Below are positions 1 to 64,000 of a stretch of 64,000 bases of DNA, in pieces. How positions within the stretch are numbered: position 1 is the stretch's first letter; each line of letters begins with the position of its first letter. Below the pieces are notes generated by a model. The model was not told where the DNA came from and ran no database searches. It was given only the letters and a program-made list of their open reading frames with translations. The stretch comes from Sphingomonas sp. MA1305 (GTDB taxonomy: Bacteria; Pseudomonadota; Alphaproteobacteria; Sphingomonadales; Sphingomonadaceae). A program made the position numbers and the translations under genes. The stretch is taken from positions 1-64,000 of the forward strand of contig NZ_RCVT01000002.1 in NCBI RefSeq assembly GCF_016107325.1, written 5' to 3'.

Positions 1-222
1 CGACGCCCTGTCCTACCCTCTTTGTGGAGGGCGACCTTGGCGCCTGATTTTCGGTGACCGTAGAAGCGAACCGTGTGGCCCGTCGCTGCGGTGACACCCC
101 TCTAGGCGGGGTGTTCCGAACGGTCAAACACTTTTTTGCATTTTTCTTTCAGATTGTCCGCAAACCCGCAGAAAAGCTGCGCTTTACCGGTTGTGAAGCC
201 CTCTCCGTCTAGCCCGCAGCGG
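1..222. other. Leader region before the flippase gene, no gene seen
   Basis: No coding sequence is supported here. A short inverted repeat with arms ACACCCC (94-100) and GGGGTGT (108-114) could be a weak terminator or leader hairpin. A T-run follows only about 18 bases later, so it is not a convincing intrinsic terminator. The motif CTGTCCTAC near base 8 resembles a motif seen at about 23,418 and 50,985. The tail of an upstream gene may lie outside the window. Confidence 0.4.
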
Positions 223-1704
223 ATGGACGCCGCGACGAATCACGCCCCTGCCGCCGCAGAATCGCTCGGGAATCAGATTCGCCGGGCGGTTATCTGGCGT
301 TCCGGCAGCCAGATCGTCGCCCAAATCCTGCAATGGGCTGCCACCTTCCTGGTCATCCGCATCCTCGATCCGCGCGATTATGGCCTCTACGCCATGACCG
401 GGGTGGTGCTGGTCTTCCTCAACATGCTCAACGGCTATGGGCTGGCGAGCGGACTGATCCAGCGCGAGGCGGTGACACCGCGTCAGATTCGCCAGCTGTT
501 CGGCATGCTCATCGCGCTCAACGTTGTGCTCGCCGTCGCGCAGCTTTCGATCGCGCCGCTCGCAGCGGCCTATTATGGCCAGCCGGCGGTCGCCCGGCTG
601 CTGCGTGTCCAGGCGCTGATCTATCTGATCACCCCGTTCGCCGCCCTGCCTTATGCCCTGCTCAGCCGGACGATGGATTTCCGGCGGCAGGCGACCGCCA
701 ATATCGCCGCCTCGATCACCGGGGCGCTGACCGCGCTTGCCGCGGCGCTGGCGGGCTGGGGCGTCTGGGCGCTCGTCGCGGCGCCGATCGCTCTCTATGC
801 GATGCGGGCATTGGTGCTGACCTGGGGCGCGCGCTCGCTGATGTGGCCGAGCTTCGACTTCCGTGGCGCGGGCCACCTTGCCCGCTTCGGCGGGATCATG
901 GCGGCCGGCCAGTTCTTCTGGTTCCTGCAGAGCCAGGCGGACGTGTTCATCGCCGGGCGTCACCTCACCGCGCACGCGCTCGGCATCTACACCACCGCGC
1001 TCTTCCTGGCGCAGATCTTCGTCTCCAAATTCGTGCCGCCACTCAACGAGGTGGCGTTCAGCGCCTATGCGCGGATGCAGGACGATCCCGGCGCGATCCC
1101 GCGCGGCTTCCTGCGCGCGGTGCGCATCATCATGCTGGTCGCCCTGCCCTTCTACGCCGGACTGGCCGTCACCGCAGTGCCGCTGGTGCTGACCGCGCTC
1201 GACCGCAAATGGGCAGAGGTCGTCCCGGTCGTCCGCCTGCTCGCGCTGGCGATGCCGTTCATGACGGTGCAGGTGCTCTACAGTCCCGCCTGCGACGCGC
1301 GGGGGCGGCCCGGCATCGGCGCACGCAACGGCGCCTTCGGTGCGTTGGTGCTCGCCGCCGCCTTCCTGGTCGGCGTGCGCTGGGGCGGCATCGGCCTCGC
1401 GTGGAGCTGGGTCGCCGCCTATCCCATCTATTTGGCGGTGAGCAGCTGGCGCTCGCTACCGGTGATCGGGGTGAGGGCACGCGACCTGCTCGCGGCGATC
1501 CTGCCGAGCGCGCTGGCCGCCCTCGGCATGGCGCTCGTCGTGCTTGCCGTCGACCGCGCCCTGCCGCCGCTGGCGCCGGCGCCGCGGCTCGCCGCCCTCG
1601 TCGCGGTCGGCGTGCTCACCTATGGCGGCACGCTCGTCCTGTTCGCCCGCACCACGTTGCGCGAGTTGATCGCCATCGTCCGCAAGCGGCCGCTGCCGGC
1701 CTGA
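223..1704 (+). CDS. Lipopolysaccharide/polysaccharide flippase (Wzx-like, MOP superfamily)
   Basis: A 493-residue integral membrane protein with about 12-14 hydrophobic segments throughout. It resembles the polysaccharide transporter (PST) branch of the MOP exporter superfamily, whose members flip lipid-linked oligosaccharides across the inner membrane. The N-terminal part (RRAVIWRSGSQIVAQ, then an ILDPRDYGLYAM stretch) is typical of Wzx/WzxC-like proteins. The ATG at 223 is preferred because it starts just before the first conserved amphipathic segment. An in-frame TTG at 136 would add 29 residues that look non-conserved. There is no glycosyltransferase immediately beside it in the window, so the cargo is unknown. 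The family call is firm; the substrate is not. Confidence 0.85.
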   Translation: MDAATNHAPAAAESLGNQIRRAVIWRSGSQIVAQILQWAATFLVIRILDPRDYGLYAMTGVVLVFLNMLNGYGLASGLIQREAVTPRQIRQLFGMLIALNVVLAVAQLSIAPLAAAYYGQPAVARLLRVQALIYLITPFAALPYALLSRTMDFRRQATANIAASITGALTALAAALAGWGVWALVAAPIALYAMRALVLTWGARSLMWPSFDFRGAGHLARFGGIMAAGQFFWFLQSQADVFIAGRHLTAHALGIYTTALFLAQIFVSKFVPPLNEVAFSAYARMQDDPGAIPRGFLRAVRIIMLVALPFYAGLAVTAVPLVLTALDRKWAEVVPVVRLLALAMPFMTVQVLYSPACDARGRPGIGARNGAFGALVLAAAFLVGVRWGGIGLAWSWVAAYPIYLAVSSWRSLPVIGVRARDLLAAILPSALAALGMALVVLAVDRALPPLAPAPRLAALVAVGVLTYGGTLVLFARTTLRELIAIVRKRPLPA

Positions 1705-1705
1705 G

Positions 1706-2131
1706 CTACTGGCGGATATAGTCGCGCATCGACTGCGCCTCCGCCTCGATCCGGTCGATGCGATATTTGACCAAGTCGCCGATCGACACGAAACCGATCA
1801 TCCGGCCGCCGTCGACGACGGGCAGATGGCGGATCCGACGCCGCGTCATCAGCGACAGCGCCGCGATCACCGGCTGGTCGGGCGCAACCTGCTCGACCGG
1901 GCTGGTCATCACCGCCGACAGCGGCTGGTCCAGCGCCGCCGCGCCGTCGCGCGCCACCGAATAGACGAGGTCGCGTTCTGAGAAGATACCCGCCACCGAG
2001 TCGCCGTCCATCACCGGCACCGCACCGATCCGCCGCTCGGCGAGCAACGCCACCGCCTCGGCGACGTGGGCATGCGCCGGCAACGACGCGACATCGTCGC
2101 CCTTCGTTAGCAGGATTGCCGCGATCGTCAT
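1706..2131 (-). CDS. CBS-domain pair protein
   Basis: A 141-residue protein made almost entirely of two CBS domains (roughly residues 5-62 and 70-130), a Bateman module that typically binds adenosyl ligands such as AMP, ATP or SAM. Family-typical strings include GAVPVMDGDSVAGIFSERDL in the first repeat and IRHLPVVDGGRMIGFVSIGDL in the second. There is no attached enzyme or transporter domain, so it is a stand-alone sensor of unknown partner. It converges on the flippase gene with a gap of one base and is divergent from the small membrane protein at 2.2 kb. Confidence 0.9.
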   Translation of the reverse strand: MTIAAILLTKGDDVASLPAHAHVAEAVALLAERRIGAVPVMDGDSVAGIFSERDLVYSVARDGAAALDQPLSAVMTSPVEQVAPDQPVIAALSLMTRRRIRHLPVVDGGRMIGFVSIGDLVKYRIDRIEAEAQSMRDYIRQ

Positions 2132-2197
2132 CCTCTCCTCCTTCTCGCTGCGGCCGGTGCGTGCCGGCCTGCTTCAGGTCATTGAGGAGATCACGAT

Positions 2198-2500
2198 TTG
2201 CCGTCACATGCAAAAGGTATGACGCACCACGGCCTCGACGATCCCTTGCTCGCCGCCCATGCCTGGGGTCGCTTCCGCACGATCATGGCGTGGATGACGC
2301 TGCTTGCCGCGATCGTCAGCGCCGGTGCGATCGCCGCGCTCGCCTGGGTCCAGGGCCCGCTGCATCTGGTGACGATGCTGGCGGTGATCGGCGGCGTCGG
2401 CGGATCGATCGTCATGGCGGGAGCGCTGATGGGGCTGGTCTTCCTCAGTTCGGGCACCGGCCATGACGAGGAGGTCGAGCGGTTCGACCGGCCGGACTGA
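2198..2500 (+). CDS. Small hypothetical membrane protein
   Basis: A protein of up to 100 residues with two strongly hydrophobic segments (approximately residues 30-50 and 59-84) and an acidic C-terminus (GHDEEVERFDRPD). No function is recognised. Two starts are possible: TTG at 2198 has a good Shine-Dalgarno (GAGGAG at 2184-2189) 7-8 bases upstream, while ATG at 2219 (MTHHGLDD) gives a 93-residue product but has only AAAAGG directly before it. The gene ends just before a strong two-way hairpin. Confidence 0.7.
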   Translation: MPSHAKGMTHHGLDDPLLAAHAWGRFRTIMAWMTLLAAIVSAGAIAALAWVQGPLHLVTMLAVIGGVGGSIVMAGALMGLVFLSSGTGHDEEVERFDRPD

Positions 2501-2532
2501 GGCCCGCCGCCACCGCCAGGCGAAGCCAACAC

Positions 2533-2571
2533 GAAAAAGCCGACCGTCCCGCGGGGGACGACCGGCTTTTT
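2533..2571. terminator. Bidirectional intrinsic terminator
   Basis: A long stem with A-run on the left and T-run on the right: GAAAAAGCCG at 2533-2542 pairs with CGGCTTTTTC at 2563-2572, and GTCCC pairs with GGGAC around a GCGG loop, with two internal mismatches. It lies between two convergent genes, the small membrane protein (plus) and the DUF4167 gene (minus), and would terminate both. Confidence 0.85.
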
Positions 2572-2591
2572 CGCTTATCGGATCGGCCGGA

Positions 2592-3413
2592 TCACTCCGC
2601 CGCCGGCGCCTCGGCGGCCGGGGTGCGGGTGGTGCGGCGACGGCGCGGCTTCGGCGCATCGTCGGCATCGTTCGCGACCAGCGTCAGCGACGGCGGCAGG
2701 CGATCGGCGTCGACGCCGTTGCTCTCCGGCTCGGCGGCCGGGGCCTCGACCTGCGCGTCGCGACGCGGGCGACCGCGGCGACGCGGCGCCGGCGCATCGG
2801 CCTCGATCACCGCTTCGGCCCGTGCCTCGAGCGATTCCCCTTCGCCAATCGTGTCGGCGCGGTGCTGGCCGGCGACCTCGACCGGCTGCTCGACATCGGT
2901 ACGGCGCGGCCGGCGCTCTTCCCAGTTGCGCGGCTGGCGCGGCTCGCCATCGGCGTTGCGCTGCTCGTTGCCGCGCTCGCGCCGGCGCTGCTGGCGACCG
3001 TCGTCCTGCGCATCCGGCCGGCGCATTTCGCTCTGGCGCATTTCACCGCCGTCCTGCTCGCCCGCGCGGATCGGTTCACCCTCGTCGCCGTAATCGTCGT
3101 CGTCGTTGAGGTCGAAGGGTTGCTGGCGGCGCGGCTGCTGGTCGTCGAACCGGCCGCGCTGATCGGCGATCACGCGGAAATAATGGTCTGCGAACTGCAG
3201 ATAATATTCGGTGTTGATCCGGTCGCCCTGGCGCTGCGCATCCGCGGCGAGGTTCTTGTACTTTTCGAGCAGCTGGTTGGCGTTGCCGCGTGCGCGACTG
3301 TCGATCCGGTTGCCGTTGTCGGGACGCCCCTGGCCGCCGCCCTGGCGCGGACCATTGTTGTTGCCGCCACCGCCACGGCCGCGACGACGACCGTTCTGCC
3401 GATTGTTTATCAA
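2592..3413 (-). CDS. DUF4167 domain-containing protein
   Basis: A 273-residue protein. The N-terminal domain (about residues 1-95) starts MINNRQNGRRRGRGGGG and contains the YYLQFADHYFRVIADQ stretch typical of DUF4167. The rest is low-complexity, Arg/Gln/Asp/Glu-rich and probably disordered, with short acidic patches and RRxR clusters. The basic RGG-like N-terminus suggests nucleic-acid binding, but the function is not established. The start is TTG at 3413, with an AGGA about 8 bases upstream. In alphaproteobacteria this gene commonly follows prfA-prmC, as here. A long open frame on the opposite strand is a composition artefact. Confidence 0.88.
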   Translation of the reverse strand: MINNRQNGRRRGRGGGGNNNGPRQGGGQGRPDNGNRIDSRARGNANQLLEKYKNLAADAQRQGDRINTEYYLQFADHYFRVIADQRGRFDDQQPRRQQPFDLNDDDDYGDEGEPIRAGEQDGGEMRQSEMRRPDAQDDGRQQRRRERGNEQRNADGEPRQPRNWEERRPRRTDVEQPVEVAGQHRADTIGEGESLEARAEAVIEADAPAPRRRGRPRRDAQVEAPAAEPESNGVDADRLPPSLTLVANDADDAPKPRRRRTTRTPAAEAPAAE

Positions 3414-3701
3414 GCTACTGTCCTATGATCCGAGTATGTGGTCCATGAAACCAAACTGGCCCAAGCTCCTGCCCACCAAGGGCTTTCCCGACCCGATGGC
3501 GCAAACTTCCGGCGCCCGCGCGCGGTTCACCGCGACACGTGGGCCCTGCCATGGCCGCTTCCCCAGCGGCTGTCATGACGAAGGATGCGGGCCATCGCCC
3601 TGCGATCAACCACATAACGGTGATGATGCGTGCCCCGTCGCTGCAATAGCGGTCGCGGGGGCGGTCCTACAAGCGAAATATGTGGCGTTGACCACGATCT
3701 T
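3414..3701. other. Intergenic region between prmC and the DUF4167 gene
   Basis: A 288-base gap with no supported gene. Short open frames on both strands lack a ribosome-binding site and any recognisable motif. It probably carries the promoter of the DUF4167 gene. A GGTCCTACAAG motif at 3663-3673 is reminiscent of the GTCCTACA motif found at about 23,420 and 50,985, but the flanks do not match. Confidence 0.4.
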
Positions 3702-4529
3702 TCAAGGCGTAGCGAGCAGGCAGCGATCGCGCCCGCCGAGATCGCGATGCACGCTGGTCCTCAGGCCCGCCGCCGCGAACAGCGCCGAAACCGCCTCCGC
3801 CTGCGTGTGGCCGATCTCCACCGCGGCGCAGCCGCCCGGCGCGATCAGGCGCGGCAATTGGGTCGCGAGCTGGCGGTAATCGTCCAGTCCGTCGTCGCCC
3901 GCGAACAAGGCGGCGGCCGGCTCGTAGGTCCGCACCTCGTCGGGCAGCCATTCGTCCGTCCCGATATAGGGCGGATTGGCGAGGATCAGGTCGAAGCGCC
4001 CGTCGACCGCGGCCGCCCAGTCGCCCTGCACGAAGTGCGCCCGCTTCGCCATGCCGAGCGTCGCCGCGTTGCGCCGCGCATAGGCCAGCGCCGACGCCGA
4101 CCGATCGACGCCCAGCCCCGCCGCCGGCCATTCGTCCAGTGCGGCGAGCAGCAGGGTGCCGGGCCCGGTGCCGAGATCGAGCACGGTCGACGGCGCGCGC
4201 CCGGCGAAGTGTGCGCCGGCCGCGACCAGCACCGTCTCGCTGTCGGCGCGGGGCACGAGTGCGCCCGGCCCGACCTCGAGGTCGATCGTCCAGAAGCCGC
4301 GGGAGCCGGTGATATAGGCGACCGGCTCGTGCCGCTCGCGCCGCGCGACGAGGTCCCAGAAGGCTGCCGGCACCTCGCGCTGCGGGTCGAGCAGCAAGGC
4401 GTTGCGCTCGATGCCGAGCGCATGAGCGAGCAGCAGTTCGGCATCGAGCCGGGGCGTCTGTGAAAAGGCGAAACGGGCGGCGGCGTCCGCGAGGGCGGCG
4501 CTGACCGCGTGAGACGCACTCACCTCCAT
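3702..4529 (-). CDS. prmC: Peptide chain release factor N5-glutamine methyltransferase
   Basis: A 275-residue SAM-dependent methyltransferase that methylates the GGQ glutamine of release factors RF1 and RF2. An N-terminal helical domain (residues 1-80) precedes the Rossmann-type catalytic domain. SAM motif I is VLDLGTGPGTL (about 116-126) and the catalytic NPPY motif is at 185-188. It lies downstream of prfA, its own substrate gene, on the same strand. The ATG at 4529 sits one base from a 30-bp perfect inverted repeat and lacks its own spaced Shine-Dalgarno. An in-frame GTG at 4523 is an alternative. Confidence 0.95.
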   Translation of the reverse strand: MEVSASHAVSAALADAAARFAFSQTPRLDAELLLAHALGIERNALLLDPQREVPAAFWDLVARRERHEPVAYITGSRGFWTIDLEVGPGALVPRADSETVLVAAGAHFAGRAPSTVLDLGTGPGTLLLAALDEWPAAGLGVDRSASALAYARRNAATLGMAKRAHFVQGDWAAAVDGRFDLILANPPYIGTDEWLPDEVRTYEPAAALFAGDDGLDDYRQLATQLPRLIAPGGCAAVEIGHTQAEAVSALFAAAGLRTSVHRDLGGRDRCLLATP

Positions 4530-4530
4530 T

Positions 4531-4634
4531 CGTCATCCCGGCGGAAGCCGGGACCCATGGTCGCGAGCGGCCGATGGCGTGCGATGCCGCTAGCCGCACC
4601 GAGTCCATGGGTCCCGGCTTCCGCCGGGATGACG
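4531..4634. repeat. Intergenic 30-bp perfect inverted repeat (GTCATCCCGG family)
   Basis: Arms at 4531-4560 and 4605-4634 are exact reverse complements over 30 bases, with a 44-base loop. Each outer end reads CGTCATCCCGG and inner end CCCATGG. It lies in the prfA-prmC gap on the transcribed strand and ends one base before the prmC start codon. Related copies occur at 5.8, 18.9 and 60.8 kb. Confidence 0.9.
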
Positions 4635-4676
4635 AGGGAGGAAGGCGCGCCGCTGGCCTTCACCCGTCGCCCACGC

Positions 4677-5750
<1,074 letters not shown>

Positions 5751-5769
5751 GCGCGCGGCGCTCCCACCC

Positions 5770-5866
5770 CGTCATTCCCGCACAGGCTGGAATCCAGACA
5801 CGCAGGCGGCGTGGCCCTTGCGATCCGGCAGAGGTTCTGGATCTCCGCCTGCGCGGGGATGACGGC
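5770..5866. repeat. Intergenic inverted repeat (GTCATCCCCGC family)
   Basis: Imperfect inverted arms at about 5770-5798 and 5836-5866, with outer ends CCGTCAT/ATGACGG and inner ends ATCCAGA/TCTGGAT. It sits between hisS and prfA on the same transcript. It is a variant of the 4.5-kb repeat and closest in sequence to the copy at 60.7-60.8 kb. Confidence 0.82.
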
Positions 5867-5871
5867 TATGG

Positions 5872-7116
5872 TCACCGCAGCGCCTCCGCCACATCGCCGA
5901 GCGCCACCTGCCGCTGCTCCCCGCTCGCCAGCGTCTTCACCTGCACGACGCCCGCCGCCAGCTCGTCGTCGCCGAGGATCAGCGCATGGCGCGCGCCCAA
6001 TGCATCGGCCTTCGCCAGCCGCTGCTTCATCTTGCCCTTGTATGCCATGTCAACCGCAAGGCCCGCGCGGCGCAGCGCCGCCAGCAACCCGGTCGCGCGC
6101 GTCTCCGCCGGCGCACCCATCGGTACGATCACCGCGTCGATCGTCGGCAGCGCCGGCTCCTCCAGCAGCATCGCCAGCCGCTCGACCCCCGCCGCCCAGC
6201 CGACACCCGGCGTCGGCGCGCCGCCCAGGCTCTCGATCAGCCCGTCGTAGCGGCCGCCCGCCAGCACCGTGCCCTGCGCGCCGAGCCGGTCGGTGACGAA
6301 CTCGAACGCAGTGTGGCGGTAATAATCGAGGCCCCGCACCAGCCGCGGGTTGCGCGTCCATGCCACCCCGGCCGCGTCCAGTCCGGCGGTGACCGCGTCG
6401 AAGAAGGCGCGCCCCTCGTCGGTCAGGAAGGCGTCGATGTCGGGTGCCGCATCGGCGATGCCGCGGTCGCGCGGGTCCTTGGAATCGAGGATGCGCATCG
6501 GATTCTTGTCGAGCCGGACCAGGCTGTCCTCCGACAGATCGCCGCGATGTCCCTCGAAATGCGCGACCAATGCCGCGCGCCACGCGTCGCGCGTCGCGGC
6601 ATCGCCGAGCGTGTTGAGCTGCAGCGTCACCCCGTCCGCGATGCCGAGCTCGCGCAGCAGCTGGTCCGCCATCACCAGCAATTCGACGTCGGCGGCCGGC
6701 TCGGCCGCACCCAGGATCTCCGCATCGATCTGGTGGAACTGGCGATAGCGTCCCTTCTGCGGCCGTTCGTAGCGGAACACCGCGCCGCTGGTCGCCAGCT
6801 TGAGCGGCGCATGTTGCTGCCACCCTTCGGTCAGGAAGGCGCGCGCGATGCCGGCGGTGAACTCCGGGCGCAGCGTCAGCGAATCGCCGCCACGATCGGG
6901 AAACGTGTACATCTCCTTCGACACGACGTCGGTCGTCTCGCCGATCGAGCGCGCGAACACCGCCGTGTCCTCGAACACCGGCACCTCGACCCGGCCGAAG
7001 CAATAGAGGCGCCGCACCCGGTCGAACGTGTCGAGCACATGCCCGAACCGCCGCTGCTCCTCGCCGAAGATGTCCTGGGTGCCGCGCACCCGGCGCGGAG
7101 TTTCGATACGGGCCAT
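5872..7116 (-). CDS. hisS: Histidine--tRNA ligase
   Basis: A 414-residue class II aminoacyl-tRNA synthetase that charges tRNA-His. Motif 2 is visible as [16 protein letters not shown] (about 114-129). The histidine-specific HisA motif appears as [15 protein letters not shown] around residues 259-273, followed by GGRYDGL. A C-terminal anticodon-binding domain covers about the last 95 residues. Length is normal. It is the first gene of a minus-strand block hisS-prfA-prmC, with an inverted repeat between each pair. Confidence 0.97.
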
Positions 7117-7165
7117 AATCGCCGGGTATCTAGGCGAGCCGCCGACGAATCGCTAGCGCTGCGAT

Positions 7166-7825
7166 ATGACCGAACAACAACGTTGGTGGGGAATCGGCAA
7201 ACGGGTGGCGCCGCCGCGCTTCGCCCTGTTCGCGCTCCTGTTCGTCGCCGGCCTGGCGCTGCTCATCCCGGCGATCGGCAAGGGGCGCGGCACGATGGTG
7301 GCCTTCGACGGCGCCAGCCTGATCTTCCTGCTGTCGCTGATCCCGCTGTTCCGCCGCGGCGATATCGACCACATGCGTCGCGCGGCGCGCGACAACGACG
7401 CCAATCGCGCCGTCCTGCTCGGCATCACCGGCGCGACGATGCTGGTGATCCTGGTCGCGGTCGCCGGCGAGCTGAAGGGCAAGAACGACACCTATGCGAT
7501 CGTGCTGGTGATCGTGACGCTGGTGCTCGCCTGGCTGTTCTCGAACATGGTCTATGCGCTGCACTATGCGCATCTGTTCTACAGCGCCGCCGACAAGGGC
7601 GGGAAGGATGCCGGTGGGCTGTGCTTCCCGGATTGCGACCAGCCCGATTATTGGGACTTCCTCTATTTCAGCTACACGCTCGGCATGACCTTCCAGACGT
7701 CGGACGTGTCGATCGCCTCGCGACGCCTGCGCCGCGTCGCGATCGGCCAGTGCCTCGCCGCCTTCGTCTTCAATCTCGGTGTCGTCGCCTTCTCGATCAA
7801 CGTGCTGGGCGGCGGCGGCAACTGA
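7166..7825 (+). CDS. DUF1345 domain-containing membrane protein
   Basis: A 219-residue protein with about five hydrophobic segments (near residues 20-40, 45-62, 92-110, 120-140 and 190-212) and the DUF1345 signature. Between the last two segments it has DFLYFSYTLGMTFQTSDVSI, a re-entrant-loop-like stretch also found in DUF1345 relatives and loosely resembling the pore helix and filter of tetrameric cation channels. No biochemical function is assigned to this family to my knowledge. It is divergent from hisS with a 49-base gap. Confidence 0.85.
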   Translation: MTEQQRWWGIGKRVAPPRFALFALLFVAGLALLIPAIGKGRGTMVAFDGASLIFLLSLIPLFRRGDIDHMRRAARDNDANRAVLLGITGATMLVILVAVAGELKGKNDTYAIVLVIVTLVLAWLFSNMVYALHYAHLFYSAADKGGKDAGGLCFPDCDQPDYWDFLYFSYTLGMTFQTSDVSIASRRLRRVAIGQCLAAFVFNLGVVAFSINVLGGGGN

Positions 7826-7919
7826 ATCGCCCTTCTGCCGGCGCCGATGTGAAGGGACTGGACGGCTGACGTTTCAGCCGCCTAACATCCCGCCATTCCT
7901 TCAGCCGCAAAGGCCTTCC

Positions 7920-9839
7920 ATGCACGCCAAGCTTCTCGTCGCTGCCCTGCTCGCGTCCGCCGTCGCCGTTCCGGCGCTGGCCCAGGTTCCCGCCGGCAAC
8001 ACCGCGCCCCAGCCGGTCCCCTTCGTCGACACCATTCCCGACGCGGTCGATACGCCCTATCCCGGCGTCATCAAGCTCGATGTCGACGCGACCGACACGG
8101 AGCGCGGCATCTTCCGGGTTAAGGAGACGATCCCGGTCGCCAAGAGCGGCCCGGTCGCGCTGCTCTACCCGAAGTGGCTGCCCGGCAACCACGCCCCGCG
8201 CGGCGAGATCGAGAAGCTCGCCGGCCTGGTGATCCGCGCCAACGGCCGTATCCTGCCTTGGACGCGCGATCCGGTCGACGTCTACGCCTTCCACATCGAC
8301 GTGCCCGCCGGCGCCAAGACGCTGGACGTCGAATTCCAGTTCATCTCCGCGACGCAGGGCAATCAGGGCCGCGTCGTCGCGACGCCGGCGCTGATCAGCC
8401 TGCAGCCCAATTCGGTCAGCCTCTATCCGGCCGGCTATTTCACCCGTCAGATCCCGATCCAGATGACCGCGCGCTTCCCCGCAGGCTGGACCGCGGCGGG
8501 CGCGGTGCCGTCGAAGGCCGCGGGGTCGGTCTATGCCTATCAGCAGACCAATTACGAGATCCTGGTCGATTCGCCGGTGCTCGCCGGCCGCTACGGCAAG
8601 ACCTGGCCGCTATCGCCGCGCGTCAACCTCAACGTCTTCGCCGATTCGCCCGATCTGCTCGCCGCCAAGCCCGAGCAGATCGAGGCGCACAAGCGGCTCG
8701 TCGACCAGGCGGTGAAGACCTTCGGCGCGCAGCATTACGACCATTACGAATTCCTGGTCTCGCTCAGCGACCAGCTCGGCGGCATCGGCCTCGAACATCA
8801 CCGGTCGTCGGAGGACGGCACCGCCAAGACCTATTTCACCGAATGGGATTCCAACGTCGCGGCGCGCAATCTGCTGCCGCATGAATTCACCCACAGCTGG
8901 GACGGCAAGTTCCGCCGCGGCGCCGATCTGTGGACGCCCGATTTCCGTACGCCGATGCGCGATTCGCTGCTCTGGGTGTACGAAGGCCAGACGCAATTCT
9001 GGGGCTATGTGCTGCAGGCGCGCTCCGGCCTAGTCAGCAAGCAGGACACGCTCGACGCTTATGCGGCGATCGCCGGCAGTTACGACCTCGCGCCCGGCCG
9101 CCAGTGGCGCGACCTGGTCGACACGACCAACGATCCGATCATCTCCGCGCGCCGGCCGAAGGGCTGGACCAGCTGGCAGCGCAGCGAGGATTATTACAAC
9201 GAAGGCCTGATGGTCTGGATGGAGGTCGATGCGATGCTCCGCCAGAAGTCGGGTGGCACCAAGTCGATCGACGATTTCGCCCGCGCCTTCTTCGGCATCC
9301 GCGACGGTGATTATGGCGAGGTCACCTATACGTTCGACGACGTCGCCAAGACGCTGAACGGCATCGTCCCCTACGACTGGGCCGGCTTCCTCAACCAGCG
9401 GCTGACCGAGACGGGCAAGCCCGCGCCGGTCAACGGCTTCGCGATGAACGGCTACAAGCTCGTCTACACCGATACGCCGACCAAATACTTCAGCAGGCTG
9501 GAGAAGAGTCGCGGCACCGATGTCACCTATTCGATCGGCCTCAACGTCGGCCCGGACGGCAACGTCAACGGCGTGATCTGGGATTCGCCAGCGTTCAAGG
9601 CGGGTCTCGACGTCGGCACGCAGATCCAGGCGATCGGCGGCGAGGCGTATAGCGGCGATCGCCTGAAAGCCGCGATCGTCGCGGCCAAGACGTCGAAGGA
9701 GCCGATCCAGCTACTGGTCAAGAATGGGCCACGGTTCCGTAACGTCGCCATCGACTATCATGGCGGTCCCCGCTATCCGCGCCTCGAGAAGGTCGGCACC
9801 GGCGAAGGCGGGCTCGATCGTCTTCTGGCCCCGCGCTGA
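7920..9839 (+). CDS. M61 family metallopeptidase (glycyl aminopeptidase-like)
   Basis: A 639-residue exported peptidase. A signal peptide covers residues 1-21 (MHAKLLVAALLASAVAVPALA, cleaved before QVPAG). The catalytic zinc motif HEFTH is at 321-325, with a downstream glutamate in LWVYEGQTQFW (E355), and the GLEHHRSS stretch before it is typical of M61. The C-terminal part (about 540-620) has a PDZ fold pattern (SPAFKAGLDVGTQIQAIGG). The start at 7920 is chosen because it begins the signal peptide. It likely acts in the periplasm on peptides. Confidence 0.92.
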   Translation: MHAKLLVAALLASAVAVPALAQVPAGNTAPQPVPFVDTIPDAVDTPYPGVIKLDVDATDTERGIFRVKETIPVAKSGPVALLYPKWLPGNHAPRGEIEKLAGLVIRANGRILPWTRDPVDVYAFHIDVPAGAKTLDVEFQFISATQGNQGRVVATPALISLQPNSVSLYPAGYFTRQIPIQMTARFPAGWTAAGAVPSKAAGSVYAYQQTNYEILVDSPVLAGRYGKTWPLSPRVNLNVFADSPDLLAAKPEQIEAHKRLVDQAVKTFGAQHYDHYEFLVSLSDQLGGIGLEHHRSSEDGTAKTYFTEWDSNVAARNLLPHEFTHSWDGKFRRGADLWTPDFRTPMRDSLLWVYEGQTQFWGYVLQARSGLVSKQDTLDAYAAIAGSYDLAPGRQWRDLVDTTNDPIISARRPKGWTSWQRSEDYYNEGLMVWMEVDAMLRQKSGGTKSIDDFARAFFGIRDGDYGEVTYTFDDVAKTLNGIVPYDWAGFLNQRLTETGKPAPVNGFAMNGYKLVYTDTPTKYFSRLEKSRGTDVTYSIGLNVGPDGNVNGVIWDSPAFKAGLDVGTQIQAIGGEAYSGDRLKAAIVAAKTSKEPIQLLVKNGPRFRNVAIDYHGGPRYPRLEKVGTGEGGLDRLLAPR

Positions 9840-9870
9840 GGGAAAGCGCGGTTTCTTACAAGGGAATTGC

Positions 9871-10452
9871 ATGCGTATCGATCTGATCCCGGTCGGCAAG
9901 AGTCCGCCCGACGACCTCAATGTGATCATCGAGGTGCCGACCGGCGGCGAGCCCGTGAAATATGAATTCGACAAGGCGTCGGGCGCCCTGTTCGTCGACC
10001 GCATCCTGCACACGCCGATGCGCTATCCGGCGAACTATGGCTTCGTGCCGCATACGCTGTCGCCCGACGGCGACCCGCTCGACGCGCTGGTGATCGCGCG
10101 CTCGCCGTTCATCCCCGGCTGCGTCGTGCGCGCCCGGCCGATCGCGGTGCTCAATCTCGAGGACGAGGCCGGCGGCGACGAAAAGCTGGTCTGCGTGCCG
10201 GTCGACCAGGTCTTCCCCTATTACAGCAACGTCGGCGAGCGGGCGGACGTGCCGGAGATCGTCTTCGAGCAGATCGAACACTTCTTCACCCACTATAAGG
10301 ACCTGGAGAAGAAGAAGTGGGTGCGCGTCGGCACCTGGGGCGACGCCGCCGAGGCGCGCCGCATCACCGTCGAGGCGATCGATCGCTACAATGAGGCCAA
10401 GGCCAAGGGCGAGGAACCGCACGACCACGACGTCCCCGGCCGCGACGGCTGA
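9871..10452 (+). CDS. ppa: Inorganic pyrophosphatase (family I)
   Basis: A 193-residue soluble pyrophosphatase that hydrolyses PPi to two phosphates and so drives biosynthetic reactions. The family signature DGDPLDALV is at 66-74 and supplies metal-binding aspartates. KYEFDKASG and RYPANYGFVP are also conserved active-site strings. The start ATG at 9871 has an AGGGA about 5 bases upstream. The C-terminus is slightly extended and acidic/His-containing (EEPHDHDVPGRDG). Confidence 0.97.
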   Translation: MRIDLIPVGKSPPDDLNVIIEVPTGGEPVKYEFDKASGALFVDRILHTPMRYPANYGFVPHTLSPDGDPLDALVIARSPFIPGCVVRARPIAVLNLEDEAGGDEKLVCVPVDQVFPYYSNVGERADVPEIVFEQIEHFFTHYKDLEKKKWVRVGTWGDAAEARRITVEAIDRYNEAKAKGEEPHDHDVPGRDG

Positions 10453-10461
10453 ATGACCCAT

Positions 10462-10504
10462 GCCTCCCCGCCTCGCGGGGAGGCGTCAGCCCGCAACGGC
10501 TGAC
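10462..10504. repeat. Pair of short hairpins between convergent genes
   Basis: GCCTCCCCG/CGGGGAGGC (10462-10470 with 10476-10484, loop CCTCG) is followed by GTCAGCC/GGCTGAC (10485-10491 with 10498-10504). GGGCTGACGG repeats follow. It lies in the 142-base gap between ppa and the convergent nuclease gene. It resembles a terminator-like repeat block, but there is no T-run. Confidence 0.7.
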
Positions 10505-10594
10505 AGGGGGCTGACGGGGGGGGCTGACGGCAGAACGCCGCGCCGCCCCCCTCCACCCTCCTTTGGGCAGGTCCCCATCCCGCGCCGGGAAACT

Positions 10595-11455
10595 TTACCC
10601 CAGCGCGCGGTCGAGCAGCTTCGCCAGCCGGAGGCCGCCCCGCTCCACTTCCAGCCGCGCGACCGGCACGATCTTCTCGATCGTCGCCTCGTCCAGCGTC
10701 ACCTTGGCCGGGCTGGGTCCGCACGGATCGCCCTTCAACGCGCTGGCGTAGACGACGTCATGCGCGACCTGCCACGATTCGCGGCTCCAATCGTCGACAT
10801 CGCCCCTGGCGATCCGCGCCTTCTCCGCCGGCGAATAGCGTCGCACCAGGCTCGGTCCGCTGGTGATCGCGCGCTCGGCGAGCGTGCCGTCCCAGATCGA
10901 ATGGAGGTTGAACCGCCGCGGGCTGTATTCGCCATAGGCCGCGGCGACGTCGTTGCCGCCCTTGTCGCCCTTCTCACCGGCATGCAGCGGCTGGTGCAGG
11001 TCGCCGACGAAGTGGATCAGGAAGACCAGCGCCTGCGCCTTGTCCTTGCCGCTCGCATGATGGTCGCGCAGCACCGCTACGTCGCGCTTGATCTGTGCCG
11101 ACACGCAATTGCCGTCCTTGCACGCCTCTTCCAGGCTGAACGGCGCGCAGATGTTCACGTCCTGGAAGTGCCAGTTATAGGCATAGCCGAAGCGCGGCTT
11201 GCCGTCGGCGTTCTTGAGCGGCTTGACGCAATCGGCCCAGGTGCTGGCGCCCTCGATCGTCGTCGCCGGGCAGGTGGGCGTGTCGAGCTGGGGCGTCTGC
11301 GCCAGCAGGCGGCGGATCGCCGCCCGCGTCTTCGGCGTGACATTGGCATAGGCGATCTGCGCGACCGTCTGATGGCCATATTCCCAATAAGCATGGGCGG
11401 GCGCGGTGAGGGCCAGAGCCGGAATCGCGGCGAGACAAAAGCGAAGCGTTTTCAT
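10595..11455 (-). CDS. S1/P1 family nuclease
   Basis: A 286-residue exported zinc nuclease that cleaves single-stranded nucleic acids and 3'-nucleotides. The signal peptide MKTLRFCLAAIPALALTAPAHA is followed by YWEYGHQTVAQIAY. The N-terminal Trp and the GH histidine of this family coordinate zinc. Further ligand-bearing stretches are NWHFQDV, FLIHFVGDLHQPLHAG and NLHSIWDG. The start at 11455 is set by the signal peptide. The usual family mature N-terminus is Trp, whereas here a Tyr follows the predicted AHA site, so cleavage may be one residue later. Confidence 0.93.
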   Translation of the reverse strand: MKTLRFCLAAIPALALTAPAHAYWEYGHQTVAQIAYANVTPKTRAAIRRLLAQTPQLDTPTCPATTIEGASTWADCVKPLKNADGKPRFGYAYNWHFQDVNICAPFSLEEACKDGNCVSAQIKRDVAVLRDHHASGKDKAQALVFLIHFVGDLHQPLHAGEKGDKGGNDVAAAYGEYSPRRFNLHSIWDGTLAERAITSGPSLVRRYSPAEKARIARGDVDDWSRESWQVAHDVVYASALKGDPCGPSPAKVTLDEATIEKIVPVARLEVERGGLRLAKLLDRALG

Positions 11456-11529
11456 GAGGAAACGCTGTAGCCGCGGAACGCATCCGACAGAAGCGTCAGG
11501 ATTGCTGATCGTCAGCGCGCGCCGGCCGA

Positions 11530-12453
11530 TCACGCCTCCCCGTACAGCGCCACCTCGCGCAGTCCGGCGGAGGTCGCCCGCGCGCGGTACATGCCCGGGG
11601 TGATGAAGCGCCAGATCGCCTCGCCCGCGGGGGTCACGACGATCACGCCGCCAGTGCCGCCGAGCGCGCGCACCTCCGCCAGCGCCGCCTCGGCCGCCGC
11701 GCCCGCATCCTCGCCGGCCAGGCGGATGCGCGCGGCGATCTCGTGGCCGACGCCGACGCGGACGAATTGTTCGCCCGATCCGGTGCACGACACCGCGCAC
11801 GCCCGATCGTCGGCATAGGTGCCCGCGCCGATCAGCGGCGAATCGCCAATCCGGCCCCAGCGCTTCCCCGTGACGCCGCCGGTCGAGGTCGCCGCGGCGA
11901 GGTGCCCCTGCCGGTCGCGGGCGACCGCGCCGACCGTGCCGTATTTCATGTCGACGTCGAAGGCGTCGCCGCCCCGCGCCAGCAGCTCGTCGAGCTGGCG
12001 GCGGCGCTCGGCGACCGCGAACCAGGCGGGATCGACCGTCTCGACACCCTGGCCCGCCGCGAACTCCTCCGCCCCGGCGCCGGCGAGCAGCACGTGCGGG
12101 CTCGCCTCCATCACCCGCCGGGCCAGCGACACCGGGTTGCGCACCCGGGTCAGCCCCGCGACCGATCCCGCCGCCCGGTCGGTGCCGCGCATGATCGCCG
12201 CGTCGAGCTCGTTGGTGCCGGCCCGGGTAAAGGCGGCGCCGCGCCCGGCGTTGAAATGCGGATCGTCCTCCAGCACGCGCACCGCCGCCTCGACCGCGTC
12301 GAGCGCCGCGCCACCGGCGTCGAGGATCGCCGAGCCGGCATCGAGCGCGCGCGCCAGCGCCTCGCCCGCGCCAGCCTCCGCCCCCGCGCCGATTCGTTCC
12401 GGCGTGATCGTCCCCGCACCGCCGTGCAGGACCAGGCTCCAACCATCCGTCAT
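11530..12453 (-). CDS. Isoaspartyl peptidase / plant-type L-asparaginase
   Basis: A 307-residue N-terminal-nucleophile hydrolase that removes N-terminal isoaspartyl residues from damaged dipeptides and hydrolyses L-asparagine. It is made as a precursor and self-cleaves before the nucleophile threonine. Here this is T173 in GTVGAVA, at the position expected from E. coli IaaA. LVLHGGAGT near the N-terminus and GDSPLIGAGTYAD after the cleavage site are family strings. It follows the acyltransferase gene with a 4-base stop-start overlap. Confidence 0.93.
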   Translation of the reverse strand: MTDGWSLVLHGGAGTITPERIGAGAEAGAGEALARALDAGSAILDAGGAALDAVEAAVRVLEDDPHFNAGRGAAFTRAGTNELDAAIMRGTDRAAGSVAGLTRVRNPVSLARRVMEASPHVLLAGAGAEEFAAGQGVETVDPAWFAVAERRRQLDELLARGGDAFDVDMKYGTVGAVARDRQGHLAAATSTGGVTGKRWGRIGDSPLIGAGTYADDRACAVSCTGSGEQFVRVGVGHEIAARIRLAGEDAGAAAEAALAEVRALGGTGGVIVVTPAGEAIWRFITPGMYRARATSAGLREVALYGEA

Positions 12454-13616
12454 GTCGTAGCTACCCTATGCGAAGAAACGCGGCGCAGCCCGATCAGCGG
12501 CCGCAGCGGCCCGATCTGGCGGCCGATCAGATAGAAGGCCATCGATCCGACGATCGTCGCCACCACCAGGATGGCGCATTCCACGCCGCCGGTGAGCCCC
12601 GCCGGCATCAGCCAATAGGCGGTCAGCACGATGATCGTCTGGTGGACGAGATAGCAGGGAAAGACCGCTTCGGTCAGCAGGCCGCGCCAACGGTGGTCGC
12701 GGTTCCAGCGCCGCTCGGCATGGCCGATCAGCGCCACGATCGCCCCCCATTGCTGCACGGCATGCGCCGCTCCGTAACCGGGGTAAAGCCAGCGCGGCGG
12801 ATCGCCGTCCGGCATCAGCTCGATCGCCAGGATCACCCCATAGGCCGCGATGGCGGCGACGCCCGCCAGCCAGCGATAGCGGACGCAGGCTGCCAGCACC
12901 CGCGGCGCGGCGGCGAGCGCGAAGCCGAACAGAAAGGCGGGCAGGTAGATCATGTGCGCCATCGGATCGTGCAGCGGATCCTGCGTCTCATAGCCCATCG
13001 GAAACCACCAGGCGTGGATGCAGACCAGCCACGTACCGGGCAGGATCAGCAGCAGCGGCCCGCCGAACAGGCGATCGAATAGCGCCTGCGCGCCCGGCCA
13101 GCGCGGCAGCGCGACGAGCAACGCCAGCACGACGGTGTAGAGCCACAGGTAGAGGACGAACCACAGATGGTTGAGCGCCGGCAGGCCGATCCCCGCCAGC
13201 CGCGCGAAGCGGAAATAATCGTGGCTCCAGAAGGTCGCAAAGCCGCCGCGATAGCCGTGCTGGGTGACCAGTTCGACCCAGGGCTGCGGCGGCACGACCA
13301 CCGCGACCCCGAACGCCAGCGGCACCAGCAGCCGCCACGTCCGCTGCGTCAGGAACGCCCCCGGCCCCCGCGCCCGGCTGAGCAGCGCGCGGCTGGCATA
13401 GCCCGACACGACGAACAGCAGGGTGAGGCGCCACGCGTTGACCGCCAGCATCGGCAGCACCGCCCAGTCGGCGCCATGCGGGCTCTTGGCGTGGAAGCCC
13501 CAGGGCACGAACACCATCCCGACGTGATAGAGGATCAGGATGGCGAAGGCGGCGACGCGCAGCCAGTCGAGACCGTAATGCCGCGGGATCGGTGATGTGG
13601 GGGAAACGCGCGCCAT
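12450..13616 (-). CDS. Acyltransferase 3 family membrane protein
   Basis: A 388-residue polytopic membrane protein with about ten hydrophobic segments. The opening YGLDWLRVAAFAILILYHVGM is the acyltransferase-3/OpgC-like signature, with the conserved histidine in YHVG, and NHLWFVLYLWLY and CYLVHQTIIVLTAY also fit. Family members move acyl groups onto sugars, glucans or other envelope molecules. The acceptor here is unknown. It is the first gene of a two-gene unit with the isoaspartyl peptidase and is divergent from ispG. Confidence 0.87.
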   Translation of the reverse strand: MARVSPTSPIPRHYGLDWLRVAAFAILILYHVGMVFVPWGFHAKSPHGADWAVLPMLAVNAWRLTLLFVVSGYASRALLSRARGPGAFLTQRTWRLLVPLAFGVAVVVPPQPWVELVTQHGYRGGFATFWSHDYFRFARLAGIGLPALNHLWFVLYLWLYTVVLALLVALPRWPGAQALFDRLFGGPLLLILPGTWLVCIHAWWFPMGYETQDPLHDPMAHMIYLPAFLFGFALAAAPRVLAACVRYRWLAGVAAIAAYGVILAIELMPDGDPPRWLYPGYGAAHAVQQWGAIVALIGHAERRWNRDHRWRGLLTEAVFPCYLVHQTIIVLTAYWLMPAGLTGGVECAILVVATIVGSMAFYLIGRQIGPLRPLIGLRRVSSHRVATT

Positions 13617-13679
13617 GGCAGGGGCCCTCCCCTACAGCAGCGTCTTTGAACCGCAACCCGCGCGCTGTATATGGGGGGC

Positions 13680-14807
13680 ATGTCAGTACGTCCGTGGCGC
13701 GACATCGTCCGCCGTCCGAGCCGCCAGATCATGGTCGGCAATGTCCCCGTCGGCGGCGATGCGCCGGTCACCGTGCAGACGATGACCAATACGCCCACGC
13801 CCGACATCCGCGGCACGGTGGACCAGATCCGCCGCTGCGAGGAGGCGGGCGTCGACATCATCCGCGTCTCCTGCCCGGACGTCGAATCGACCGCGGCGCT
13901 GAAGCAGATCGTCCGCGCGGCGCATGTGCCGATCGTCGCCGACATCCATTTCCACTACAAGCGCGCCCTCGAAGCGGCGGACGCCGGCGCGGCATGCCTG
14001 CGCATCAACCCCGGCAACATCGGCAGCAACGAACGCGTCGCCGAGGTGGTGCGCGCCGCCAAGGCGAACGGCTGCGCGATCCGCATCGGCGTCAACGCCG
14101 GCAGCCTCGAGAAGGACCTGCTGGAAAAATATGGCGAGCCCTGCCCCGACGCGCTGGTCGAAAGCGCGCTCGATCATATCAAGCTGCTCCAGGACCACGA
14201 CTTCCACGAATATAAGGTGGCGGTGAAGGCGTCGGACGTGTTCCTCGCCGTCGCCGCCTATCAGGGGCTGGCGGAGGCGACCGATTGCCCGCTCCACCTC
14301 GGCATCACCGAGGCGGGCGGCCTGATCGGCGGCACCGTCAAATCGTCGATCGGCATCGGCAGCCTGCTCTGGTTCGGCATCGGCGACACGATCCGCGTCT
14401 CGCTGTCGGCCGAGCCCGAGGAAGAGGTTCGTGTCGGCTTCGAGATCCTGAAGGCGCTCGGCATCCGCAACCGCGGCGTCCGCGTCGTCTCCTGCCCGTC
14501 GTGCGCGCGCCAGGGCTTCGACGTCATCCGTACCGTCCAGGCGCTGGAGGAACGGCTGCAGCATATCCGCACGCCGATGAGCCTGTCCGTGCTCGGCTGC
14601 GTCGTCAACGGCCCCGGCGAGGCGCGCGAGACGGACATCGGCATCACCGGCGGCGGCAACGGCAAGCACATGGTCTATCTGTCGGGCGTCACCGACCATC
14701 ACGTCCAGGACGCCGATATGATCGACCATATCGTCCGGCTGGTCGAGGCGAAGGCGGCGGAGATCGAGGCGGCGACGCCCGCGGTGGAGCCGGTGGCGGC
14801 GGAATGA
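13680..14807 (+). CDS. ispG: 4-hydroxy-3-methylbut-2-en-1-yl diphosphate synthase
   Basis: A 375-residue [4Fe-4S] enzyme of the MEP isoprenoid pathway that converts MEcPP to HMBPP. The cluster ligands are visible as C272 and C275 ([10 protein letters not shown]) and C307 ([10 protein letters not shown]), with E314 completing the set. The N-terminal TIM-barrel half has [14 protein letters not shown] and RINPGNIG. An ATG three codons upstream (13671) is also in frame. A G-run lies directly before the 13680 ATG, so the exact start is uncertain. Confidence 0.97.
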
Positions 14808-14810
14808 TCC

Positions 14811-14847
14811 TGACGCGCTCCGGTACCTATGCTATAAGGTGGGTACT
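14811..14847 (+). promoter_or_regulatory. Candidate vapBC promoter and operator
   Basis: CTGACG at 14811-14816 and TATAAG at 14834-14839 are spaced by 17 bases, a good sigma-70-type arrangement. GTACC (14824-14828) and GGTAC (14843-14847) form an inverted repeat that straddles the -10 element, where an autorepressing VapB-VapC complex would be expected to bind. It starts four bases after the ispG stop codon. This is inference from sequence only. Confidence 0.55.
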
Positions 14848-14859
14848 GGAGATCGACAC

Positions 14860-15105
14860 ATGACCTATCATGCCAAAGTAATCGCCGGCGGCAAGGTGGT
14901 GATCCCTGCCGACATCCGTCGTGACCTCGGCATCAAGGACGGCGATTCGCTGGTCGTCGATCGGACGGACGACGGCGGCGTGCGGTTGATGACCTTTGAA
15001 CAGTCTGTACGCAATGCGAAGGCCAGGGCGCGCGCGATCTTCGGGGACGACTATACGGTCGACACCTTTCTCAAAGAACGCCGCGCCGACTGGGGCGAGG
15101 AATGA
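14860..15105 (+). CDS. vapB: AbrB/MazE-type antitoxin (VapB)
   Basis: An 81-residue DNA-binding antitoxin. The N-terminal half (TYHAKVIAGGKVVIPADIRRDLGIKDGDSL) is a SpoVT/AbrB swapped-hairpin domain, and the C-terminal half is a toxin-binding tail. The ATG at 14860 has GGAG about 8 bases upstream; an upstream ATG at 14839 has no such site. It overlaps vapC by ATGA. Codon use is less GC-biased than in neighbouring genes (GTA, CTA and ATA appear across the pair), consistent with horizontal acquisition. Confidence 0.9.
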   Translation: MTYHAKVIAGGKVVIPADIRRDLGIKDGDSLVVDRTDDGGVRLMTFEQSVRNAKARARAIFGDDYTVDTFLKERRADWGEE

Positions 15106-15488
15106 CCGCAGTCGTCGACGCGTCAGCGATAATGGCGCTGATGCTCGGCGAGTCCGGCGCGGAACTAGTGGCTACCATCGTGCGCGGCAGCCTGATGTCC
15201 ACCGTCAACATCTCCGAATGCTGTGCGCGTGGCGTAGAACGTGGGGCCAGTGCAGAAGCGGTGCTGTCGATCCTCGACGTCTACGAGATCACGACTGTTC
15301 CGTTCGATCTTCCTCTCGCACTCAAGGCGGCAAGCCTACGCGAGCCGACACGCGCGCTGGGCGCCTCGCTTGGCGACCGTGCGTGTCTCGCCCTGGCGAT
15401 GGCACACGCGCTGCCGGTCTATACCGGCGACCGGCGTCTGGCGGAAATCGACCTCTCCCTCGGGCTCGACATCCGGCTGATCCGGTGA
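15102..15488 (+). CDS. vapC: PIN-domain ribonuclease toxin (VapC)
   Basis: A 128-residue PIN-domain protein. The acidic residues that bind Mg2+ are D6 (VVDASA), E39 (NISEC), D92 (LGDRAC) and D110 (YTGDRRL), so the nuclease site appears intact. VapC toxins typically cut tRNA or rRNA; the target here is unknown. It is translationally coupled to vapB. Its stop codon overlaps the GTG start of the next gene, a DMT transporter, so the toxin gene is chained to unrelated metabolism genes. Confidence 0.92.
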   Translation: MTAVVDASAIMALMLGESGAELVATIVRGSLMSTVNISECCARGVERGASAEAVLSILDVYEITTVPFDLPLALKAASLREPTRALGASLGDRACLALAMAHALPVYTGDRRLAEIDLSLGLDIRLIR

Positions 15489-16378
15489 GTCGTCCCGCCT
15501 CCAGCCTGACCGCCTTCGGCGTCGCCGCGGGCGGGATCGCCGTCTATGCGGCGATGGATTCGATCATCAAGGGCCTGTCGATCGCCAGCGGCGCCTACAA
15601 TGCGGTGATGTGGCGGTCGATCGCCGGCGTGGCGCTGATGCTGCCGGTGTTCCTGATCCGCCGCCGGCCATGGCCCGCGCCTGCCTCGCTGCGCCTGCAT
15701 CTGGCGCGCGGCGGCGTCGCCGGCATATCGGTGCTGCTGTTCTTCTGGGGGTTGGTCCGCGTGCCGATGGCGCAGGGCGTCGCGCTCACCTTTCTTGCCC
15801 CGCTGATCGCGACGTTTCTCGCCGCCCTGACGCTCGGCGAACGCATTCGCCGCGCCGCGATCGGCGGGTCGCTGGTCGCCAGCCTCGGCGTGATCGTCAT
15901 CGCGCTCGGCCAGGTCAGTGCCCGCGCATCGGAACAGGCGGTGCTCGGCAGCCTCGCCGTGGTCGCGGCCAGCGTCTTCTACGCGGGCAGCCTGATCCTG
16001 CTGCGCCGCCAGGCGCAGGTCGCCGACCCGCTGGAGGTGGCGCTGTTCACCAGCCTCGTACTGAGCGGCCTGCTCCTCCTCGGCGCGCCCTGGTTCGGCG
16101 GCCTGCCCGCCGTTCGCCAACTGCCCGCGATCCTCGCCGCGGCGATCCTCGGCTCGGGGTCCGCGCTCGCCCTCGCCTGGGCCTATGCCCGCGCCGAGGC
16201 GCAGACGCTCGCGCCGGTCGAATATACCGCCTTTGTCTGGTCGGCGCTGTTCGGCTGGCTGGTCTTCGCCGAGCGCGTGTCGCTCTGGACGGTGGCGGGC
16301 GCCATGCTGATCATCGCCGGCTGCCTGCTGGCGATCCGCCGTCCCTTTCCCGCTCCGCAAACGGAAGCCGCCGCATGA
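15485..16378 (+). CDS. DMT-family (EamA) transporter
   Basis: A 297-residue inner-membrane protein with ten hydrophobic segments arranged as two EamA repeats, like metabolite exporters of the drug/metabolite transporter superfamily. The first repeat ends around TLGERIRRAAIGGSLV and the second contains PVEYTAFVWSALFGWLVFAE. The GTG start at 15485 overlaps the vapC stop (GTGA) and starts directly before the first membrane segment. The substrate cannot be told from sequence. It is followed by a GNAT gene with an ATGA overlap. Confidence 0.88.
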   Translation: MSRPASSLTAFGVAAGGIAVYAAMDSIIKGLSIASGAYNAVMWRSIAGVALMLPVFLIRRRPWPAPASLRLHLARGGVAGISVLLFFWGLVRVPMAQGVALTFLAPLIATFLAALTLGERIRRAAIGGSLVASLGVIVIALGQVSARASEQAVLGSLAVVAASVFYAGSLILLRRQAQVADPLEVALFTSLVLSGLLLLGAPWFGGLPAVRQLPAILAAAILGSGSALALAWAYARAEAQTLAPVEYTAFVWSALFGWLVFAERVSLWTVAGAMLIIAGCLLAIRRPFPAPQTEAAA

Positions 16379-16845
16379 TCCGACCCGCCACCCCCGCCGA
16401 TGTCCCGACCATCCTCGCTCTGGTGCGCGAACTCGCCGCCTTCGAGCGCGAGCCCGATGCGGTGGTCGCGACCGAAGCGGATCTGGCGGAGGCGCTGTTC
16501 GGCGACCGGCCGGCGGCGGAGGCGGTGATCGCGGAAGACGCCGGCGAGCCGCTCGGCTTCGCTCTGTTCTTCCACAATTTCTCGACCTGGACCGGCAAGC
16601 GCGGCCTGTATCTGGAGGATCTGTACGTCACCCCGGCGGCCCGCGGGCGCGGCGTCGGCACCGGGCTGCTCCGCCATCTCGCCGGCATCGCGCTCGACCG
16701 GGGTTGCGGCCGCTTCGAATGGTCGGTGCTCGACTGGAATGCCGATGCGATCGCCTTCTATCGCGCAATGGGCGCGGTCGGCATGGACGAATGGACGATC
16801 CAGCGCGTCACGGGCGAAGCGCTGCAACGCCTCGCCCGCGGCTGA
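16375..16845 (+). CDS. GNAT family N-acetyltransferase
   Basis: A 156-residue acetyltransferase. The acetyl-CoA pyrophosphate-binding loop is visible as RGRGVG (90-95) after LYLEDLYVTPAA, and the C-terminal part has NADAIAFYRAMGA. The pattern is similar to diamine/polyamine-type GNATs, but the acceptor is not determinable. It is the last member of the vapB-vapC-EamA-GNAT overlap chain and converges on pal with a two-base gap. Confidence 0.9.
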   Translation: MIRPATPADVPTILALVRELAAFEREPDAVVATEADLAEALFGDRPAAEAVIAEDAGEPLGFALFFHNFSTWTGKRGLYLEDLYVTPAARGRGVGTGLLRHLAGIALDRGCGRFEWSVLDWNADAIAFYRAMGAVGMDEWTIQRVTGEALQRLARG

Positions 16846-16847
16846 GA

Positions 16848-17381
16848 TCAGCCGACGACGACGGTCACCGCGCGGCGGTTCTGCGCCCAGCTCGCCTCGT
16901 CCGAGCCGAGCGCCACCGGGCGCTCCTTGCCGTAGCTGATCGTGGTCAGCCGCGACGGATCGATGCCCTTGGCGACCAGATAATTCTTGGCCGCATTGGC
17001 GCGGCGATCGCCGAGCGCGAGATTGTATTCGCGGGTGCCGCGCTCGTCGCAATGGCCCTCGATCGTCGCGCGGACATTGGGGTGGCTGGCCAGCCATTGC
17101 GCCTGCGTGTCGAGGATCGCGCGCGCTTCCGGATCGATGTCATAGGTGTCGAGGCCGAACAGCACCGTGTTCGAGCTCACCGAGCGGCGGAAGTCCGCAT
17201 CCGACCCCGGAACGACGGTATTGCCGTACTGGCCATTGCCGTTCGACGGCGGCACCTGGTTGTTCAGGCCCCCGGTATTGTCGACCGGCGGCGGCGGCAG
17301 CTGCTTGGGCTTGTGCGCGCAGGCGGCGAGCGACAGCACGGCCGCCGCGATCATCAGGGTGGTGGAAAGCTTCGCCATCAT
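16848..17381 (-). CDS. pal: Peptidoglycan-associated lipoprotein
   Basis: A 177-residue outer-membrane lipoprotein that binds peptidoglycan and TolB. The lipobox LAAC places the lipidated cysteine at residue 21. The OmpA-like domain contains IEGHCDERGTREYNLALG and DRRANAAKNYL, with the Asp and Arg that bind diaminopimelate. A GGGAG stands 5 bases before the ATG at 17381; a second ATG follows directly at 17378. It ends the ybgC-tolQRAB-pal operon. Confidence 0.97.
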   Translation of the reverse strand: MMAKLSTTLMIAAAVLSLAACAHKPKQLPPPPVDNTGGLNNQVPPSNGNGQYGNTVVPGSDADFRRSVSSNTVLFGLDTYDIDPEARAILDTQAQWLASHPNVRATIEGHCDERGTREYNLALGDRRANAAKNYLVAKGIDPSRLTTISYGKERPVALGSDEASWAQNRRAVTVVVG

Positions 17382-17407
17382 CGTGTCTCCCATGGGGAAC
17401 GGAAATC

Positions 17408-18805
17408 TTACGGCCGCAGCGGGCCCCAGGCCGGGTCCGACCCGTCGAGCGGCGTCGGAATCTTGCGTTCGACCTGGCCGGTCAGGTCGACCATCCACAG
17501 GTCGGCCTTGCCCTGCCCGCCCTGGCTCGAGCGGAAGAAGGTGATCGCGCGGCCGTTGGGCGACCAGCTCGGCCCCTCGTCCTGCCAGGCGTTGGTGAGC
17601 AGTTTCTCGCCGCTGCCGTTCGGGCTCATGATGCCGATGCGGAACGCGCCGCCCAATTTGGTGAAGGCGATCAGGTCGCCGCGCGGGCTCCACACCGGCG
17701 TGCCGTAGCGGCCGCCGCCGAAGCTGATCCGTTGCTGGTTCGATCCGTCGGCGTTCATCACGTACAATTGCTGGCCGCCCGAACGGTCGCTTTCGAACAC
17801 GATCTTCGATCCGTCGGGCGAATAGCTGCCGCCGGTGTCGATGCCGGGCGAGGTGGTCAGCCGCTGCGGGCTGCCGCCGCTCGCCGGCACGCGATAGATG
17901 TCGGTGTTGCCGCCCTGCGCCATCGAGAACAGGATCCACCGCCCGTCGGGCGAGAAGCGCGGCGCGAAGGTCAGCGACACGTTCTGCACGATCCGCCGCG
18001 GCCGGCCCGAGCCGAGGTCGTAGACGTAGATCGCCGGCCGATTGTCCTCATAGCTCATGTAGACGATCGACTGCTGGTTGGGCGCGAAGCGCGGGGTCAG
18101 CACGATCGCCTGGCCGTTGGTCAGGAAGCGGTGGTTGGCCCCGTCCTGGTCCATGATCGCGAGGCGCTTGATCCGCTTGCCCTTCGGCCCCGTCTCCGAG
18201 ACGTAGACGATGCGGCTGTCGAAATAGGGGCCCTCGCCGGTCAGCCGCGTATAGACCATGTCGGCGCATTTGTGGCCGGCGCGGCGCCAGTCGGACGGCG
18301 GCACGACGAAGCCCTGCCGGGTCAGCTCGACCTTGGAAAAGACGTCGTAGAGATAGCAGCCGACGGTCAGGTTGCCGTCGGCACCGGCGCGGACGAAGCC
18401 CTGCACCAGCGCCTGCGCGCCGGTGCCGCCCCAATAGTCGAACGCCGGCGCATTGACCTCCTGGAAGCCGACGGGGCGCAGCTTGCCGGGCGACAGCGGC
18501 GTGAACAGACCGGAATTCTTCAGGTCGTTGGCGACGATGTCGGCGAGCTGGCGGCCCAGCGCGTCGGTCGGCCCGGCCGGCGTCTGCACCACCTGCGCGG
18601 TCGGCATCACGGGAATCGCGATCGGCATCGGCTCGCTGACGCCGCCGGTGACCGACACTTCGAGCGGCGCGCCGCTCTGGTCCTGCGGCTGGCCGGCCGG
18701 CTGCTGCTGCGTCGGCGGCGCGGTCTGCGCCGCGGCGGCCGTGGTCATGGCCGACAGGGCGACGGTAGCGGTCAGCGCCGCGAGGATTTTTCCGATCATG
18801 CGCAT
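17408..18805 (-). CDS. tolB: Tol-Pal system beta-propeller protein TolB
   Basis: A 465-residue periplasmic protein. The signal peptide ends near AAAAQ (about residue 26). After a linker rich in Gln/Pro comes the TolB N-terminal domain (residues about 75-185, including DIVANDLKNSGLFTPL). It is followed by a six-bladed propeller of WD40-like PD40 repeats, for example PRFSPDGRWILFSMAQGG, GSYSPDGSKIVFESDRSG and PVWSPRGDLIAFTKLGG. It links Pal to TolA across the periplasm. Confidence 0.97.
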   Translation of the reverse strand: MRMIGKILAALTATVALSAMTTAAAAQTAPPTQQQPAGQPQDQSGAPLEVSVTGGVSEPMPIAIPVMPTAQVVQTPAGPTDALGRQLADIVANDLKNSGLFTPLSPGKLRPVGFQEVNAPAFDYWGGTGAQALVQGFVRAGADGNLTVGCYLYDVFSKVELTRQGFVVPPSDWRRAGHKCADMVYTRLTGEGPYFDSRIVYVSETGPKGKRIKRLAIMDQDGANHRFLTNGQAIVLTPRFAPNQQSIVYMSYEDNRPAIYVYDLGSGRPRRIVQNVSLTFAPRFSPDGRWILFSMAQGGNTDIYRVPASGGSPQRLTTSPGIDTGGSYSPDGSKIVFESDRSGGQQLYVMNADGSNQQRISFGGGRYGTPVWSPRGDLIAFTKLGGAFRIGIMSPNGSGEKLLTNAWQDEGPSWSPNGRAITFFRSSQGGQGKADLWMVDLTGQVERKIPTPLDGSDPAWGPLRP

Positions 18806-18829
18806 GTTCCCGGCCCCTCGATTGTCATC

Positions 18830-18927
18830 TCGTCACCCCGGACGTGTTCCGGGGTCCACCGTTCCGCGCATCCGATCCGCCGCGCATTTGCGGCGCCGTG
18901 GATGCCGGAACAAGTCCGGCATGACGG
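18830..18927. repeat. Intergenic inverted repeat between tolA and tolB
   Basis: Imperfect arms at about 18830-18860 and 18896-18927, with outer ends CGTCA/TGACG. Each arm is itself a smaller hairpin (CCCCGGACGTGTTCCGGGG and GCCGGAACAAGTCCGGC). It belongs to the same general class as the repeats at 4.5, 5.8 and 60.8 kb and lies inside the tol-pal transcript. Confidence 0.82.
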
Positions 18928-18962
18928 ATTACCCGTCATGCGAAAGGATATACCAACCCGCG

Positions 18963-19996
18963 TCACTTCAGCTTCCAATTGTACGCAAGGTGGCTCCAGC
19001 CACCCGGCACCGCATAATATTCCGCCGGGAGCTTGAGCGGCGAACAGCCCTTGAACGCGGCGATGCCGAGGTCGACGACGCGCTGCTTGTAGCGTTCGTT
19101 CTCGTCCGTGACACCCGACTGGCGGATCATGCGCGGCGTCGCGGCGAGCGAGCCGTCCTCGTTCAGCCTGATGTCGAGCACCGTCAGGATCTCGTTGGCG
19201 CCGGGGCCCGGATTGACCTGGCGATCCGCGCACGGCTGGATCTGGCGCTCGATCGCACCCTTGATCCCGGCGGCGACGCGGGCGTCGATCTTCGCCGCCT
19301 TGGGCGCGGTCGAGGTGCTGGTCGACGGCTCGCTGGTCAGACCCTTGAGGAAATCACTGCCCAGCCGCGATCCGCGCGGCCGCTCCGCCTTGCTCGCGCT
19401 GTCGCTGCCGTTGCCGCGGCTGGCGGCAGGCTTGGCGGCGCTGCTCGGCTTGCTCGCCGGCTTGGCCGGGGCGGGCCGCTCGGCCGGCTTGGCCTCCGCC
19501 TTGGCGGGCTTGGCCGGCGCCTTGCTCGGCTTCTCGACCGGCTTGGCCGGCTTTTCCGCCACCGGCTTCGGCTTGGGCTGGGGCTTGGGCTCCGCCTTCG
19601 GCGCGGGCTTTGGCTTGGGCTGCGGCTTGGCGGGCTCGGGCTTGGGTTCGGGTTTCGGTTGGGGCTTGGGCTGAGGCTTGGGCTGAGGCTTGGGCGGTGC
19701 CGGCTTGGGTTCGGGCGGCGCCGGCTCGGGCTCCACCGCCGGCTCCGGTTCGGCGGCGGCGGGCGGCGCGGCATCCTCCGGGTCCCCGGCGTCGGGCGCC
19801 TTGGACTGGGCGGGCGCCTGCTCCGCCTTGGGCGCGCTCGCCTCCGGCGCGACGTCCTTGACCAGGCTGATCTCGACCGGCGTCGCCTTCAGCTTCTCGG
19901 GATTGGGCGTGGACAGGAAGCCGACCGACAGCAGGCCGAAGAGCACGACATGCCCTGCAACCGCGACGCCGAGGCCGATCCGTTCCGCCCGATCCA

Positions 19997-19997
<1 letters not shown>
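18963..19997 (-). CDS. tolA: Cell envelope integrity protein TolA
   Basis: A 344-residue protein with one N-terminal membrane anchor (about residues 8-28). A very long central region (about 60-230) is rich in Pro, Lys, Glu and Ala, including repeated KPQP and KPEP units. The compact C-terminal domain (about 235-344, with GIKGAIERQIQPCADRQ) binds Pal, TolB or phage/colicin proteins in relatives. The central part is Lys-Pro-type, closer to TonB than to the alpha-helical TolA of E. coli. Its position between tolR and tolB supports tolA. Confidence 0.92.
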
Positions 19998-20461
<464 letters not shown>

Positions 20462-20462
20462 C

Positions 20463-20660
20463 AGATCCTCCCCGGAACGGGGAGGTGGCACGGCGAAGCC
20501 GTGACGGAGGGGCGGCTCCACGCTGCGCAGCGCTTGAGGATAGCCCCCTCCACCATGCTGCGCATGGTCCCCAGCATCGGGTTGAACATGCCCCGCATGT
20601 TCAAGGATCGTCCGGGGGACGATCCAACCCGATGCTCCGTGCCGGGGAGGATAGCGGTGA
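20463..20660. repeat. Structured intergenic repeat between tolQ and tolR
   Basis: A 200-base block with several perfect hairpins: CCTCCCCG/CGGGGAGG (20467-20485), ACCATGC/GCATGGT, GAACATGC/GCATGTTC (20584-20602) and GGATCGTCC/GGACGATCC (20605-20625). The last two are enclosed by a 12-base perfect outer stem, AGCATCGGGTTG (20573-20584) with CAACCCGATGCT (20625-20636). It resembles multi-branched RNA or a mobile repeat unit inside the tol operon. Confidence 0.85.
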
Positions 20661-20666
20661 GGCGCC

Positions 20667-21359
20667 TCACCGGCCCGAATCCAGCTGGCGGCTGAGCGTG
20701 GTGTGGAAGCCGTCGGCGAAGCGGCCCAGCGCCGCCTCGATCCGGTTCACGCCGTGGCTGAAGCGATTGTAGGCGATCACCGCGGGGATCGCCGCGAACA
20801 GGCCGATCGCGGTGGCGAACAGCGCTTCGGCGATGCCCGGCGCGACCACCGCGAGGCTCGAATTCTGCGCCTGGGCGATGCCGGTGAAGCTGCGCATGAT
20901 GCCCCACACCGTGCCGAACAGGCCGACGAACGGCGCCACCGACCCGATCGTCGCCAGGATGTTGAGCTTGTCGCTGATCCGGTCGATCTCGCCCGCCGCC
21001 GCCGCGCCCATCGCGGTGGCAAGCCGCTCGCGCGTGCCACCCTTGTCGATGCTGCCGCCCGCGGTCGATCGGCGCCATTCCTTGACGCCCGCCGCGAACA
21101 CCTTGGCCGACGGCAGATCCTGATCCGCCTCCGCCTTGTAGAAGGCGTCGATGTCCTCCGCCTTCCAGAAGTCGCGTTCGAACCGCGCCATGCCCTTGCG
21201 GATGCGGCCCAGCCGCCGGCCGAAGGCGACGATCAGCGTCCAGGTCCAGATGCTGGCGAGCAGCAGCCCCGCCATCACCACCTTCACGACGATGTCGGCC
21301 TGAAGGAACAGCGCGACCGGCGACAAGGTCGCCGCATCCATGTTGAACACCGGATTCAT
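20667..21359 (-). CDS. tolQ: Tol-Pal system protein TolQ
   Basis: A 230-residue MotA/TolQ/ExbB family inner-membrane protein with three membrane segments (about residues 18-40, 125-150 and 165-190). It forms the proton channel with TolR. Family strings are LATIGSVAPFVGLFGTVWGIM and the GIAEALFATAIGLFAAIPAVIAYN helix. The ATG at 21359 overlaps the ybgC stop (ATGA) and starts MNPVFNM; a longer frame upstream lies within ybgC and is less likely. Confidence 0.96.
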   Translation of the reverse strand: MNPVFNMDAATLSPVALFLQADIVVKVVMAGLLLASIWTWTLIVAFGRRLGRIRKGMARFERDFWKAEDIDAFYKAEADQDLPSAKVFAAGVKEWRRSTAGGSIDKGGTRERLATAMGAAAAGEIDRISDKLNILATIGSVAPFVGLFGTVWGIMRSFTGIAQAQNSSLAVVAPGIAEALFATAIGLFAAIPAVIAYNRFSHGVNRIEAALGRFADGFHTTLSRQLDSGR

Positions 21360-21817
21360 TCGTTGGTCCCCTGCCACACCAGGCGTTGGTAGATATCGGT
21401 CCACGCGGCCGGCTGGCGCCGGGGACGGCCGTTGCCGGCGACCAAGGCCGCCGTCACCTCCGCCTCGGTCAGAACAAGCGGACCGCGCCTGACTGTTTGA
21501 TGAATGACGACGCTCGCCGCGCGCACGATGCCGACGCGGCTGACCACCAGCAGCGCATCGTCGAGCCGCGCCGGCGCGCGGTAGCGGATGGCGAGGTCCG
21601 CGACGGCATAGGCGCCCTCGCCCGCCTCGAACACGGCGCGCTGGTCGATCCCCGCCAGTCGCAGCATCGCCGATCGCGCCCGCTCCATGAAGCGCAGATA
21701 ATTCGCATGGTAGACGACGCCCGACAGGTCGGTGTCCTCGAAATAGACGCGCACCGGGAACAGGTGCTCGCGCCCCTCGAACCGTCCTGCCGTGGGCTGG
21801 TCGATGTCCTCCCGCAT
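21356..21817 (-). CDS. ybgC: Tol-Pal system-associated acyl-CoA thioesterase
   Basis: A 153-residue hot-dog-fold thioesterase. The active-site aspartate is D30 in VYFEDTDLSGVVYHANYLRFMER, the YbgC signature. Family members hydrolyse short-chain or aromatic acyl-CoA and are always linked to tol genes. The ATG at 21817 is preferred to a TTG two codons earlier. It is the first gene of the tol-pal operon and shares its upstream region with a divergent operator-bearing gene pair. Confidence 0.95.
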   Translation of the reverse strand: MREDIDQPTAGRFEGREHLFPVRVYFEDTDLSGVVYHANYLRFMERARSAMLRLAGIDQRAVFEAGEGAYAVADLAIRYRAPARLDDALLVVSRVGIVRAASVVIHQTVRRGPLVLTEAEVTAALVAGNGRPRRQPAAWTDIYQRLVWQGTNE

Positions 21818-21894
21818 AGGCAAGCGCCGTTAACCCAACCGGACGGGCCGCGAAACCCCGTAGGCGCCACCGCGCTCAGAAAGCGCTTGACCGA

Positions 21895-21930
21895 TGTAAC
21901 GCATGGGTTACATGTAACCCACAGGTTACA
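21895..21930 (+). promoter_or_regulatory. Two abutting 18-bp palindromic operators
   Basis: TGTAACGCATGGGTTACA (21895-21912) is followed without gap by TGTAACCCACAGGTTACA (21913-21930). Each has TGTAAC half-sites facing each other, giving four half-sites in 36 bases. The second site runs into the Shine-Dalgarno of the gene starting at 21941. The arrangement fits two dimers of a small XRE repressor, such as the one encoded at 22357, and could also touch the divergent tol promoter. Confidence 0.8.
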
Positions 21931-21940
21931 GGAGGATGCA

Positions 21941-22360
21941 ATGGACACGATCGAACTGGCGGAACGCAAGAGCCGTGCCTGGGCGCTGATGCTCTATGTT
22001 TTGGGGGCGGTGCTGCTGCTGTCGCAGCTGGCCGGCATGACGGTGATGCGCCGCGACTTCGTCGACGGCTTCTGGCTCGGCGTTGCCCTGGTCTGTGCGC
22101 TGACGCTGCTGCCGTGGCGGCGCTGGCTGAAGCCGGACAGCGCGCTCAACCGGCTGATGGAGGACGAGGTGGTGCGCGAACACCGGCGGATGAGCTGCAC
22201 CGCCGGCTTCTGGGCCAGCCTCGCCGCCGCGCTGGCGACCGCCCCCTTCGCGCATGACGCGATGCTGGCCAGCTACGACGTGTCGCGGGTGGTGGCGACC
22301 GCCGGCCTGTTTGCGGCGATGATCAGCTTCGCCACGCTCGAGCTGCGCGCTGCGCGATGA
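21941..22360 (+). CDS. Hypothetical four-helix membrane protein paired with an XRE regulator
   Basis: A 139-residue protein with four hydrophobic segments (about 14-34, 43-60, 86-103 and 115-134) and a soluble hinge containing LMEDEVVREHRRMSC. No family name is recognised. The start ATG at 21941 has AGGAGG 6-7 bases upstream, overlapping the second operator palindrome. It overlaps the XRE gene by ATGA, so the two are one unit. Small membrane protein/XRE pairs of this shape occur in sphingomonads, but the role is not established. Confidence 0.8.
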   Translation: MDTIELAERKSRAWALMLYVLGAVLLLSQLAGMTVMRRDFVDGFWLGVALVCALTLLPWRRWLKPDSALNRLMEDEVVREHRRMSCTAGFWASLAAALATAPFAHDAMLASYDVSRVVATAGLFAAMISFATLELRAAR

Positions 22361-22566
22361 GCGAGCTGCACAACAGCCTCAAGGAGGAGCGCGAGCGGCT
22401 CGGCCTGACTCAGGCCGCACTCGCCGAACGGGCCGGGGTCAGTCGCAAGACGATCAACACGGTGGAGAACGGCGTCTTCATCCCCTCCACCGTGCTCGCG
22501 CTGCGGCTGGCGAAGGTGATCGGCCGACCGGTCGAGGCGCTGTTCCGCCTCGCCGAGGATCATTGA
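22357..22566 (+). CDS. XRE family transcriptional regulator
   Basis: A 69-residue protein that is nearly only a Cro/CI-type helix-turn-helix (recognition region LTQAALAERAGVSRKTINTV, residues 17-36), similar to small YozG-like regulators. It is coupled to the membrane protein gene by a 4-base overlap. The tandem 18-bp palindromes before the pair are the obvious binding site, implying autoregulation. Its last codons overlap the 3' end of the convergent lipoprotein gene by 7 bases. Confidence 0.92.
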   Translation: MSELHNSLKEERERLGLTQAALAERAGVSRKTINTVENGVFIPSTVLALRLAKVIGRPVEALFRLAEDH

Positions 22567-23315
22567 GCGACGGCGGTGTCCATCAGCGCGCGCGTGTCGA
22601 GCTCCAGCCGCGGCCGCGCCGAGACCGGCTCCGCCGCCGGCACCGCCTGCACCGTGCGGACGCCGGCCGGCACCACGACGTTGGCCATCGCCAGCTGGTT
22701 CAACCGCAGGCGATCCGTGCGCCATGCATCGTAAGCGGCGTAGAAATTGGTGAACGGCTTTTCCAGCACCGCCAGCCGCCCGGCGGCGAAGGCCGGCAGT
22801 TCCGCCGCGGTGACGCCCTGCACGTCGGCCAGCGTCGCCGCCGCCGCGGCGCAGAAGCCCTCGCGCGCCGGAGCCTGGCTGAAGAAATTGTAGAGCCGCG
22901 TCATCGCGTCGTCGTATCGTTCCTGCCAGTCGCCGCCCGCCGCCTTGTACTCCGCGGCATATTGCGTCTGCGCGGCCGCCAATGCGCTCTTCTGGCTGGT
23001 TAGCAACCCGTTGTATTCGCTGACGATCGTCGCGGCATTGTCGCCGCGGCAGGCGAGCGCCGCGACGTTGAGCGCGGCGCGCAGGTGCCACAGCGTCGCC
23101 GCCGGCGTCAGGCCGCGGTTGGGCGTGGCATACAGGCCGTCGGCCAGCCGTGCCGGTACCGGCATGCCCGGATAGGCACCCCTCGGCAGCGGCACCGCGA
23201 CCGGCGCGGGCGCGGGCACGGTCGCCACGACCGTCGGCGCCTGCACCGCACGGCGGGTCGCGCAACCAGCGGTCAGGGCCAGCATCGTCATGGAAATGGC
23301 AATCGAGCGGCGCAT
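22560..23315 (-). CDS. Hypothetical lipoprotein
   Basis: A 251-residue protein with a lipoprotein signal: MRRSIAISMTMLALTAGC, with the lipobox cysteine at residue 18. A Pro/Val/Ala-rich linker (about 25-50) follows, then a mostly helical Ala-rich domain (about 60-200). Two further cysteines occur at about residues 89 and 154 (LACRGDN and EGFCAAA), possibly a disulfide. No family is recognised. The long gap upstream (23316-23707) would hold its promoter. Confidence 0.75.
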   Translation of the reverse strand: MRRSIAISMTMLALTAGCATRRAVQAPTVVATVPAPAPVAVPLPRGAYPGMPVPARLADGLYATPNRGLTPAATLWHLRAALNVAALACRGDNAATIVSEYNGLLTSQKSALAAAQTQYAAEYKAAGGDWQERYDDAMTRLYNFFSQAPAREGFCAAAAATLADVQGVTAAELPAFAAGRLAVLEKPFTNFYAAYDAWRTDRLRLNQLAMANVVVPAGVRTVQAVPAAEPVSARPRLELDTRALMDTAVAQ

Positions 23316-23707
23316 CGCGTCTGTCCTTCCGGCCCCCCGGCGTCGGCAAGGATCATCGCAGCCTATGGTTAACGCGACGTAACCGTCTTGCGGCCCCTCG
23401 TCCGGCCGCCAAAGCGCTGTCCTACAACGTCCGTCGGGGTTAGACCGGATGACATCGGATCGAGCTCGATCGACAGAATGTCGTCAGCGTCCGACGCCGG
23501 CCGACCGCCACGCTGCTTCTCATCGTCGATTGCATGGATCGCCCCGCTCGCCTGCGACGGGTGCGACCTTTGCGACCTTTCACGCTAGTAATGCCGATCG
23601 ACCGGCCGGCGGCGGCGAAGCCGACCCGCCCGTCGCGATCGGCGGGGCGCACCGCCGGTCCGACCGCGCACGGGTGAGACTTTCGAGACGTTCCGCGCGG
23701 CGGCCGC
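23316..23707. other. Long non-coding gap with a repeated motif block
   Basis: A 392-base gap with no supported gene. Read on the minus strand it contains GAAAGTCTCACCC (about 23,665-23,680) and GAAAGGTCGCAAAGGTCGCA (about 23,562-23,581). These are followed by ATCGACGATGAGAAGCAGCG (about 23,511-23,530) and TTGTAGGACAGC (23,416-23,427). A similar ordered set of motifs occurs in the 50,767-50,992 gap. It is neither rRNA nor tRNA. It may be a decayed mobile element, a non-coding RNA or a regulatory repeat. Confidence 0.55.
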
Positions 23708-24727
23708 TCAGGCCGCCCGCGCGTCCAGCGCCGCCGCGGCCTCGGCCATCAGCGTCGCGATGATGTCGGCGATCGGCTCTTCCTTGGTCACCATGCCGAC
23801 CGACTGGCCGGCCATCACGCTGCCATGCTCGACGTCGCCGTCGATCACCGCGCGGCGCAGCGCACCCGCCCAATAATGTTCGATCTGCAGCTGCGCTTCG
23901 ACCATCGCGACCTTGCCCTCGTCGAGCGACTGGGCGACCTCGCGCTGCTTGGCGGTGAACAGCTCGCCGCCGGCATTCTTCAGCGCGCGCACCGGGATCA
24001 CGGGGAGGCGCGGGTCGATCTGGACGCTGGCGATCGCGTCGCGGGCCGAGGCGCGGATGAACGCCTTCTTGAAATTGGGATGGGCGATCGATTCGGTCGC
24101 GCAGACGAAGCGGGTGCCAAGCTGGACGCCCGCCGCCCCCATGTCGAGATAACCGGCGATCGCCTCGCCGCGGCCGATCCCGCCGGCGACGAACACCGGC
24201 ACCGCATCGGCGATCTCGGGCAGCATCTCCTGCGCCAGCACGCTGGTCGAGACGGGACCGATATGGCCGCCCGCCTCCATCCCCTCGATCACCAGCGCGT
24301 CAACGCCCGAACGGATCAGCTTCTTGGCCAGCGCCAGCGTCGGTGCGAAGCAGATCACCTTCGCGCCCGACTCCTTGATCGCCTCCAGGCTGCCCTTGGG
24401 CGGCAGGCCGCCGGCGAGCACGACATGGCCGACGCCGTGCTTCGCGCAGACCGCGATCAGATCGAACAGATCGGGGTGCATGGTGATCAGATTGACGCCG
24501 AACGGCTTGTCGGTCAGCGCCTTGGTCCCGGCGATCTCGGCGTCGAGCAGCGCCGGTGTCATCGCGCCGCAGGCGATCACGCCGAAGCCGCCGGCATTGG
24601 ACATGGCGGCGACGAGATTACGCTCGCTGACCCACGACATGGCGCCGGCCATGATGGCGACGTCGCTGCCAAGGAACGCCGCGCCCCGCGCCATGCGACG
24701 CTGCAGCCGCTCCTGTCCGATGCTCAT
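23708..24727 (-). CDS. Nitronate monooxygenase-like flavoprotein
   Basis: A 339-residue TIM-barrel FMN protein of the NMO/2-nitropropane dioxygenase family. Family strings are AGAMSWVSERNLVAAMSNAGGFGVI near the N-terminus, VIEGMEAGGHIGP in the middle and FVAGGIGRGEAIAGYLDMGAAGVQLGTRFVC near the FMN phosphate site (the last two are each part of the barrel). The family also includes enoyl-ACP reductase-like and other oxidases, so the real substrate is unknown. It follows lysC with an ATGA overlap. Confidence 0.88.
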   Translation of the reverse strand: MSIGQERLQRRMARGAAFLGSDVAIMAGAMSWVSERNLVAAMSNAGGFGVIACGAMTPALLDAEIAGTKALTDKPFGVNLITMHPDLFDLIAVCAKHGVGHVVLAGGLPPKGSLEAIKESGAKVICFAPTLALAKKLIRSGVDALVIEGMEAGGHIGPVSTSVLAQEMLPEIADAVPVFVAGGIGRGEAIAGYLDMGAAGVQLGTRFVCATESIAHPNFKKAFIRASARDAIASVQIDPRLPVIPVRALKNAGGELFTAKQREVAQSLDEGKVAMVEAQLQIEHYWAGALRRAVIDGDVEHGSVMAGQSVGMVTKEEPIADIIATLMAEAAAALDARAA

Positions 24728-25983
24728 GCCGCGACCTCGGCGTCGAGACCGTAGGCGGTGTGCAGCACGCGCACCGCGAGCTCGGTCTCGTCCTCGTGGA
24801 TCAGCACGCTGACCTTGATCTCGCTGGTCGAGATCGCCTGGATGTTGATGCCGCGCTGGCCGAGCACGCTGAACATCGTGCTGGCGACGCCGGCATGGCT
24901 GCGCATGCCGACGCCGACCACGGAGACCTTGGCGACGCGCGTGTCGTGGACCAGCTCGCCGAAGCCGATCGCCTCGCGCCCCTGGTTCAGCGTCTCGATC
25001 GATCGCGCCAGGTCGGCGGACGGCACGGTGAAGGTGACGTCGGTCGAGCCATGATTGTGGGCGATGTTCTGGATGATCATGTCGACGTTGATGTTGGCAT
25101 TGGCCAGCGGCTCGAAGATGCTCGCCACCGCGCCGGGCTTGTCCGGCACGCCGGTCAGCGTGATCTTCGCCTCGTTCTTGTCGTGCGCGATGCCGGTGAT
25201 CAGCTGGCGTTCCACGTCGTCAATCTCCTCTTCGCCGACGATCATCGTCCCCGGCAGTGTATCCGCCATCGGCGCGTCCGGCCCGGTGAAGGACGACAGC
25301 ACCTGGACGCGGACCTGTTCCTTCATCGCGAGGCCCACCGACCGGGTCTGCAGCACCTTCGCGCCGACCGATGCCAGTTCCAGCATCTCCTCGTAGGTCA
25401 CCTTGGCGAGCTTGCGCGCCCGCGGCACGATGCGCGGATCGGTGGTGTAGACGCCGTCGACGTCGGTGTAGATGTCGCAGCGGTCCGCCTTCACCGCTGC
25501 CGCCACCGCCACCGCCGACGTGTCGGAACCGCCGCGGCCCAGCGTGGTGATCCTGCCGTCGTCGGACACGCCCTGGAAGCCGGGGATCACCGCCACCTCG
25601 CCCGCCGCCATGCTGGCGATCAGCGCGTCCGTCTCGATCGTGCCGATCCGCGCCTTGGCATAAGCGTCGTCGGTGTGGATCGGCAATTGCCAGCCGAGCC
25701 AGCTGCGCGCCTTCACCCCCGCCGCCTGCAAGGCGATGGCAAGCAGCCCGCTGGTCACCTGCTCGCCGCTCGACACGACGACGTCATATTCCCGCGGGTC
25801 GTAGAGCGACGACGCCTCGCGACAAAAGCCGACCAGCCGGTCGGTGTCGCCCGCCATCGCCGACACGACGACGGCGACCTGATTGCCCGCCTCCACCTCG
25901 CGTTTGACGCGCGCGGCAACGCTCCGGATGCGCTCGATCCCGGCCATCGAGGTGCCGCCGAACTTCATCACGATCCGCGCCAT
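24724..25983 (-). CDS. lysC: Aspartate kinase
   Basis: A 419-residue kinase that phosphorylates L-aspartate, the first step to lysine, threonine, methionine and diaminopimelate. The N-terminal kinase domain begins with VMKFGGTSMAG and contains TTLGRGGSDTSAVA and DIYTDVDGVYTTDPR. Two C-terminal ACT domains (about residues 265-340 and 345-419) fit feedback control by lysine and/or threonine. It is divergent from ubiG with a 54-base gap and couples to the NMO-like gene downstream. Confidence 0.97.
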   Translation of the reverse strand: MARIVMKFGGTSMAGIERIRSVAARVKREVEAGNQVAVVVSAMAGDTDRLVGFCREASSLYDPREYDVVVSSGEQVTSGLLAIALQAAGVKARSWLGWQLPIHTDDAYAKARIGTIETDALIASMAAGEVAVIPGFQGVSDDGRITTLGRGGSDTSAVAVAAAVKADRCDIYTDVDGVYTTDPRIVPRARKLAKVTYEEMLELASVGAKVLQTRSVGLAMKEQVRVQVLSSFTGPDAPMADTLPGTMIVGEEEIDDVERQLITGIAHDKNEAKITLTGVPDKPGAVASIFEPLANANINVDMIIQNIAHNHGSTDVTFTVPSADLARSIETLNQGREAIGFGELVHDTRVAKVSVVGVGMRSHAGVASTMFSVLGQRGINIQAISTSEIKVSVLIHEDETELAVRVLHTAYGLDAEVAA

Positions 25984-26037
25984 CGCTGTCTTTTCAAACT
26001 CCTTGGGGGAAAGGGTGCGCCCTGATAGGTAGCCGCC

Positions 26038-26805
26038 ATGGCAAGCGCAAGCAGCACGAACCCTTCCGCCGGCGGCGGCACGATCGACTCCCGCGAGGCG
26101 GCGCATTTCGGCGGCATGGCGCAGGACTGGTGGGACCCCAAGGGCTCGTCGGCGATGCTGCACAAGCTCAACCCGGTCCGCCTGCGCTACATCCGCGCCG
26201 CGGTGGACCTGCATTGGGACGGCGACGACACCAGTTTCACGCCGCTCGCCGGCAAGACCGTGCTCGACGTCGGCTGTGGCGCCGGCCTGCTCGCCGAACC
26301 GCTCGCCCGGCTCGGCGGCACGGTGACCGGGCTGGACGCGGCGGCGGAGAACATCGCGGTGGCCGCCGCCCACGCGGCACAGGCGGGCCTGTCGATCACC
26401 TACCGCGCACACGGCATCGAGGACGAGGGCGGTCGCTACGACCTCGTCACCTGCCTCGAGGTGATCGAGCATGTCCGCGACCCGGCGGGCTTCGTCCGCG
26501 GCCTTTCCGGCGCACTGGCGGACGGCGGCCTGCTGATCATGTCGACGCCCAATCGCACGCCGCTGTCGCGCCTCGCGCTGATCGGCCTTGCGGAAGGAAC
26601 GGGCCGCATCCCGCGCGGCACCCACGATTGGGACAAGTTCCTGACCCCAGACGAGCTCACCGCGCTGCTCGTCGACGCCGGGCTGACCGTGACCGACGTC
26701 ACCGGCCTCGCCTTCTCGCCCGCCAAGGGCTTCGACCTGTCGAGCTCGACCGCACTCGATTATCTGCTCACCGCCCGCCGCGCCGCTGCAACATCCGGAC
26801 ACTGA
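26038..26805 (+). CDS. ubiG: Ubiquinone biosynthesis O-methyltransferase
   Basis: A 255-residue SAM methyltransferase that makes both O-methylations in ubiquinone synthesis. The signature AAHFGGMAQDWWDPKGSSAMLHKLNP is typical of UbiG (residues 21-46), and SAM motif I is VLDVGCGAGLLAEPLA (about 75-90). A later HDWDKFLTPDEL also fits. The quinone made would serve the respiratory chain whose oxidase is encoded at 36.8-48.5 kb. Confidence 0.96.
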   Translation: MASASSTNPSAGGGTIDSREAAHFGGMAQDWWDPKGSSAMLHKLNPVRLRYIRAAVDLHWDGDDTSFTPLAGKTVLDVGCGAGLLAEPLARLGGTVTGLDAAAENIAVAAAHAAQAGLSITYRAHGIEDEGGRYDLVTCLEVIEHVRDPAGFVRGLSGALADGGLLIMSTPNRTPLSRLALIGLAEGTGRIPRGTHDWDKFLTPDELTALLVDAGLTVTDVTGLAFSPAKGFDLSSSTALDYLLTARRAAATSGH

Positions 26806-26848
26806 ACTTCATTTGGCAAGCGGTAGCGCCGCCGCTACCGGACCGGCC

Positions 26849-28273
26849 ATGGCGGCCCTGACGAACCCGCGCGCCCGGCTCGCGATCCTGATCCTCGTCG
26901 CCATCGCGGCGCGATTGCTGACGTTTGGCAATCCGGTCGTCCACGTCGACGAGGAATTCTATTATTTCACCGGCACCGCGCTGTGGCACGGGCAACTGCC
27001 CTTCGTCGACGTGTGGGATCGGAAGCCGCTCGGCCTGTTCCTGCTCTACGCGGTCCCGGCAAGGCTCGGCTTTCCCGCCGGCATCTGGGCCTATCAGGCG
27101 CTCGCGCTCGCCGCGGCCGTGTGGGGCGCATGGCAGGTCGCGAGGCTCGCCGACCGCGCCGGCTTCGCCACCGGCGCCACTGCGGCGGGCATCGCCTATC
27201 TCCTCTGGCTCGACCTGCTCGGTGGCCAGGGCGGCCAGTCGCCCGTCTTCTACAACCCGCTGGTCGCCGCGGCCGCGCTGCTGATCCTGCGCTCCGCCAC
27301 GTCCCGCCACCGACGCTTCCTCGGCGCGGCGGCGATCGCGCTGGTCGGCATCGCGCTGCAGATCAAATATTCGGCGCTGCTGGAGGGCGTGTTCTTCGGC
27401 CTGTGGCTGCTCGCCGGCGAATGGCAGGCGACCCGCCGCATCGCGCCGCTGATCGGCTATGCGCTCGGCCTCGTCGCGCTGGCGCTGCTGCCGACCGCGC
27501 TCGCCGCCGCTGCCTATGCCGCGATCGGCCAGTGGGATGCCTTCCTGTTCGCCAATTTCCTGTCGGTCTTCCACCGCAATCCCGATCCGCTCGGCGAACT
27601 CGCCGGCAATCTGGGGCAGATCGTCCTGATCATCTCGCCGCTGGTGACGCTCGCGGTGCTGGCGCTGAAACGCGGCGAAGGCGATCCCGTCCGGCTGTTC
27701 CTCGCCTGGTGGCTGGGCGTCGCCTGCGTCAGCGTGCTGCTGTTCCGGCCGTGGTTCGACCATTACAGCCTGCCGATCCTGCTGCCCGCCTGCGCCGCCG
27801 CGGCCGGCGTGCTGGGACGTGAGGCCTGGCAGCGCTGGCGGACGCCCGCGCTGCTGCTGCTTGCCGCCTTGGCCGGGCAGATCGTCGTTCTCGCCCTTCG
27901 CGCCGAACGCGGCGAAGCACGCCAGTTCGCCGCCCTGACCCGGGCGGTCGGGCAGGGCCCCGGCTGCCTCTACGTCTATTCGGGCAGCACGATGCTCTAT
28001 GTCGCGACGCGGCGCTGTGCCCTGTCGCGCTACATCGTCCCCGCCCATCTGGGCCGCGCGCGCGAGGCCGGCGCAACGGGCGTCGATCAGGATGAAGAGA
28101 TCCGCCGCATCCTCGCCCGGCGGCCGGCCGTGGTGGTGATGCGGCCGCCCTATTCCGGCGAGCGCCCCGCCGCCCATGCGTTCGTCACCAGCGCGCTGAA
28201 CCACGGCTATCGGCTCACCGCCGCGCTGCCGATGGGCAATGAGACGATCCGCGTCTATAAGCGCCTGCGATGA
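26849..28273 (+). CDS. GT-C fold glycosyltransferase (family 39/ArnT-like membrane protein)
   Basis: A 474-residue integral membrane protein with about ten or more hydrophobic segments. The first periplasmic loop carries the acidic motif HVDEEFYYFTG and then WDRKPLGLF, the pattern seen in PMT/ArnT-type transferases that use a polyprenyl-phosphate sugar. The C-terminal soluble part (about 370-474) is variable. An in-frame TTG at 26813 exists but ATG at 26849 is preferred. Donor and acceptor are unknown. It overlaps the DUF2334 gene by ATGA. Confidence 0.85.
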   Translation: MAALTNPRARLAILILVAIAARLLTFGNPVVHVDEEFYYFTGTALWHGQLPFVDVWDRKPLGLFLLYAVPARLGFPAGIWAYQALALAAAVWGAWQVARLADRAGFATGATAAGIAYLLWLDLLGGQGGQSPVFYNPLVAAAALLILRSATSRHRRFLGAAAIALVGIALQIKYSALLEGVFFGLWLLAGEWQATRRIAPLIGYALGLVALALLPTALAAAAYAAIGQWDAFLFANFLSVFHRNPDPLGELAGNLGQIVLIISPLVTLAVLALKRGEGDPVRLFLAWWLGVACVSVLLFRPWFDHYSLPILLPACAAAAGVLGREAWQRWRTPALLLLAALAGQIVVLALRAERGEARQFAALTRAVGQGPGCLYVYSGSTMLYVATRRCALSRYIVPAHLGRAREAGATGVDQDEEIRRILARRPAVVVMRPPYSGERPAAHAFVTSALNHGYRLTAALPMGNETIRVYKRLR

Positions 28274-28995
28274 AACGCCTGCTCGCCTCGATCCACGACG
28301 TCTCGCCCCGCTTCGAGAGCGAGGTCGACCGGTTACTCGACCATCTCGCCCCCCATGTCGGCCGGCGGCTGGCGATGCTGGTGGTGCCGGACCATTGGGG
28401 CGGCGCGCCGATCACGCCGGCGTTCGCGGCGCGGCTGCGCGGCTGGGCGGACGAGGGCGTCGAAATGTTCGTCCACGGCTGGTTCCACCGCGACGACACG
28501 CCGCATCAGGGCAGGGTCGCGGCCCTCAAGGGTAAGCACATGACCGCTGGCGAGGGCGAATTCCTCGGCCTCAGCCGCGACGACGCGCTCGACCGGATGC
28601 GCCGCGGCAAGGCGCTGGTCGAGGATATCACCGGTCGTCCCGCCGCGGGCTTCATCGCCCCGGCCTGGCTCTATTCCGACGGAGCGAAGGCCGCGCTCGC
28701 CGACGCCGGCTTCGCGCTGGCGGAAGATCACGCCCGCGTCTGGGTGCCGGCGAACGGTCGCGCCCTCGCCAAGGGGCCGGTGATCACCTGGGCCAGCCGG
28801 TCGCGCCCGCGCCAGCTGTCGTCGCTTGCCGCCGCCGCGGTGCTGCGCCCGCTACTCCAGCCGCTGTCGACGGTGCGGATCGCGGTGCACCCCGGCGACG
28901 TCCGCGTGCCGCAACTGCTGACCAGCATCACGCGCACCTTCGCCGCCTTCCGCCGGCACACGCCGGCGCGTTACGCGGACCTTCTCGCCGCCTGA
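28270..28995 (+). CDS. DUF2334 polysaccharide deacetylase-like protein
   Basis: A 241-residue protein of the DUF2334 branch of the NodB/polysaccharide-deacetylase superfamily. Candidate metal-binding strings are SIHDVSPRFE (residues 7-16, with H9 and D10) and MFVHGWFHRDD (about 67-77). GFIAPAWLYSDGA is the later conserved block. It is translationally coupled to the GT-C gene, suggesting both act on the same glycan. Its 3' end overlaps the convergent glycosyltransferase by 25 bases. Confidence 0.87.
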   Translation: MKRLLASIHDVSPRFESEVDRLLDHLAPHVGRRLAMLVVPDHWGGAPITPAFAARLRGWADEGVEMFVHGWFHRDDTPHQGRVAALKGKHMTAGEGEFLGLSRDDALDRMRRGKALVEDITGRPAAGFIAPAWLYSDGAKAALADAGFALAEDHARVWVPANGRALAKGPVITWASRSRPRQLSSLAAAAVLRPLLQPLSTVRIAVHPGDVRVPQLLTSITRTFAAFRRHTPARYADLLAA

Positions 28996-30167
28996 TCCAG
29001 CCCCGCCTTGGTGGCGATCACCGCCTCGTAATGGGCGACGAGCTCGGCGGCATGTTCCTCGTCGGTGCGCACCTTGCCCGACGCCACCGCCGCCGCACGA
29101 CGCACGATCGCCGGATCGCGAGCGCACATGCGCAGGATGGCATCGGCGCAGGACACCGCGTCCCGCTCCTTGAAGCTCTCGGTATAGAGCGGGTTGGCCA
29201 GTTCTGCCGCGCCGCCGCCGTCCGGCAGGATCAGCGGCGCACCACAGGCCAGCGCCTCCGCCGGCACCAGCCCGAACGTCTCCGTACCGCAGCCGTGGAC
29301 ATAGGCATCGCAGCTCGCCATGATCTTGGCGAGGCGCGCCCGGTCGTAGACCGGGTGGAACAGGCGGATGTGCGGGCTGTCGCCGATGTGACGCTCCAGC
29401 GTCTTGGTGTCCATGCCCTGGCCGAGGATGACGAGGCCGACCGGCACGCGCGCACCGGCGCGCTGCGCCGCGTCGATGACCATCGGCCAGCGCTTCTCGG
29501 GATGGTGGCGCCCGACGCCGAGCAGCAGATGCGCGTCCGGCGGCAGGTCGCATTGCGCGAGCAGGGCGGCGCGCAGCTGCTCATCGCGCAAGGCCGGGGA
29601 GAAGGGCGTCCGCTCGATGCCGAGCGGCACGGTGATGTCGACACGCACGCCGCGCGCGGTCAGCTGGCGGGTGAGCGCCGGCCCGTTGGTGACCACCGTG
29701 TCGAATTGGCGCAGGAAGCGCTCCAGATAGCGGTCGTACCAGGAAAAGGCCCGCTCGATACGCTGCTCCGACGCCAGCCGGTTGAACCAGCGCTTGGCAT
29801 AGGCCTCGAGATTATCGTTGTGCATGAAGAAGGAGCGGATCGCCCGCCCCTTCCAATTGAGCACGATCCACGCCGAGCGCCACGGCGAGCAATTCTCCAC
29901 CACGTCGGGGTCCAGCGCATCGAGCCGGGCATGGATGGGCGCCGGATCCCAGAACAGGCCGTAGTTGGAATCGAACGGCATGCCGCGCGACTTGATGTAG
30001 TGGATCGCACCGCCGCCGGGGCGGTGCTCGATCCGGTCTTCCTTGCCGGGGGCGAGCACGATCAGCTCGTGCCCCATACTGGCGAGCACGCTGATCTTGC
30101 GGTCGATATACGTCCGCACCCCGCCGCCGGTCGGCGAATAGATCTCGTTGACGTCGACGATCCGCAT
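28971..30167 (-). CDS. Glycosyltransferase family 4
   Basis: A 398-residue GT-B fold transferase. The N-terminal domain opens with MRIVDVNEIYSPTGGGVRTYI, whose Gly-rich loop is typical of GT4. The C-terminal domain has LLGVGRHHPEKRW and the nucleotide-sugar EX7E motif within GTETFGLVPAEALACG. The start at 30167 lies one base after the DUF2141 stop. It probably acts on the cytoplasmic face of the membrane on a lipid or polysaccharide acceptor that is not identified. Confidence 0.92.
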   Translation of the reverse strand: MRIVDVNEIYSPTGGGVRTYIDRKISVLASMGHELIVLAPGKEDRIEHRPGGGAIHYIKSRGMPFDSNYGLFWDPAPIHARLDALDPDVVENCSPWRSAWIVLNWKGRAIRSFFMHNDNLEAYAKRWFNRLASEQRIERAFSWYDRYLERFLRQFDTVVTNGPALTRQLTARGVRVDITVPLGIERTPFSPALRDEQLRAALLAQCDLPPDAHLLLGVGRHHPEKRWPMVIDAAQRAGARVPVGLVILGQGMDTKTLERHIGDSPHIRLFHPVYDRARLAKIMASCDAYVHGCGTETFGLVPAEALACGAPLILPDGGGAAELANPLYTESFKERDAVSCADAILRMCARDPAIVRRAAAVASGKVRTDEEHAAELVAHYEAVIATKAGLDQAARRSA

Positions 30168-30168
30168 C

Positions 30169-30708
30169 TCAGTTGCCTTTGATCGGCCCGAAACCGCCGA
30201 GCCCGCGCAAATATTGCATGCGGATATTGGTGGTCGCGACGCCATTGCCAACGTCGATGATCGCCTGGGGCAGCTTGGGCCGCGACATGCCGAGCCGTGC
30301 GCCACCCGGGAAACCGGCGCCATCCTGGAAGAAGTTGAACTTGTTCTTGCCGTCGCGATCGTGCGTCGCGAACAGGGCGTAGCGACCCGGCCGCGGCACG
30401 CGAATGCAGATCTCGACCGATCCCGACGACGGCGTCTGCACCCAGACGCGCCGGAACGTCTTGCCCTCGGCGACCAGGTCGCGGTCGTCCTTGAGGAAAT
30501 CGTCCTCGTTCGCCGGATACAATTCCAGCTTCAGCCGGCCCTTGCGATCCTTGAGGCCGGTGAGGTTCGCGAGGATCGCGGGACCTTCGCGCCCGGTGCA
30601 GGCGGCGGCATCCATGCCGATCACTTCGGCCGTGGCCGGCGCGACGGCCAAGGTCGTGCCGGCTGCGGCGGCCAATATCGCGAGCGGGGCCATCCATGCC
30701 GTCTTCAT
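30169..30708 (-). CDS. DUF2141 domain-containing exported protein
   Basis: A 179-residue protein with a signal peptide (about residues 1-28, ending APATA). The single DUF2141 beta-rich domain contains LANLTGLKDRKGRLKLELYP, PGRYALFATHDRDGKNKF and GFPGGARLGMSRPKLP. DUF2141 proteins are small periplasmic proteins of unknown function. It lies between a membrane protein (ATGA overlap) and a glycosyltransferase (one-base gap), so the three form one operon. Confidence 0.88.
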   Translation of the reverse strand: MKTAWMAPLAILAAAAGTTLAVAPATAEVIGMDAAACTGREGPAILANLTGLKDRKGRLKLELYPANEDDFLKDDRDLVAEGKTFRRVWVQTPSSGSVEICIRVPRPGRYALFATHDRDGKNKFNFFQDGAGFPGGARLGMSRPKLPQAIIDVGNGVATTNIRMQYLRGLGGFGPIKGN

Positions 30709-31709
30709 GCCTGACGCTTCCTCCTCACCAACGACTCGATCGCGAAACCGACGATCAGGATCGCATGCACCAGCAGCACGGCAGCGGCGGTGAACGCGAT
30801 CAATTCCGACAATTGTTGATCCTGCCCGATCATCAGGATCGCAAAATTGGCGAAAAGCAGGTCCTTGTTGGGCAAAAGCGGCAATCGTGAGAACAGCATC
30901 CGCCCGGCGGTCAGGAAGATCCACGTCCCCACCGACACGGTCGGCATCGCCAGTGCCCAGGCGATCGCCAGGAACAGCGCACCGAAGATCAGCCGGCCGC
31001 AATGCACCACGAAGACGAACCACAGGTCGCGGCGTGACAGCGAGAAGACCCGCTTCGAGAAGATCAGGAAGGGCAGCGACGTGCCGAAGATCACCGCCAG
31101 CGAGCCGTAGACGTAGCGGATCATCTCCGGCGGGATCAGTTCGCGTCCGACCGGCAGGGCCATGGCGATCACCGCCAGCGTCACCGCATTGCCGGCGATC
31201 GCAGACAGGATCGACACATCCTTGACCGCGCCGAACGGCGCCGCGACCAGATGCGTCCGTGCCCGCGCCCAAGCGTAGAAATATGCCTCGCCCGAATAGC
31301 CGAGCACCACATCGTTGGCGATTCGCTTCTTGATCAATGCGATCAGGCCGGCGGCAGGAATGCCCCACAAGCGGCGGAAGATCAGAAAGTCGGCCAGTGG
31401 GGGAATGAAATACAGCGCGATGAACGTCACGTAGAACAACGGGTTGCGGGGTACCGATTGCTCCAGCCCGTGCAGGCCCGAGCCAAGCAGCTCGTGGGCA
31501 AGCCCGCCTAGCATCGCCAGCGTGAACAGGCCGCCGATGATCGTCGGCCACCGGCGCTTGATGGAAGAGAGGGGTTCCAGTCCCGCGATCGGCGAACCGG
31601 GAGGGCCTATGTCGGCGTCGGAACGCTGTGTACGCTGATCGATCTGCAACCCGGATGGTCCGCACGTGGTGATGGGGGCCCATAGCCATAACCTACCCGG
31701 CGTGCACAT
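30705..31709 (-). CDS. Hypothetical polytopic membrane protein
   Basis: A protein of up to 334 residues with about eight hydrophobic segments from residue 60 on (for example IIGGLFTLAMLGGLAHELLG, FYVTFIALYFIPPLADFLI, VTLAVIAMALPV and FVFVVHCGRLIFGALFLAIAWAL). No family is recognised with certainty. The first about 50 residues are polar and the true start may be an internal TTG at 31649. It heads an operon with DUF2141 and a GT4 gene, suggesting a role in envelope glycan handling. Confidence 0.7.
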   Translation of the reverse strand: MCTPGRLWLWAPITTCGPSGLQIDQRTQRSDADIGPPGSPIAGLEPLSSIKRRWPTIIGGLFTLAMLGGLAHELLGSGLHGLEQSVPRNPLFYVTFIALYFIPPLADFLIFRRLWGIPAAGLIALIKKRIANDVVLGYSGEAYFYAWARARTHLVAAPFGAVKDVSILSAIAGNAVTLAVIAMALPVGRELIPPEMIRYVYGSLAVIFGTSLPFLIFSKRVFSLSRRDLWFVFVVHCGRLIFGALFLAIAWALAMPTVSVGTWIFLTAGRMLFSRLPLLPNKDLLFANFAILMIGQDQQLSELIAFTAAAVLLVHAILIVGFAIESLVRRKRQA

Positions 31710-31762
31710 GAAAACAGCGTAACTATCGCGTCAGGTCAGGCTGTGGCAGGAAGCGCGCGCCA

Positions 31763-32812
31763 ATGACCGCCCGCCACATCCTTACCTATGCTTGTGATTT
31801 GTCGGGCGGTGGCGTCGAACGGGCGCAGCTGCGCCTGGCGCGGGGCTGGCTGGCGGCGGGCCGACGCGTCACCCTGGTGATCGGCGACACGGCCGGACCG
31901 CTCGCGGCGGAGATGCCGGCGGGGCTCGACCTCATCGAGCTCGGCACGCCGAACTATCTGGCGCAGTTCCGCCTGCCCGGCATCGTGCGCGACCGCCGAC
32001 CGGACGTCATCTTTTGCGCCGGCAATTTCTATACCAGCATCGCCGCCTGGACGCGGTTGCGGCTTGGTCGCGACTGCCCGCCGATCGTCGGCAAGATGTC
32101 CAACGCCGCGGCGCGGGGCGACCATGGCCCGATCCTCGACCTCGCACATCGAATCTGGCTGACCCAGCACCGCTGGTTCCTCGACCATATGGTGGCGATG
32201 ACGCCGGCCACCGCGGCGGAGGCTGGACGGATGACGCGCATGCGGTCGCGCACCAGCGTCATTCCCAATCCGCCCGCCCCGCCCGTCGAGGGTGCGCCGC
32301 TCCCCGCGCTGCCTCGCGGCCGCTTCGTACTCGGCGTCGGCCGGCTGGTTCCGCAGAAACGCTGGGACCGGCTGATCGCCGCCCTGCCCGCGCTGCCCGA
32401 CGATGTCGCGCTGGCGATCCTGGGTGAAGGCGAGCTGCGGCCTGTGCTCGAACGGCAGGTGGCCGCGCTCGGTCTGCAGCGGCGGGTGCAGTTGCTCGGC
32501 CATACCGCCGACCCCCTGCCGGCGATGGCGCGTGCCGCGCTGCTGGCGCTACCGTCCGATTACGAGGGTGTACCCGGCGTGCTGCGCGAGGCCCTGTCGG
32601 TCGGCACGCCGGTCGTCACCACCGACTGCAGCCCCGCGGTGGCGGAGATTGTCGCTGACCATCGCTTCGGTAGCATCGTCCAGCGTGACGATGCCGGCGG
32701 GCTCGCGGCCGCACTGACCCACTGGCTGGCCGCGCCCCGGCCCGATCCGGTGCCGCAGCCCGGCACCGATTCCGCTGCGCGTTACCTGAGGCTGTTCGAC
32801 TCGCTGGTCTGA
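31763..32812 (+). CDS. Glycosyltransferase family 4
   Basis: A 349-residue GT-B transferase. It starts with ILTYACDLSGGGVERAQLRLA, the nucleotide-sugar transferase N-terminal loop. Its C-terminal half has VLGVGRLVPQKRWDRLI and the EX7E motif in DYEGVPGVLREALSVGTPVV. It is divergent from the membrane protein/DUF2141/GT4 operon, with a 53-base gap, and converges on the AI-2E transporter gene with a 31-base overlap. The acceptor is unknown. Confidence 0.92.
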   Translation: MTARHILTYACDLSGGGVERAQLRLARGWLAAGRRVTLVIGDTAGPLAAEMPAGLDLIELGTPNYLAQFRLPGIVRDRRPDVIFCAGNFYTSIAAWTRLRLGRDCPPIVGKMSNAAARGDHGPILDLAHRIWLTQHRWFLDHMVAMTPATAAEAGRMTRMRSRTSVIPNPPAPPVEGAPLPALPRGRFVLGVGRLVPQKRWDRLIAALPALPDDVALAILGEGELRPVLERQVAALGLQRRVQLLGHTADPLPAMARAALLALPSDYEGVPGVLREALSVGTPVVTTDCSPAVAEIVADHRFGSIVQRDDAGGLAAALTHWLAAPRPDPVPQPGTDSAARYLRLFDSLV

Positions 32813-33876
32813 GCGTCGGCGTCGATCGCCTCCGACTCACGTTCGGCACGGCATTTCAGCGCGGTCTTGACCATCGCCGTCATCGGATCGGCCAGCGCCA
32901 GGCCGAGGATGCCGAACAGCGCGCTCGCCATGATCTGCGTCCCCAGCGTCAATGCCGGCGGCAGATCGACGGTGCGCTTGGCGACCATCGGCACCACGAC
33001 ATAGCCGTCGATCGTCTGCACCACGACATAGGTGGCGATCGCCCACAGGCCGGTATGCGTACCGCCGCTGAAGCCGACCGCAACCATCAGCACGCCGGTG
33101 ATGATCGCGCCCAAATTGGGGATGAAGGCGAGAATGCCTGCGATGATGCCGAGCAACATCGCCATAGGCACTCCGCCGATCGCCAGCACCAGTCCCGTGA
33201 ACACGCCCTCGAACGCCATGCCGAGCAGACGCCCGGCGAGCAGCTTGCGCAGCGTCTCGCCCATCCGCTGCGTGGTGCGCGCGAACTCGGGACGCGCGTC
33301 GCTCGGCACCAGCCACTGCAGCCCGCGCTCGTAGAGATTGGGCTCCATCGCCAGGAACAGGCCGAGCACCAGCATCATGAACAGGCTGGTGATCGCACCG
33401 ATTGCGGTGCCGACCCAGGACGTCACGCGCCCGACCGAACCGAGCGCCTGTTTGACGATGCCGTTGACGTCGGACGCACCGGGCATCAGCCCCTGCGCGC
33501 TGAGGAAGCCGGTGACGCGGTTCGCCTGCACCTCCAGCGTCGAGCGAAGCTGCATGACCTGCTGCGACACCTGCACGCCGGTCAGGTAGAAAGTACCAAG
33601 CAGGAAGGCGACGACGAGCAGCACGACGATCAGCAGCCGCCAGCCGCGGCCGATCGGCAGCACCTTGCCGAGCAGCCTGACCCCGCCATCGAGCAGCGCG
33701 GCAAAGACGATGCCGGCAAGGATGATCAGCAGCGGCTGGACCAGCAGCACGACCAATGCGATCGCGCCGATCAGGCCGAGCCAGACGGAGGCGCGCTTCA
33801 ATTCCTGGCGGACGAAGGGATCGCGCAGCTCATTGGGGCTCGGATCCGTTACGAGCGTCGTCTTCGTCTGCGCCAT
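32782..33876 (-). CDS. AI-2E family transporter
   Basis: A 364-residue membrane protein of the AI-2E/PerM superfamily with about seven to eight hydrophobic segments. The family core is ILAFIPNLGAIITGVLMV followed by TYVVVQTIDGYVVVPMVAKRTVDLPPALTL (in two adjacent blocks). Members include autoinducer exporters and Na+/H+ antiporters, so the substrate cannot be inferred. It follows lepB on the same strand with a 10-base gap. Confidence 0.9.
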   Translation of the reverse strand: MAQTKTTLVTDPSPNELRDPFVRQELKRASVWLGLIGAIALVVLLVQPLLIILAGIVFAALLDGGVRLLGKVLPIGRGWRLLIVVLLVVAFLLGTFYLTGVQVSQQVMQLRSTLEVQANRVTGFLSAQGLMPGASDVNGIVKQALGSVGRVTSWVGTAIGAITSLFMMLVLGLFLAMEPNLYERGLQWLVPSDARPEFARTTQRMGETLRKLLAGRLLGMAFEGVFTGLVLAIGGVPMAMLLGIIAGILAFIPNLGAIITGVLMVAVGFSGGTHTGLWAIATYVVVQTIDGYVVVPMVAKRTVDLPPALTLGTQIMASALFGILGLALADPMTAMVKTALKCRAERESEAIDADAQTSESNSLR

Positions 33877-33886
33877 GCCGGCCCCC

Positions 33887-34855
33887 TTATTGACCACCCT
33901 CGGCCGGGTGGAGCGAAATTCCCGCCCGATGCGAGCGCAGCGATCCCCACCAGGTGAGCGGGTTGAGCGTCGCGTCGCCATCGAGGCTGAAGGTGATGAA
34001 CTCCGCACGACCGCCAAGGTTCTCATAGGGCACCGGCCCGCCGAGGCCGAGCTGGCTGAGCGGAAAGCGGCTGTCCGCCGACCGGTCACGATTGTCGCCC
34101 ATCAGGAAGACGTGATCGGCCGGGATGCGGATCGGCCCGTAATTGTCGCCCGGGCTGTCCGGCTCCAGATCGACCGTATCGTAACGGCGGCCGTTGGGCA
34201 GCGTCTCTGTGACGATCGGCAGGTGGCAGACGAAGCCGCCGCCGGGCGCTGGCCGCTTGGCGCCATAATAGTCGCTCTCGCTGCACGGGCTGTTGGTGTC
34301 GACGGGCAGATCGACATAGTGCAGCGGGCCGCGCTGCACCGGCTTGCCGTTCAGGATCACCGTACCGCCGCGCACCTCCAGCGTGTCGCCCGGCAGGCCG
34401 ATGACCCGCTTGATGTAATCGTTGCGCGTGCCCGGCGGAGTGACGATGACGACGTCGCCGCGCTTGGGCAGGCGACCGAGCAGCCGGCCGTGGATGAACG
34501 GCAGGCCGACGCTCCAGCTTTCCTCCGGCTTGCGCAGCACCACCGATTCGAAGATCGCGACGGGGTTGGGGATCGTCGGCGACACGAAGGACCAACCATA
34601 GGTGAATTTGGATACCACCAGCCGGTCGCCGATGCGCAGGCCCGGCAGCATCGATTCGGACGGGATGTAGAAAGGCTTGGCGATGAAGCTGTGGAAGCCC
34701 AGTACGATCAGTACCAGCCAGAAGATGCCCTTGATCTCGCCCCACCAATCGGTGCCGCCGGCCTTCTTGTCCGCCTCGGGTCCGGCCGGCGCCGGCGATC
34801 CGCCGCCCGTGGCCTGATCACGCGCCTCGCTGCCGTCCAACACCGCTTCCTTCAT
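33887..34855 (-). CDS. lepB: Signal peptidase I
   Basis: A 322-residue membrane-anchored serine protease that removes signal peptides from exported proteins. One membrane segment lies at about residues 43-60. The Ser-Lys catalytic pair is S68 (YIPSESMLP) and K149 ([12 protein letters not shown]). The conserved [12 protein letters not shown] box is near residue 255. The N-terminus is extended and Gly/Pro-rich. It follows acpS with an ATGA overlap, as is usual in sphingomonads. Confidence 0.97.
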
Positions 34856-35262
34856 GCCTTGGGGTCCGGGATCGCCTCGATCACGACAAAGGCCTGGGCC
34901 CAGGGATGATCATCGGTCAGGGTCAAGTGGATGCGCGCGACGTGGCCCTCGGGGATCATCGCGTCAAGGCGTTCCTTGGCTCCGCCGGTCAGCGCCAGCG
35001 TCGGTGCGCCCGATGGCGCGTTGACGACGCCGATGTCCTTCATGAACACGCCGCGCTTGAAGCCGGTGCCGACCGCCTTGGAAAAGGCCTCCTTGGCGGC
35101 GAAGCGCTTGGCCAGCGTTCCGGCCTTGGTGAACGGCCGCCGCGCGGCGCGCGCCAGTTCCTGGTCGGTGAACACGCGGCTCTCGAACCGCCCGCCGAAC
35201 CGGTCCAGCGACGCCTGAATCCGCTCGATGTTGCACAGGTCAGAGCCGAGGCCGACGATCAT
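34852..35262 (-). CDS. acpS: Holo-[acyl-carrier-protein] synthase
   Basis: A 136-residue phosphopantetheinyl transferase that loads the 4'-phosphopantetheine arm on ACP for fatty acid synthesis. The metal-binding aspartate is D8 in [15 protein letters not shown], and the [15 protein letters not shown] motif supplies the Lys/Glu pair. The start at 35262 was chosen because it begins the conserved strand. It lies between pdxJ and lepB. Confidence 0.96.
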
Positions 35263-35272
35263 CGCCCGTCGC

Positions 35273-36001
35273 TCACCGCGCGGCATCCATTTCGGCACGC
35301 ATCCGCCGCACGGCCTCGTCCAGCCCGACGAACAGCGCCTCGCCGATCAAGAAATGACCGATGTTGAGTTCGCGGACCTGTGGGATCGCCGCGACCGGCC
35401 CGACATTGTCATAGGTCAGGCCATGACCCGCATGCACCTCGATCCCATTCTTGGCGGCGAGTGCGGCGGCGTCGGAGAGGCGGCGCAGTTCCAGCGTCCG
35501 CGCCTCGCCGTCCAGTTCGGCATAACGCCCGGTGTGCAGTTCCACGACCGGGGCGCCGAGGCGGATCGCCGCGTCGATTTGCGCCGCCTCGGGTTCGATG
35601 AAGAGCGAAACGCGCACCCCCGCCTCGCCGAGCGCGGCGACCATCGGAGCGAGGTGATCGAACTGGCCCGCCGCATCCAGCCCGCCCTCGGTGGTGCGTT
35701 CCTCGCGCTTTTCGGGCACGATGCACGCCGCATGCGGGCGATGACGCAACGCGATGCGCAGCATCTCCTCGGTCGCCGCCATCTCTAGGTTGAGCGGGAT
35801 GGTCAGCGCTTCGGACAGCCGCGCTATGTCGTTGTCAGTGATATGCCGACGATCCTCGCGCAGATGTGCGGTGATCCCGTCCGCCCCGGCTTTCGCCGCC
35901 AGCAAGGCCGCACGCACCGGGTCGGGATAACCGCTGCCGCGCGCGTTGCGTACCGTCGCGACGTGATCGATGTTGACGCCGAGGCGAAGATCGCCGCTCA
36001 C
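35273..36001 (-). CDS. pdxJ: Pyridoxine 5'-phosphate synthase
   Basis: A 242-residue TIM-barrel enzyme that joins 3-amino-1-hydroxyacetone phosphate and 1-deoxyxylulose 5-phosphate to make pyridoxine 5'-phosphate. Family strings are [16 protein letters not shown] at the N-terminus, [15 protein letters not shown], and VNIDH-matching active-site residues. [17 protein letters not shown] is at the C-terminus. Length is normal. It overlaps pyrE by ATGA upstream and precedes acpS by 10 bases. Confidence 0.97.
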
Positions 36002-36579
36002 GCCGCGCGGCTTCCCGGCTTGAGCGCGGGGAGTGCCGCCAGTTCGGGCGGCAGCGCATCGGCTTCATAGGTCGGCACGTCGAGGCGGATCAGCGGATAG
36101 AAGGGCACGCCGATGTCCGCACCGCCATTCGAGCGGTCGACCAGTGCCGCTCCCGCAATCACCCGGCCGCCCGCCGCTTCGATTGCCTTGATCGCCTCGC
36201 GGGAGCTGAGCCCGGTAGTGACGACGTCCTCCATCATCAGCACCTCCTGCCCGTCTTCCAGACGAAAACCGCGGCGGAGCTCGAAGGTGCCGGTCGGCCG
36301 CTCGACGAACATCGCCTCGACGCCGAGCGCCCGCGCCATCTCGTGACCGGCGATGACGCCGCCCATCGCCGGCGACACTACCGCGCTGATCCGAGCCTTG
36401 AGGTCCGTCGGCAGCCGAGCTGCTAGCGCCTCCGCCAGCCGCGCACCGCGGCGCGGGTCCATCAACACACGGGCGCATTGCAGATAGCGCGACGAGCGCA
36501 GTCCCGACGACAGGATGAAATGTCCCTCGAGCAAGGCGTTCGCGGCACGGAACTCGGCGAGCACGTCGTCGTCGGTCAT
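35998..36579 (-). CDS. pyrE: Orotate phosphoribosyltransferase
   Basis: A 193-residue enzyme of pyrimidine synthesis that converts orotate and PRPP to OMP. The PRPP-binding motif is [14 protein letters not shown], and [16 protein letters not shown] is the N-terminal hood region. The ATG at 36579 is preceded by an AGGA about 5-8 bases upstream. It is the first gene of pyrE-pdxJ-acpS-lepB. Confidence 0.97.
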
Positions 36580-36838
36580 CGGATCGTCCTTTCTCGTCGC
36601 CCGCCGTTTCGTCGTCGGGCCTCGTCCCGCCGGTCCATAGGACCGCGCCGGCCGCGCGCCAAGCCGCGCGATCCGCGCTATTTTGCACGCGCGTGGCTTG
36701 ATGGGGGGTCTAGTCGCCGCGTATAGGCCATGGCAAAAGGGGCGCGAAAGGCGTGCCGCAACGGCCGGACGGCCACAGGTTCCGCGGGTTTCGGCCCCGG
36801 CCGCTAGGACGAGGGCACTGAACGGGGTGACGACACTG
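36580..36838. other. Divergent promoter region between pyrE and ctaC
   Basis: A 259-base gap with no supported gene, between the minus-strand pyrE operon and the plus-strand oxidase operon. It presumably carries both promoters. I see no clear palindrome, terminator or repeat. Confidence 0.4.
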
Positions 36839-39701
<2,863 letters not shown>

Positions 39702-39726
39702 GGCACGCTACCGACCTGAAGACGCG

Positions 39727-39757
39727 AAACGCCCCGGCCTCTCCGCCGGGGCGTTTT
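39727..39757. terminator. Intrinsic terminator after ctaD
   Basis: A 12-base perfect stem AAACGCCCCGGC (39727-39738) with GCCGGGGCGTTT (39745-39756), a six-base loop and a T-run on the right. The A-run on the left lets it work for the convergent minus-strand hydrolase too. It separates ctaC-ctaD from the rest of the oxidase genes. Confidence 0.92.
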
Positions 39758-39759
39758 GC

Positions 39760-40257
39760 TTACAGGCTGTCGCTGTCGATCACCGCGACCTTCGACGCCA
39801 GGGCGCGCAGCGCGATCCGGTGGACCTGTTCGGTCGGCGCGGTGCACCAATCGCCGATGACCCGTACGTCATAGCCGGCCGCCGCATGCGACAGTGCGGT
39901 GAAGACGACGCAATTCTGGGTCATCATCCCGCACAGCAACAGCGTGTCGACGCCATCGAGGTGAGACGCCAGGTCGGTATCCTGGAAGGCATCCGGCACC
40001 GATTTCGGCACGATGGCCGCATCGCCTGCCGCCGCCAGGATCGCAGACCGGATCGCCACCCCGGCGCCGCCGATCGCGAACGGGCCGCCACTCTCGATCG
40101 CGACATGGCGGATCAGGAGCACGCGATCTCCCGCTTGCCGCACGCGCGCCAAACCCGCGACGATCCGTGCCTCGACCGCCTCGGGCTGCCACAACGGCAT
40201 CAGCCCACCGGGAAAATATTCTTCCTGTACGTCGATCACGATCAAGGCCCGCGTCAT
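39760..40257 (-). CDS. Cysteine hydrolase (isochorismatase superfamily)
   Basis: A 165-residue alpha/beta hydrolase. The catalytic triad is visible as D9 (LIVIDVQEEYF), K85 (AIVPKSVPDAF) and C116 (GMMTQNCVVFTA). The family includes nicotinamidases, isochorismatases and N-carbamoylsarcosine hydrolases. Nothing in the sequence fixes the substrate. The start at 40257 begins the conserved strand. It is convergent to ctaD across the shared terminator and lies in the segment that splits the oxidase genes. Confidence 0.9.
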   Translation of the reverse strand: MTRALIVIDVQEEYFPGGLMPLWQPEAVEARIVAGLARVRQAGDRVLLIRHVAIESGGPFAIGGAGVAIRSAILAAAGDAAIVPKSVPDAFQDTDLASHLDGVDTLLLCGMMTQNCVVFTALSHAAAGYDVRVIGDWCTAPTEQVHRIALRALASKVAVIDSDSL

Positions 40258-40482
40258 GCCGCGCCACTCCCGTGCAGCTGCCATCCCATCGTATACGAGA
40301 CGAAGCCAAGAGGCGGAGGCACCCGTTACTCATTTCGTTGCGGCTACGACCAAACCGGGCCTTTTCGCGCCGGACCGTTCCGCGTTAATCTTCTTCGTTA
40401 AATCCGCGACGGGTATGTCGTTGAGTATCTTCGAGGCGCCGGCAGGTGGGTGTCGGCGTGCGGAGCGGGGATCAATACAACA

Positions 40483-42192
40483 ATGCTGGATGCGGACGGT
40501 GGAGGCGCGGGGGCGCTTTCCGGGGAGGCCGAGACGCCCATCGGGAGCGCCGTGCCTGCGATAAAGACCGGTGGTGCGATCGGCGCCGCGCTTCTGCTCG
40601 CCGCCTGCGGGGGCGGCGACGGCAGCGGCACCACGGCGGCGGCACCGAGCGCACCGGTGACCGTGGCGCCGGCGGCGATCACCACGGCGCAGGCCAGCCG
40701 CTTCCTAGCGCAGGCGACGATGGGCGCGACCCGCGCGATGATCGATGCGGTCGTCAGCCGCCGCTACGAAGGCTGGATCGACGACCAGTTCGCGCTGCCG
40801 CGGGCGACCGCGCACTGGGACTGGCTGGTCGCCAACGGCTACAACGTCGCCGCCAACATCAATGCCGAGATCGGCTTTGACGTCACCATGTGGCGGCAGC
40901 TGATCGCGGAACCCGACCAGCTGCGCCAGCGCATCGGCATGGCGCTGCTCGACATGCTGGTCGTCGGCATCGGCGGCGTGAACCTCAACTGGAAGCAGTT
41001 CGCCACCGCCGCTTATGTCGACGTGCTGCTCGACAATGCGTTCGGCAATTACCGCGCGCTGATGGACGCGATCACCACCAATGCGGCGATGGGGTCGTTC
41101 CTCACCTTCCTCAACAACCGCAAGGCCAACGCGACGACGGGCGCGCAGCCGGACGAGAATTACGCGCGCGAGTTGATGCAGCTGTTCACGCTCGGCCTCT
41201 ACCAGCTCAACATGGACGGCAGCGTCAAGACGGGTGCCAGCGGCGCACCGATGGAAACCTATACCCAGGCCGACGTCGCCGGGCTGGCGCGCGTCTTCAC
41301 CGGGCTCAGCCTTGCTTCCAGCGTCTCGACGACGCCCGATCGTTACCGCCAGCCGCTGGTGATGAACGCCGCGATCAACGAGACCGGCACCGCCACCTTC
41401 CTCGGCACCTCGACGACGGGCGGCGGCATGGCCGCGATCAAGGTCGCGCTCGACACCATCTTCAACCACCCTAATCTGCCGCCGTTCGTGTCGAAGCAGC
41501 TGATCCAGCGCCTGGTCACCAGCAATCCCTCGCCCGCCTATGTCGGCCGCGTCGCGGCGACCTTTGCCGACAATGGATCGGGCGTGCGCGGCGACATGAA
41601 GGCGGTGATCAAGGCGATCCTGCTCGACAGCGAGGCGCGCAGCGATGCTGCGCTGACCAGCACCACCGCGGGCAAGTTGCGCGAGCCGGTGATGCGCCTG
41701 ACCGCCTGGGCCCGCGCATTTGGCGCGACCTCGCCGTCCAACGCCTGGGCGATCGGCGACACGTCCAACCAGTCCACCCGGCTGGCGCAGTCGATGGGGC
41801 GCAGCCAGACCGTCTTCAACTTCTTCCGCCCCGCCTACACGCCACCGGCGACGGGCATCGCGAGCGCCGGCCTGGTCGCGCCCGAGTTCCAGATCACCAA
41901 CGAACAAAGCGTCGTCGCCTACGTCAACTACATGCAGGCGCTGGTGCTGAACGGGACCGGCGATGTGAAGGCCGATTATAGCGCGATCCTGACCAAGGCG
42001 GCGGACAGCGCCGCGCTGGTCGACGAGGTCAATCTGGTGCTCGCCGCCGGCCAGCTGAGCAGTGCGACGGTGACCGCGATCCGCACGGCCGTTGACAGCG
42101 TCGCCGCCACCGCCAGCAATGGACCGCAGACCCGCGTCAACATCGCGATCCTGCTGACCCTCGCCTCCCCCGAATTCATCATGGTGCGCTGA
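40483..42192 (+). CDS. DUF1800 domain-containing protein
   Basis: A 569-residue protein (or 580 if GTG at 40450 is the start). Near residue 40 it has AIGAALLLAACGGGDGSG, a late membrane-type segment ending in a lipobox-like LAAC. The DUF1800 domain follows (about 75-560), with AQASRFLAQATMGATRAMID, ENYARELMQLFTLGLYQLN and KQLIQRLVTSNPSPAYV. DUF1800 is nearly always encoded beside DUF1501, as here; its role is not established. It is likely exported, acting with the Tat-exported DUF1501 protein. Confidence 0.9.
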   Translation: MLDADGGGAGALSGEAETPIGSAVPAIKTGGAIGAALLLAACGGGDGSGTTAAAPSAPVTVAPAAITTAQASRFLAQATMGATRAMIDAVVSRRYEGWIDDQFALPRATAHWDWLVANGYNVAANINAEIGFDVTMWRQLIAEPDQLRQRIGMALLDMLVVGIGGVNLNWKQFATAAYVDVLLDNAFGNYRALMDAITTNAAMGSFLTFLNNRKANATTGAQPDENYARELMQLFTLGLYQLNMDGSVKTGASGAPMETYTQADVAGLARVFTGLSLASSVSTTPDRYRQPLVMNAAINETGTATFLGTSTTGGGMAAIKVALDTIFNHPNLPPFVSKQLIQRLVTSNPSPAYVGRVAATFADNGSGVRGDMKAVIKAILLDSEARSDAALTSTTAGKLREPVMRLTAWARAFGATSPSNAWAIGDTSNQSTRLAQSMGRSQTVFNFFRPAYTPPATGIASAGLVAPEFQITNEQSVVAYVNYMQALVLNGTGDVKADYSAILTKAADSAALVDEVNLVLAAGQLSSATVTAIRTAVDSVAATASNGPQTRVNIAILLTLASPEFIMVR

Positions 42193-42193
42193 G

Positions 42194-43588
42194 ATGGACC
42201 ACGATTGCGCCTCGCTCGACCAGTCTCGCCGCGCCTTTCTGAAGCGAGGTGCCGCGCTCGGGCTTGCCGGGGTGGCGATGCCCTTTGTCACCAGCCTTGC
42301 CGCGATCGGCGAGGCGGCGGCGACGACTGCCACCGATTACAAGGCGATGGTCTGCATCTTCCTGTACGGCGGCAACGACTATGCCAACACGCTGCCGCCC
42401 TATGACGCCGACAGCTACGCCAAATATCTGGCCGCCCGGTCGAACATCGCGCTGACCCGCGACTCGCTGGCCAATACGGTGCTCAGTCCGGCGACCGCGC
42501 TCGCCGGCGGGCGGCAATATGCGCTGGCGCCGACGATGAGTTCGCTGATGCCGCTGTTCAATCAGGGCAAGCTGGCAGTGGCGCTCAACGTCGGCACGTT
42601 GGTGCAGCCGACCACCAAGGCGCAATATCAGGCGAGCAGCGTCAAGCTGCCGCCGAAACTGTTCAGCCACAACGACCAGCAGAGCTATTTCCAGGCCTCC
42701 AATCCAGAGGGCGCGACCTCCGGCTGGGGCGGCCGCATCGGTGACCTGTTCCAGAGCGGCAACGGCGCCTCGGCGCTGACCTGCATCAACGCCAGCGGCA
42801 ATGCGGTCTATCTGACCGGCAAGTCGGCGGTGCAATATGCGGTCGGCACCGGCGGTCCGGTCGCGCTGCTCAACAACGCCTCGACGCTCTACGGCTCGAC
42901 CACCGCTGCCGCGACGTTGCGCAGCCTAATGACCGGCAGCAACGGCCATGTCCTTGCCGGCGAACATGCCCGCGTGTCGAAGCGCGCGCTCGACACCTAT
43001 GCGCAGGTGTCGGGCGCGCTCGCCAATGCGCCGGCCTCTGGCTTCACCCTCTTCCCCAGCGGCAATGCCCTCGCCGACCAGCTCAAGATGGTGGCGCGGA
43101 TGATCTCCGTGTCGTCCGAGCTGGGGGCAAAGCGGCAGGTGTTCTTCGTGTCGATCGGCGGCTTCGACCTGCACGACAATCTCGTCGCGCAACACCCCGG
43201 GTTGATCGGCAAGGTGGCGGATGCGATGCGCGCTTTCTACGATACAACCGTCGCGCTGGGCGTCGCCGACAAGGTGACGAGCTTCACCGCCTCCGACTTC
43301 GGCCGCACCCTGCAATCGAACGACGACGGCTCGGACCATGGCTGGGGCAGCCACCATTTCGTCATGGGCGGCGCGGTGCGCGGCCAGCGTTTCTATGGCA
43401 CGCCACCGGCGATCGGCAACGGCACCGCCAACGACGTCGGTCAGGGGCGGCTGCTACCGACGATCTCCGTCGACCAATATGCCGCGACGCTGGCGAGTTG
43501 GTTCGGCGTCGGCAATGGCGACCTCGCGACGGTCCTGCCAAACATGGGCAATTACAACCAGTCGAGCTGGAACTTGGGGTTCGTTTGA
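42194..43588 (+). CDS. DUF1501 domain-containing Tat-exported protein
   Basis: A 464-residue protein with a twin-arginine signal, SRRAFLKRGAALGLAGVAMPF (in two adjacent halves, residues 11-31). The DUF1501 domain belongs to the alkaline-phosphatase-like/sulfatase fold group. Visible blocks are CIFLYGGNDYANTLPPYD, FFVSIGGFDLHDNLVAQHPGL and VTSFTASDFGRTLQSNDDGSDHGWGSHHF (each split below). The last supplies Asp and His residues placed like metal ligands in that fold. It starts one base after the DUF1800 stop, so both form one operon. Confidence 0.92.
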   Translation: MDHDCASLDQSRRAFLKRGAALGLAGVAMPFVTSLAAIGEAAATTATDYKAMVCIFLYGGNDYANTLPPYDADSYAKYLAARSNIALTRDSLANTVLSPATALAGGRQYALAPTMSSLMPLFNQGKLAVALNVGTLVQPTTKAQYQASSVKLPPKLFSHNDQQSYFQASNPEGATSGWGGRIGDLFQSGNGASALTCINASGNAVYLTGKSAVQYAVGTGGPVALLNNASTLYGSTTAAATLRSLMTGSNGHVLAGEHARVSKRALDTYAQVSGALANAPASGFTLFPSGNALADQLKMVARMISVSSELGAKRQVFFVSIGGFDLHDNLVAQHPGLIGKVADAMRAFYDTTVALGVADKVTSFTASDFGRTLQSNDDGSDHGWGSHHFVMGGAVRGQRFYGTPPAIGNGTANDVGQGRLLPTISVDQYAATLASWFGVGNGDLATVLPNMGNYNQSSWNLGFV

Positions 43589-43618
43589 TCCCGGAGACTG
43601 TGCGAGCGATCCTTCAGT

Positions 43619-43812
43619 TCGCGCGAAGACGCGAAGCCGCGAAGAAGATGGCTTCGCGCGGAGGCGCGGAGGACGCAGAGGTGTCGCGCTTGCCGCGCCA
43701 GCGGCTTTATCTCCTTGTTGGAAGAATGAGCGGCTTCGCCGAGGAGTCACCGCTCCGCGTCCCCCGCGCCTCCGCGCGAACAAAGCCATTCTTCTTCGCG
43801 TCTTTGCGCGAA
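43619..43812. repeat. Long inverted repeat of TTCGCGC...GGAGGCGCGGAGG type
   Basis: Imperfect arms at about 43,619-43,683 and 43,750-43,812. The left arm reads TTCGCGCGAAGACGCGAAG ... CGCGCGGAGGCGCGGAGGAC and the right arm is close to its reverse complement, interrupted by small indels. It lies between convergent genes (DUF1501 and the diiron oxidase-like gene) and may act as a two-way terminator-like hairpin. It is a different family from the GTCATCCC repeats. Confidence 0.85.
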
Positions 43813-43874
43813 TCGATTTCCCAACTCCGCCCCTGAAGGATGGAGGGCTCAACCCGCCCCGTTGGCCCTGAAAA

Positions 43875-44768
43875 CTACCCCATCAACACCGCGCGATACG
43901 CCGCGAAGCAGCGTTCGCCGCACTTCAGCCGGATCAGCGCGCCCTCCGCCATGGCGGTCGCGCGGCGGGGGTCCTCCTCGACGGCAGGGCGGATCGCCTC
44001 GCGGTTCCAGTCCTCGGAGTGTTTGACGTCGAGCACCGCATGCAGGTCGAAATAGCGGCGCTCCTTGTTGGTGAAGCCGAGTCGCTTCAGCCCGCGCGCC
44101 GTCGCCGCCGACCGATCCGGCGCGGTCAGTTCAATCACACCGAGCGCACCGACCGATTGCCAGGTGTAGCGCCGGCTGGTCGCCATCGCGGTCATCGCAT
44201 TGGCCAGGCACAGGCTCTGCCACAGCGTCTTCTCGATCACGGGGCAGACCTGAAGCGTCTCGGCCAAGGCATGGAGCATCGGCCCGTGCATCCCCGCCGC
44301 CTGGCCGCGCCCCATCTCGTCCCAATAGTTGCGCGCGAGTTCAAGTTTGGGAAGGGTCGGCAGCTTGACCTGGGTCATCGCGACCAGATCGTCGAAGCCC
44401 GCCTCGCCCGCCGCTTCCTGCTCGAAAAACCAGCGGAGCTGATCGAGGTTCGCTTGCTCCGCCAACCACGGAAACAGCGGGTCGTGCTGACCGGGGCCGC
44501 TCTGCTTCAGCGCCTCGAACCAGGCAATGAACCCGTCGACGTCGGTCGGTGCCGCCGCGGCCTCGTCCGCCACCTCATCGCGCAACTCCTCGAGGAAGCC
44601 GCCCTCGAGCCGCTGCATGCGCACGTCGCGGTCGAGCGTGCGCTGCCAATCAGCATCGGGAAAGCCAGGCTCCAGCCGTTCGCGGTTCCAATGCGCCAGC
44701 CCCCGCTGGAAGCTGTCGGTCAGGAATTGCGAGCCGCGAACAGGTGCCTCGGCGATACGCGTGGCCAT
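43875..44768 (-). CDS. Iron-containing redox enzyme (haem-oxygenase-like diiron oxidase)
   Basis: A 297-residue mostly helical protein of the TENA/haem-oxygenase-like diiron superfamily. Candidate ligands are Glu residues in FFEQEAAGEAGFDD (E118/E122), E151 and H161 in NYWDEMGRGQAAGMHG, and Asp/His in FDLHAVLDVKHSEDW near residue 240. The family includes SznF-like N-oxygenases and UndA-like oxidases; the substrate is unknown. Of two adjacent ATGs the one at 44768 is better spaced from GGGAGG. It sits in the segment that splits the oxidase genes. Confidence 0.82.
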   Translation of the reverse strand: MATRIAEAPVRGSQFLTDSFQRGLAHWNRERLEPGFPDADWQRTLDRDVRMQRLEGGFLEELRDEVADEAAAAPTDVDGFIAWFEALKQSGPGQHDPLFPWLAEQANLDQLRWFFEQEAAGEAGFDDLVAMTQVKLPTLPKLELARNYWDEMGRGQAAGMHGPMLHALAETLQVCPVIEKTLWQSLCLANAMTAMATSRRYTWQSVGALGVIELTAPDRSAATARGLKRLGFTNKERRYFDLHAVLDVKHSEDWNREAIRPAVEEDPRRATAMAEGALIRLKCGERCFAAYRAVLMG

Positions 44769-44914
44769 CATGATCCTCCCTTAAGAGCCCGGCCAACCCG
44801 TTCAAAACACGATCGTTCCCGCCCGACTCGGGCGGCTTGACCTGGATCAGCACGATCGTTGGTCGGGCGCGCCCGCCCTTTCCCAGGGGCCTCACGACGC
44901 GTATAGCCGCCGCC

Positions 44915-45820
44915 ATGACGACGGCCGCGACGCCCATCCTGCCCCCCGCCGACTGGCGTGATTTCCTGGCGCTGACCAAGCCGCGGGTGATGACGCTGGT
45001 CGTCTTCACCGGCCTGTGCGGCATGCTCGCCGCGCCGGTCGGCATCCATCCGGTGCTCGGCTTCACCGCCATCCTGTGCATCGCGCTGGGCGCGGGCGCG
45101 GCCGGCGCGCTCAACCAATGGTATGAAGCCGACCTCGACGCCGCGATGCGCCGGACGCAGCAGCGCCCGCTGCCCGCCGGCCGCATGGAGCGGCAGTCGG
45201 CGCTGCATTTCGGCGTCGGCCTTGGCGCCTTCTCGGTGATTCTGATGGGGCTGGCGGTCAACGTCGCCGCCGCCGCGATCCTGACCGTGTCGATCCTGTT
45301 TTACGTACTGATCTACACCGTCTGGCTGAAGCGGCGTACGCCGCAGAACATCGTGATCGGCGGGGCCGCCGGCGCCTTTCCGCCGCTGATCGGCTGGGCA
45401 GCGGCGACGGGCGACGTCGCGATCCTGCCGCTGCTGCTGTTCGGCCTCGTCTTCCTGTGGACGCCGCCGCATTTCTGGGCGCTCGCGCTGTTCGTGAAGA
45501 CCGATTACGCCAATGCCGGCGTGCCGATGCTGCCGGTGGTCGCCGGCGAACGGGTAACGCGGCGCCAGATCGGCCTCTACACCATTCCGATGGCGATCGC
45601 CGCGGTGGCGCCCTGGCCGCTCGGGCTGACCGGCGCGATCTACGGCGTCCTCGCCACCGCGACCACCGCGCTGTTCGCCTTGCTGGCGCTGCGGGTCGCG
45701 ACACGGCATACGCAGCCCGACGACCGCATGAAGCCGGAGAAGCGCTTGTTCAGCTATTCGATCCTCTACCTCTTCGTGATCTTCGGCGCGCTGGTCGTCG
45801 ACCGCTGGGTGCTGGCATGA
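44915..45820 (+). CDS. ctaB: Haem O synthase (protoheme IX farnesyltransferase)
   Basis: A 301-residue UbiA-family prenyltransferase with about nine membrane helices that attaches farnesyl to haem B to make haem O for the oxidase. The prenyl-diphosphate/Mg2+ motif is [39 protein letters not shown] is the N-terminal haem-side signature. The start at 44915 is preferred over an upstream frame. It overlaps a 44-residue protein gene by ATGA. Confidence 0.97.
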
Positions 45821-45951
45821 CTCCCGACGACCAGGATCTGATCCGCCGCCGCCAGAAGTCGCGCGCGATCGTCACTGCGGTGCTGCTCGGCGCCTTCGTC
45901 ATCCTCGTCTTCGCAATTGCCCTCACCAAGATCCGCCAGGGTATGGCATGA
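45817..45951 (+). CDS. Small membrane protein of the oxidase cluster
   Basis: A 44-residue protein, [20 protein letters not shown] as N-terminus and then a single membrane helix (about 17-36), ending IRQGMA. It overlaps ctaB at its start (ATGA) and ctaG at its end (ATGA). A small single-helix protein in this slot is common between ctaB and ctaG in alphaproteobacteria (CoxF-like), possibly an assembly factor. Too short for a firm name. Confidence 0.82.
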
Positions 45952-46505
45952 GCGGCGCGGCGGACCTGAACAGCCGCCGCCAGTTGCGCACCGCGCTGTT
46001 CGCGGTGCTCGGCATCTGCCTGATGACCGGCGTCGCCTGGGCGAGCGTGCCGCTGTACCGCCTGTTCTGCCAGGTGACCGGGCTGAACGGTACGACCCAA
46101 CGCGGGCTGCAGGCGCCGGGTGCGGTGAACCACAAGATCCGCATCGATTTCGACACCAACGTCGCGCCGCACATGCCGTGGCGGTTCCGGCCGGAGAATC
46201 CATCCGACACGGTCGACGTCGGTGCACGCGACATGGCGTTCTTCCTCGCCACCAACACCAGCGACCATCCGATCACCGGCACCGCGACATTCAACGTCAC
46301 GCCCGGCCAGGCCGGCAAATATTTCACCAAGATCCAGTGCTTCTGCTTCACCCAACAGACGCTGCAGCCGGGCGAGACGGCGCGCATGCCAGTGATCTTC
46401 TTCGTCGACCCGAAGATCCTCAAGGACCCGGACGCCGCCGACGTCGAGACGATCACCCTGTCCTACACATTTTATCCGGTAGATTCCGGCAAGACGCCAA
46501 GCTAG
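45948..46505 (+). CDS. ctaG: Cytochrome c oxidase assembly protein CtaG (Cox11)
   Basis: A 185-residue protein with one N-terminal membrane helix (about 14-34) and a periplasmic immunoglobulin-like domain. It delivers copper to the CuB site. The copper-binding cysteines are C131 and C133 in KIQCFCFTQQTL, and a membrane-proximal Cys is in PLYRLFCQVTG. It lies between the small membrane protein and subunit III. Confidence 0.97.
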   Translation: MSGAADLNSRRQLRTALFAVLGICLMTGVAWASVPLYRLFCQVTGLNGTTQRGLQAPGAVNHKIRIDFDTNVAPHMPWRFRPENPSDTVDVGARDMAFFLATNTSDHPITGTATFNVTPGQAGKYFTKIQCFCFTQQTLQPGETARMPVIFFVDPKILKDPDAADVETITLSYTFYPVDSGKTPS

Positions 46506-46541
46506 GGTCGGACCCCGAGAGGGTATAACAGGGACACCGCA

Positions 46542-47474
46542 ATGGCCGGCGCCAAGAACCACGACTATCACATTCTGCCACCGAGCATCTGGCCGTTGTT
46601 CGGCTCGCTGTCGGCGCTGGTGATGGCCTCCGGCGCGATCATGTGGATGCATGGCGGCCATCTGGCGGCGGACAAGGCGAACGGCGGCGGCTGGATCTTC
46701 TTCGCCGGGCTCGCCGGTGTCCTGTTCACCATGTACAGCTGGTGGGCGGACGTGGTGCGCGAGGCGCATCACGGCGATCACACCCCGGTCGTCCAGCTGC
46801 ACTTCCGCTACGGCATGATCCTGTTCATCGCCTCGGAAGTCATGTTCTTCGTCGGCTGGTTCTGGGCCTTCTTCGACTTCAGCCTGTTCCCGACCGCGAT
46901 GAGCTTCGTCGACGGCCAGGTCGAGCGCGCGGCGGAAGGCGCGACGGCGATTGCCGCGCAATGGCCGCCCAAGGGGCTGGAGGTGATCAACGCCTTCGAA
47001 TTCCCGCTGCTCAACACGCTGATCCTGCTGACCAGCGGCACCACCGTCACCTGGGCCCACCATGCGCTGATCCACAACCAGCGCGGCGGCGCGAAGACCG
47101 GCCTGTGGGGCCTGCTTGGCGTGGGCAATCGTGACGGCGTGCTCAAGGGCCTGTGGCTGACCGTGGTGCTGGGCATCCTGTTCAGCAGCATCCAGGCCTA
47201 TGAATACATGCACGCGCCCTTCCCCTTCAAGGGACTGAACTATGGCGCGTCCTTCTTCATGGCGACGGGCTTCCACGGCTTCCACGTACTGATCGGCACG
47301 ATCTTCCTGATCGTCTGCCTGATCCGCGCCTACAAGGGCGACTTCACCCCGCGCCAGCATTTCGGCTTCGAGGCGGCCGCCTGGTACTGGCATTTCGTCG
47401 ACGTCGTCTGGCTGTTCCTGTTCGTCACCATCTACGTCTGGGGCGGCTGGGGCGCGCCGGTTCACGGCGGCTGA
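46542..47474 (+). CDS. ctaE: Cytochrome c oxidase subunit III
   Basis: A 310-residue subunit with seven membrane helices. Visible family strings are HDYHILPPSIWPLFGSLSA, FFVGWFWAFFDFSLFP (with a conserved acidic region), and FHGFHVLIGTIFLIVCLIRA with AAWYWHFVDVVWLFLF. A loop of about 30 residues (QVERAAEGATAIAAQWPPKG) between helices 3 and 4 is typical. It stabilises proton uptake in subunit I. Confidence 0.97.
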   Translation: MAGAKNHDYHILPPSIWPLFGSLSALVMASGAIMWMHGGHLAADKANGGGWIFFAGLAGVLFTMYSWWADVVREAHHGDHTPVVQLHFRYGMILFIASEVMFFVGWFWAFFDFSLFPTAMSFVDGQVERAAEGATAIAAQWPPKGLEVINAFEFPLLNTLILLTSGTTVTWAHHALIHNQRGGAKTGLWGLLGVGNRDGVLKGLWLTVVLGILFSSIQAYEYMHAPFPFKGLNYGASFFMATGFHGFHVLIGTIFLIVCLIRAYKGDFTPRQHFGFEAAAWYWHFVDVVWLFLFVTIYVWGGWGAPVHGG

Positions 47475-47496
47475 CCGATGAACGGGTGACGGCCTG

Positions 47497-47907
47497 ATGG
47501 ACGAACCGTCACCCGCGCCTGCGCCCGGCGCAGAGCCCGAGAGCGCGACTCGTGCGATCCTTGATGCCGGCCTCAAGGGCCTGTGCCCGCGCTGCGGCCA
47601 GCCCGCCATCTTCGACGGCTGGATCAAATTCGCCCCGGCCTGCCGCGCCTGCGGCCTGGACCTTTCCCAGTTCAACGTCGGCGACGGGCCGGCGGCGTTC
47701 CTGACCCTGATCCTCGGCGCGATCGTCACCGCGCTGGCGGTGGTCACCGAAGTGAAGCTGCATCCCCCGATCTGGGTGCACCTGCTGCTCTGGATTCCGC
47801 TGACCATCGCCGGCGTGATCGTCAGCCTGCGCATCGCCAAGGCGGCGCTGCTCGCGGCGGAATACCGCAACGCCGCGCGCGAAGGGCGTATCGACCCCCG
47901 CCCATGA
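47497..47907 (+). CDS. DUF983 domain-containing protein
   Basis: A 136-residue membrane protein. An N-terminal zinc-ribbon-like pair of motifs, LCPRCGQPAIF and CRACGLDL, provides four cysteines. Two membrane helices follow (about 63-86 and 92-112). DUF983 genes sit between ctaE and SURF1 genes in many alphaproteobacteria, suggesting a role in oxidase assembly. The role is not established. Confidence 0.92.
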   Translation: MDEPSPAPAPGAEPESATRAILDAGLKGLCPRCGQPAIFDGWIKFAPACRACGLDLSQFNVGDGPAAFLTLILGAIVTALAVVTEVKLHPPIWVHLLLWIPLTIAGVIVSLRIAKAALLAAEYRNAAREGRIDPRP

Positions 47908-48506
47908 AGCGCCTACCCCTGATCCCCACAATCGTCGTCGCGCTGGCGGTGGCGGCGATGATCGGCCTAGGCCTGTGGCAGTTGCTCGACCGACTGCCGA
48001 AGAAGGAGGCCTATCTTGCCCAGTTGGCGACCAACCCGGCCAAGCCGCCGGTCGCCTTCCCGCGCCTGCCCGACGACCGGCTGCTGTTCCGCCGCAGCAG
48101 CGCGATGTGCCTGGAGCCGGTCAGCCAGCGCCTGTTCGGCGCCGGGGCCGCCGGCTATCGGGTGATCGCCACCTGCCGCGACGGGGTGGAGGGCCCCGGC
48201 TTCCAGGTCCAGCTCGGCACCACGCGCGATCCGCGCTATCGCTCGACCTGGCGGGGCGGTGCGGTCCGCGGCACGATCAGCCATGCGCCCGATGCGCGCC
48301 CTTTACTGGCGACGCTGTTCGACCATCGGCCGCAAACGATGCTGCTCGTCGCCGATACGCCGCCGCCGGGGCTTGCCCCCAATGCGCGACCCGACCTATC
48401 GAGCGTGCCGAACAACCATCTCTCCTATGCGGTGCAATGGTTCTTCTTCGCAGCCATCGCCGCGGTGATCTACGGGATCGCGGTCAGCCGACGCCGGAGC
48501 CGTTGA
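47904..48506 (+). CDS. SURF1 family cytochrome oxidase biogenesis protein
   Basis: A 200-residue protein with two membrane helices at the ends (about 6-26 and 173-193) and a periplasmic domain, as in SURF1, which helps insert haem a into subunit I. Conserved spots are GLGLWQLLDRLPKKEAYL at the N-terminus and NNHLSYAVQWFFFAAIA at the C-terminus. It is short for the family and the middle is divergent, including a Cys pair. It overlaps DUF983 by ATGA and thrC by one base. Confidence 0.9.
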   Translation: MKRLPLIPTIVVALAVAAMIGLGLWQLLDRLPKKEAYLAQLATNPAKPPVAFPRLPDDRLLFRRSSAMCLEPVSQRLFGAGAAGYRVIATCRDGVEGPGFQVQLGTTRDPRYRSTWRGGAVRGTISHAPDARPLLATLFDHRPQTMLLVADTPPPGLAPNARPDLSSVPNNHLSYAVQWFFFAAIAAVIYGIAVSRRRSR

Positions 48507-49900
48507 TGCGTTACCATTCCACCCGCGGGTCCGCCCCCGTGCTCAATTTCCGCGAGGTCACGCTCACCGGCCTTGCCAGCGACGGCGGCCTCTACGTGCC
48601 GGAGGCGTGGCCGACCTTCAACCGCGACGCGATCGCCGCGCTGCAGGGGCTGTCCTACGTCGACACCGCGGTGGCGGTCATGGCGCCCTTCGTCGCCGGC
48701 AGCCTGACCGAGGACGAACTGCGCGAATTGTGCACCGCCGCCTACGGCCGCTTCGCCCATGCCGCGGTGACGCCGCTCGTCCAGCTCGACCACGACCAAT
48801 GGCTGCTCGAGCTGTTCCACGGCCCGACGCTGGCGTTCAAGGACGTCGCGCTGCAATTGCTCGGCCAGCTGTTCGAACGCTTCCTGACCGGCAGCGACGC
48901 GCATCTGACCATCGTCGGCGCGACCAGCGGCGACACCGGCTCCGCCGCGATCGACGCGGTCGCCGGGCGGCAGGGCGTCGACATCTTCATGCTCCACCCC
49001 GCCGGCCGGGTGTCGGAGGTGCAGCGGCGCCAGATGACGACGGTGCTCGCCCCCAACGTCCACAACATCGCGATCGACGGCGACTTCGACACTGCCCAGG
49101 CCCTGGTCAAGGCGATGTTCAACGACCCGGCCTTCGCCGGGCGATTCCAGCTGTCCGCGGTCAATTCGATCAACTGGGCGCGGCTGATGGCGCAGGTGGT
49201 CTATTATTTCTACGCCGCCGTCCGGCTCGGCGCGCCCGACCGACGCATCGCCTTTTCGGTGCCGACGGGCAATTTCGGCGACGTCTTCGCCGGCTATGTC
49301 GCGGCGCGGATGGGCCTGCCGGTCGAGCGGCTGATCGTCGCCACCAACGTCAACGACATCCTCTACCGCGCGCTGTCGGCCGCCGACTATAGCCGCGGCA
49401 CGACGGTGCCGACCGCGACGCCGTCGATGGACATCCAGGTCTCGTCCAATTTCGAGCGGCTGCTGTTCGACGCCGGCGGCCGCGACGGCGCGGCGCTGGC
49501 GGCGCAGATGGGGGGGTTCGAGACGAGCGGCGCGATGCGGCTGACCAATGCGCAGGCCGATTTCGCGCGCCACCTGTTCACGCCGGCCCGGATCGACGCC
49601 GACGGCATGGCGCTGGCGATGCGCTGGGCGAGCGAGCATGCCGGCGAGACGATCGACCCGCATACCGCGGTCGCGCTCGCCGCGGCGCGTGCCGCCGATC
49701 TCGACGTGCCCGTGGTGACGCTGGCGACCGCCCACCCCGCCAAGTTCCGCGACGCGGTCGAACGCGCCACCGGCAGCCGCCCGTCGCTGCCGGCGCGGCT
49801 CGGCGACCTGTTCGCGCGCGAGGAGCGGTTCGCCACCTTGCCCGGCACGTTCGAGGCGGTCACCGGCTTCATCGCCGAACGGGCCCGGCCGCGCGCATGA
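48506..49900 (+). CDS. thrC: Threonine synthase
   Basis: A 464-residue PLP enzyme that makes threonine from O-phosphohomoserine. The PLP lysine is in GPTLAFKDVALQLLGQ, and VGATSGDTGSAAIDA is the phosphate-binding region. The N-terminal MRYHSTRG is typical of the long form. It is translationally coupled to the oxidase assembly gene SURF1 (TGATG), an arrangement also known from other sphingomonads. Confidence 0.97.
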   Translation: MRYHSTRGSAPVLNFREVTLTGLASDGGLYVPEAWPTFNRDAIAALQGLSYVDTAVAVMAPFVAGSLTEDELRELCTAAYGRFAHAAVTPLVQLDHDQWLLELFHGPTLAFKDVALQLLGQLFERFLTGSDAHLTIVGATSGDTGSAAIDAVAGRQGVDIFMLHPAGRVSEVQRRQMTTVLAPNVHNIAIDGDFDTAQALVKAMFNDPAFAGRFQLSAVNSINWARLMAQVVYYFYAAVRLGAPDRRIAFSVPTGNFGDVFAGYVAARMGLPVERLIVATNVNDILYRALSAADYSRGTTVPTATPSMDIQVSSNFERLLFDAGGRDGAALAAQMGGFETSGAMRLTNAQADFARHLFTPARIDADGMALAMRWASEHAGETIDPHTAVALAAARAADLDVPVVTLATAHPAKFRDAVERATGSRPSLPARLGDLFAREERFATLPGTFEAVTGFIAERARPRA

Positions 49901-50766
49901 CGCTCGACACGCTGATCGGCGAACCCTGGGCGGATTACGGGCTGATCGATTCGGGCCATGGCCGGAAGCTCGAACGCTACGGCCGCTTCCGCTTCATCCG
50001 CCCGGAGCCGCAGGCGATGTGGGCGCCGGCGACCGAGAATTGGCGCGCGCAGGGCGAGTTCGTCCCCGGCTCCGACGAGGACGGCGGCGGCCGCTGGCTG
50101 TTCAACGAGCCGGTGCCGCGCGAGGGCTGGCCGCTGAGATGGGAAGAGGTGCGCTTCACCGCGCAGACGACGCCGTTCCGCCACCTTGGCTTCTTCCCCG
50201 ACATGGCGCCGGTGTGGCGCTGGATGCGTAGCAGGGTCGAGGGGCTCGACGCGCCCGAATGCATGAACCTGTTCGGCTATACCGGCGTCGGCACGCTGGC
50301 GATGGCGAGCATCGGCGCGAAGATGGTCCATGTCGACGCCTCCAAGAAATCGGTCGAGGCCGCGCGCGGCAATGCGGCGTTGTCGGGGCTGAGCGACGCG
50401 CCGGTGCGCTGGATCATCGACGATGCCGCAAAATTCGTCGCGCGCGAGGTGCGGCGCGGCCGGCGCTATGACGGGATCCTGCTCGACCCGCCCAAATACG
50501 GCCGCGGGCCGGAGGGCGAGGTGTGGCGGCTGGAGGAGGACCTGCCGAAACTGATCGCCGACTGCCGGCGGCTGCTCGACGAGCAATCGCGCTTCCTGTT
50601 CCTCACCGTCTATGCGGTGCGGATGAGCGCGCTCGCGCTGCGCGAGCTGCTGGCGCAGGTCTTCGCCGATCTGCCCGGTACGGTCGAGGCGGGCGAGCTC
50701 GGCGTGCGCGAGGAAGCGCGCGGGCTGGTGCTGCCGACCGCGATCTGGGCACGCTGGTCACGCTGA
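49897..50766 (+). CDS. Class I SAM-dependent methyltransferase (RlmI-like)
   Basis: A 289-residue methyltransferase. SAM motif I is MNLFGYTGVGTLAMASIGA, followed by MVHVDASKKSVEAAR. The catalytic loop is LLDPPKYGRGPEGEVW, as in RlmI/RlmK-type rRNA cytosine or guanine methyltransferases. The PUA domain seen in RlmI is not present; the first about 90 residues are different. The substrate is probably rRNA but not proven. It overlaps thrC by ATGA. Confidence 0.88.
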   Translation: MTLDTLIGEPWADYGLIDSGHGRKLERYGRFRFIRPEPQAMWAPATENWRAQGEFVPGSDEDGGGRWLFNEPVPREGWPLRWEEVRFTAQTTPFRHLGFFPDMAPVWRWMRSRVEGLDAPECMNLFGYTGVGTLAMASIGAKMVHVDASKKSVEAARGNAALSGLSDAPVRWIIDDAAKFVAREVRRGRRYDGILLDPPKYGRGPEGEVWRLEEDLPKLIADCRRLLDEQSRFLFLTVYAVRMSALALRELLAQVFADLPGTVEAGELGVREEARGLVLPTAIWARWSR

Positions 50767-50992
50767 CCGAAAGTCGCACTGCGGCGGTATCCCCACCGTA
50801 GAGGTTTCAGAGGCTTGGCGGCTGGAAGGTCGCAGTCGAACCGCAGCCCCGGCTGGCCGCCACACTCGGAAAGTCTCAAAGGTCGCACCGACGACCGATG
50901 TACGCCGCGCAACACGGACGCGGCGTCACGGACTGGATCGACGATAAGAATCAGCGCCTCAAGCCTAGCCGGGTCCGCGCTTGTAGGACAGC
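50767..50992. other. Non-coding gap with motif block shared with 23.4-23.7 kb
   Basis: A 226-base gap with no supported gene. It has GAAAGTCGCAC (about 50,769), GGAAGGTCGCAG (about 50,824) and GAAAGTCTCAAAGGTCGCAC (50,869-50,888). Then come ATCGACGATAAGAATCAGCG (about 50,937-50,956) and TTGTAGGACAGC (50,981-50,992), which abuts the ccmB stop codon. The same order of motifs occurs on the minus strand at 23.4-23.7 kb. Confidence 0.55.
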
Positions 50993-51634
50993 TCAGTCCA
51001 TACCGGCCCGGATCGCCGACGCCGCGACGAAGGGCGCACCGGCGATGAGCAACAGGCTGACCGCGGCGAGCAGCTTCAATGCCCCGGCACCCTCGCCGAT
51101 CGCCCCCGCGCCGAAGATCAGCAGCGGTACCGCGAGCGGCAGCATCACCAGCCCCGCCACCGCGCCGGCGCCGCGCAGCCCCGCGACCAGCGCACCGGTG
51201 GCGAGACCGAGCGCGGCCAGCCCGGGCGTGCCGATCAGCAGCCCGAGCTCGACCCGCGCCAGCACCGCCGCCGGCAGGTCGAGCAGCCCCGCCGCCAGCA
51301 CCGCCGCGAGCATCAGCGGGGGCGCGAAGCCCAGCCAATGGCCGGCGAGCTTGGCCGCGGCGACCAGTGGCAGCGGCACGCCACGCACGGCGAGCTGGTC
51401 GATGACGCCGGCGTCGAGATCGGGCGCGACCAACCGCTCGACCGGCAGCAGGGCGGCGAGCAAGGCCGCCGCCCAGATCACGCCGCCGCCGATCCGGCCG
51501 AGCAGCGCCGTGTCGGGTCCGACCGCAAAGGGGAAGAGGATCGCGACGAGCAGGAAGAAGGCGACCGGCCACAGGGCGCCGCCGCCGGCCCAGGCGCGGC
51601 GCAGCTCGCGGACGATCAGGGCGGCCGCGGTCAT
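50993..51634 (-). CDS. ccmB: Haem exporter protein CcmB
   Basis: A 213-residue membrane protein with six hydrophobic segments, the permease of the CcmAB transporter used in cytochrome c maturation (system I). It starts LIVRELRRAWAGGGALWPVAFFLLV, as CcmB does. The start at 51634 overlaps ccmA by ATGA. ccmC, often next to ccmB, is not here; the gene ends at the motif-block gap. Confidence 0.94.
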   Translation of the reverse strand: MTAAALIVRELRRAWAGGGALWPVAFFLLVAILFPFAVGPDTALLGRIGGGVIWAAALLAALLPVERLVAPDLDAGVIDQLAVRGVPLPLVAAAKLAGHWLGFAPPLMLAAVLAAGLLDLPAAVLARVELGLLIGTPGLAALGLATGALVAGLRGAGAVAGLVMLPLAVPLLIFGAGAIGEGAGALKLLAAVSLLLIAGAPFVAASAIRAGMD

Positions 51635-52230
51635 GCGCGCGCCTCCGCGGCATCGGCGGCGGCATGATGACGGGTCAGGTCGAGCGCCACGGCGCCCGGC
51701 AGGGCGAGCGGGACATGGGTCGCGACCAGCGCGATGCCGCCCGCCGCGCGATGCGCCGCCACCAATTGCTCCAGCAGCGCCAGCCCGGCGGCATCGAGCC
51801 CGTTGGCCGGTTCGTCGAGCAGCCACAACGGCACCGCGCTGCCGAGCACGCGGGCGAGCGCGGCGCGGCGGCGCTGGCCGGTCGACAGCAGCCGGACCGG
51901 GATCGTCGCGAGGTGGGACAGTGCCAGCGCATCGAGCGCCGCCGCGACCTGCGCCGTGCCGATCCAGAAGCCCAGCGCCTGCGCCAGCGGCCGCTCCGGG
52001 TCGAGCGCATGCGCCTCGCCGAGCAGCGCCAGCCCGCCGCGGCGCGTCACCTGCCCGGCCGCGGGGCGCAGCAGGCCGGCGGCGATCCGCACCAGGCTCG
52101 ACTTGCCGATGCCATTGGGCCCGGTGACCAGCGCCGCGTCGCCGGCGTGCAGCGCAAGGTCGACGCCCGCGAACAGCCGTCGTCCGCCGCGCGCGGCTGC
52201 CACCCCCGCCAGCGTCAGTTCGGCGCTCAA
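51631..52230 (-). CDS. ccmA: Haem exporter ATP-binding protein CcmA
   Basis: A 199-residue ABC ATPase. Walker A is GPNGIGKSS (about 37-45), the signature LLSTGQRRRAALARVLGS lies in the middle, and Walker B is PLWLLDEPANGLD. CcmA powers release of holo-CcmE in cytochrome c maturation. It overlaps ccmB and the metallopeptidase gene by 4 bases each, so metallopeptidase-ccmA-ccmB are one unit. Confidence 0.95.
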   Translation of the reverse strand: MSAELTLAGVAAARGGRRLFAGVDLALHAGDAALVTGPNGIGKSSLVRIAAGLLRPAAGQVTRRGGLALLGEAHALDPERPLAQALGFWIGTAQVAAALDALALSHLATIPVRLLSTGQRRRAALARVLGSAVPLWLLDEPANGLDAAGLALLEQLVAAHRAAGGIALVATHVPLALPGAVALDLTRHHAAADAAEARA

Positions 52231-52649
52231 TCCGCCACCGCGTCTTCCAGCGCGTGCATGTCATCGTCGGACAGGCCGAAATGGTGGCCGATCTCATGGA
52301 TGGTGACATGGCGGACGAGGTCGTCGAGCCGCACCCCGGTCTCCACCCATTCGTCGAGGATTGCCCGCCGATAGAGGTGGATACGATCGGGCAGCGGGGC
52401 GCTGTCGAAGGCCGATTTCTCGCCGACCGGGCGGCCGTGGTAGAGGCCGGTGAGGTCGAGCGGATGCTCGATGCCGAGCGCGGCGAGCGTCTCCTCGTCG
52501 GCGAATTCCTCGACGATCAATACGACGTCGCCCAAATGCGCGCGGAATTCGCCCGGCAGTCGCGCGATCGTGTCGCGGGCGATCCGCTCGATCGCGTCGG
52601 CGTCCGGCGCCTGCCCCAAGACCTCTTGCCCGCTCATGGCGTCCGCCAT
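52227..52649 (-). CDS. Metallopeptidase family protein (zincin-like)
   Basis: A 140-residue protein of the zincin-like MMP family (formerly DUF1025). The motif [14 protein letters not shown] (from H118) gives HExxH and a third acidic ligand. Proteins of this kind are small cytoplasmic metalloproteases of unknown target. A start at 52637 (MSGQEV) is an alternative. It heads the unit with ccmA-ccmB. Confidence 0.9.
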
Positions 52650-52683
52650 ACCCCGTCATCCTCAATCGCAGCAAGGAAGACGC

Positions 52684-52992
52684 ATGACCGAGGCCGCCCC
52701 GATCGAAGCATTGAGCGAGGCGGAGCGCGCCGATGCGCTCGATGGCCTGCCCGAATGGGATTATGACGAGGCGCGCGACGCGATCACCCGCAGCCTGGTC
52801 TTCGCCGACTTCGTCGAGGCGTTCGGCTTCATGACCCAGGTCGCCCTGATGGCGGAAAAGGCCGATCACCATCCCGAGTGGCGCAATGTCTACAACCGGG
52901 TCGAGATCCTGCTGACCACGCACGACGCCGGCGGCCTGTCGAGCCGCGACATCGAGATGGCCGAGGCGATCGATGCGATCGTGGACGAGTGA
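52684..52992 (+). CDS. phhB: 4a-hydroxytetrahydrobiopterin dehydratase
   Basis: A 102-residue pterin-4a-carbinolamine dehydratase that recycles the cofactor of phenylalanine hydroxylase. The active-site histidines are in [18 protein letters not shown] (H62, H63), with the later [16 protein letters not shown]. It would support tyrosine formation feeding the hppD-hmgA pathway at 59-62 kb, but no phhA is in the window. It is divergent from the metallopeptidase gene. Confidence 0.95.
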
Positions 52993-53003
52993 GGCAAGCG
53001 GGT

Positions 53004-53100
53004 CACCCTCACCCTTCCCACCCGGCTGCCGCCGGGCGGGCCCCTTCCCTCTCCCACTGGGAGAGGGAGGGAGGCGCGAAGCGCCGGAAGGGTGAGGGTG
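53004..53100. repeat. Intergenic inverted repeat with nested hairpins
   Basis: The outer arms CACCCTCACCCTTCC (53004-53018) and GGAAGGGTGAGGGTG (53086-53100) are perfect over 15 bases. Inside are CCCTCTCCCA/TGGGAGAGGG and a CCGG..CCGG hairpin. It sits between convergent phhB and SDR genes, ending one base before the SDR stop codon. It looks like a third repeat family, possibly a two-way terminator-like element. Confidence 0.88.
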
Positions 53101-53101
53101 T

Positions 53102-53890
53102 CTAGCGCAGCGAGCGGCGCATCTGCTTCCTAAGCTGGCCCGGCAGCCAGCGCGCGGCGAAGCGCAGCCGTTCGGCGGTCTTGCCGACATAGGTGTGGAC
53201 CTTGTCGCCGTGGACGGCGCGCCACGCCGCCTCCGCCACCGCGTCGACCGGGGTGAGTTCCAGTCCTGCCCCGGTCACGCTTTCGCGGTTCGTGCGGTTG
53301 CTGCCGCCCGCGACGCCGTCGAGCAGCGGCGTCTCGATGAAGCTCGGCAGCAGGCAGCGGACCTTGATCCCCTCGCGATACCATTCGCCGTCGAGCGCCT
53401 CGCTCAGGCCGCGCACCGCGAATTTGGTCGCCGAATAGGTGGCGAGGCCGGACGATCCGTAGATGCCCGACGCCGAGGAGGTGTTGAGCAGCACCGACCC
53501 CGGTGTCTTCGCCAGATAGGCGTGGCCGATACGCGCGCCGTTGAGCACGCCGGTGAAGTTGATCGCGACGGTGCGGTCGATATCCTCGAAGCTGGCGTCC
53601 GCCAGCGGCCCGCCGGTGCCGATCCCCGCATTGTTGAACAGGACGTCGAGCCGGCCGCCGCTCTTGCCGGTGAAATCGTCGAGGCAGGCACGCCAGGCGT
53701 CGCGATCGCGCACGTCCATGACATAATGTTCGATCATCCCGCGGGGCAGCTGCGCCGCGGTGTCGGCGAGCAGCGCAGCGTTGACGTCGGCCAGGCCGAC
53801 GCGCCAGCCGCGACTGGCGAACAGGCGCCCGACCGCCCGGCCGATCCCCGACGCGCCGCCGGTGATGAAGATCGCGCGCACCTCGCTCAT
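53102..53890 (-). CDS. SDR family oxidoreductase
   Basis: A 262-residue short-chain dehydrogenase. The NAD(P)-binding motif TGGASGIG is at residues 10-17, NNAG at about 90, and the catalytic Ser and YxxxK are in SSASGIYGSSGLATYSATKF (within the two halves). The substrate is unknown. Of two adjacent ATGs, 53890 gives better spacing from AGGAG. The stop codon directly abuts the 53-kb repeat. Confidence 0.92.
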   Translation of the reverse strand: MSEVRAIFITGGASGIGRAVGRLFASRGWRVGLADVNAALLADTAAQLPRGMIEHYVMDVRDRDAWRACLDDFTGKSGGRLDVLFNNAGIGTGGPLADASFEDIDRTVAINFTGVLNGARIGHAYLAKTPGSVLLNTSSASGIYGSSGLATYSATKFAVRGLSEALDGEWYREGIKVRCLLPSFIETPLLDGVAGGSNRTNRESVTGAGLELTPVDAVAEAAWRAVHGDKVHTYVGKTAERLRFAARWLPGQLRKQMRRSLR

Positions 53891-53941
53891 CATCCTCTCC
53901 TTATTTGCCTTTCCCCCCGGCATCCCCCATCCTTCGCGGCG

Positions 53942-54694
53942 ATGCCAGCAGAAAAGCTCCGCCTCGACGGCGTCACCAAGCGGTTCGGCGCCACGATCGC
54001 GGTCGACCATGTCTCGCTTGCCGTCGCGACCGGCAGCTTCGTCGCGCTGGTCGGCGCCTCGGGATCGGGCAAGTCGACGCTGCTGCAGACGATCAACCGC
54101 CTCGTCGTGCCCGACGACGGGCGGGTGCTGATCGACGGGGCGGATATCGCCGCCGGCCCCGCCCCGATGGTGCGACGGCGGATCGGCTATGTCTTCCAGG
54201 GAATAGGCCTGTTCCCGCACATGAGCGTCGCCGACAATATCACGATCGGCCCGCGCATCGCCGGGTCGCCGCGGCCAGACGTCGCCGCGCTGCTCGATCT
54301 GGTCGCGCTGCCCGCCGCACTGGCGACGCGCCTGCCGCACGAACTGTCGGGCGGCCAGCGCCAGCGCGTCGCGATCGCCCGCGCGCTCGCCCCCGGTGCG
54401 ACGCTGCTGCTGCTCGACGAGGCCTTGGGCGCGCTCGACCCGGTGACGCGCGACGCGCTGGGGCAGGAGATCCGTTCGCTGCACGACCGGCTGGGGCTGA
54501 CGACGATCCTGGTGACGCACGACATGGCCGAAGCGCTGCTGCTCGCGACGCGGGTGCTGGTGATGGAGGACGGACGGATCGTCGCCGACGAGACGCCCGC
54601 CGGCCTGCTCGCCGGGCGCGGCGGGGCGGCGGCGCAGGCGCTGGTCGCGGTGCCGCGCGACCAGGCGGCGCGGTTGCAGGCGATCGGCGCATGA
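53942..54694 (+). CDS. Osmoprotectant-type ABC transporter ATP-binding protein
   Basis: A 250-residue ABC ATPase of the OpuBA/ProV-like (QAT) class. Walker A is GASGSGKST (38-46), the Q-loop is RIGYVFQGIGLFPHM, the signature is LSGGQRQRVAIARAL and Walker B is LLLLDEALGALDP. No C-terminal CBS pair is present, unlike typical OpuBA/OpuCA. It is divergent from the SDR gene and overlaps the permease gene by ATGA. Confidence 0.9.
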   Translation: MPAEKLRLDGVTKRFGATIAVDHVSLAVATGSFVALVGASGSGKSTLLQTINRLVVPDDGRVLIDGADIAAGPAPMVRRRIGYVFQGIGLFPHMSVADNITIGPRIAGSPRPDVAALLDLVALPAALATRLPHELSGGQRQRVAIARALAPGATLLLLDEALGALDPVTRDALGQEIRSLHDRLGLTTILVTHDMAEALLLATRVLVMEDGRIVADETPAGLLAGRGGAAAQALVAVPRDQAARLQAIGA

Positions 54695-56226
54695 GCGGCT
54701 TTCGCGACGCGCTGGCGCAGGTGCCGCCGCTGCTCGCCAGCCATGTGCTGCTCGCCGGGGCGGCGCTGCTCGCGGCGCTGGCGATCGGCCTGCCGCTGGC
54801 GGTGGTCGCGGCGCGACGGCCGGCGGTCGGGCGGGTCGTGCTCGGCGCCGCCAGCCTGATCCAGACCATCCCCGGCCTTGCCCTGCTCGCGCTCTTCTAT
54901 CCGATCCTGCTGTGGCTGTCGGCGCGGGTCGGCGGCGGCATCCCCGCGCTCGGTTTCCTGCCGGCGCTGCTCGCGCTGACCCTCTATGCGCTGCTGCCGA
55001 TCATCCGCAACGGCGTGGCCGGGCTGCAGGGCATCGATCCGGCGGTGCGCCAGGCGGCCGATGCGGTCGGCATGACCCAGGCGCAGAAATTGCGATTGGT
55101 CGAGGCGCCGCTGGCGCTGCCGGTGCTCGTCGCCGGCATCCGCACCGCCGCGGTGTGGACGATCGGCGCGGCGACGCTGTCGACGACGGTCGGCTGCCCG
55201 AGCCTGGGCGACATGATCTTCGCCGGCCTGCAGACGCAGAATTGGGCGCTGGTGCTGGCCGGCTGTTGCGCCGCCGCGGCGCTGGCGATGGCCGCCGACG
55301 CGCTGATCGCCTTGCTCGAGCGCGGGCTGGCGACACGGCGGCCGCTGTGGATCGCGGCGGTGGCGCTGCTCGCCGCCGGCACGCTCGCCGCGACCGCGCC
55401 GCTGTGGCCGCGGCCGGGCGGCGCGCGCACGGTGACGATCGGTGCCAAGAACTTCTCCGAACAATATATTCTGGCGCGGCTGATCGGCGACCGGCTGACT
55501 CGTGCCGGCTATACCGTTCGCTATCGCGACGGGCTGGGATCGGCAGTGATCTATCGCGCGCTCGCCGGTGGCGACGTCGACGTCTACGTCGATTATGCCG
55601 GGACGCTGTGGAACGGCGCGATGCACCGCACCGACATGCCGCCACGCGCGGCGATGGTCCGTGCGATCGGCGCCTGGGCGGCGAGGACCGACGGCGTGCG
55701 GCTGGTCGGGCCGCTCGGCTTCGAGAATGCCTATGCCTTCGCGATGCGCGGCGCCGAGGCACGGTCGCGGGGCATCGCCGACCTCGACGCGCTCGGCCGC
55801 GCGGCGCCCGGGCTCAAGCTCGGCAGCGATCTCGAATTCCTGTCGCGACCAGAATGGGCGGCGGTGCGCGACGCCTATCGGCTGCGCTTCGCCAGCGCGA
55901 CGCCGTACAGTCCGACCTTCATGTATCGCGCGCTGGCGAGCGGGCGGGCGGACGTCATTTCCGCCTTCTCGTCGGACGGGCGGATCGCGGCGGACGGGCT
56001 GACCGTGCTCGCCGATCCGCGCCATGCCATCCCGAGCTACGACGCGCTGCTGCTGGTCGCGCCGAGCCACACCCGCGATGCGCGGCTGCTGGCGGCACTA
56101 CGGCCGCTGGTTGGCCGCATTCCGGTGACGGCAATGCGCGAGGCCAATTATCGGGTCGACCGCGACGCCGACAAGGACAGCCCCGACGCCGCCGCGCGCT
56201 GGCTGGCGCGGCGGCTGGGGCTGTAG
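54691..56226 (+). CDS. ABC transporter permease/substrate-binding fusion (OpuBB-BC type)
   Basis: A 511-residue fusion. Residues 1-240 form a permease with about six helices and the loop AADAVGMTQAQKLRLVEAPL (EAA-like). Residues about 245-511 are the glycine-betaine-type binding domain (TVTIGAKNFSEQYILARLIG, then SAVIYRALAGGDVDVYVDYA). This one-piece design is known for glycine betaine/choline/carnitine-type transporters. With the ATPase before it, it makes a complete importer. The real substrate is not determined. Confidence 0.92.
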   Translation: MSGFRDALAQVPPLLASHVLLAGAALLAALAIGLPLAVVAARRPAVGRVVLGAASLIQTIPGLALLALFYPILLWLSARVGGGIPALGFLPALLALTLYALLPIIRNGVAGLQGIDPAVRQAADAVGMTQAQKLRLVEAPLALPVLVAGIRTAAVWTIGAATLSTTVGCPSLGDMIFAGLQTQNWALVLAGCCAAAALAMAADALIALLERGLATRRPLWIAAVALLAAGTLAATAPLWPRPGGARTVTIGAKNFSEQYILARLIGDRLTRAGYTVRYRDGLGSAVIYRALAGGDVDVYVDYAGTLWNGAMHRTDMPPRAAMVRAIGAWAARTDGVRLVGPLGFENAYAFAMRGAEARSRGIADLDALGRAAPGLKLGSDLEFLSRPEWAAVRDAYRLRFASATPYSPTFMYRALASGRADVISAFSSDGRIAADGLTVLADPRHAIPSYDALLLVAPSHTRDARLLAALRPLVGRIPVTAMREANYRVDRDADKDSPDAAARWLARRLGL

Positions 56227-56232
56227 ACCGGA

Positions 56233-59031
56233 TCAGCTGCCGAACCGGCGCCCCTGGAAATTGGGCAGCGGGCTGAACAGCTTGCGGATCGTCAGGCTGA
56301 CCGTGCGGCCGAGCGGGTCCTGATAGTCGGGCTGGTAGCTGACCGGCGTCACGCCATTGGCGTCACGCACCCGCTGGCGGCTGTTGAGCAGATTGGTGAC
56401 GCCCAACGACAGCCGCAGCCCGCGCACCCAGGGATGCGCCTTGAGCAGCGGCAGCTGCTGCTGCAGATCGGCGAAGACGCGCAGGTTGAGCGTCGCCAGC
56501 CCGCCGAAGTTGAGCGTCTGCGGCTGGGCGGCGGTGCCGCCGTTGACGCGCGTGCCGGTCTGATAATTGCCCTCCAGCCGGGTGCCGATGCCGTTGTTGG
56601 TATAGCCTGCCTGCAGCTGGAAATTGTGGCGCGCGATGCCGCCGCCCTGGCCGATCGTGTCGCCGTTGAGCAGGTCGAGGCTGGGTCCGCCGTTGGCGAC
56701 CAGCACGCGGTTGGTGAAGTTCCATGTATGGTAGAAGGCGAACTGGATGCGGCCACCGCCGCCGCCCCGGCCGCCGCCGAAGCCACCGCCGCCACGTCCG
56801 CCGAAGCCGCCGCCACCCGGCCCGCGACCACCGCCGAAGCCGCCCGGGCCGTCACCGCCGGCTGCCGGCGCAGCGGGCTGGCCGCCCGGCTGCTGCCCGC
56901 CGGCAGCGGCCTCCTGCCCCGGCGGCGGCGGCGGCGTCTGGTCGGCGCCCGGCTGGCCATCGCCCCGCCGCTCGCCATCGCCGCCGCCACGGCGACCACC
57001 GCCACCCGGAAAGCCGGGGAAGTTCATGCCGGCGAACGGATTGGGGCCGGTGCCGGCGCGGAACGCCTCGATCTCCTTCTGGATGCGCGACTTGATCGGC
57101 TTGGAAAAGCTGACGCCCCAGCGCAGCGAGGACGAATCGGCGCTGGCGAAATTGACGCCGCGCGTGTCGACCCGCGTCAGATTGCCGTTGGCGTCGCGGA
57201 TGAAGCGATCGGGGAAGGCCGCCGCGATCGCCGCGGTCGCCGAGGCGAAGCTTTCGATCGGGTTGCGCACGTGCGTGTTGGTATAGCCCGCCGTGAAGGT
57301 CAGGTCGGTCTCGCTCCACGGCTTCAGATTGAGGCCGAGCCGGGTGACGCGCCGATTGCCGGCGATCAGATCGGGATTGCCGCCGCTGATCGTCGTCACC
57401 GTCACGGTCTGGCCGGTGACATAGTCGAAGACGCGGACGTTCGGCGTGATGATCGTCGGGTTGCCGAGCTGCGCGGCGCTCGGCGCCTGGTCCTGGTGGC
57501 TGACCGATCCGATCAGCCGCACGCCCTCGAACGGCGACCAGTTGGCGCCATAGCCATAGGTATAGAGCGTGCCGAAGTCCGACAGGTGGTCGACCGCGGC
57601 ATTGCCGTTGACCGACAGATTGCCGAGGAACTTCAGCACGTCCTTCGACCGGCTGGCGATCGGCAGGTCGATGTTGGCGCGGCCGTTGACGATGTCGCGC
57701 GACACCTGGCCGGTGGTGGTCAGCCCGGCGCGATAGGAGGTGCTGTCGAGGCTGCTGGTCTGCGCGCCGATGCGCAGCGCGGTGTTCACCCCGCCCGCCG
57801 GCAACTGGAACAGCTGGCCGTTGACCAGCGCCTCGACCTCGCCGGTGTTGGAGATCGAGCGGCCGCGGTTGGCGATGCCCGGCGCGATGTCCGCCGCGGT
57901 CAGCACGCCGCGTGGGTCGGCGGTGGGATCGTTGGCCTTTATCCGCGCCTGGAAGGCGGAGGCGTCGATGCCGGTTTCGGTGAAGGTCCGCGTGTCGGCG
58001 CGATCGTAGGTGCCGGTCACCGTCCACAGCCACTTCTGGCTGAAGCGGCCGTTGAGCGAGGTGCCGAGGTGGCCGGTCAGGCTCTGGTTGCGCTGCGACA
58101 GCGGCAGGAAGTCGCCGCCCGACAAGGTGTTGCCGACGACGCTCGCGACGCCGCCGGTGGCGAAGGGATTGCCCGCCGGCACGATCAGCGTCGCGGTCGG
58201 CAGCCCGAACAGGCCGGTGCCGTCGCTGGTCGCGATCTCGCCGTTGATTGTCGCCGACACGCCGCCCAAAGGTCGCGCATAGACCATGTTGGTCGAGAGG
58301 GTGCGGCTTGACGGCAGCAGCGTGCGATACGGCCGCTGGTCGAAGCCGACGGTGCCGTTCTCGGTGGCCGTCGGCGCGATGTTGCGCTCCGATTCGGTCA
58401 GCGCCGAGCTGTCCTGATAATTGGTGTTGATGTTCAGCCGGCCGCCGTTGCGGATGCTGAGCAGGCCGAGCTGGCCCTGCACGCTGTTGCGGCCGCCCTC
58501 GGTCGGCACGGTGTCGCCGAGCTGCACCGTCGTCGAGCGGAAGCGGCGGCGCAGGACGATGTTCACCACCTTCTGGTCGGCGGTATAGCCGTATTTCAGC
58601 GCCACCTCTTCGGGCAGGATGTCGACCCGGGCGATCGCCTCGGTCGGGATGTCGCGGATCTCCTGGAAGCCGGCGATGCGCTTGCCGTCGAGCAGCACCA
58701 CCGGCGGGCCGCCGACACCGCTGGTCGTCTGGGGGCTGAGTTCGGTGAGCAGGTCGGACACCGAGTTGACGCCATAGGCGCGGATGTCCGCCGGCCCGAG
58801 CTGCTGTTCGGGCGGGATGTCGCCGACCACCGATCCGGGCAGGTTGCGCGTGCCGCGGACGATGATGTCGGGCTCGTCGCTGACCTCTTCCTGCGTCGCG
58901 GGCTTGGTCGCCGGCGCGGCGGGCGCGGGGGTCGCCTGCGCGGCAGCCTGCCCGGTCGCCTTCGCCTGCTGCGCCGCCGCCATCGCCGGCCAACTCGCCG
59001 CCGCCATCATCACTGCCAGCCCCACGCGCAT
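56233..59031 (-). CDS. TonB-dependent receptor with a Gly-rich insert
   Basis: A 932-residue outer-membrane receptor. The signal peptide (about 1-21) is followed by a plug domain with DIRAYGVNSVSDLLTELSPQ and GGPPVVLLDGKRIAGFQEI, then the beta-barrel. At about residues 670-765 the barrel has a long insert of Gly, Pro, Arg and Gln, including repeated GGGFGGRGGGG-type units, before IQFAFYHTWNFTNRVLV. The ligand is unknown. It is convergent to the ABC transporter and downstream of MarR on the same strand. Confidence 0.92.
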   Translation of the reverse strand: MRVGLAVMMAAASWPAMAAAQQAKATGQAAAQATPAPAAPATKPATQEEVSDEPDIIVRGTRNLPGSVVGDIPPEQQLGPADIRAYGVNSVSDLLTELSPQTTSGVGGPPVVLLDGKRIAGFQEIRDIPTEAIARVDILPEEVALKYGYTADQKVVNIVLRRRFRSTTVQLGDTVPTEGGRNSVQGQLGLLSIRNGGRLNINTNYQDSSALTESERNIAPTATENGTVGFDQRPYRTLLPSSRTLSTNMVYARPLGGVSATINGEIATSDGTGLFGLPTATLIVPAGNPFATGGVASVVGNTLSGGDFLPLSQRNQSLTGHLGTSLNGRFSQKWLWTVTGTYDRADTRTFTETGIDASAFQARIKANDPTADPRGVLTAADIAPGIANRGRSISNTGEVEALVNGQLFQLPAGGVNTALRIGAQTSSLDSTSYRAGLTTTGQVSRDIVNGRANIDLPIASRSKDVLKFLGNLSVNGNAAVDHLSDFGTLYTYGYGANWSPFEGVRLIGSVSHQDQAPSAAQLGNPTIITPNVRVFDYVTGQTVTVTTISGGNPDLIAGNRRVTRLGLNLKPWSETDLTFTAGYTNTHVRNPIESFASATAAIAAAFPDRFIRDANGNLTRVDTRGVNFASADSSSLRWGVSFSKPIKSRIQKEIEAFRAGTGPNPFAGMNFPGFPGGGGRRGGGDGERRGDGQPGADQTPPPPPGQEAAAGGQQPGGQPAAPAAGGDGPGGFGGGRGPGGGGFGGRGGGGFGGGRGGGGGRIQFAFYHTWNFTNRVLVANGGPSLDLLNGDTIGQGGGIARHNFQLQAGYTNNGIGTRLEGNYQTGTRVNGGTAAQPQTLNFGGLATLNLRVFADLQQQLPLLKAHPWVRGLRLSLGVTNLLNSRQRVRDANGVTPVSYQPDYQDPLGRTVSLTIRKLFSPLPNFQGRRFGS

Positions 59032-59098
59032 GCTATACTCCGTCCCTGAAGACGGCGGCAGCTACAGCCGAAATGTCGCAAGAATGTGCCTGAGCACC

Positions 59099-59548
59099 CT
59101 ATATTTCGTAATCCCGTGCCACATTCTCGATGCGGTGGAGCATGTCGGTGAACTGCGCGACCTCCGCCGGGTCGAAATGGGCGAAGATCTGCGCCTCCAG
59201 ATCGAGCGCCTTGGGCGCGACGGCGGCATAGAGGTCGCGGCCCGCGCCGGTCAGGTCGAGCAAATGGCTGCGCCGGTCGTCGCGATTCGCCTGGCGCGCG
59301 AGCAGGCCGCGTTCGACCAGGGCGATGGCGGCCCGGCTGACCGTCACCTTGTCCATCCGCGTCCGTGCGCCGATCGCCTGCTGCGTCGTCGCGCCGCCCT
59401 CGGCGATCACCGTGACCAGTCGCCATTCGGGAATCGAGAGGCCGAACAGCGACTGATAGGCGCGCGCGATCAGGCCGCTGACCAGGTTCGACGTCACCGA
59501 CAAGCGGAACGGCAGGAATTCGTCGAGAACGAGGCGCGGCTCAGCCAT
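59099..59548 (-). CDS. MarR family transcriptional regulator
   Basis: A 149-residue winged-helix regulator. The recognition region is TTQQAIGARTRMDKVTVSRAA and the wing is LLARQANRDDRRSHLLDLT. It is divergent from hppD. Two GGTATC-type palindromes in the shared gap are plausible binding sites, so it probably controls hppD-hmgA-maiA in response to an aromatic intermediate, as HmgR/HpdA-type regulators do elsewhere. The start at 59548 is the first ATG of the conserved domain. Confidence 0.93.
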   Translation of the reverse strand: MAEPRLVLDEFLPFRLSVTSNLVSGLIARAYQSLFGLSIPEWRLVTVIAEGGATTQQAIGARTRMDKVTVSRAAIALVERGLLARQANRDDRRSHLLDLTGAGRDLYAAVAPKALDLEAQIFAHFDPAEVAQFTDMLHRIENVARDYEI

Positions 59549-59557
59549 GGGACAATT

Positions 59558-59614
59558 GGTATCAGTTGACACCTTTTTGGCAATGGCGCAGGAAAATGGT
59601 ATCAGGCGATACCA
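59558..59614. promoter_or_regulatory. Two MarR-type operator palindromes upstream of hppD
   Basis: GGTATCAGTTGACACC (59558-59573) and TGGTATCAGGCGATACCA (59597-59614) share the half-site GGTATC/GATACC. The second is perfect in its 7-base arms. Both lie in the 94-base gap between the divergent MarR gene and hppD, covering the probable promoters of both. Confidence 0.78.
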
Positions 59615-59642
59615 AATCCGGATCGCGACAGGAGCGGTTGCC

Positions 59643-60707
59643 ATGGACCATATCGACGTCAATCCGATGGGCCTCGACGGGTTCGAATTCTGCGAATTCA
59701 CCTCGCCGGACCCGCAAGCGCTCGCCGCGCAGTTCGAGGCGATGGGCTTCGTCGCCGCCTCGACTCATCCAACCCGCGCGATCACCCGCTACAAGCAGGG
59801 CCGGATCAATCTGCTGATCAACCGGGAGGACAGCGGCCATGCCGCCGACTTCCGCGCCGCCCACGGCCCGTCGGCGAGCGCGATGGGCTTTCGCGTCCAC
59901 AATGCGCGCGAGGCCTATGACGCGGCGATCGCGCGCGGTGCCAAGCCCGCCCCCGCCGGCCAGGCGCTGGACGACATCCCGGCGCTGGAGGGGATCGGCG
60001 GATCTTTGCTGTATCTGGTTGATCGGCACGGCGCCGCCGGCTCGATCTACGACGATTGGGACCAGGTGCCCGGCGCCGCCGAGGCGGAGGCGCAGAACAA
60101 CGTCGGGCTCGACCTGCTCGACCACCTCACCCACAACGTCCGTCGCGGCCAGATGCGGGTTTGGGCCGAATTCTACGGCCAGATCTTCGGCTTCGAAGAG
60201 CAGAAGTATTTCGACATCAAGGGCAAGGCGACCGGCCTGTTCAGCCAGGCGATGATTGCGCCGGACCGCGCGATCCGCATCCCGCTGAACGAGAGCCAGG
60301 ACGACAAGAGCCAGATCGAGGAGTTCATCCGCGATTATAACGGCGAGGGCATCCAGCATCTCGCGCTGACCACCGACAATATCTACGAGACGGTCGAGAA
60401 GCTGCGCAATCGCGGCGTCAAGCTGCAGGACACGATCGAGACCTATTACGAGCTGGTCGACAAGCGCGTGCCGAACCATGGCGAGGATCTGGAACGGCTG
60501 CGCCGCAACCGCATCCTGATCGACGGCAATGTCGGCGAGGAAGGGCTGCTGCTGCAGATCTTCACCGAGACGATGGTCGGGCCGATCTTCTTCGAGATCA
60601 TCCAGCGCAAGGGCAACGAAGGCTTCGGCAACGGCAATTTCCAGGCGTTGTACGAGTCGATCGAGCTGGACCAGATCCGGCGCGGCGTCATCACGGTCGA
60701 CGCGTGA
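59643..60707 (+). CDS. hppD: 4-hydroxyphenylpyruvate dioxygenase
   Basis: A 354-residue non-haem Fe(II) dioxygenase that makes homogentisate from 4-hydroxyphenylpyruvate (tyrosine breakdown). The iron ligands are H161 (LLDHLTHNVRRGQ), H239 (GIQHLALTTDNI) and E318 (IFFEIIQRKGNEGFGNGNF). Vicinal-oxygen-chelate repeats are seen in the N- and C-terminal halves. It is followed by hmgA after an intergenic repeat. Confidence 0.97.
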   Translation: MDHIDVNPMGLDGFEFCEFTSPDPQALAAQFEAMGFVAASTHPTRAITRYKQGRINLLINREDSGHAADFRAAHGPSASAMGFRVHNAREAYDAAIARGAKPAPAGQALDDIPALEGIGGSLLYLVDRHGAAGSIYDDWDQVPGAAEAEAQNNVGLDLLDHLTHNVRRGQMRVWAEFYGQIFGFEEQKYFDIKGKATGLFSQAMIAPDRAIRIPLNESQDDKSQIEEFIRDYNGEGIQHLALTTDNIYETVEKLRNRGVKLQDTIETYYELVDKRVPNHGEDLERLRRNRILIDGNVGEEGLLLQIFTETMVGPIFFEIIQRKGNEGFGNGNFQALYESIELDQIRRGVITVDA

Positions 60708-60733
60708 TCGGGAAGTTGAACCCTATCCCGTAA

Positions 60734-60831
60734 CCGTCATCCCCGCGAAGGCGGGGATCCAGACGCGCTAACGCCGGCGATGGAGCCGCACCGTCAGCCA
60801 GTCTAGATTCCCGCCTGCGCGGGGATGACGG
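60734..60831. repeat. Intergenic inverted repeat between hppD and hmgA
   Basis: Arms at 60734-60764 and 60801-60831 with outer ends CCGTCATCCCCGC / GCGGGGATGACGG and inner ends ATCCAGAC/GTCTAGAT, imperfect. It is the same family as at 4.5, 5.8 and 18.9 kb and lies in the hppD-hmgA transcript. Confidence 0.85.
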
Positions 60832-60886
60832 AGCAGGAGCGGGGTACAATGACGGGGTGGTGGAAGCAGGAGAGGAAGCCAAAACA

Positions 60887-62182
60887 ATGACCGACCACCA
60901 CCCCATGACCGATTACATCCCCGGCTTCGGCAACCACGTCTCGACCGAGGCGGTGGCCGGCGCGCTGCCGGTCGGGCGCAATTCGCCGCAGCGGCCCGCC
61001 TTCGGCCTCTATGCCGAGCAACTGTCCGGCACCGCCTTCACCGCGCCGCGCCACGAGAATCGCCGCTCGTGGCTGTACCGCATGCGTCCCACCGCGGAGC
61101 ATCCGCCCTATCAGCGCTATCAGGGCGCCGGATTGTTCGCCCCCGGCACCGTCGATGCGCCGCTCGCACCCAACCGGCTGCGCTGGGACCCGGCGGCACT
61201 GCCGAGCGATCCGACCGATTTCGTCGACGGCCTGGTGACGATGATGGCGAACCGCGATCCGGCCGAGCTGGAGGGCGTCGCGCTCCACGTCTATGCCGCG
61301 ACCCGCGACATGACCGACCGCGTCTTCATGGATGCCGACGGCGAATTGCTGTTCATCCCCGAACACGGGCCGATCACCCTGTTCACCGAGCTCGGCCGGA
61401 TCGACGTCGCGCCGGGGCAGATCGCGCTGGTGCCGCGCGGCGTCCGCTTCCGCGTCACGCTGCCCGACGGCGCGGCGCGCGGCTATCTGGCGGAAAATCA
61501 CGGTGCACTGTTCCGCCTGCCCGATCTCGGCCCGATCGGCGCCAACGGCCTCGCCAATCCGCGCGATTTCGAGACACCGGTCGCCTGGTTCGAGGATCGC
61601 GACGCGCCGACCGAGGTGATCCAGAAATATCTCGGTAGCCTGTGGACGACGACGCTCGACCACAGCCCGCTCGACGTCGTCGCCTGGCACGGCAATCTCG
61701 CGCCGTGGCGCTACGACCTGGCGCGGTTCAACACGATCAACACGGTCAGCTTCGACCATCCCGATCCATCGATCTTCACCGTGCTGACCTCGCCGTCCGA
61801 CGTGCCGGGCCGCGCCAACGCCGATTTCGTCATCTTCCCGCCGCGCTGGATGGTCGCCGAGGGCACGTTCCGGCCACCCTGGTTCCACCGCAACGTGATG
61901 AGCGAGGCGATGGGCCTGATCACCGGCGCCTATGACGCCAAGGCGGAAGGCTTCCAGCCCGGCGGCATCAGCCTGCACAATATGATGGCGGGCCACGGTC
62001 CCGACCTCGCCAGCTGGCAGGGCGCGTCGGCGGCGGAGTTGAAGCCGCACAAGATCGACGGCACGATGGCGTTCATGCTCGAAAGCTGCTGGCCCTATGT
62101 CCCCACCGCGCACGCGCTGAGCCACGCGCAGCTCGATTACGATGCGGTGTGGAAGGACTTTCCCAAGGCCAAATTGCCGTGA
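60887..62182 (+). CDS. hmgA: Homogentisate 1,2-dioxygenase
   Basis: A 431-residue cupin-type Fe(II) dioxygenase that opens the homogentisate ring to maleylacetoacetate. Typical blocks are [19 protein letters not shown] and [20 protein letters not shown] (N-terminal), and [19 protein letters not shown] with its iron-binding region near residue 335. The start at 60887 (MTDHHPM) is preferred; GTG at 60857 and ATG at 60905 are alternatives. It overlaps maiA by GTGA. Confidence 0.97.
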
Positions 62183-62817
62183 TCCTGCACGGATATTGGC
62201 GCTCCGGCGCGGCCTATCGCGTGCGCATCGCGCTGGCGCTGAAGGGCGTCGGCTACGATCAGGTCAATCACGATCTGCGCACCGGCGCGCAGAAGGCGGC
62301 GGACTATGCCAAGCTCAATCCGCTCAAGCTGGTGCCGGCGCTGGAGGTCGACGGGCAGGTGCTGACCCAGTCGAGCGCGATCATCGAATGGCTCGACGAG
62401 CGCTTTCCGCACCCGCCGCTGCTGCCCGCCGATGCCTTCGGTCGCGCCGCGGTGCGCGCGCTGGTCGCGACGATCGCGGGCGACACCCATCCGCTGCACA
62501 ATCTGCGTGTCCACCAGGCGCTGCGCGAGCGTTTCGGGGCGGACGAGGCGGCGATCGCCGACTGGAACCGCCACTGGATCGCCACCGGCCTTGCCGCGGT
62601 CGAGGCGGCGGTGGCGCGCGACGGGCGCGGCTTCGCCTATGGCGACGCGCCGACGATCGCCGATTGCTACACCGTTCCCGCGCTCTATTCGGCCCATCGC
62701 TTCGGCGTCGATCTCGCCCCCTATCCCGCGCTGGTCGCGGCGGGCGATGCGGCGGCGGCGCTGCCCGCGGTGCAGGCGGCGCATCCGTCGCGGCAGCCCG
62801 ACGCCGATCCGCAATGA
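62179..62817 (+). CDS. maiA: Maleylacetoacetate isomerase
   Basis: A 212-residue zeta-class GST-fold enzyme that isomerises maleylacetoacetate to fumarylacetoacetate using glutathione. The thioredoxin-like N-terminus has [19 protein letters not shown], with S9 in place of the usual SSCS start, and [25 protein letters not shown] is a zeta-class marker. The GTG start at 62179 overlaps the hmgA stop. The next pathway enzyme, fumarylacetoacetase, is not in the window. Confidence 0.94.
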
Positions 62818-63176
62818 CCGCCGACACGCGGCTGTCGGCGACGCCGGCGGGCGTCGCGCTCGGCCCGCTCGATGCGATCCCGGACGGCAAAGCACGCAAT
62901 TACGTGGTGCAGCTGCGCGCCGGCCGCTTCCACGGCTTCGTCGTCCGCCGCGGCGACAGCGCCGTCGGCTATGTCGACCGCTGCCCGCATGCCGGTGTGC
63001 CGCTGGCGCAGCGGCTCGACGACTATCTGACCCCGTCGGGCACGATGATCGCATGCAGCTGGCACGGCGCGCTGTTTCGCATCGACGACGGGCGATGCGT
63101 CGGCGGTCCCTGCGTCGGCCAGAGCCTGACCGGCTGGCCGGTGACCATCATCGATGGAACGATCGTCACCGCCTGA
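62814..63176 (+). CDS. Rieske (2Fe-2S) protein
   Basis: A 120-residue soluble ferredoxin-type Rieske protein. Cluster ligands are C57 and H59 (RCPHAG) and C81 and H84 (CSWHGALF). There is no signal peptide or membrane helix, so it is unlike the bc1 Rieske subunit. The role may be electron transfer to an oxygenase. It overlaps maiA by ATGA, suggesting a link to aromatic catabolism, but this is inference. Confidence 0.92.
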   Translation: MTADTRLSATPAGVALGPLDAIPDGKARNYVVQLRAGRFHGFVVRRGDSAVGYVDRCPHAGVPLAQRLDDYLTPSGTMIACSWHGALFRIDDGRCVGGPCVGQSLTGWPVTIIDGTIVTA

Positions 63177-63235
63177 GTCTTTCGCAGGTGCAGCATTGGC
63201 CGCTATGATAAGCGGATCGTCGCGCGGAGAACGTC

Positions 63236-64000
63236 ATGCCCCCTGGTGATCGGCCCAATCTCGCTTCGCTGTTCGGCGGCGCGCTGGCGGCATCCGGCTT
63301 CGGCCTCGCCGGCTATTCCGAATGGGTCGCGCGCGAGGCGGAGCGGCTGGTGCCGGCGGACGGCGTGTTCCGCGAGGTCGCCGGCGCCAGAATCCATTAT
63401 GTCGACCTCGGCGATTCCGCCAAGCCGCCGATCGTGATGATCCACGGCCTTGGCGGCCAGCTGCGCAACTTCTCCTATGCGATGGCGGAGCGGCTGACCG
63501 CGGATCATCGCGTGCTCCTCGTCGACCGGCCGGGCTCGGGCTATTCGATCGCCCATGGCGGTGCGCAGCCGCGGATCGCCGAACAGGCGGCGATCGTGGC
63601 GCGCTGGATCGCCGCGCTCGGCCTGACGCGGCCGCTGGTCGTCGGCCATTCGCTCGGCGGTGCCGTGGCGCTGGCGCTGGCGACCACCGAGCCGGCGACG
63701 ATCGGCGGCCTCGCCCTGGTTGCGCCGCTCACCCAGCATCAACAGGAGGTGCCCGACGCCTTCCGCGCGCTTGCCGCCATCCCGCCGGGCTTCCGCCGGC
63801 TGATCGCGCAGACGGTCGGCACGCCGATGAGCCGGCTGGTCGCCGAGCGGACGCTGCGCGAGGTGTTCGCGCCCGAACCCGCGCCGGCCGATTTCGCCAC
63901 CCGCGGCGGCGGCGCGCTGTCGCAGCGGCCGGGCAATATCGCCGCCGCCGCCGCCGACCTCGAGTCGGGCGGGCGCGACATGCCGGAGATCGTCGCACGC
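63236..64000 (+). CDS. Alpha/beta hydrolase, truncated by the window end
   Basis: The first 255 codons of an open frame that continues beyond the window. A hydrophobic N-terminal stretch (about 10-28) is followed by the alpha/beta hydrolase core: oxyanion-hole HGLGG at 70-74, and the nucleophile elbow GHSLGG with S139. VDRPGSGYS at 97-105 is the typical strand-4 to strand-5 region. The Asp and His of the triad would lie beyond the window. The substrate is unknown. Confidence 0.88.
   Translation, partial: MPPGDRPNLASLFGGALAASGFGLAGYSEWVAREAERLVPADGVFREVAGARIHYVDLGDSAKPPIVMIHGLGGQLRNFSYAMAERLTADHRVLLVDRPGSGYSIAHGGAQPRIAEQAAIVARWIAALGLTRPLVVGHSLGGAVALALATTEPATIGGLALVAPLTQHQQEVPDAFRALAAIPPGFRRLIAQTVGTPMSRLVAERTLREVFAPEPAPADFATRGGGALSQRPGNIAAAAADLESGGRDMPEIVAR

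Follow-up and report, generated by a model that had tools for sequence, protein, structure and literature searches.

A 36-bp element in Sphingomonas sp. MA1305, made of two abutting 18-bp palindromes, is very probably the operator of a two-gene operon that encodes a small membrane protein and an XRE regulator, with one XRE dimer on each palindrome closing the promoter and repressing the regulator's own operon. This reading is based on the conservation of the sites, their register and the position of a TTGAC motif, on the uniqueness of the element in its genome, and on an exchange of operator type with recognition helix; from these we infer the promoter itself, XRE binding, repression and the cooperative filling of both sites. 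The element lies in a 64,000-nucleotide stretch of DNA, the window, with the following features.

21356..21817, minus strand: divergent ybgC-type thioesterase gene (tol-pal neighbour), outside the switch on present evidence
21887..21892, plus strand: putative -35 hexamer TTGACC, from the sequence and the conserved position of TTGAC in relatives
21895..21912, no strand: palindrome 1, TGTAACGCATGGGTTACA, read from the sequence and kept in homologous loci
21904..21921, no strand: central dyad TGGGTTACATGTAACCCA, a perfect dyad arising from the palindrome junction
21908..21914, plus strand: putative -10 region TTACATG at the palindrome junction, predicted from the conserved TTGAC and the variants in relatives
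21913..21930, no strand: palindrome 2, TGTAACCCACAGGTTACA, read from the sequence and kept in homologous loci
21930..21935, plus strand: Shine-Dalgarno sequence AGGAGG of the membrane protein gene, from the sequence
21941..22360, plus strand: gene for a 139-residue membrane protein with four long helices and no Pfam family (open reading frame with ATG start, Pfam, structure model)
22357..22566, plus strand: gene for a 69-residue XRE (HTH_3) regulator with recognition helix SRKTINTVE (open reading frame, Pfam, CylR2 match)
22560-23315, minus strand: 251-residue open reading frame beyond the XRE gene, with no Pfam match at E <= 0.01

In the proposed switch, a dimer of the 69-residue XRE would bind each 18-bp palindrome (TGTAACC-N4-GGTTACA, a 7-4-7 geometry). 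Filling of both palindromes would close the proposed promoter, whose -35 (TTGACC) starts at 21887 and whose -10 lies at the junction, and by this closure the XRE would repress its own operon.

The preliminary description of this DNA had reported exact, back-to-back 18-bp palindromes, and we found them precisely so, with 0 mismatches and a gap of 0 bp, an arrangement far beyond chance. Across the 4,038,741-base genome, exact TGTAAC-N6-GTTACA occurs only as palindromes 1 and 2, and its backwards version has 0 occurrences. When the genome was scanned with TGTAACC-N4-GGTTACA, the pair scored 0 and 1 mismatch, no site had 2, and 17 other sites had 3, compared with 31 matches to the reversed control at up to 3 mismatches. 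Beyond the two sites there is thus no excess over the reversed pattern, which indicates a local element and not a regulon-wide box. The central dyad probably just follows from the abutment of the two sites; we rejected it as a binding unit because the distance between palindromes varies (17, 18, 19, 20, 21, 27, 32-35 or 39 bp) while 7-4-7 within each is kept, the latter geometry being an assumption of the scan that measured the spacing. Palindrome 2 ends 10 bp before the ATG of the membrane gene (21941). The overlap of the last half-site with the Shine-Dalgarno sequence, also described earlier, is real for one base only (A21930 of AGGAGG, 21930-21935), and the distance from last half-site to start codon is variable among relatives.

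The absence of the palindromes upstream of homologous pairs had been named as a refuting test. When it was run, 115 of the 131 pooled loci had tandem palindromes ahead of the homologous pair or of the XRE, compared with 0-4 of 131 for 12 scrambled half-sites, so their assignment as the operator of the membrane protein/XRE pair stands. These loci (L003-L021, L034-L062, L065, L069, L070 and L073-L152) were pooled from searches by XRE similarity, by membrane-protein similarity and with an XRE profile in named genomes; some are duplicated, and since they share descent and were sampled by similarity, the counts are not independent events. Outside the pool stand L022-L032 (weaker XRE matches with a Q-helix or an incomplete XRE), L071 and L072, which were used for comparing helix and operator where the XRE was readable, and the later additions L173-L204. 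The register of the tandem loci ranges from 15 to 39 bp and is exactly 18 bp in 84 of them, representing 73 distinct sequences.

Each search contributed in its own way. XRE similarity gave a match in 74 of 199 family genomes, and we read the loci of the 30 best: 17 of the first 19 (L003-L021) have tandem sites, absent in L013 and L017, and the 11 weaker ones (L022-L032), with Q-helix or incomplete XREs, are without TGTAACC sites. In each of the 29 membrane-similarity loci L034-L062, the cluster includes an XRE with an SRK helix, and operator sites precede its first membrane gene. Among the irregular cases, L062 and L007 have a site 2 with a degraded left half, the XRE of L062 precedes the matched, second membrane-gene copy, and L060 has a 20-bp register and a poorer site. 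The XRE profile, searched in GTDB contigs, matched 369 relatives, of which the best 80 supplied the named loci. Within 1100 bp upstream, 75 of these 80 have at least one palindrome in which no more than 3 of 14 positions mismatch (0-12 of 80 for 12 scrambled half-sites); an earlier single-site scan at 4 mismatches was loose and was repeated at 3 with controls. At that threshold no palindrome was found for L097, L101, L106, L125 (almost no upstream DNA) and L136. The tandem pattern was missed in 16 of the 131 pooled loci. Both sites are present at L122, beyond the scanned range; eight loci have one palindrome only (L110, L117, L119, L129, L138, L141, L148 and L150); L125 offers hardly any DNA ahead of the gene; and no palindrome passed at L013, L017, L097, L101, L106 and L136.

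The reverse search, from operator to gene, led to the same regulators. An exact 24-letter operator pattern matched 10 distinct sites in 10 of 396 order genomes, its reversed form matched 0, and all 10 sites lie 211-552 bp before an XRE with the SRK-helix signature. Most variants escape so strict a pattern, and 10 of 396 should not be taken as a prevalence. Beside these sites we read 13 chosen loci from the genus membrane-profile matches. Both the pair and its operator are found outside Alphaproteobacteria as well, with cultured Paenibacillaceae among the carriers.

On its divergent side the pair has ybgC- and TolQ-type neighbours, the ybgC open reading frame scoring 137.7 bits, just under the cut-off of 141.35, against the TIGR02799 ybgC equivalog. 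The preliminary description had supposed an effect of the shared gap on the envelope genes of tol-pal. In favour of sites that mainly serve the divergent ybgC-tol-pal operon, the adjacency is conserved within the genus, with YbgC across from the pair in 26 of the 29 loci L034-L062. In the pooled loci, however, YbgC occurs in 46 of 131 (always on the operator side) and RuvB in 20 of 131 (always beyond the XRE), and 78 of 131 have none of YbgC, TolQ and RuvB within the DNA read while the tandem pattern fails in only 16. Moreover, 156 of 201 genus genomes lack a membrane-profile match, which also speaks against tol-pal as the target. We consider envelope control as the main role highly improbable, and the supposition fails as it was worded: tol-pal adjacency is a local feature, and the operator is that of the pair. 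In the host strain itself, some influence on the divergent ybgC promoter is a local possibility.

The location of the operator on a promoter we derive from the position of TTGAC. TTGACC starts 8 bp before palindrome 1, and among the 73 distinct 18-bp operators a TTGA or TTGC starts 7-10 nt before palindrome 1 in 71, with exact TTGAC before it in 49. Such a position places the -10 near the palindrome junction. A consensus promoter scan gave no sigma-70-type promoter at the operator; the proposed -10 (TTACAT/TACATG) is poor and the spacer would be 15-16 bp. At the -10 place, relatives carry GTTACATG in 48 of 73 operators, with the variants GTATCATG, GTGATATG and GTTATATG, and some Paenibacillaceae loci have TATAAT there. 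The junction sequence gives the impression of a compromise between a half-site and a -10. Two main layouts exist, with TTGAC either just before palindrome 1 or within it and palindrome 2 lying 32-35 bp on; the second (TGTAACC-TTGAC-GTTAC) is found mostly in Rhodobacteraceae and other Alphaproteobacteria. In both, two dimers would cover the promoter. At 12 loci (L093, L100, L107, L114, L116, L121, L124, L126, L145, L146, L151 and L152) TTGAC is the centre of palindrome 1 (mostly TGTAACCTTGACGTTAC), and palindrome 2 follows 32-35 bp further on.

These data also bear on translational control, in which the inverted repeats would form leader RNA hairpins that hide the Shine-Dalgarno sequence, as the perfect dyads abutting the ribosome binding site in the host might suggest. 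Exact TGTAACC is found, out of 73, in 24 L1, 29 L2, 54 R1 and 40 R2 half-sites; left halves much more variable than right ones are unlike the needs of paired RNA arms. The distance between palindromes jumps between 18, 21 and 32-35 bp, and in the second layout palindrome 1 would be untranscribed if TTGAC is the -35. RNA hairpins are therefore scarcely credible as the function of the repeats. Since the operator sits on the inferred promoter, the encoded XRE is best read as an autorepressor. Cooperativity between dimers, claimed in the preliminary description, is plausible given how frequent the 18-bp register is; this register corresponds to 1.7 helical turns and thus to a different face of the DNA, so that a dimer-dimer contact is not obvious.

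The XRE belongs to HTH_3 (PF01381; 54.1 bits, gathering cut-off 23), and its recognition helix exchanges with the operator. Where a K follows [ST]R in the helix (RK), TGTAACC is present in 115 of 124 loci, TGTAAAG in 1 and neither in 8; XREs with a Q-helix (RQ/SRQ) have TGTAAAG in 26 of 29 loci, neither in 3 and TGTAACC in 0. The exceptions include L013, a K-helix XRE with a TGTAAAG-like site and no TGTAACC. Two of the eight K-helix loci scored as having none are L025, an incomplete XRE match, and L057, where a tandem operator is nevertheless present, more than 1000 bp before the XRE because two membrane genes lie in between. The K-helix set spans names from Sphingomonadaceae, Rhodobacteraceae, Caulobacterales and Paenibacillaceae. 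The 29 Q-helix loci all come from one family and consist of L022-L024, L026-L032 and 19 of 20 places picked from the weaker XRE-similarity matches, the remaining picked place (L158) being without an XRE by signature. A one-residue helix code is a guess, as other helix residues differ too (TVE versus AVE). At L014/L194, L122 and L141 the membrane gene is absent or largely deleted, yet the operator has stayed with the XRE. At L014/L194 (G026), operator and XRE are retained and the membrane gene between them is a short remnant. Operator type thus follows the helix, and the operator can outlast the membrane gene; both facts point to the encoded XRE as the likely ligand, ahead of the membrane protein or a foreign regulator. 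The preliminary description had named it as such, and with the operator-only search finding such XREs, it is by far the best candidate.

Two further observations concern related regulators. Many Q-helix XRE paralogs (SRQTINAVE) of the same family are directly preceded by two or three palindromes of the TGTAAAGAGCTCTTTACA/TGACAAGAGCTCTTGAC type that nearly abut, about 17 bp apart as judged by eye and uncounted (L153, L155-L157, L159, L161-L170, L024, L028 and L032). The host genome encodes a second XRE (L172, C4 near 415275-415472) with the helix SRQAVNAIE, preceded by several TGTCA/TGACA repeats that are possibly another operator class.

That a regulator encoded in trans binds the palindromes, with the XRE gene as a passenger, would draw on the size of the XRE family and on the second, distant XRE match in the host. 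Yet operator type tracks the residue in the encoded helix, the operator travels with the pair across several families and phyla in named genomes, and the host genome has no other site at up to 2 mismatches, which makes a trans-acting regulator very unlikely.

The membrane gene overlaps the start of the XRE gene by ATGA. Its product matched 0 Pfam families, and a DUF2178-like kinship, considered as a lead, was not returned by Pfam. Of 60 relatives, 18 touch DUF6442 (PF20040) at E <= 0.05 (best 0.00026); Pfam did not place the window protein in DUF6442, and a DUF6442 search of its own genome gave 0 matches, as did that search's controls. Hydrophobicity suggests a membrane location. The structure model (mean pLDDT 95.7) has long helices at 3-34, 38-55, 76-105 and 111-138, with two short helices between long helices 2 and 3. 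W45, D75, R82 and E134 are invariant in 22 same-family sequences, and R14, D75, E76 and G89 nearly invariant in 60 wider ones. By the positive-inside rule, the stretch after helix 2 (D75, E76 and R82) would be cytoplasmic and could touch the XRE. Foldseek returned no match at E <= 0.001, only generic helix bundles, and the best Z of a second fold comparison, 8.2, falls in a range that is uninformative for helical bundles. A profile search of the membrane alignment against solved structures gave weak transporter and receptor matches (best E 0.00048), which we take as membrane composition.

Presence of the membrane gene is patchy. The membrane profile matched 45 of 201 genus genomes and the similarity search 39 of 201, and a narrow profile found the gene in 9 of 147 genomes of the order and 2 of 385 of the class, the window's own among them. 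The XRE searches showed a broad spread; we read the low yield here as limited sensitivity of the narrow profile, yet it counts against a broad family. Eight genomes have two membrane-gene matches (G305, G318, G385, G208, G225, G306, G282 and G336), adjacent in most and far apart in G336. The second copy in G336 (L071) has two separated TGTAACC/GGTTACA-like sites and no XRE by signature search.

Gene order, an operator on the promoter and this patchy presence recall a toxin-antitoxin-like module, in which the membrane protein would be harmful when overproduced and the XRE an autoregulating antitoxin; the SRK XRE in the same cluster at 29 of 29 membrane-gene loci (L034-L062) and the small number of XREs without an intact membrane gene (L014, L122 and L141) fit as well. 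The membrane protein, however, matches no toxin family and no PADLOC model, the XRE falls under the NCBIfam antitoxin cut-offs (HigA, Y4mF and HipB; best 43.5 bits of 71.65), and L071 is a membrane-gene copy without an XRE by signature. We judge such a module unlikely. Separately, two overlapping open reading frames at 14860-15488 of the window, with matches to PF04014 (MazE-type antitoxin) and PF01850 (PIN domain), are likely a toxin-antitoxin pair.

A small, recurrent and apparently unstudied membrane-protein/repressor pair now has a defined operator and a predicted promoter layout; among the literature matches listed, judged by title and the start of the abstract and with most subscription journals outside coverage, there was no paper on the operator or the pair. 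Together with the natural exchange of helix and operator, these open the way to direct tests, on a DNA of 36 bp, of binding, of repression and of what the membrane partner does.

Several known systems resemble this one in part. Restriction-modification controller (C) proteins are small XRE autoregulators with paired operators. Here, the operon contains no restriction-modification genes, its same-strand unit being the membrane and XRE genes with the next open reading frame on the opposite strand, and PADLOC control-protein models match the XRE at E 0.002-0.003 only. The operators of P22 c2 are 18-bp palindromes of 7-4-7 geometry as well; c2 is a phage repressor of a different size from this XRE.

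Closer is CylR1/CylR2 of Enterococcus faecalis. CylR2, a 66-residue XRE, is related to ours over nearly its whole length (1utx; phmmer E 1.2e-7 over residues 5-64, 1.9e-15 with a profile), and in both systems a short single-domain XRE is encoded with a small suspected membrane partner. As PMC3709268 describes, the regulatory genes cylR1 and cylR2 share one common promoter that overlaps the target promoter, and induction requires CylR1, which is suspected to be a membrane protein and whose mode of action that work leaves unexplained. CylR1, compared by this description, has three predicted transmembrane helices (PMC3709268), the model here four. The helices read SRQTINGIE in CylR2 and SRKTINTVE here. 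The cyl system controls a divergent lantibiotic operon, whereas no lantibiotic or cytolysin operon was recognised adjacent to this pair, with its ybgC- and TolQ-type divergent neighbours, and the pair is not filed as a cytolysin regulator. By analogy, the four-helix membrane protein may be the sensor or anti-repressor half, releasing or holding the XRE as proposed for CylR1/CylR2, a role to which we give about even chances. More tentatively, and rather less probable than that, the pair may represent a widespread phosphorelay-free membrane-to-operator system of the CylR1/CylR2 type (Alphaproteobacteria, Paenibacillaceae and MAGs labelled Gemmatimonadetes, Saccharicenans and Gammaproteobacteria), where release of the XRE by a membrane signal would open its own promoter and a largely one-residue code would apply, K reading TGTAACC and Q reading TGTAAAG. 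A 2024 preprint calls the prevalence of CylR1/R2 in other clusters unexplored (PMC11343131).

According to PMC4405338, VanUG, a small XRE of the vanG operon, binds a pair of adjacent imperfect palindromes across the promoter and so represses its own operon. It shares with our regulator the small XRE and the two adjacent palindromes, the promoter location being putative in our case; by the same account its palindromes are of 14 bp, a second promoter is also a target, and its partner genes are a two-component system and not a small membrane protein. Given the likeness to CylR1/CylR2 and VanUG, mechanisms of this kind are already known; the breadth, the recurrent tandem layout, the exchange of operator with helix and the unnamed family of the partner appear to be new.
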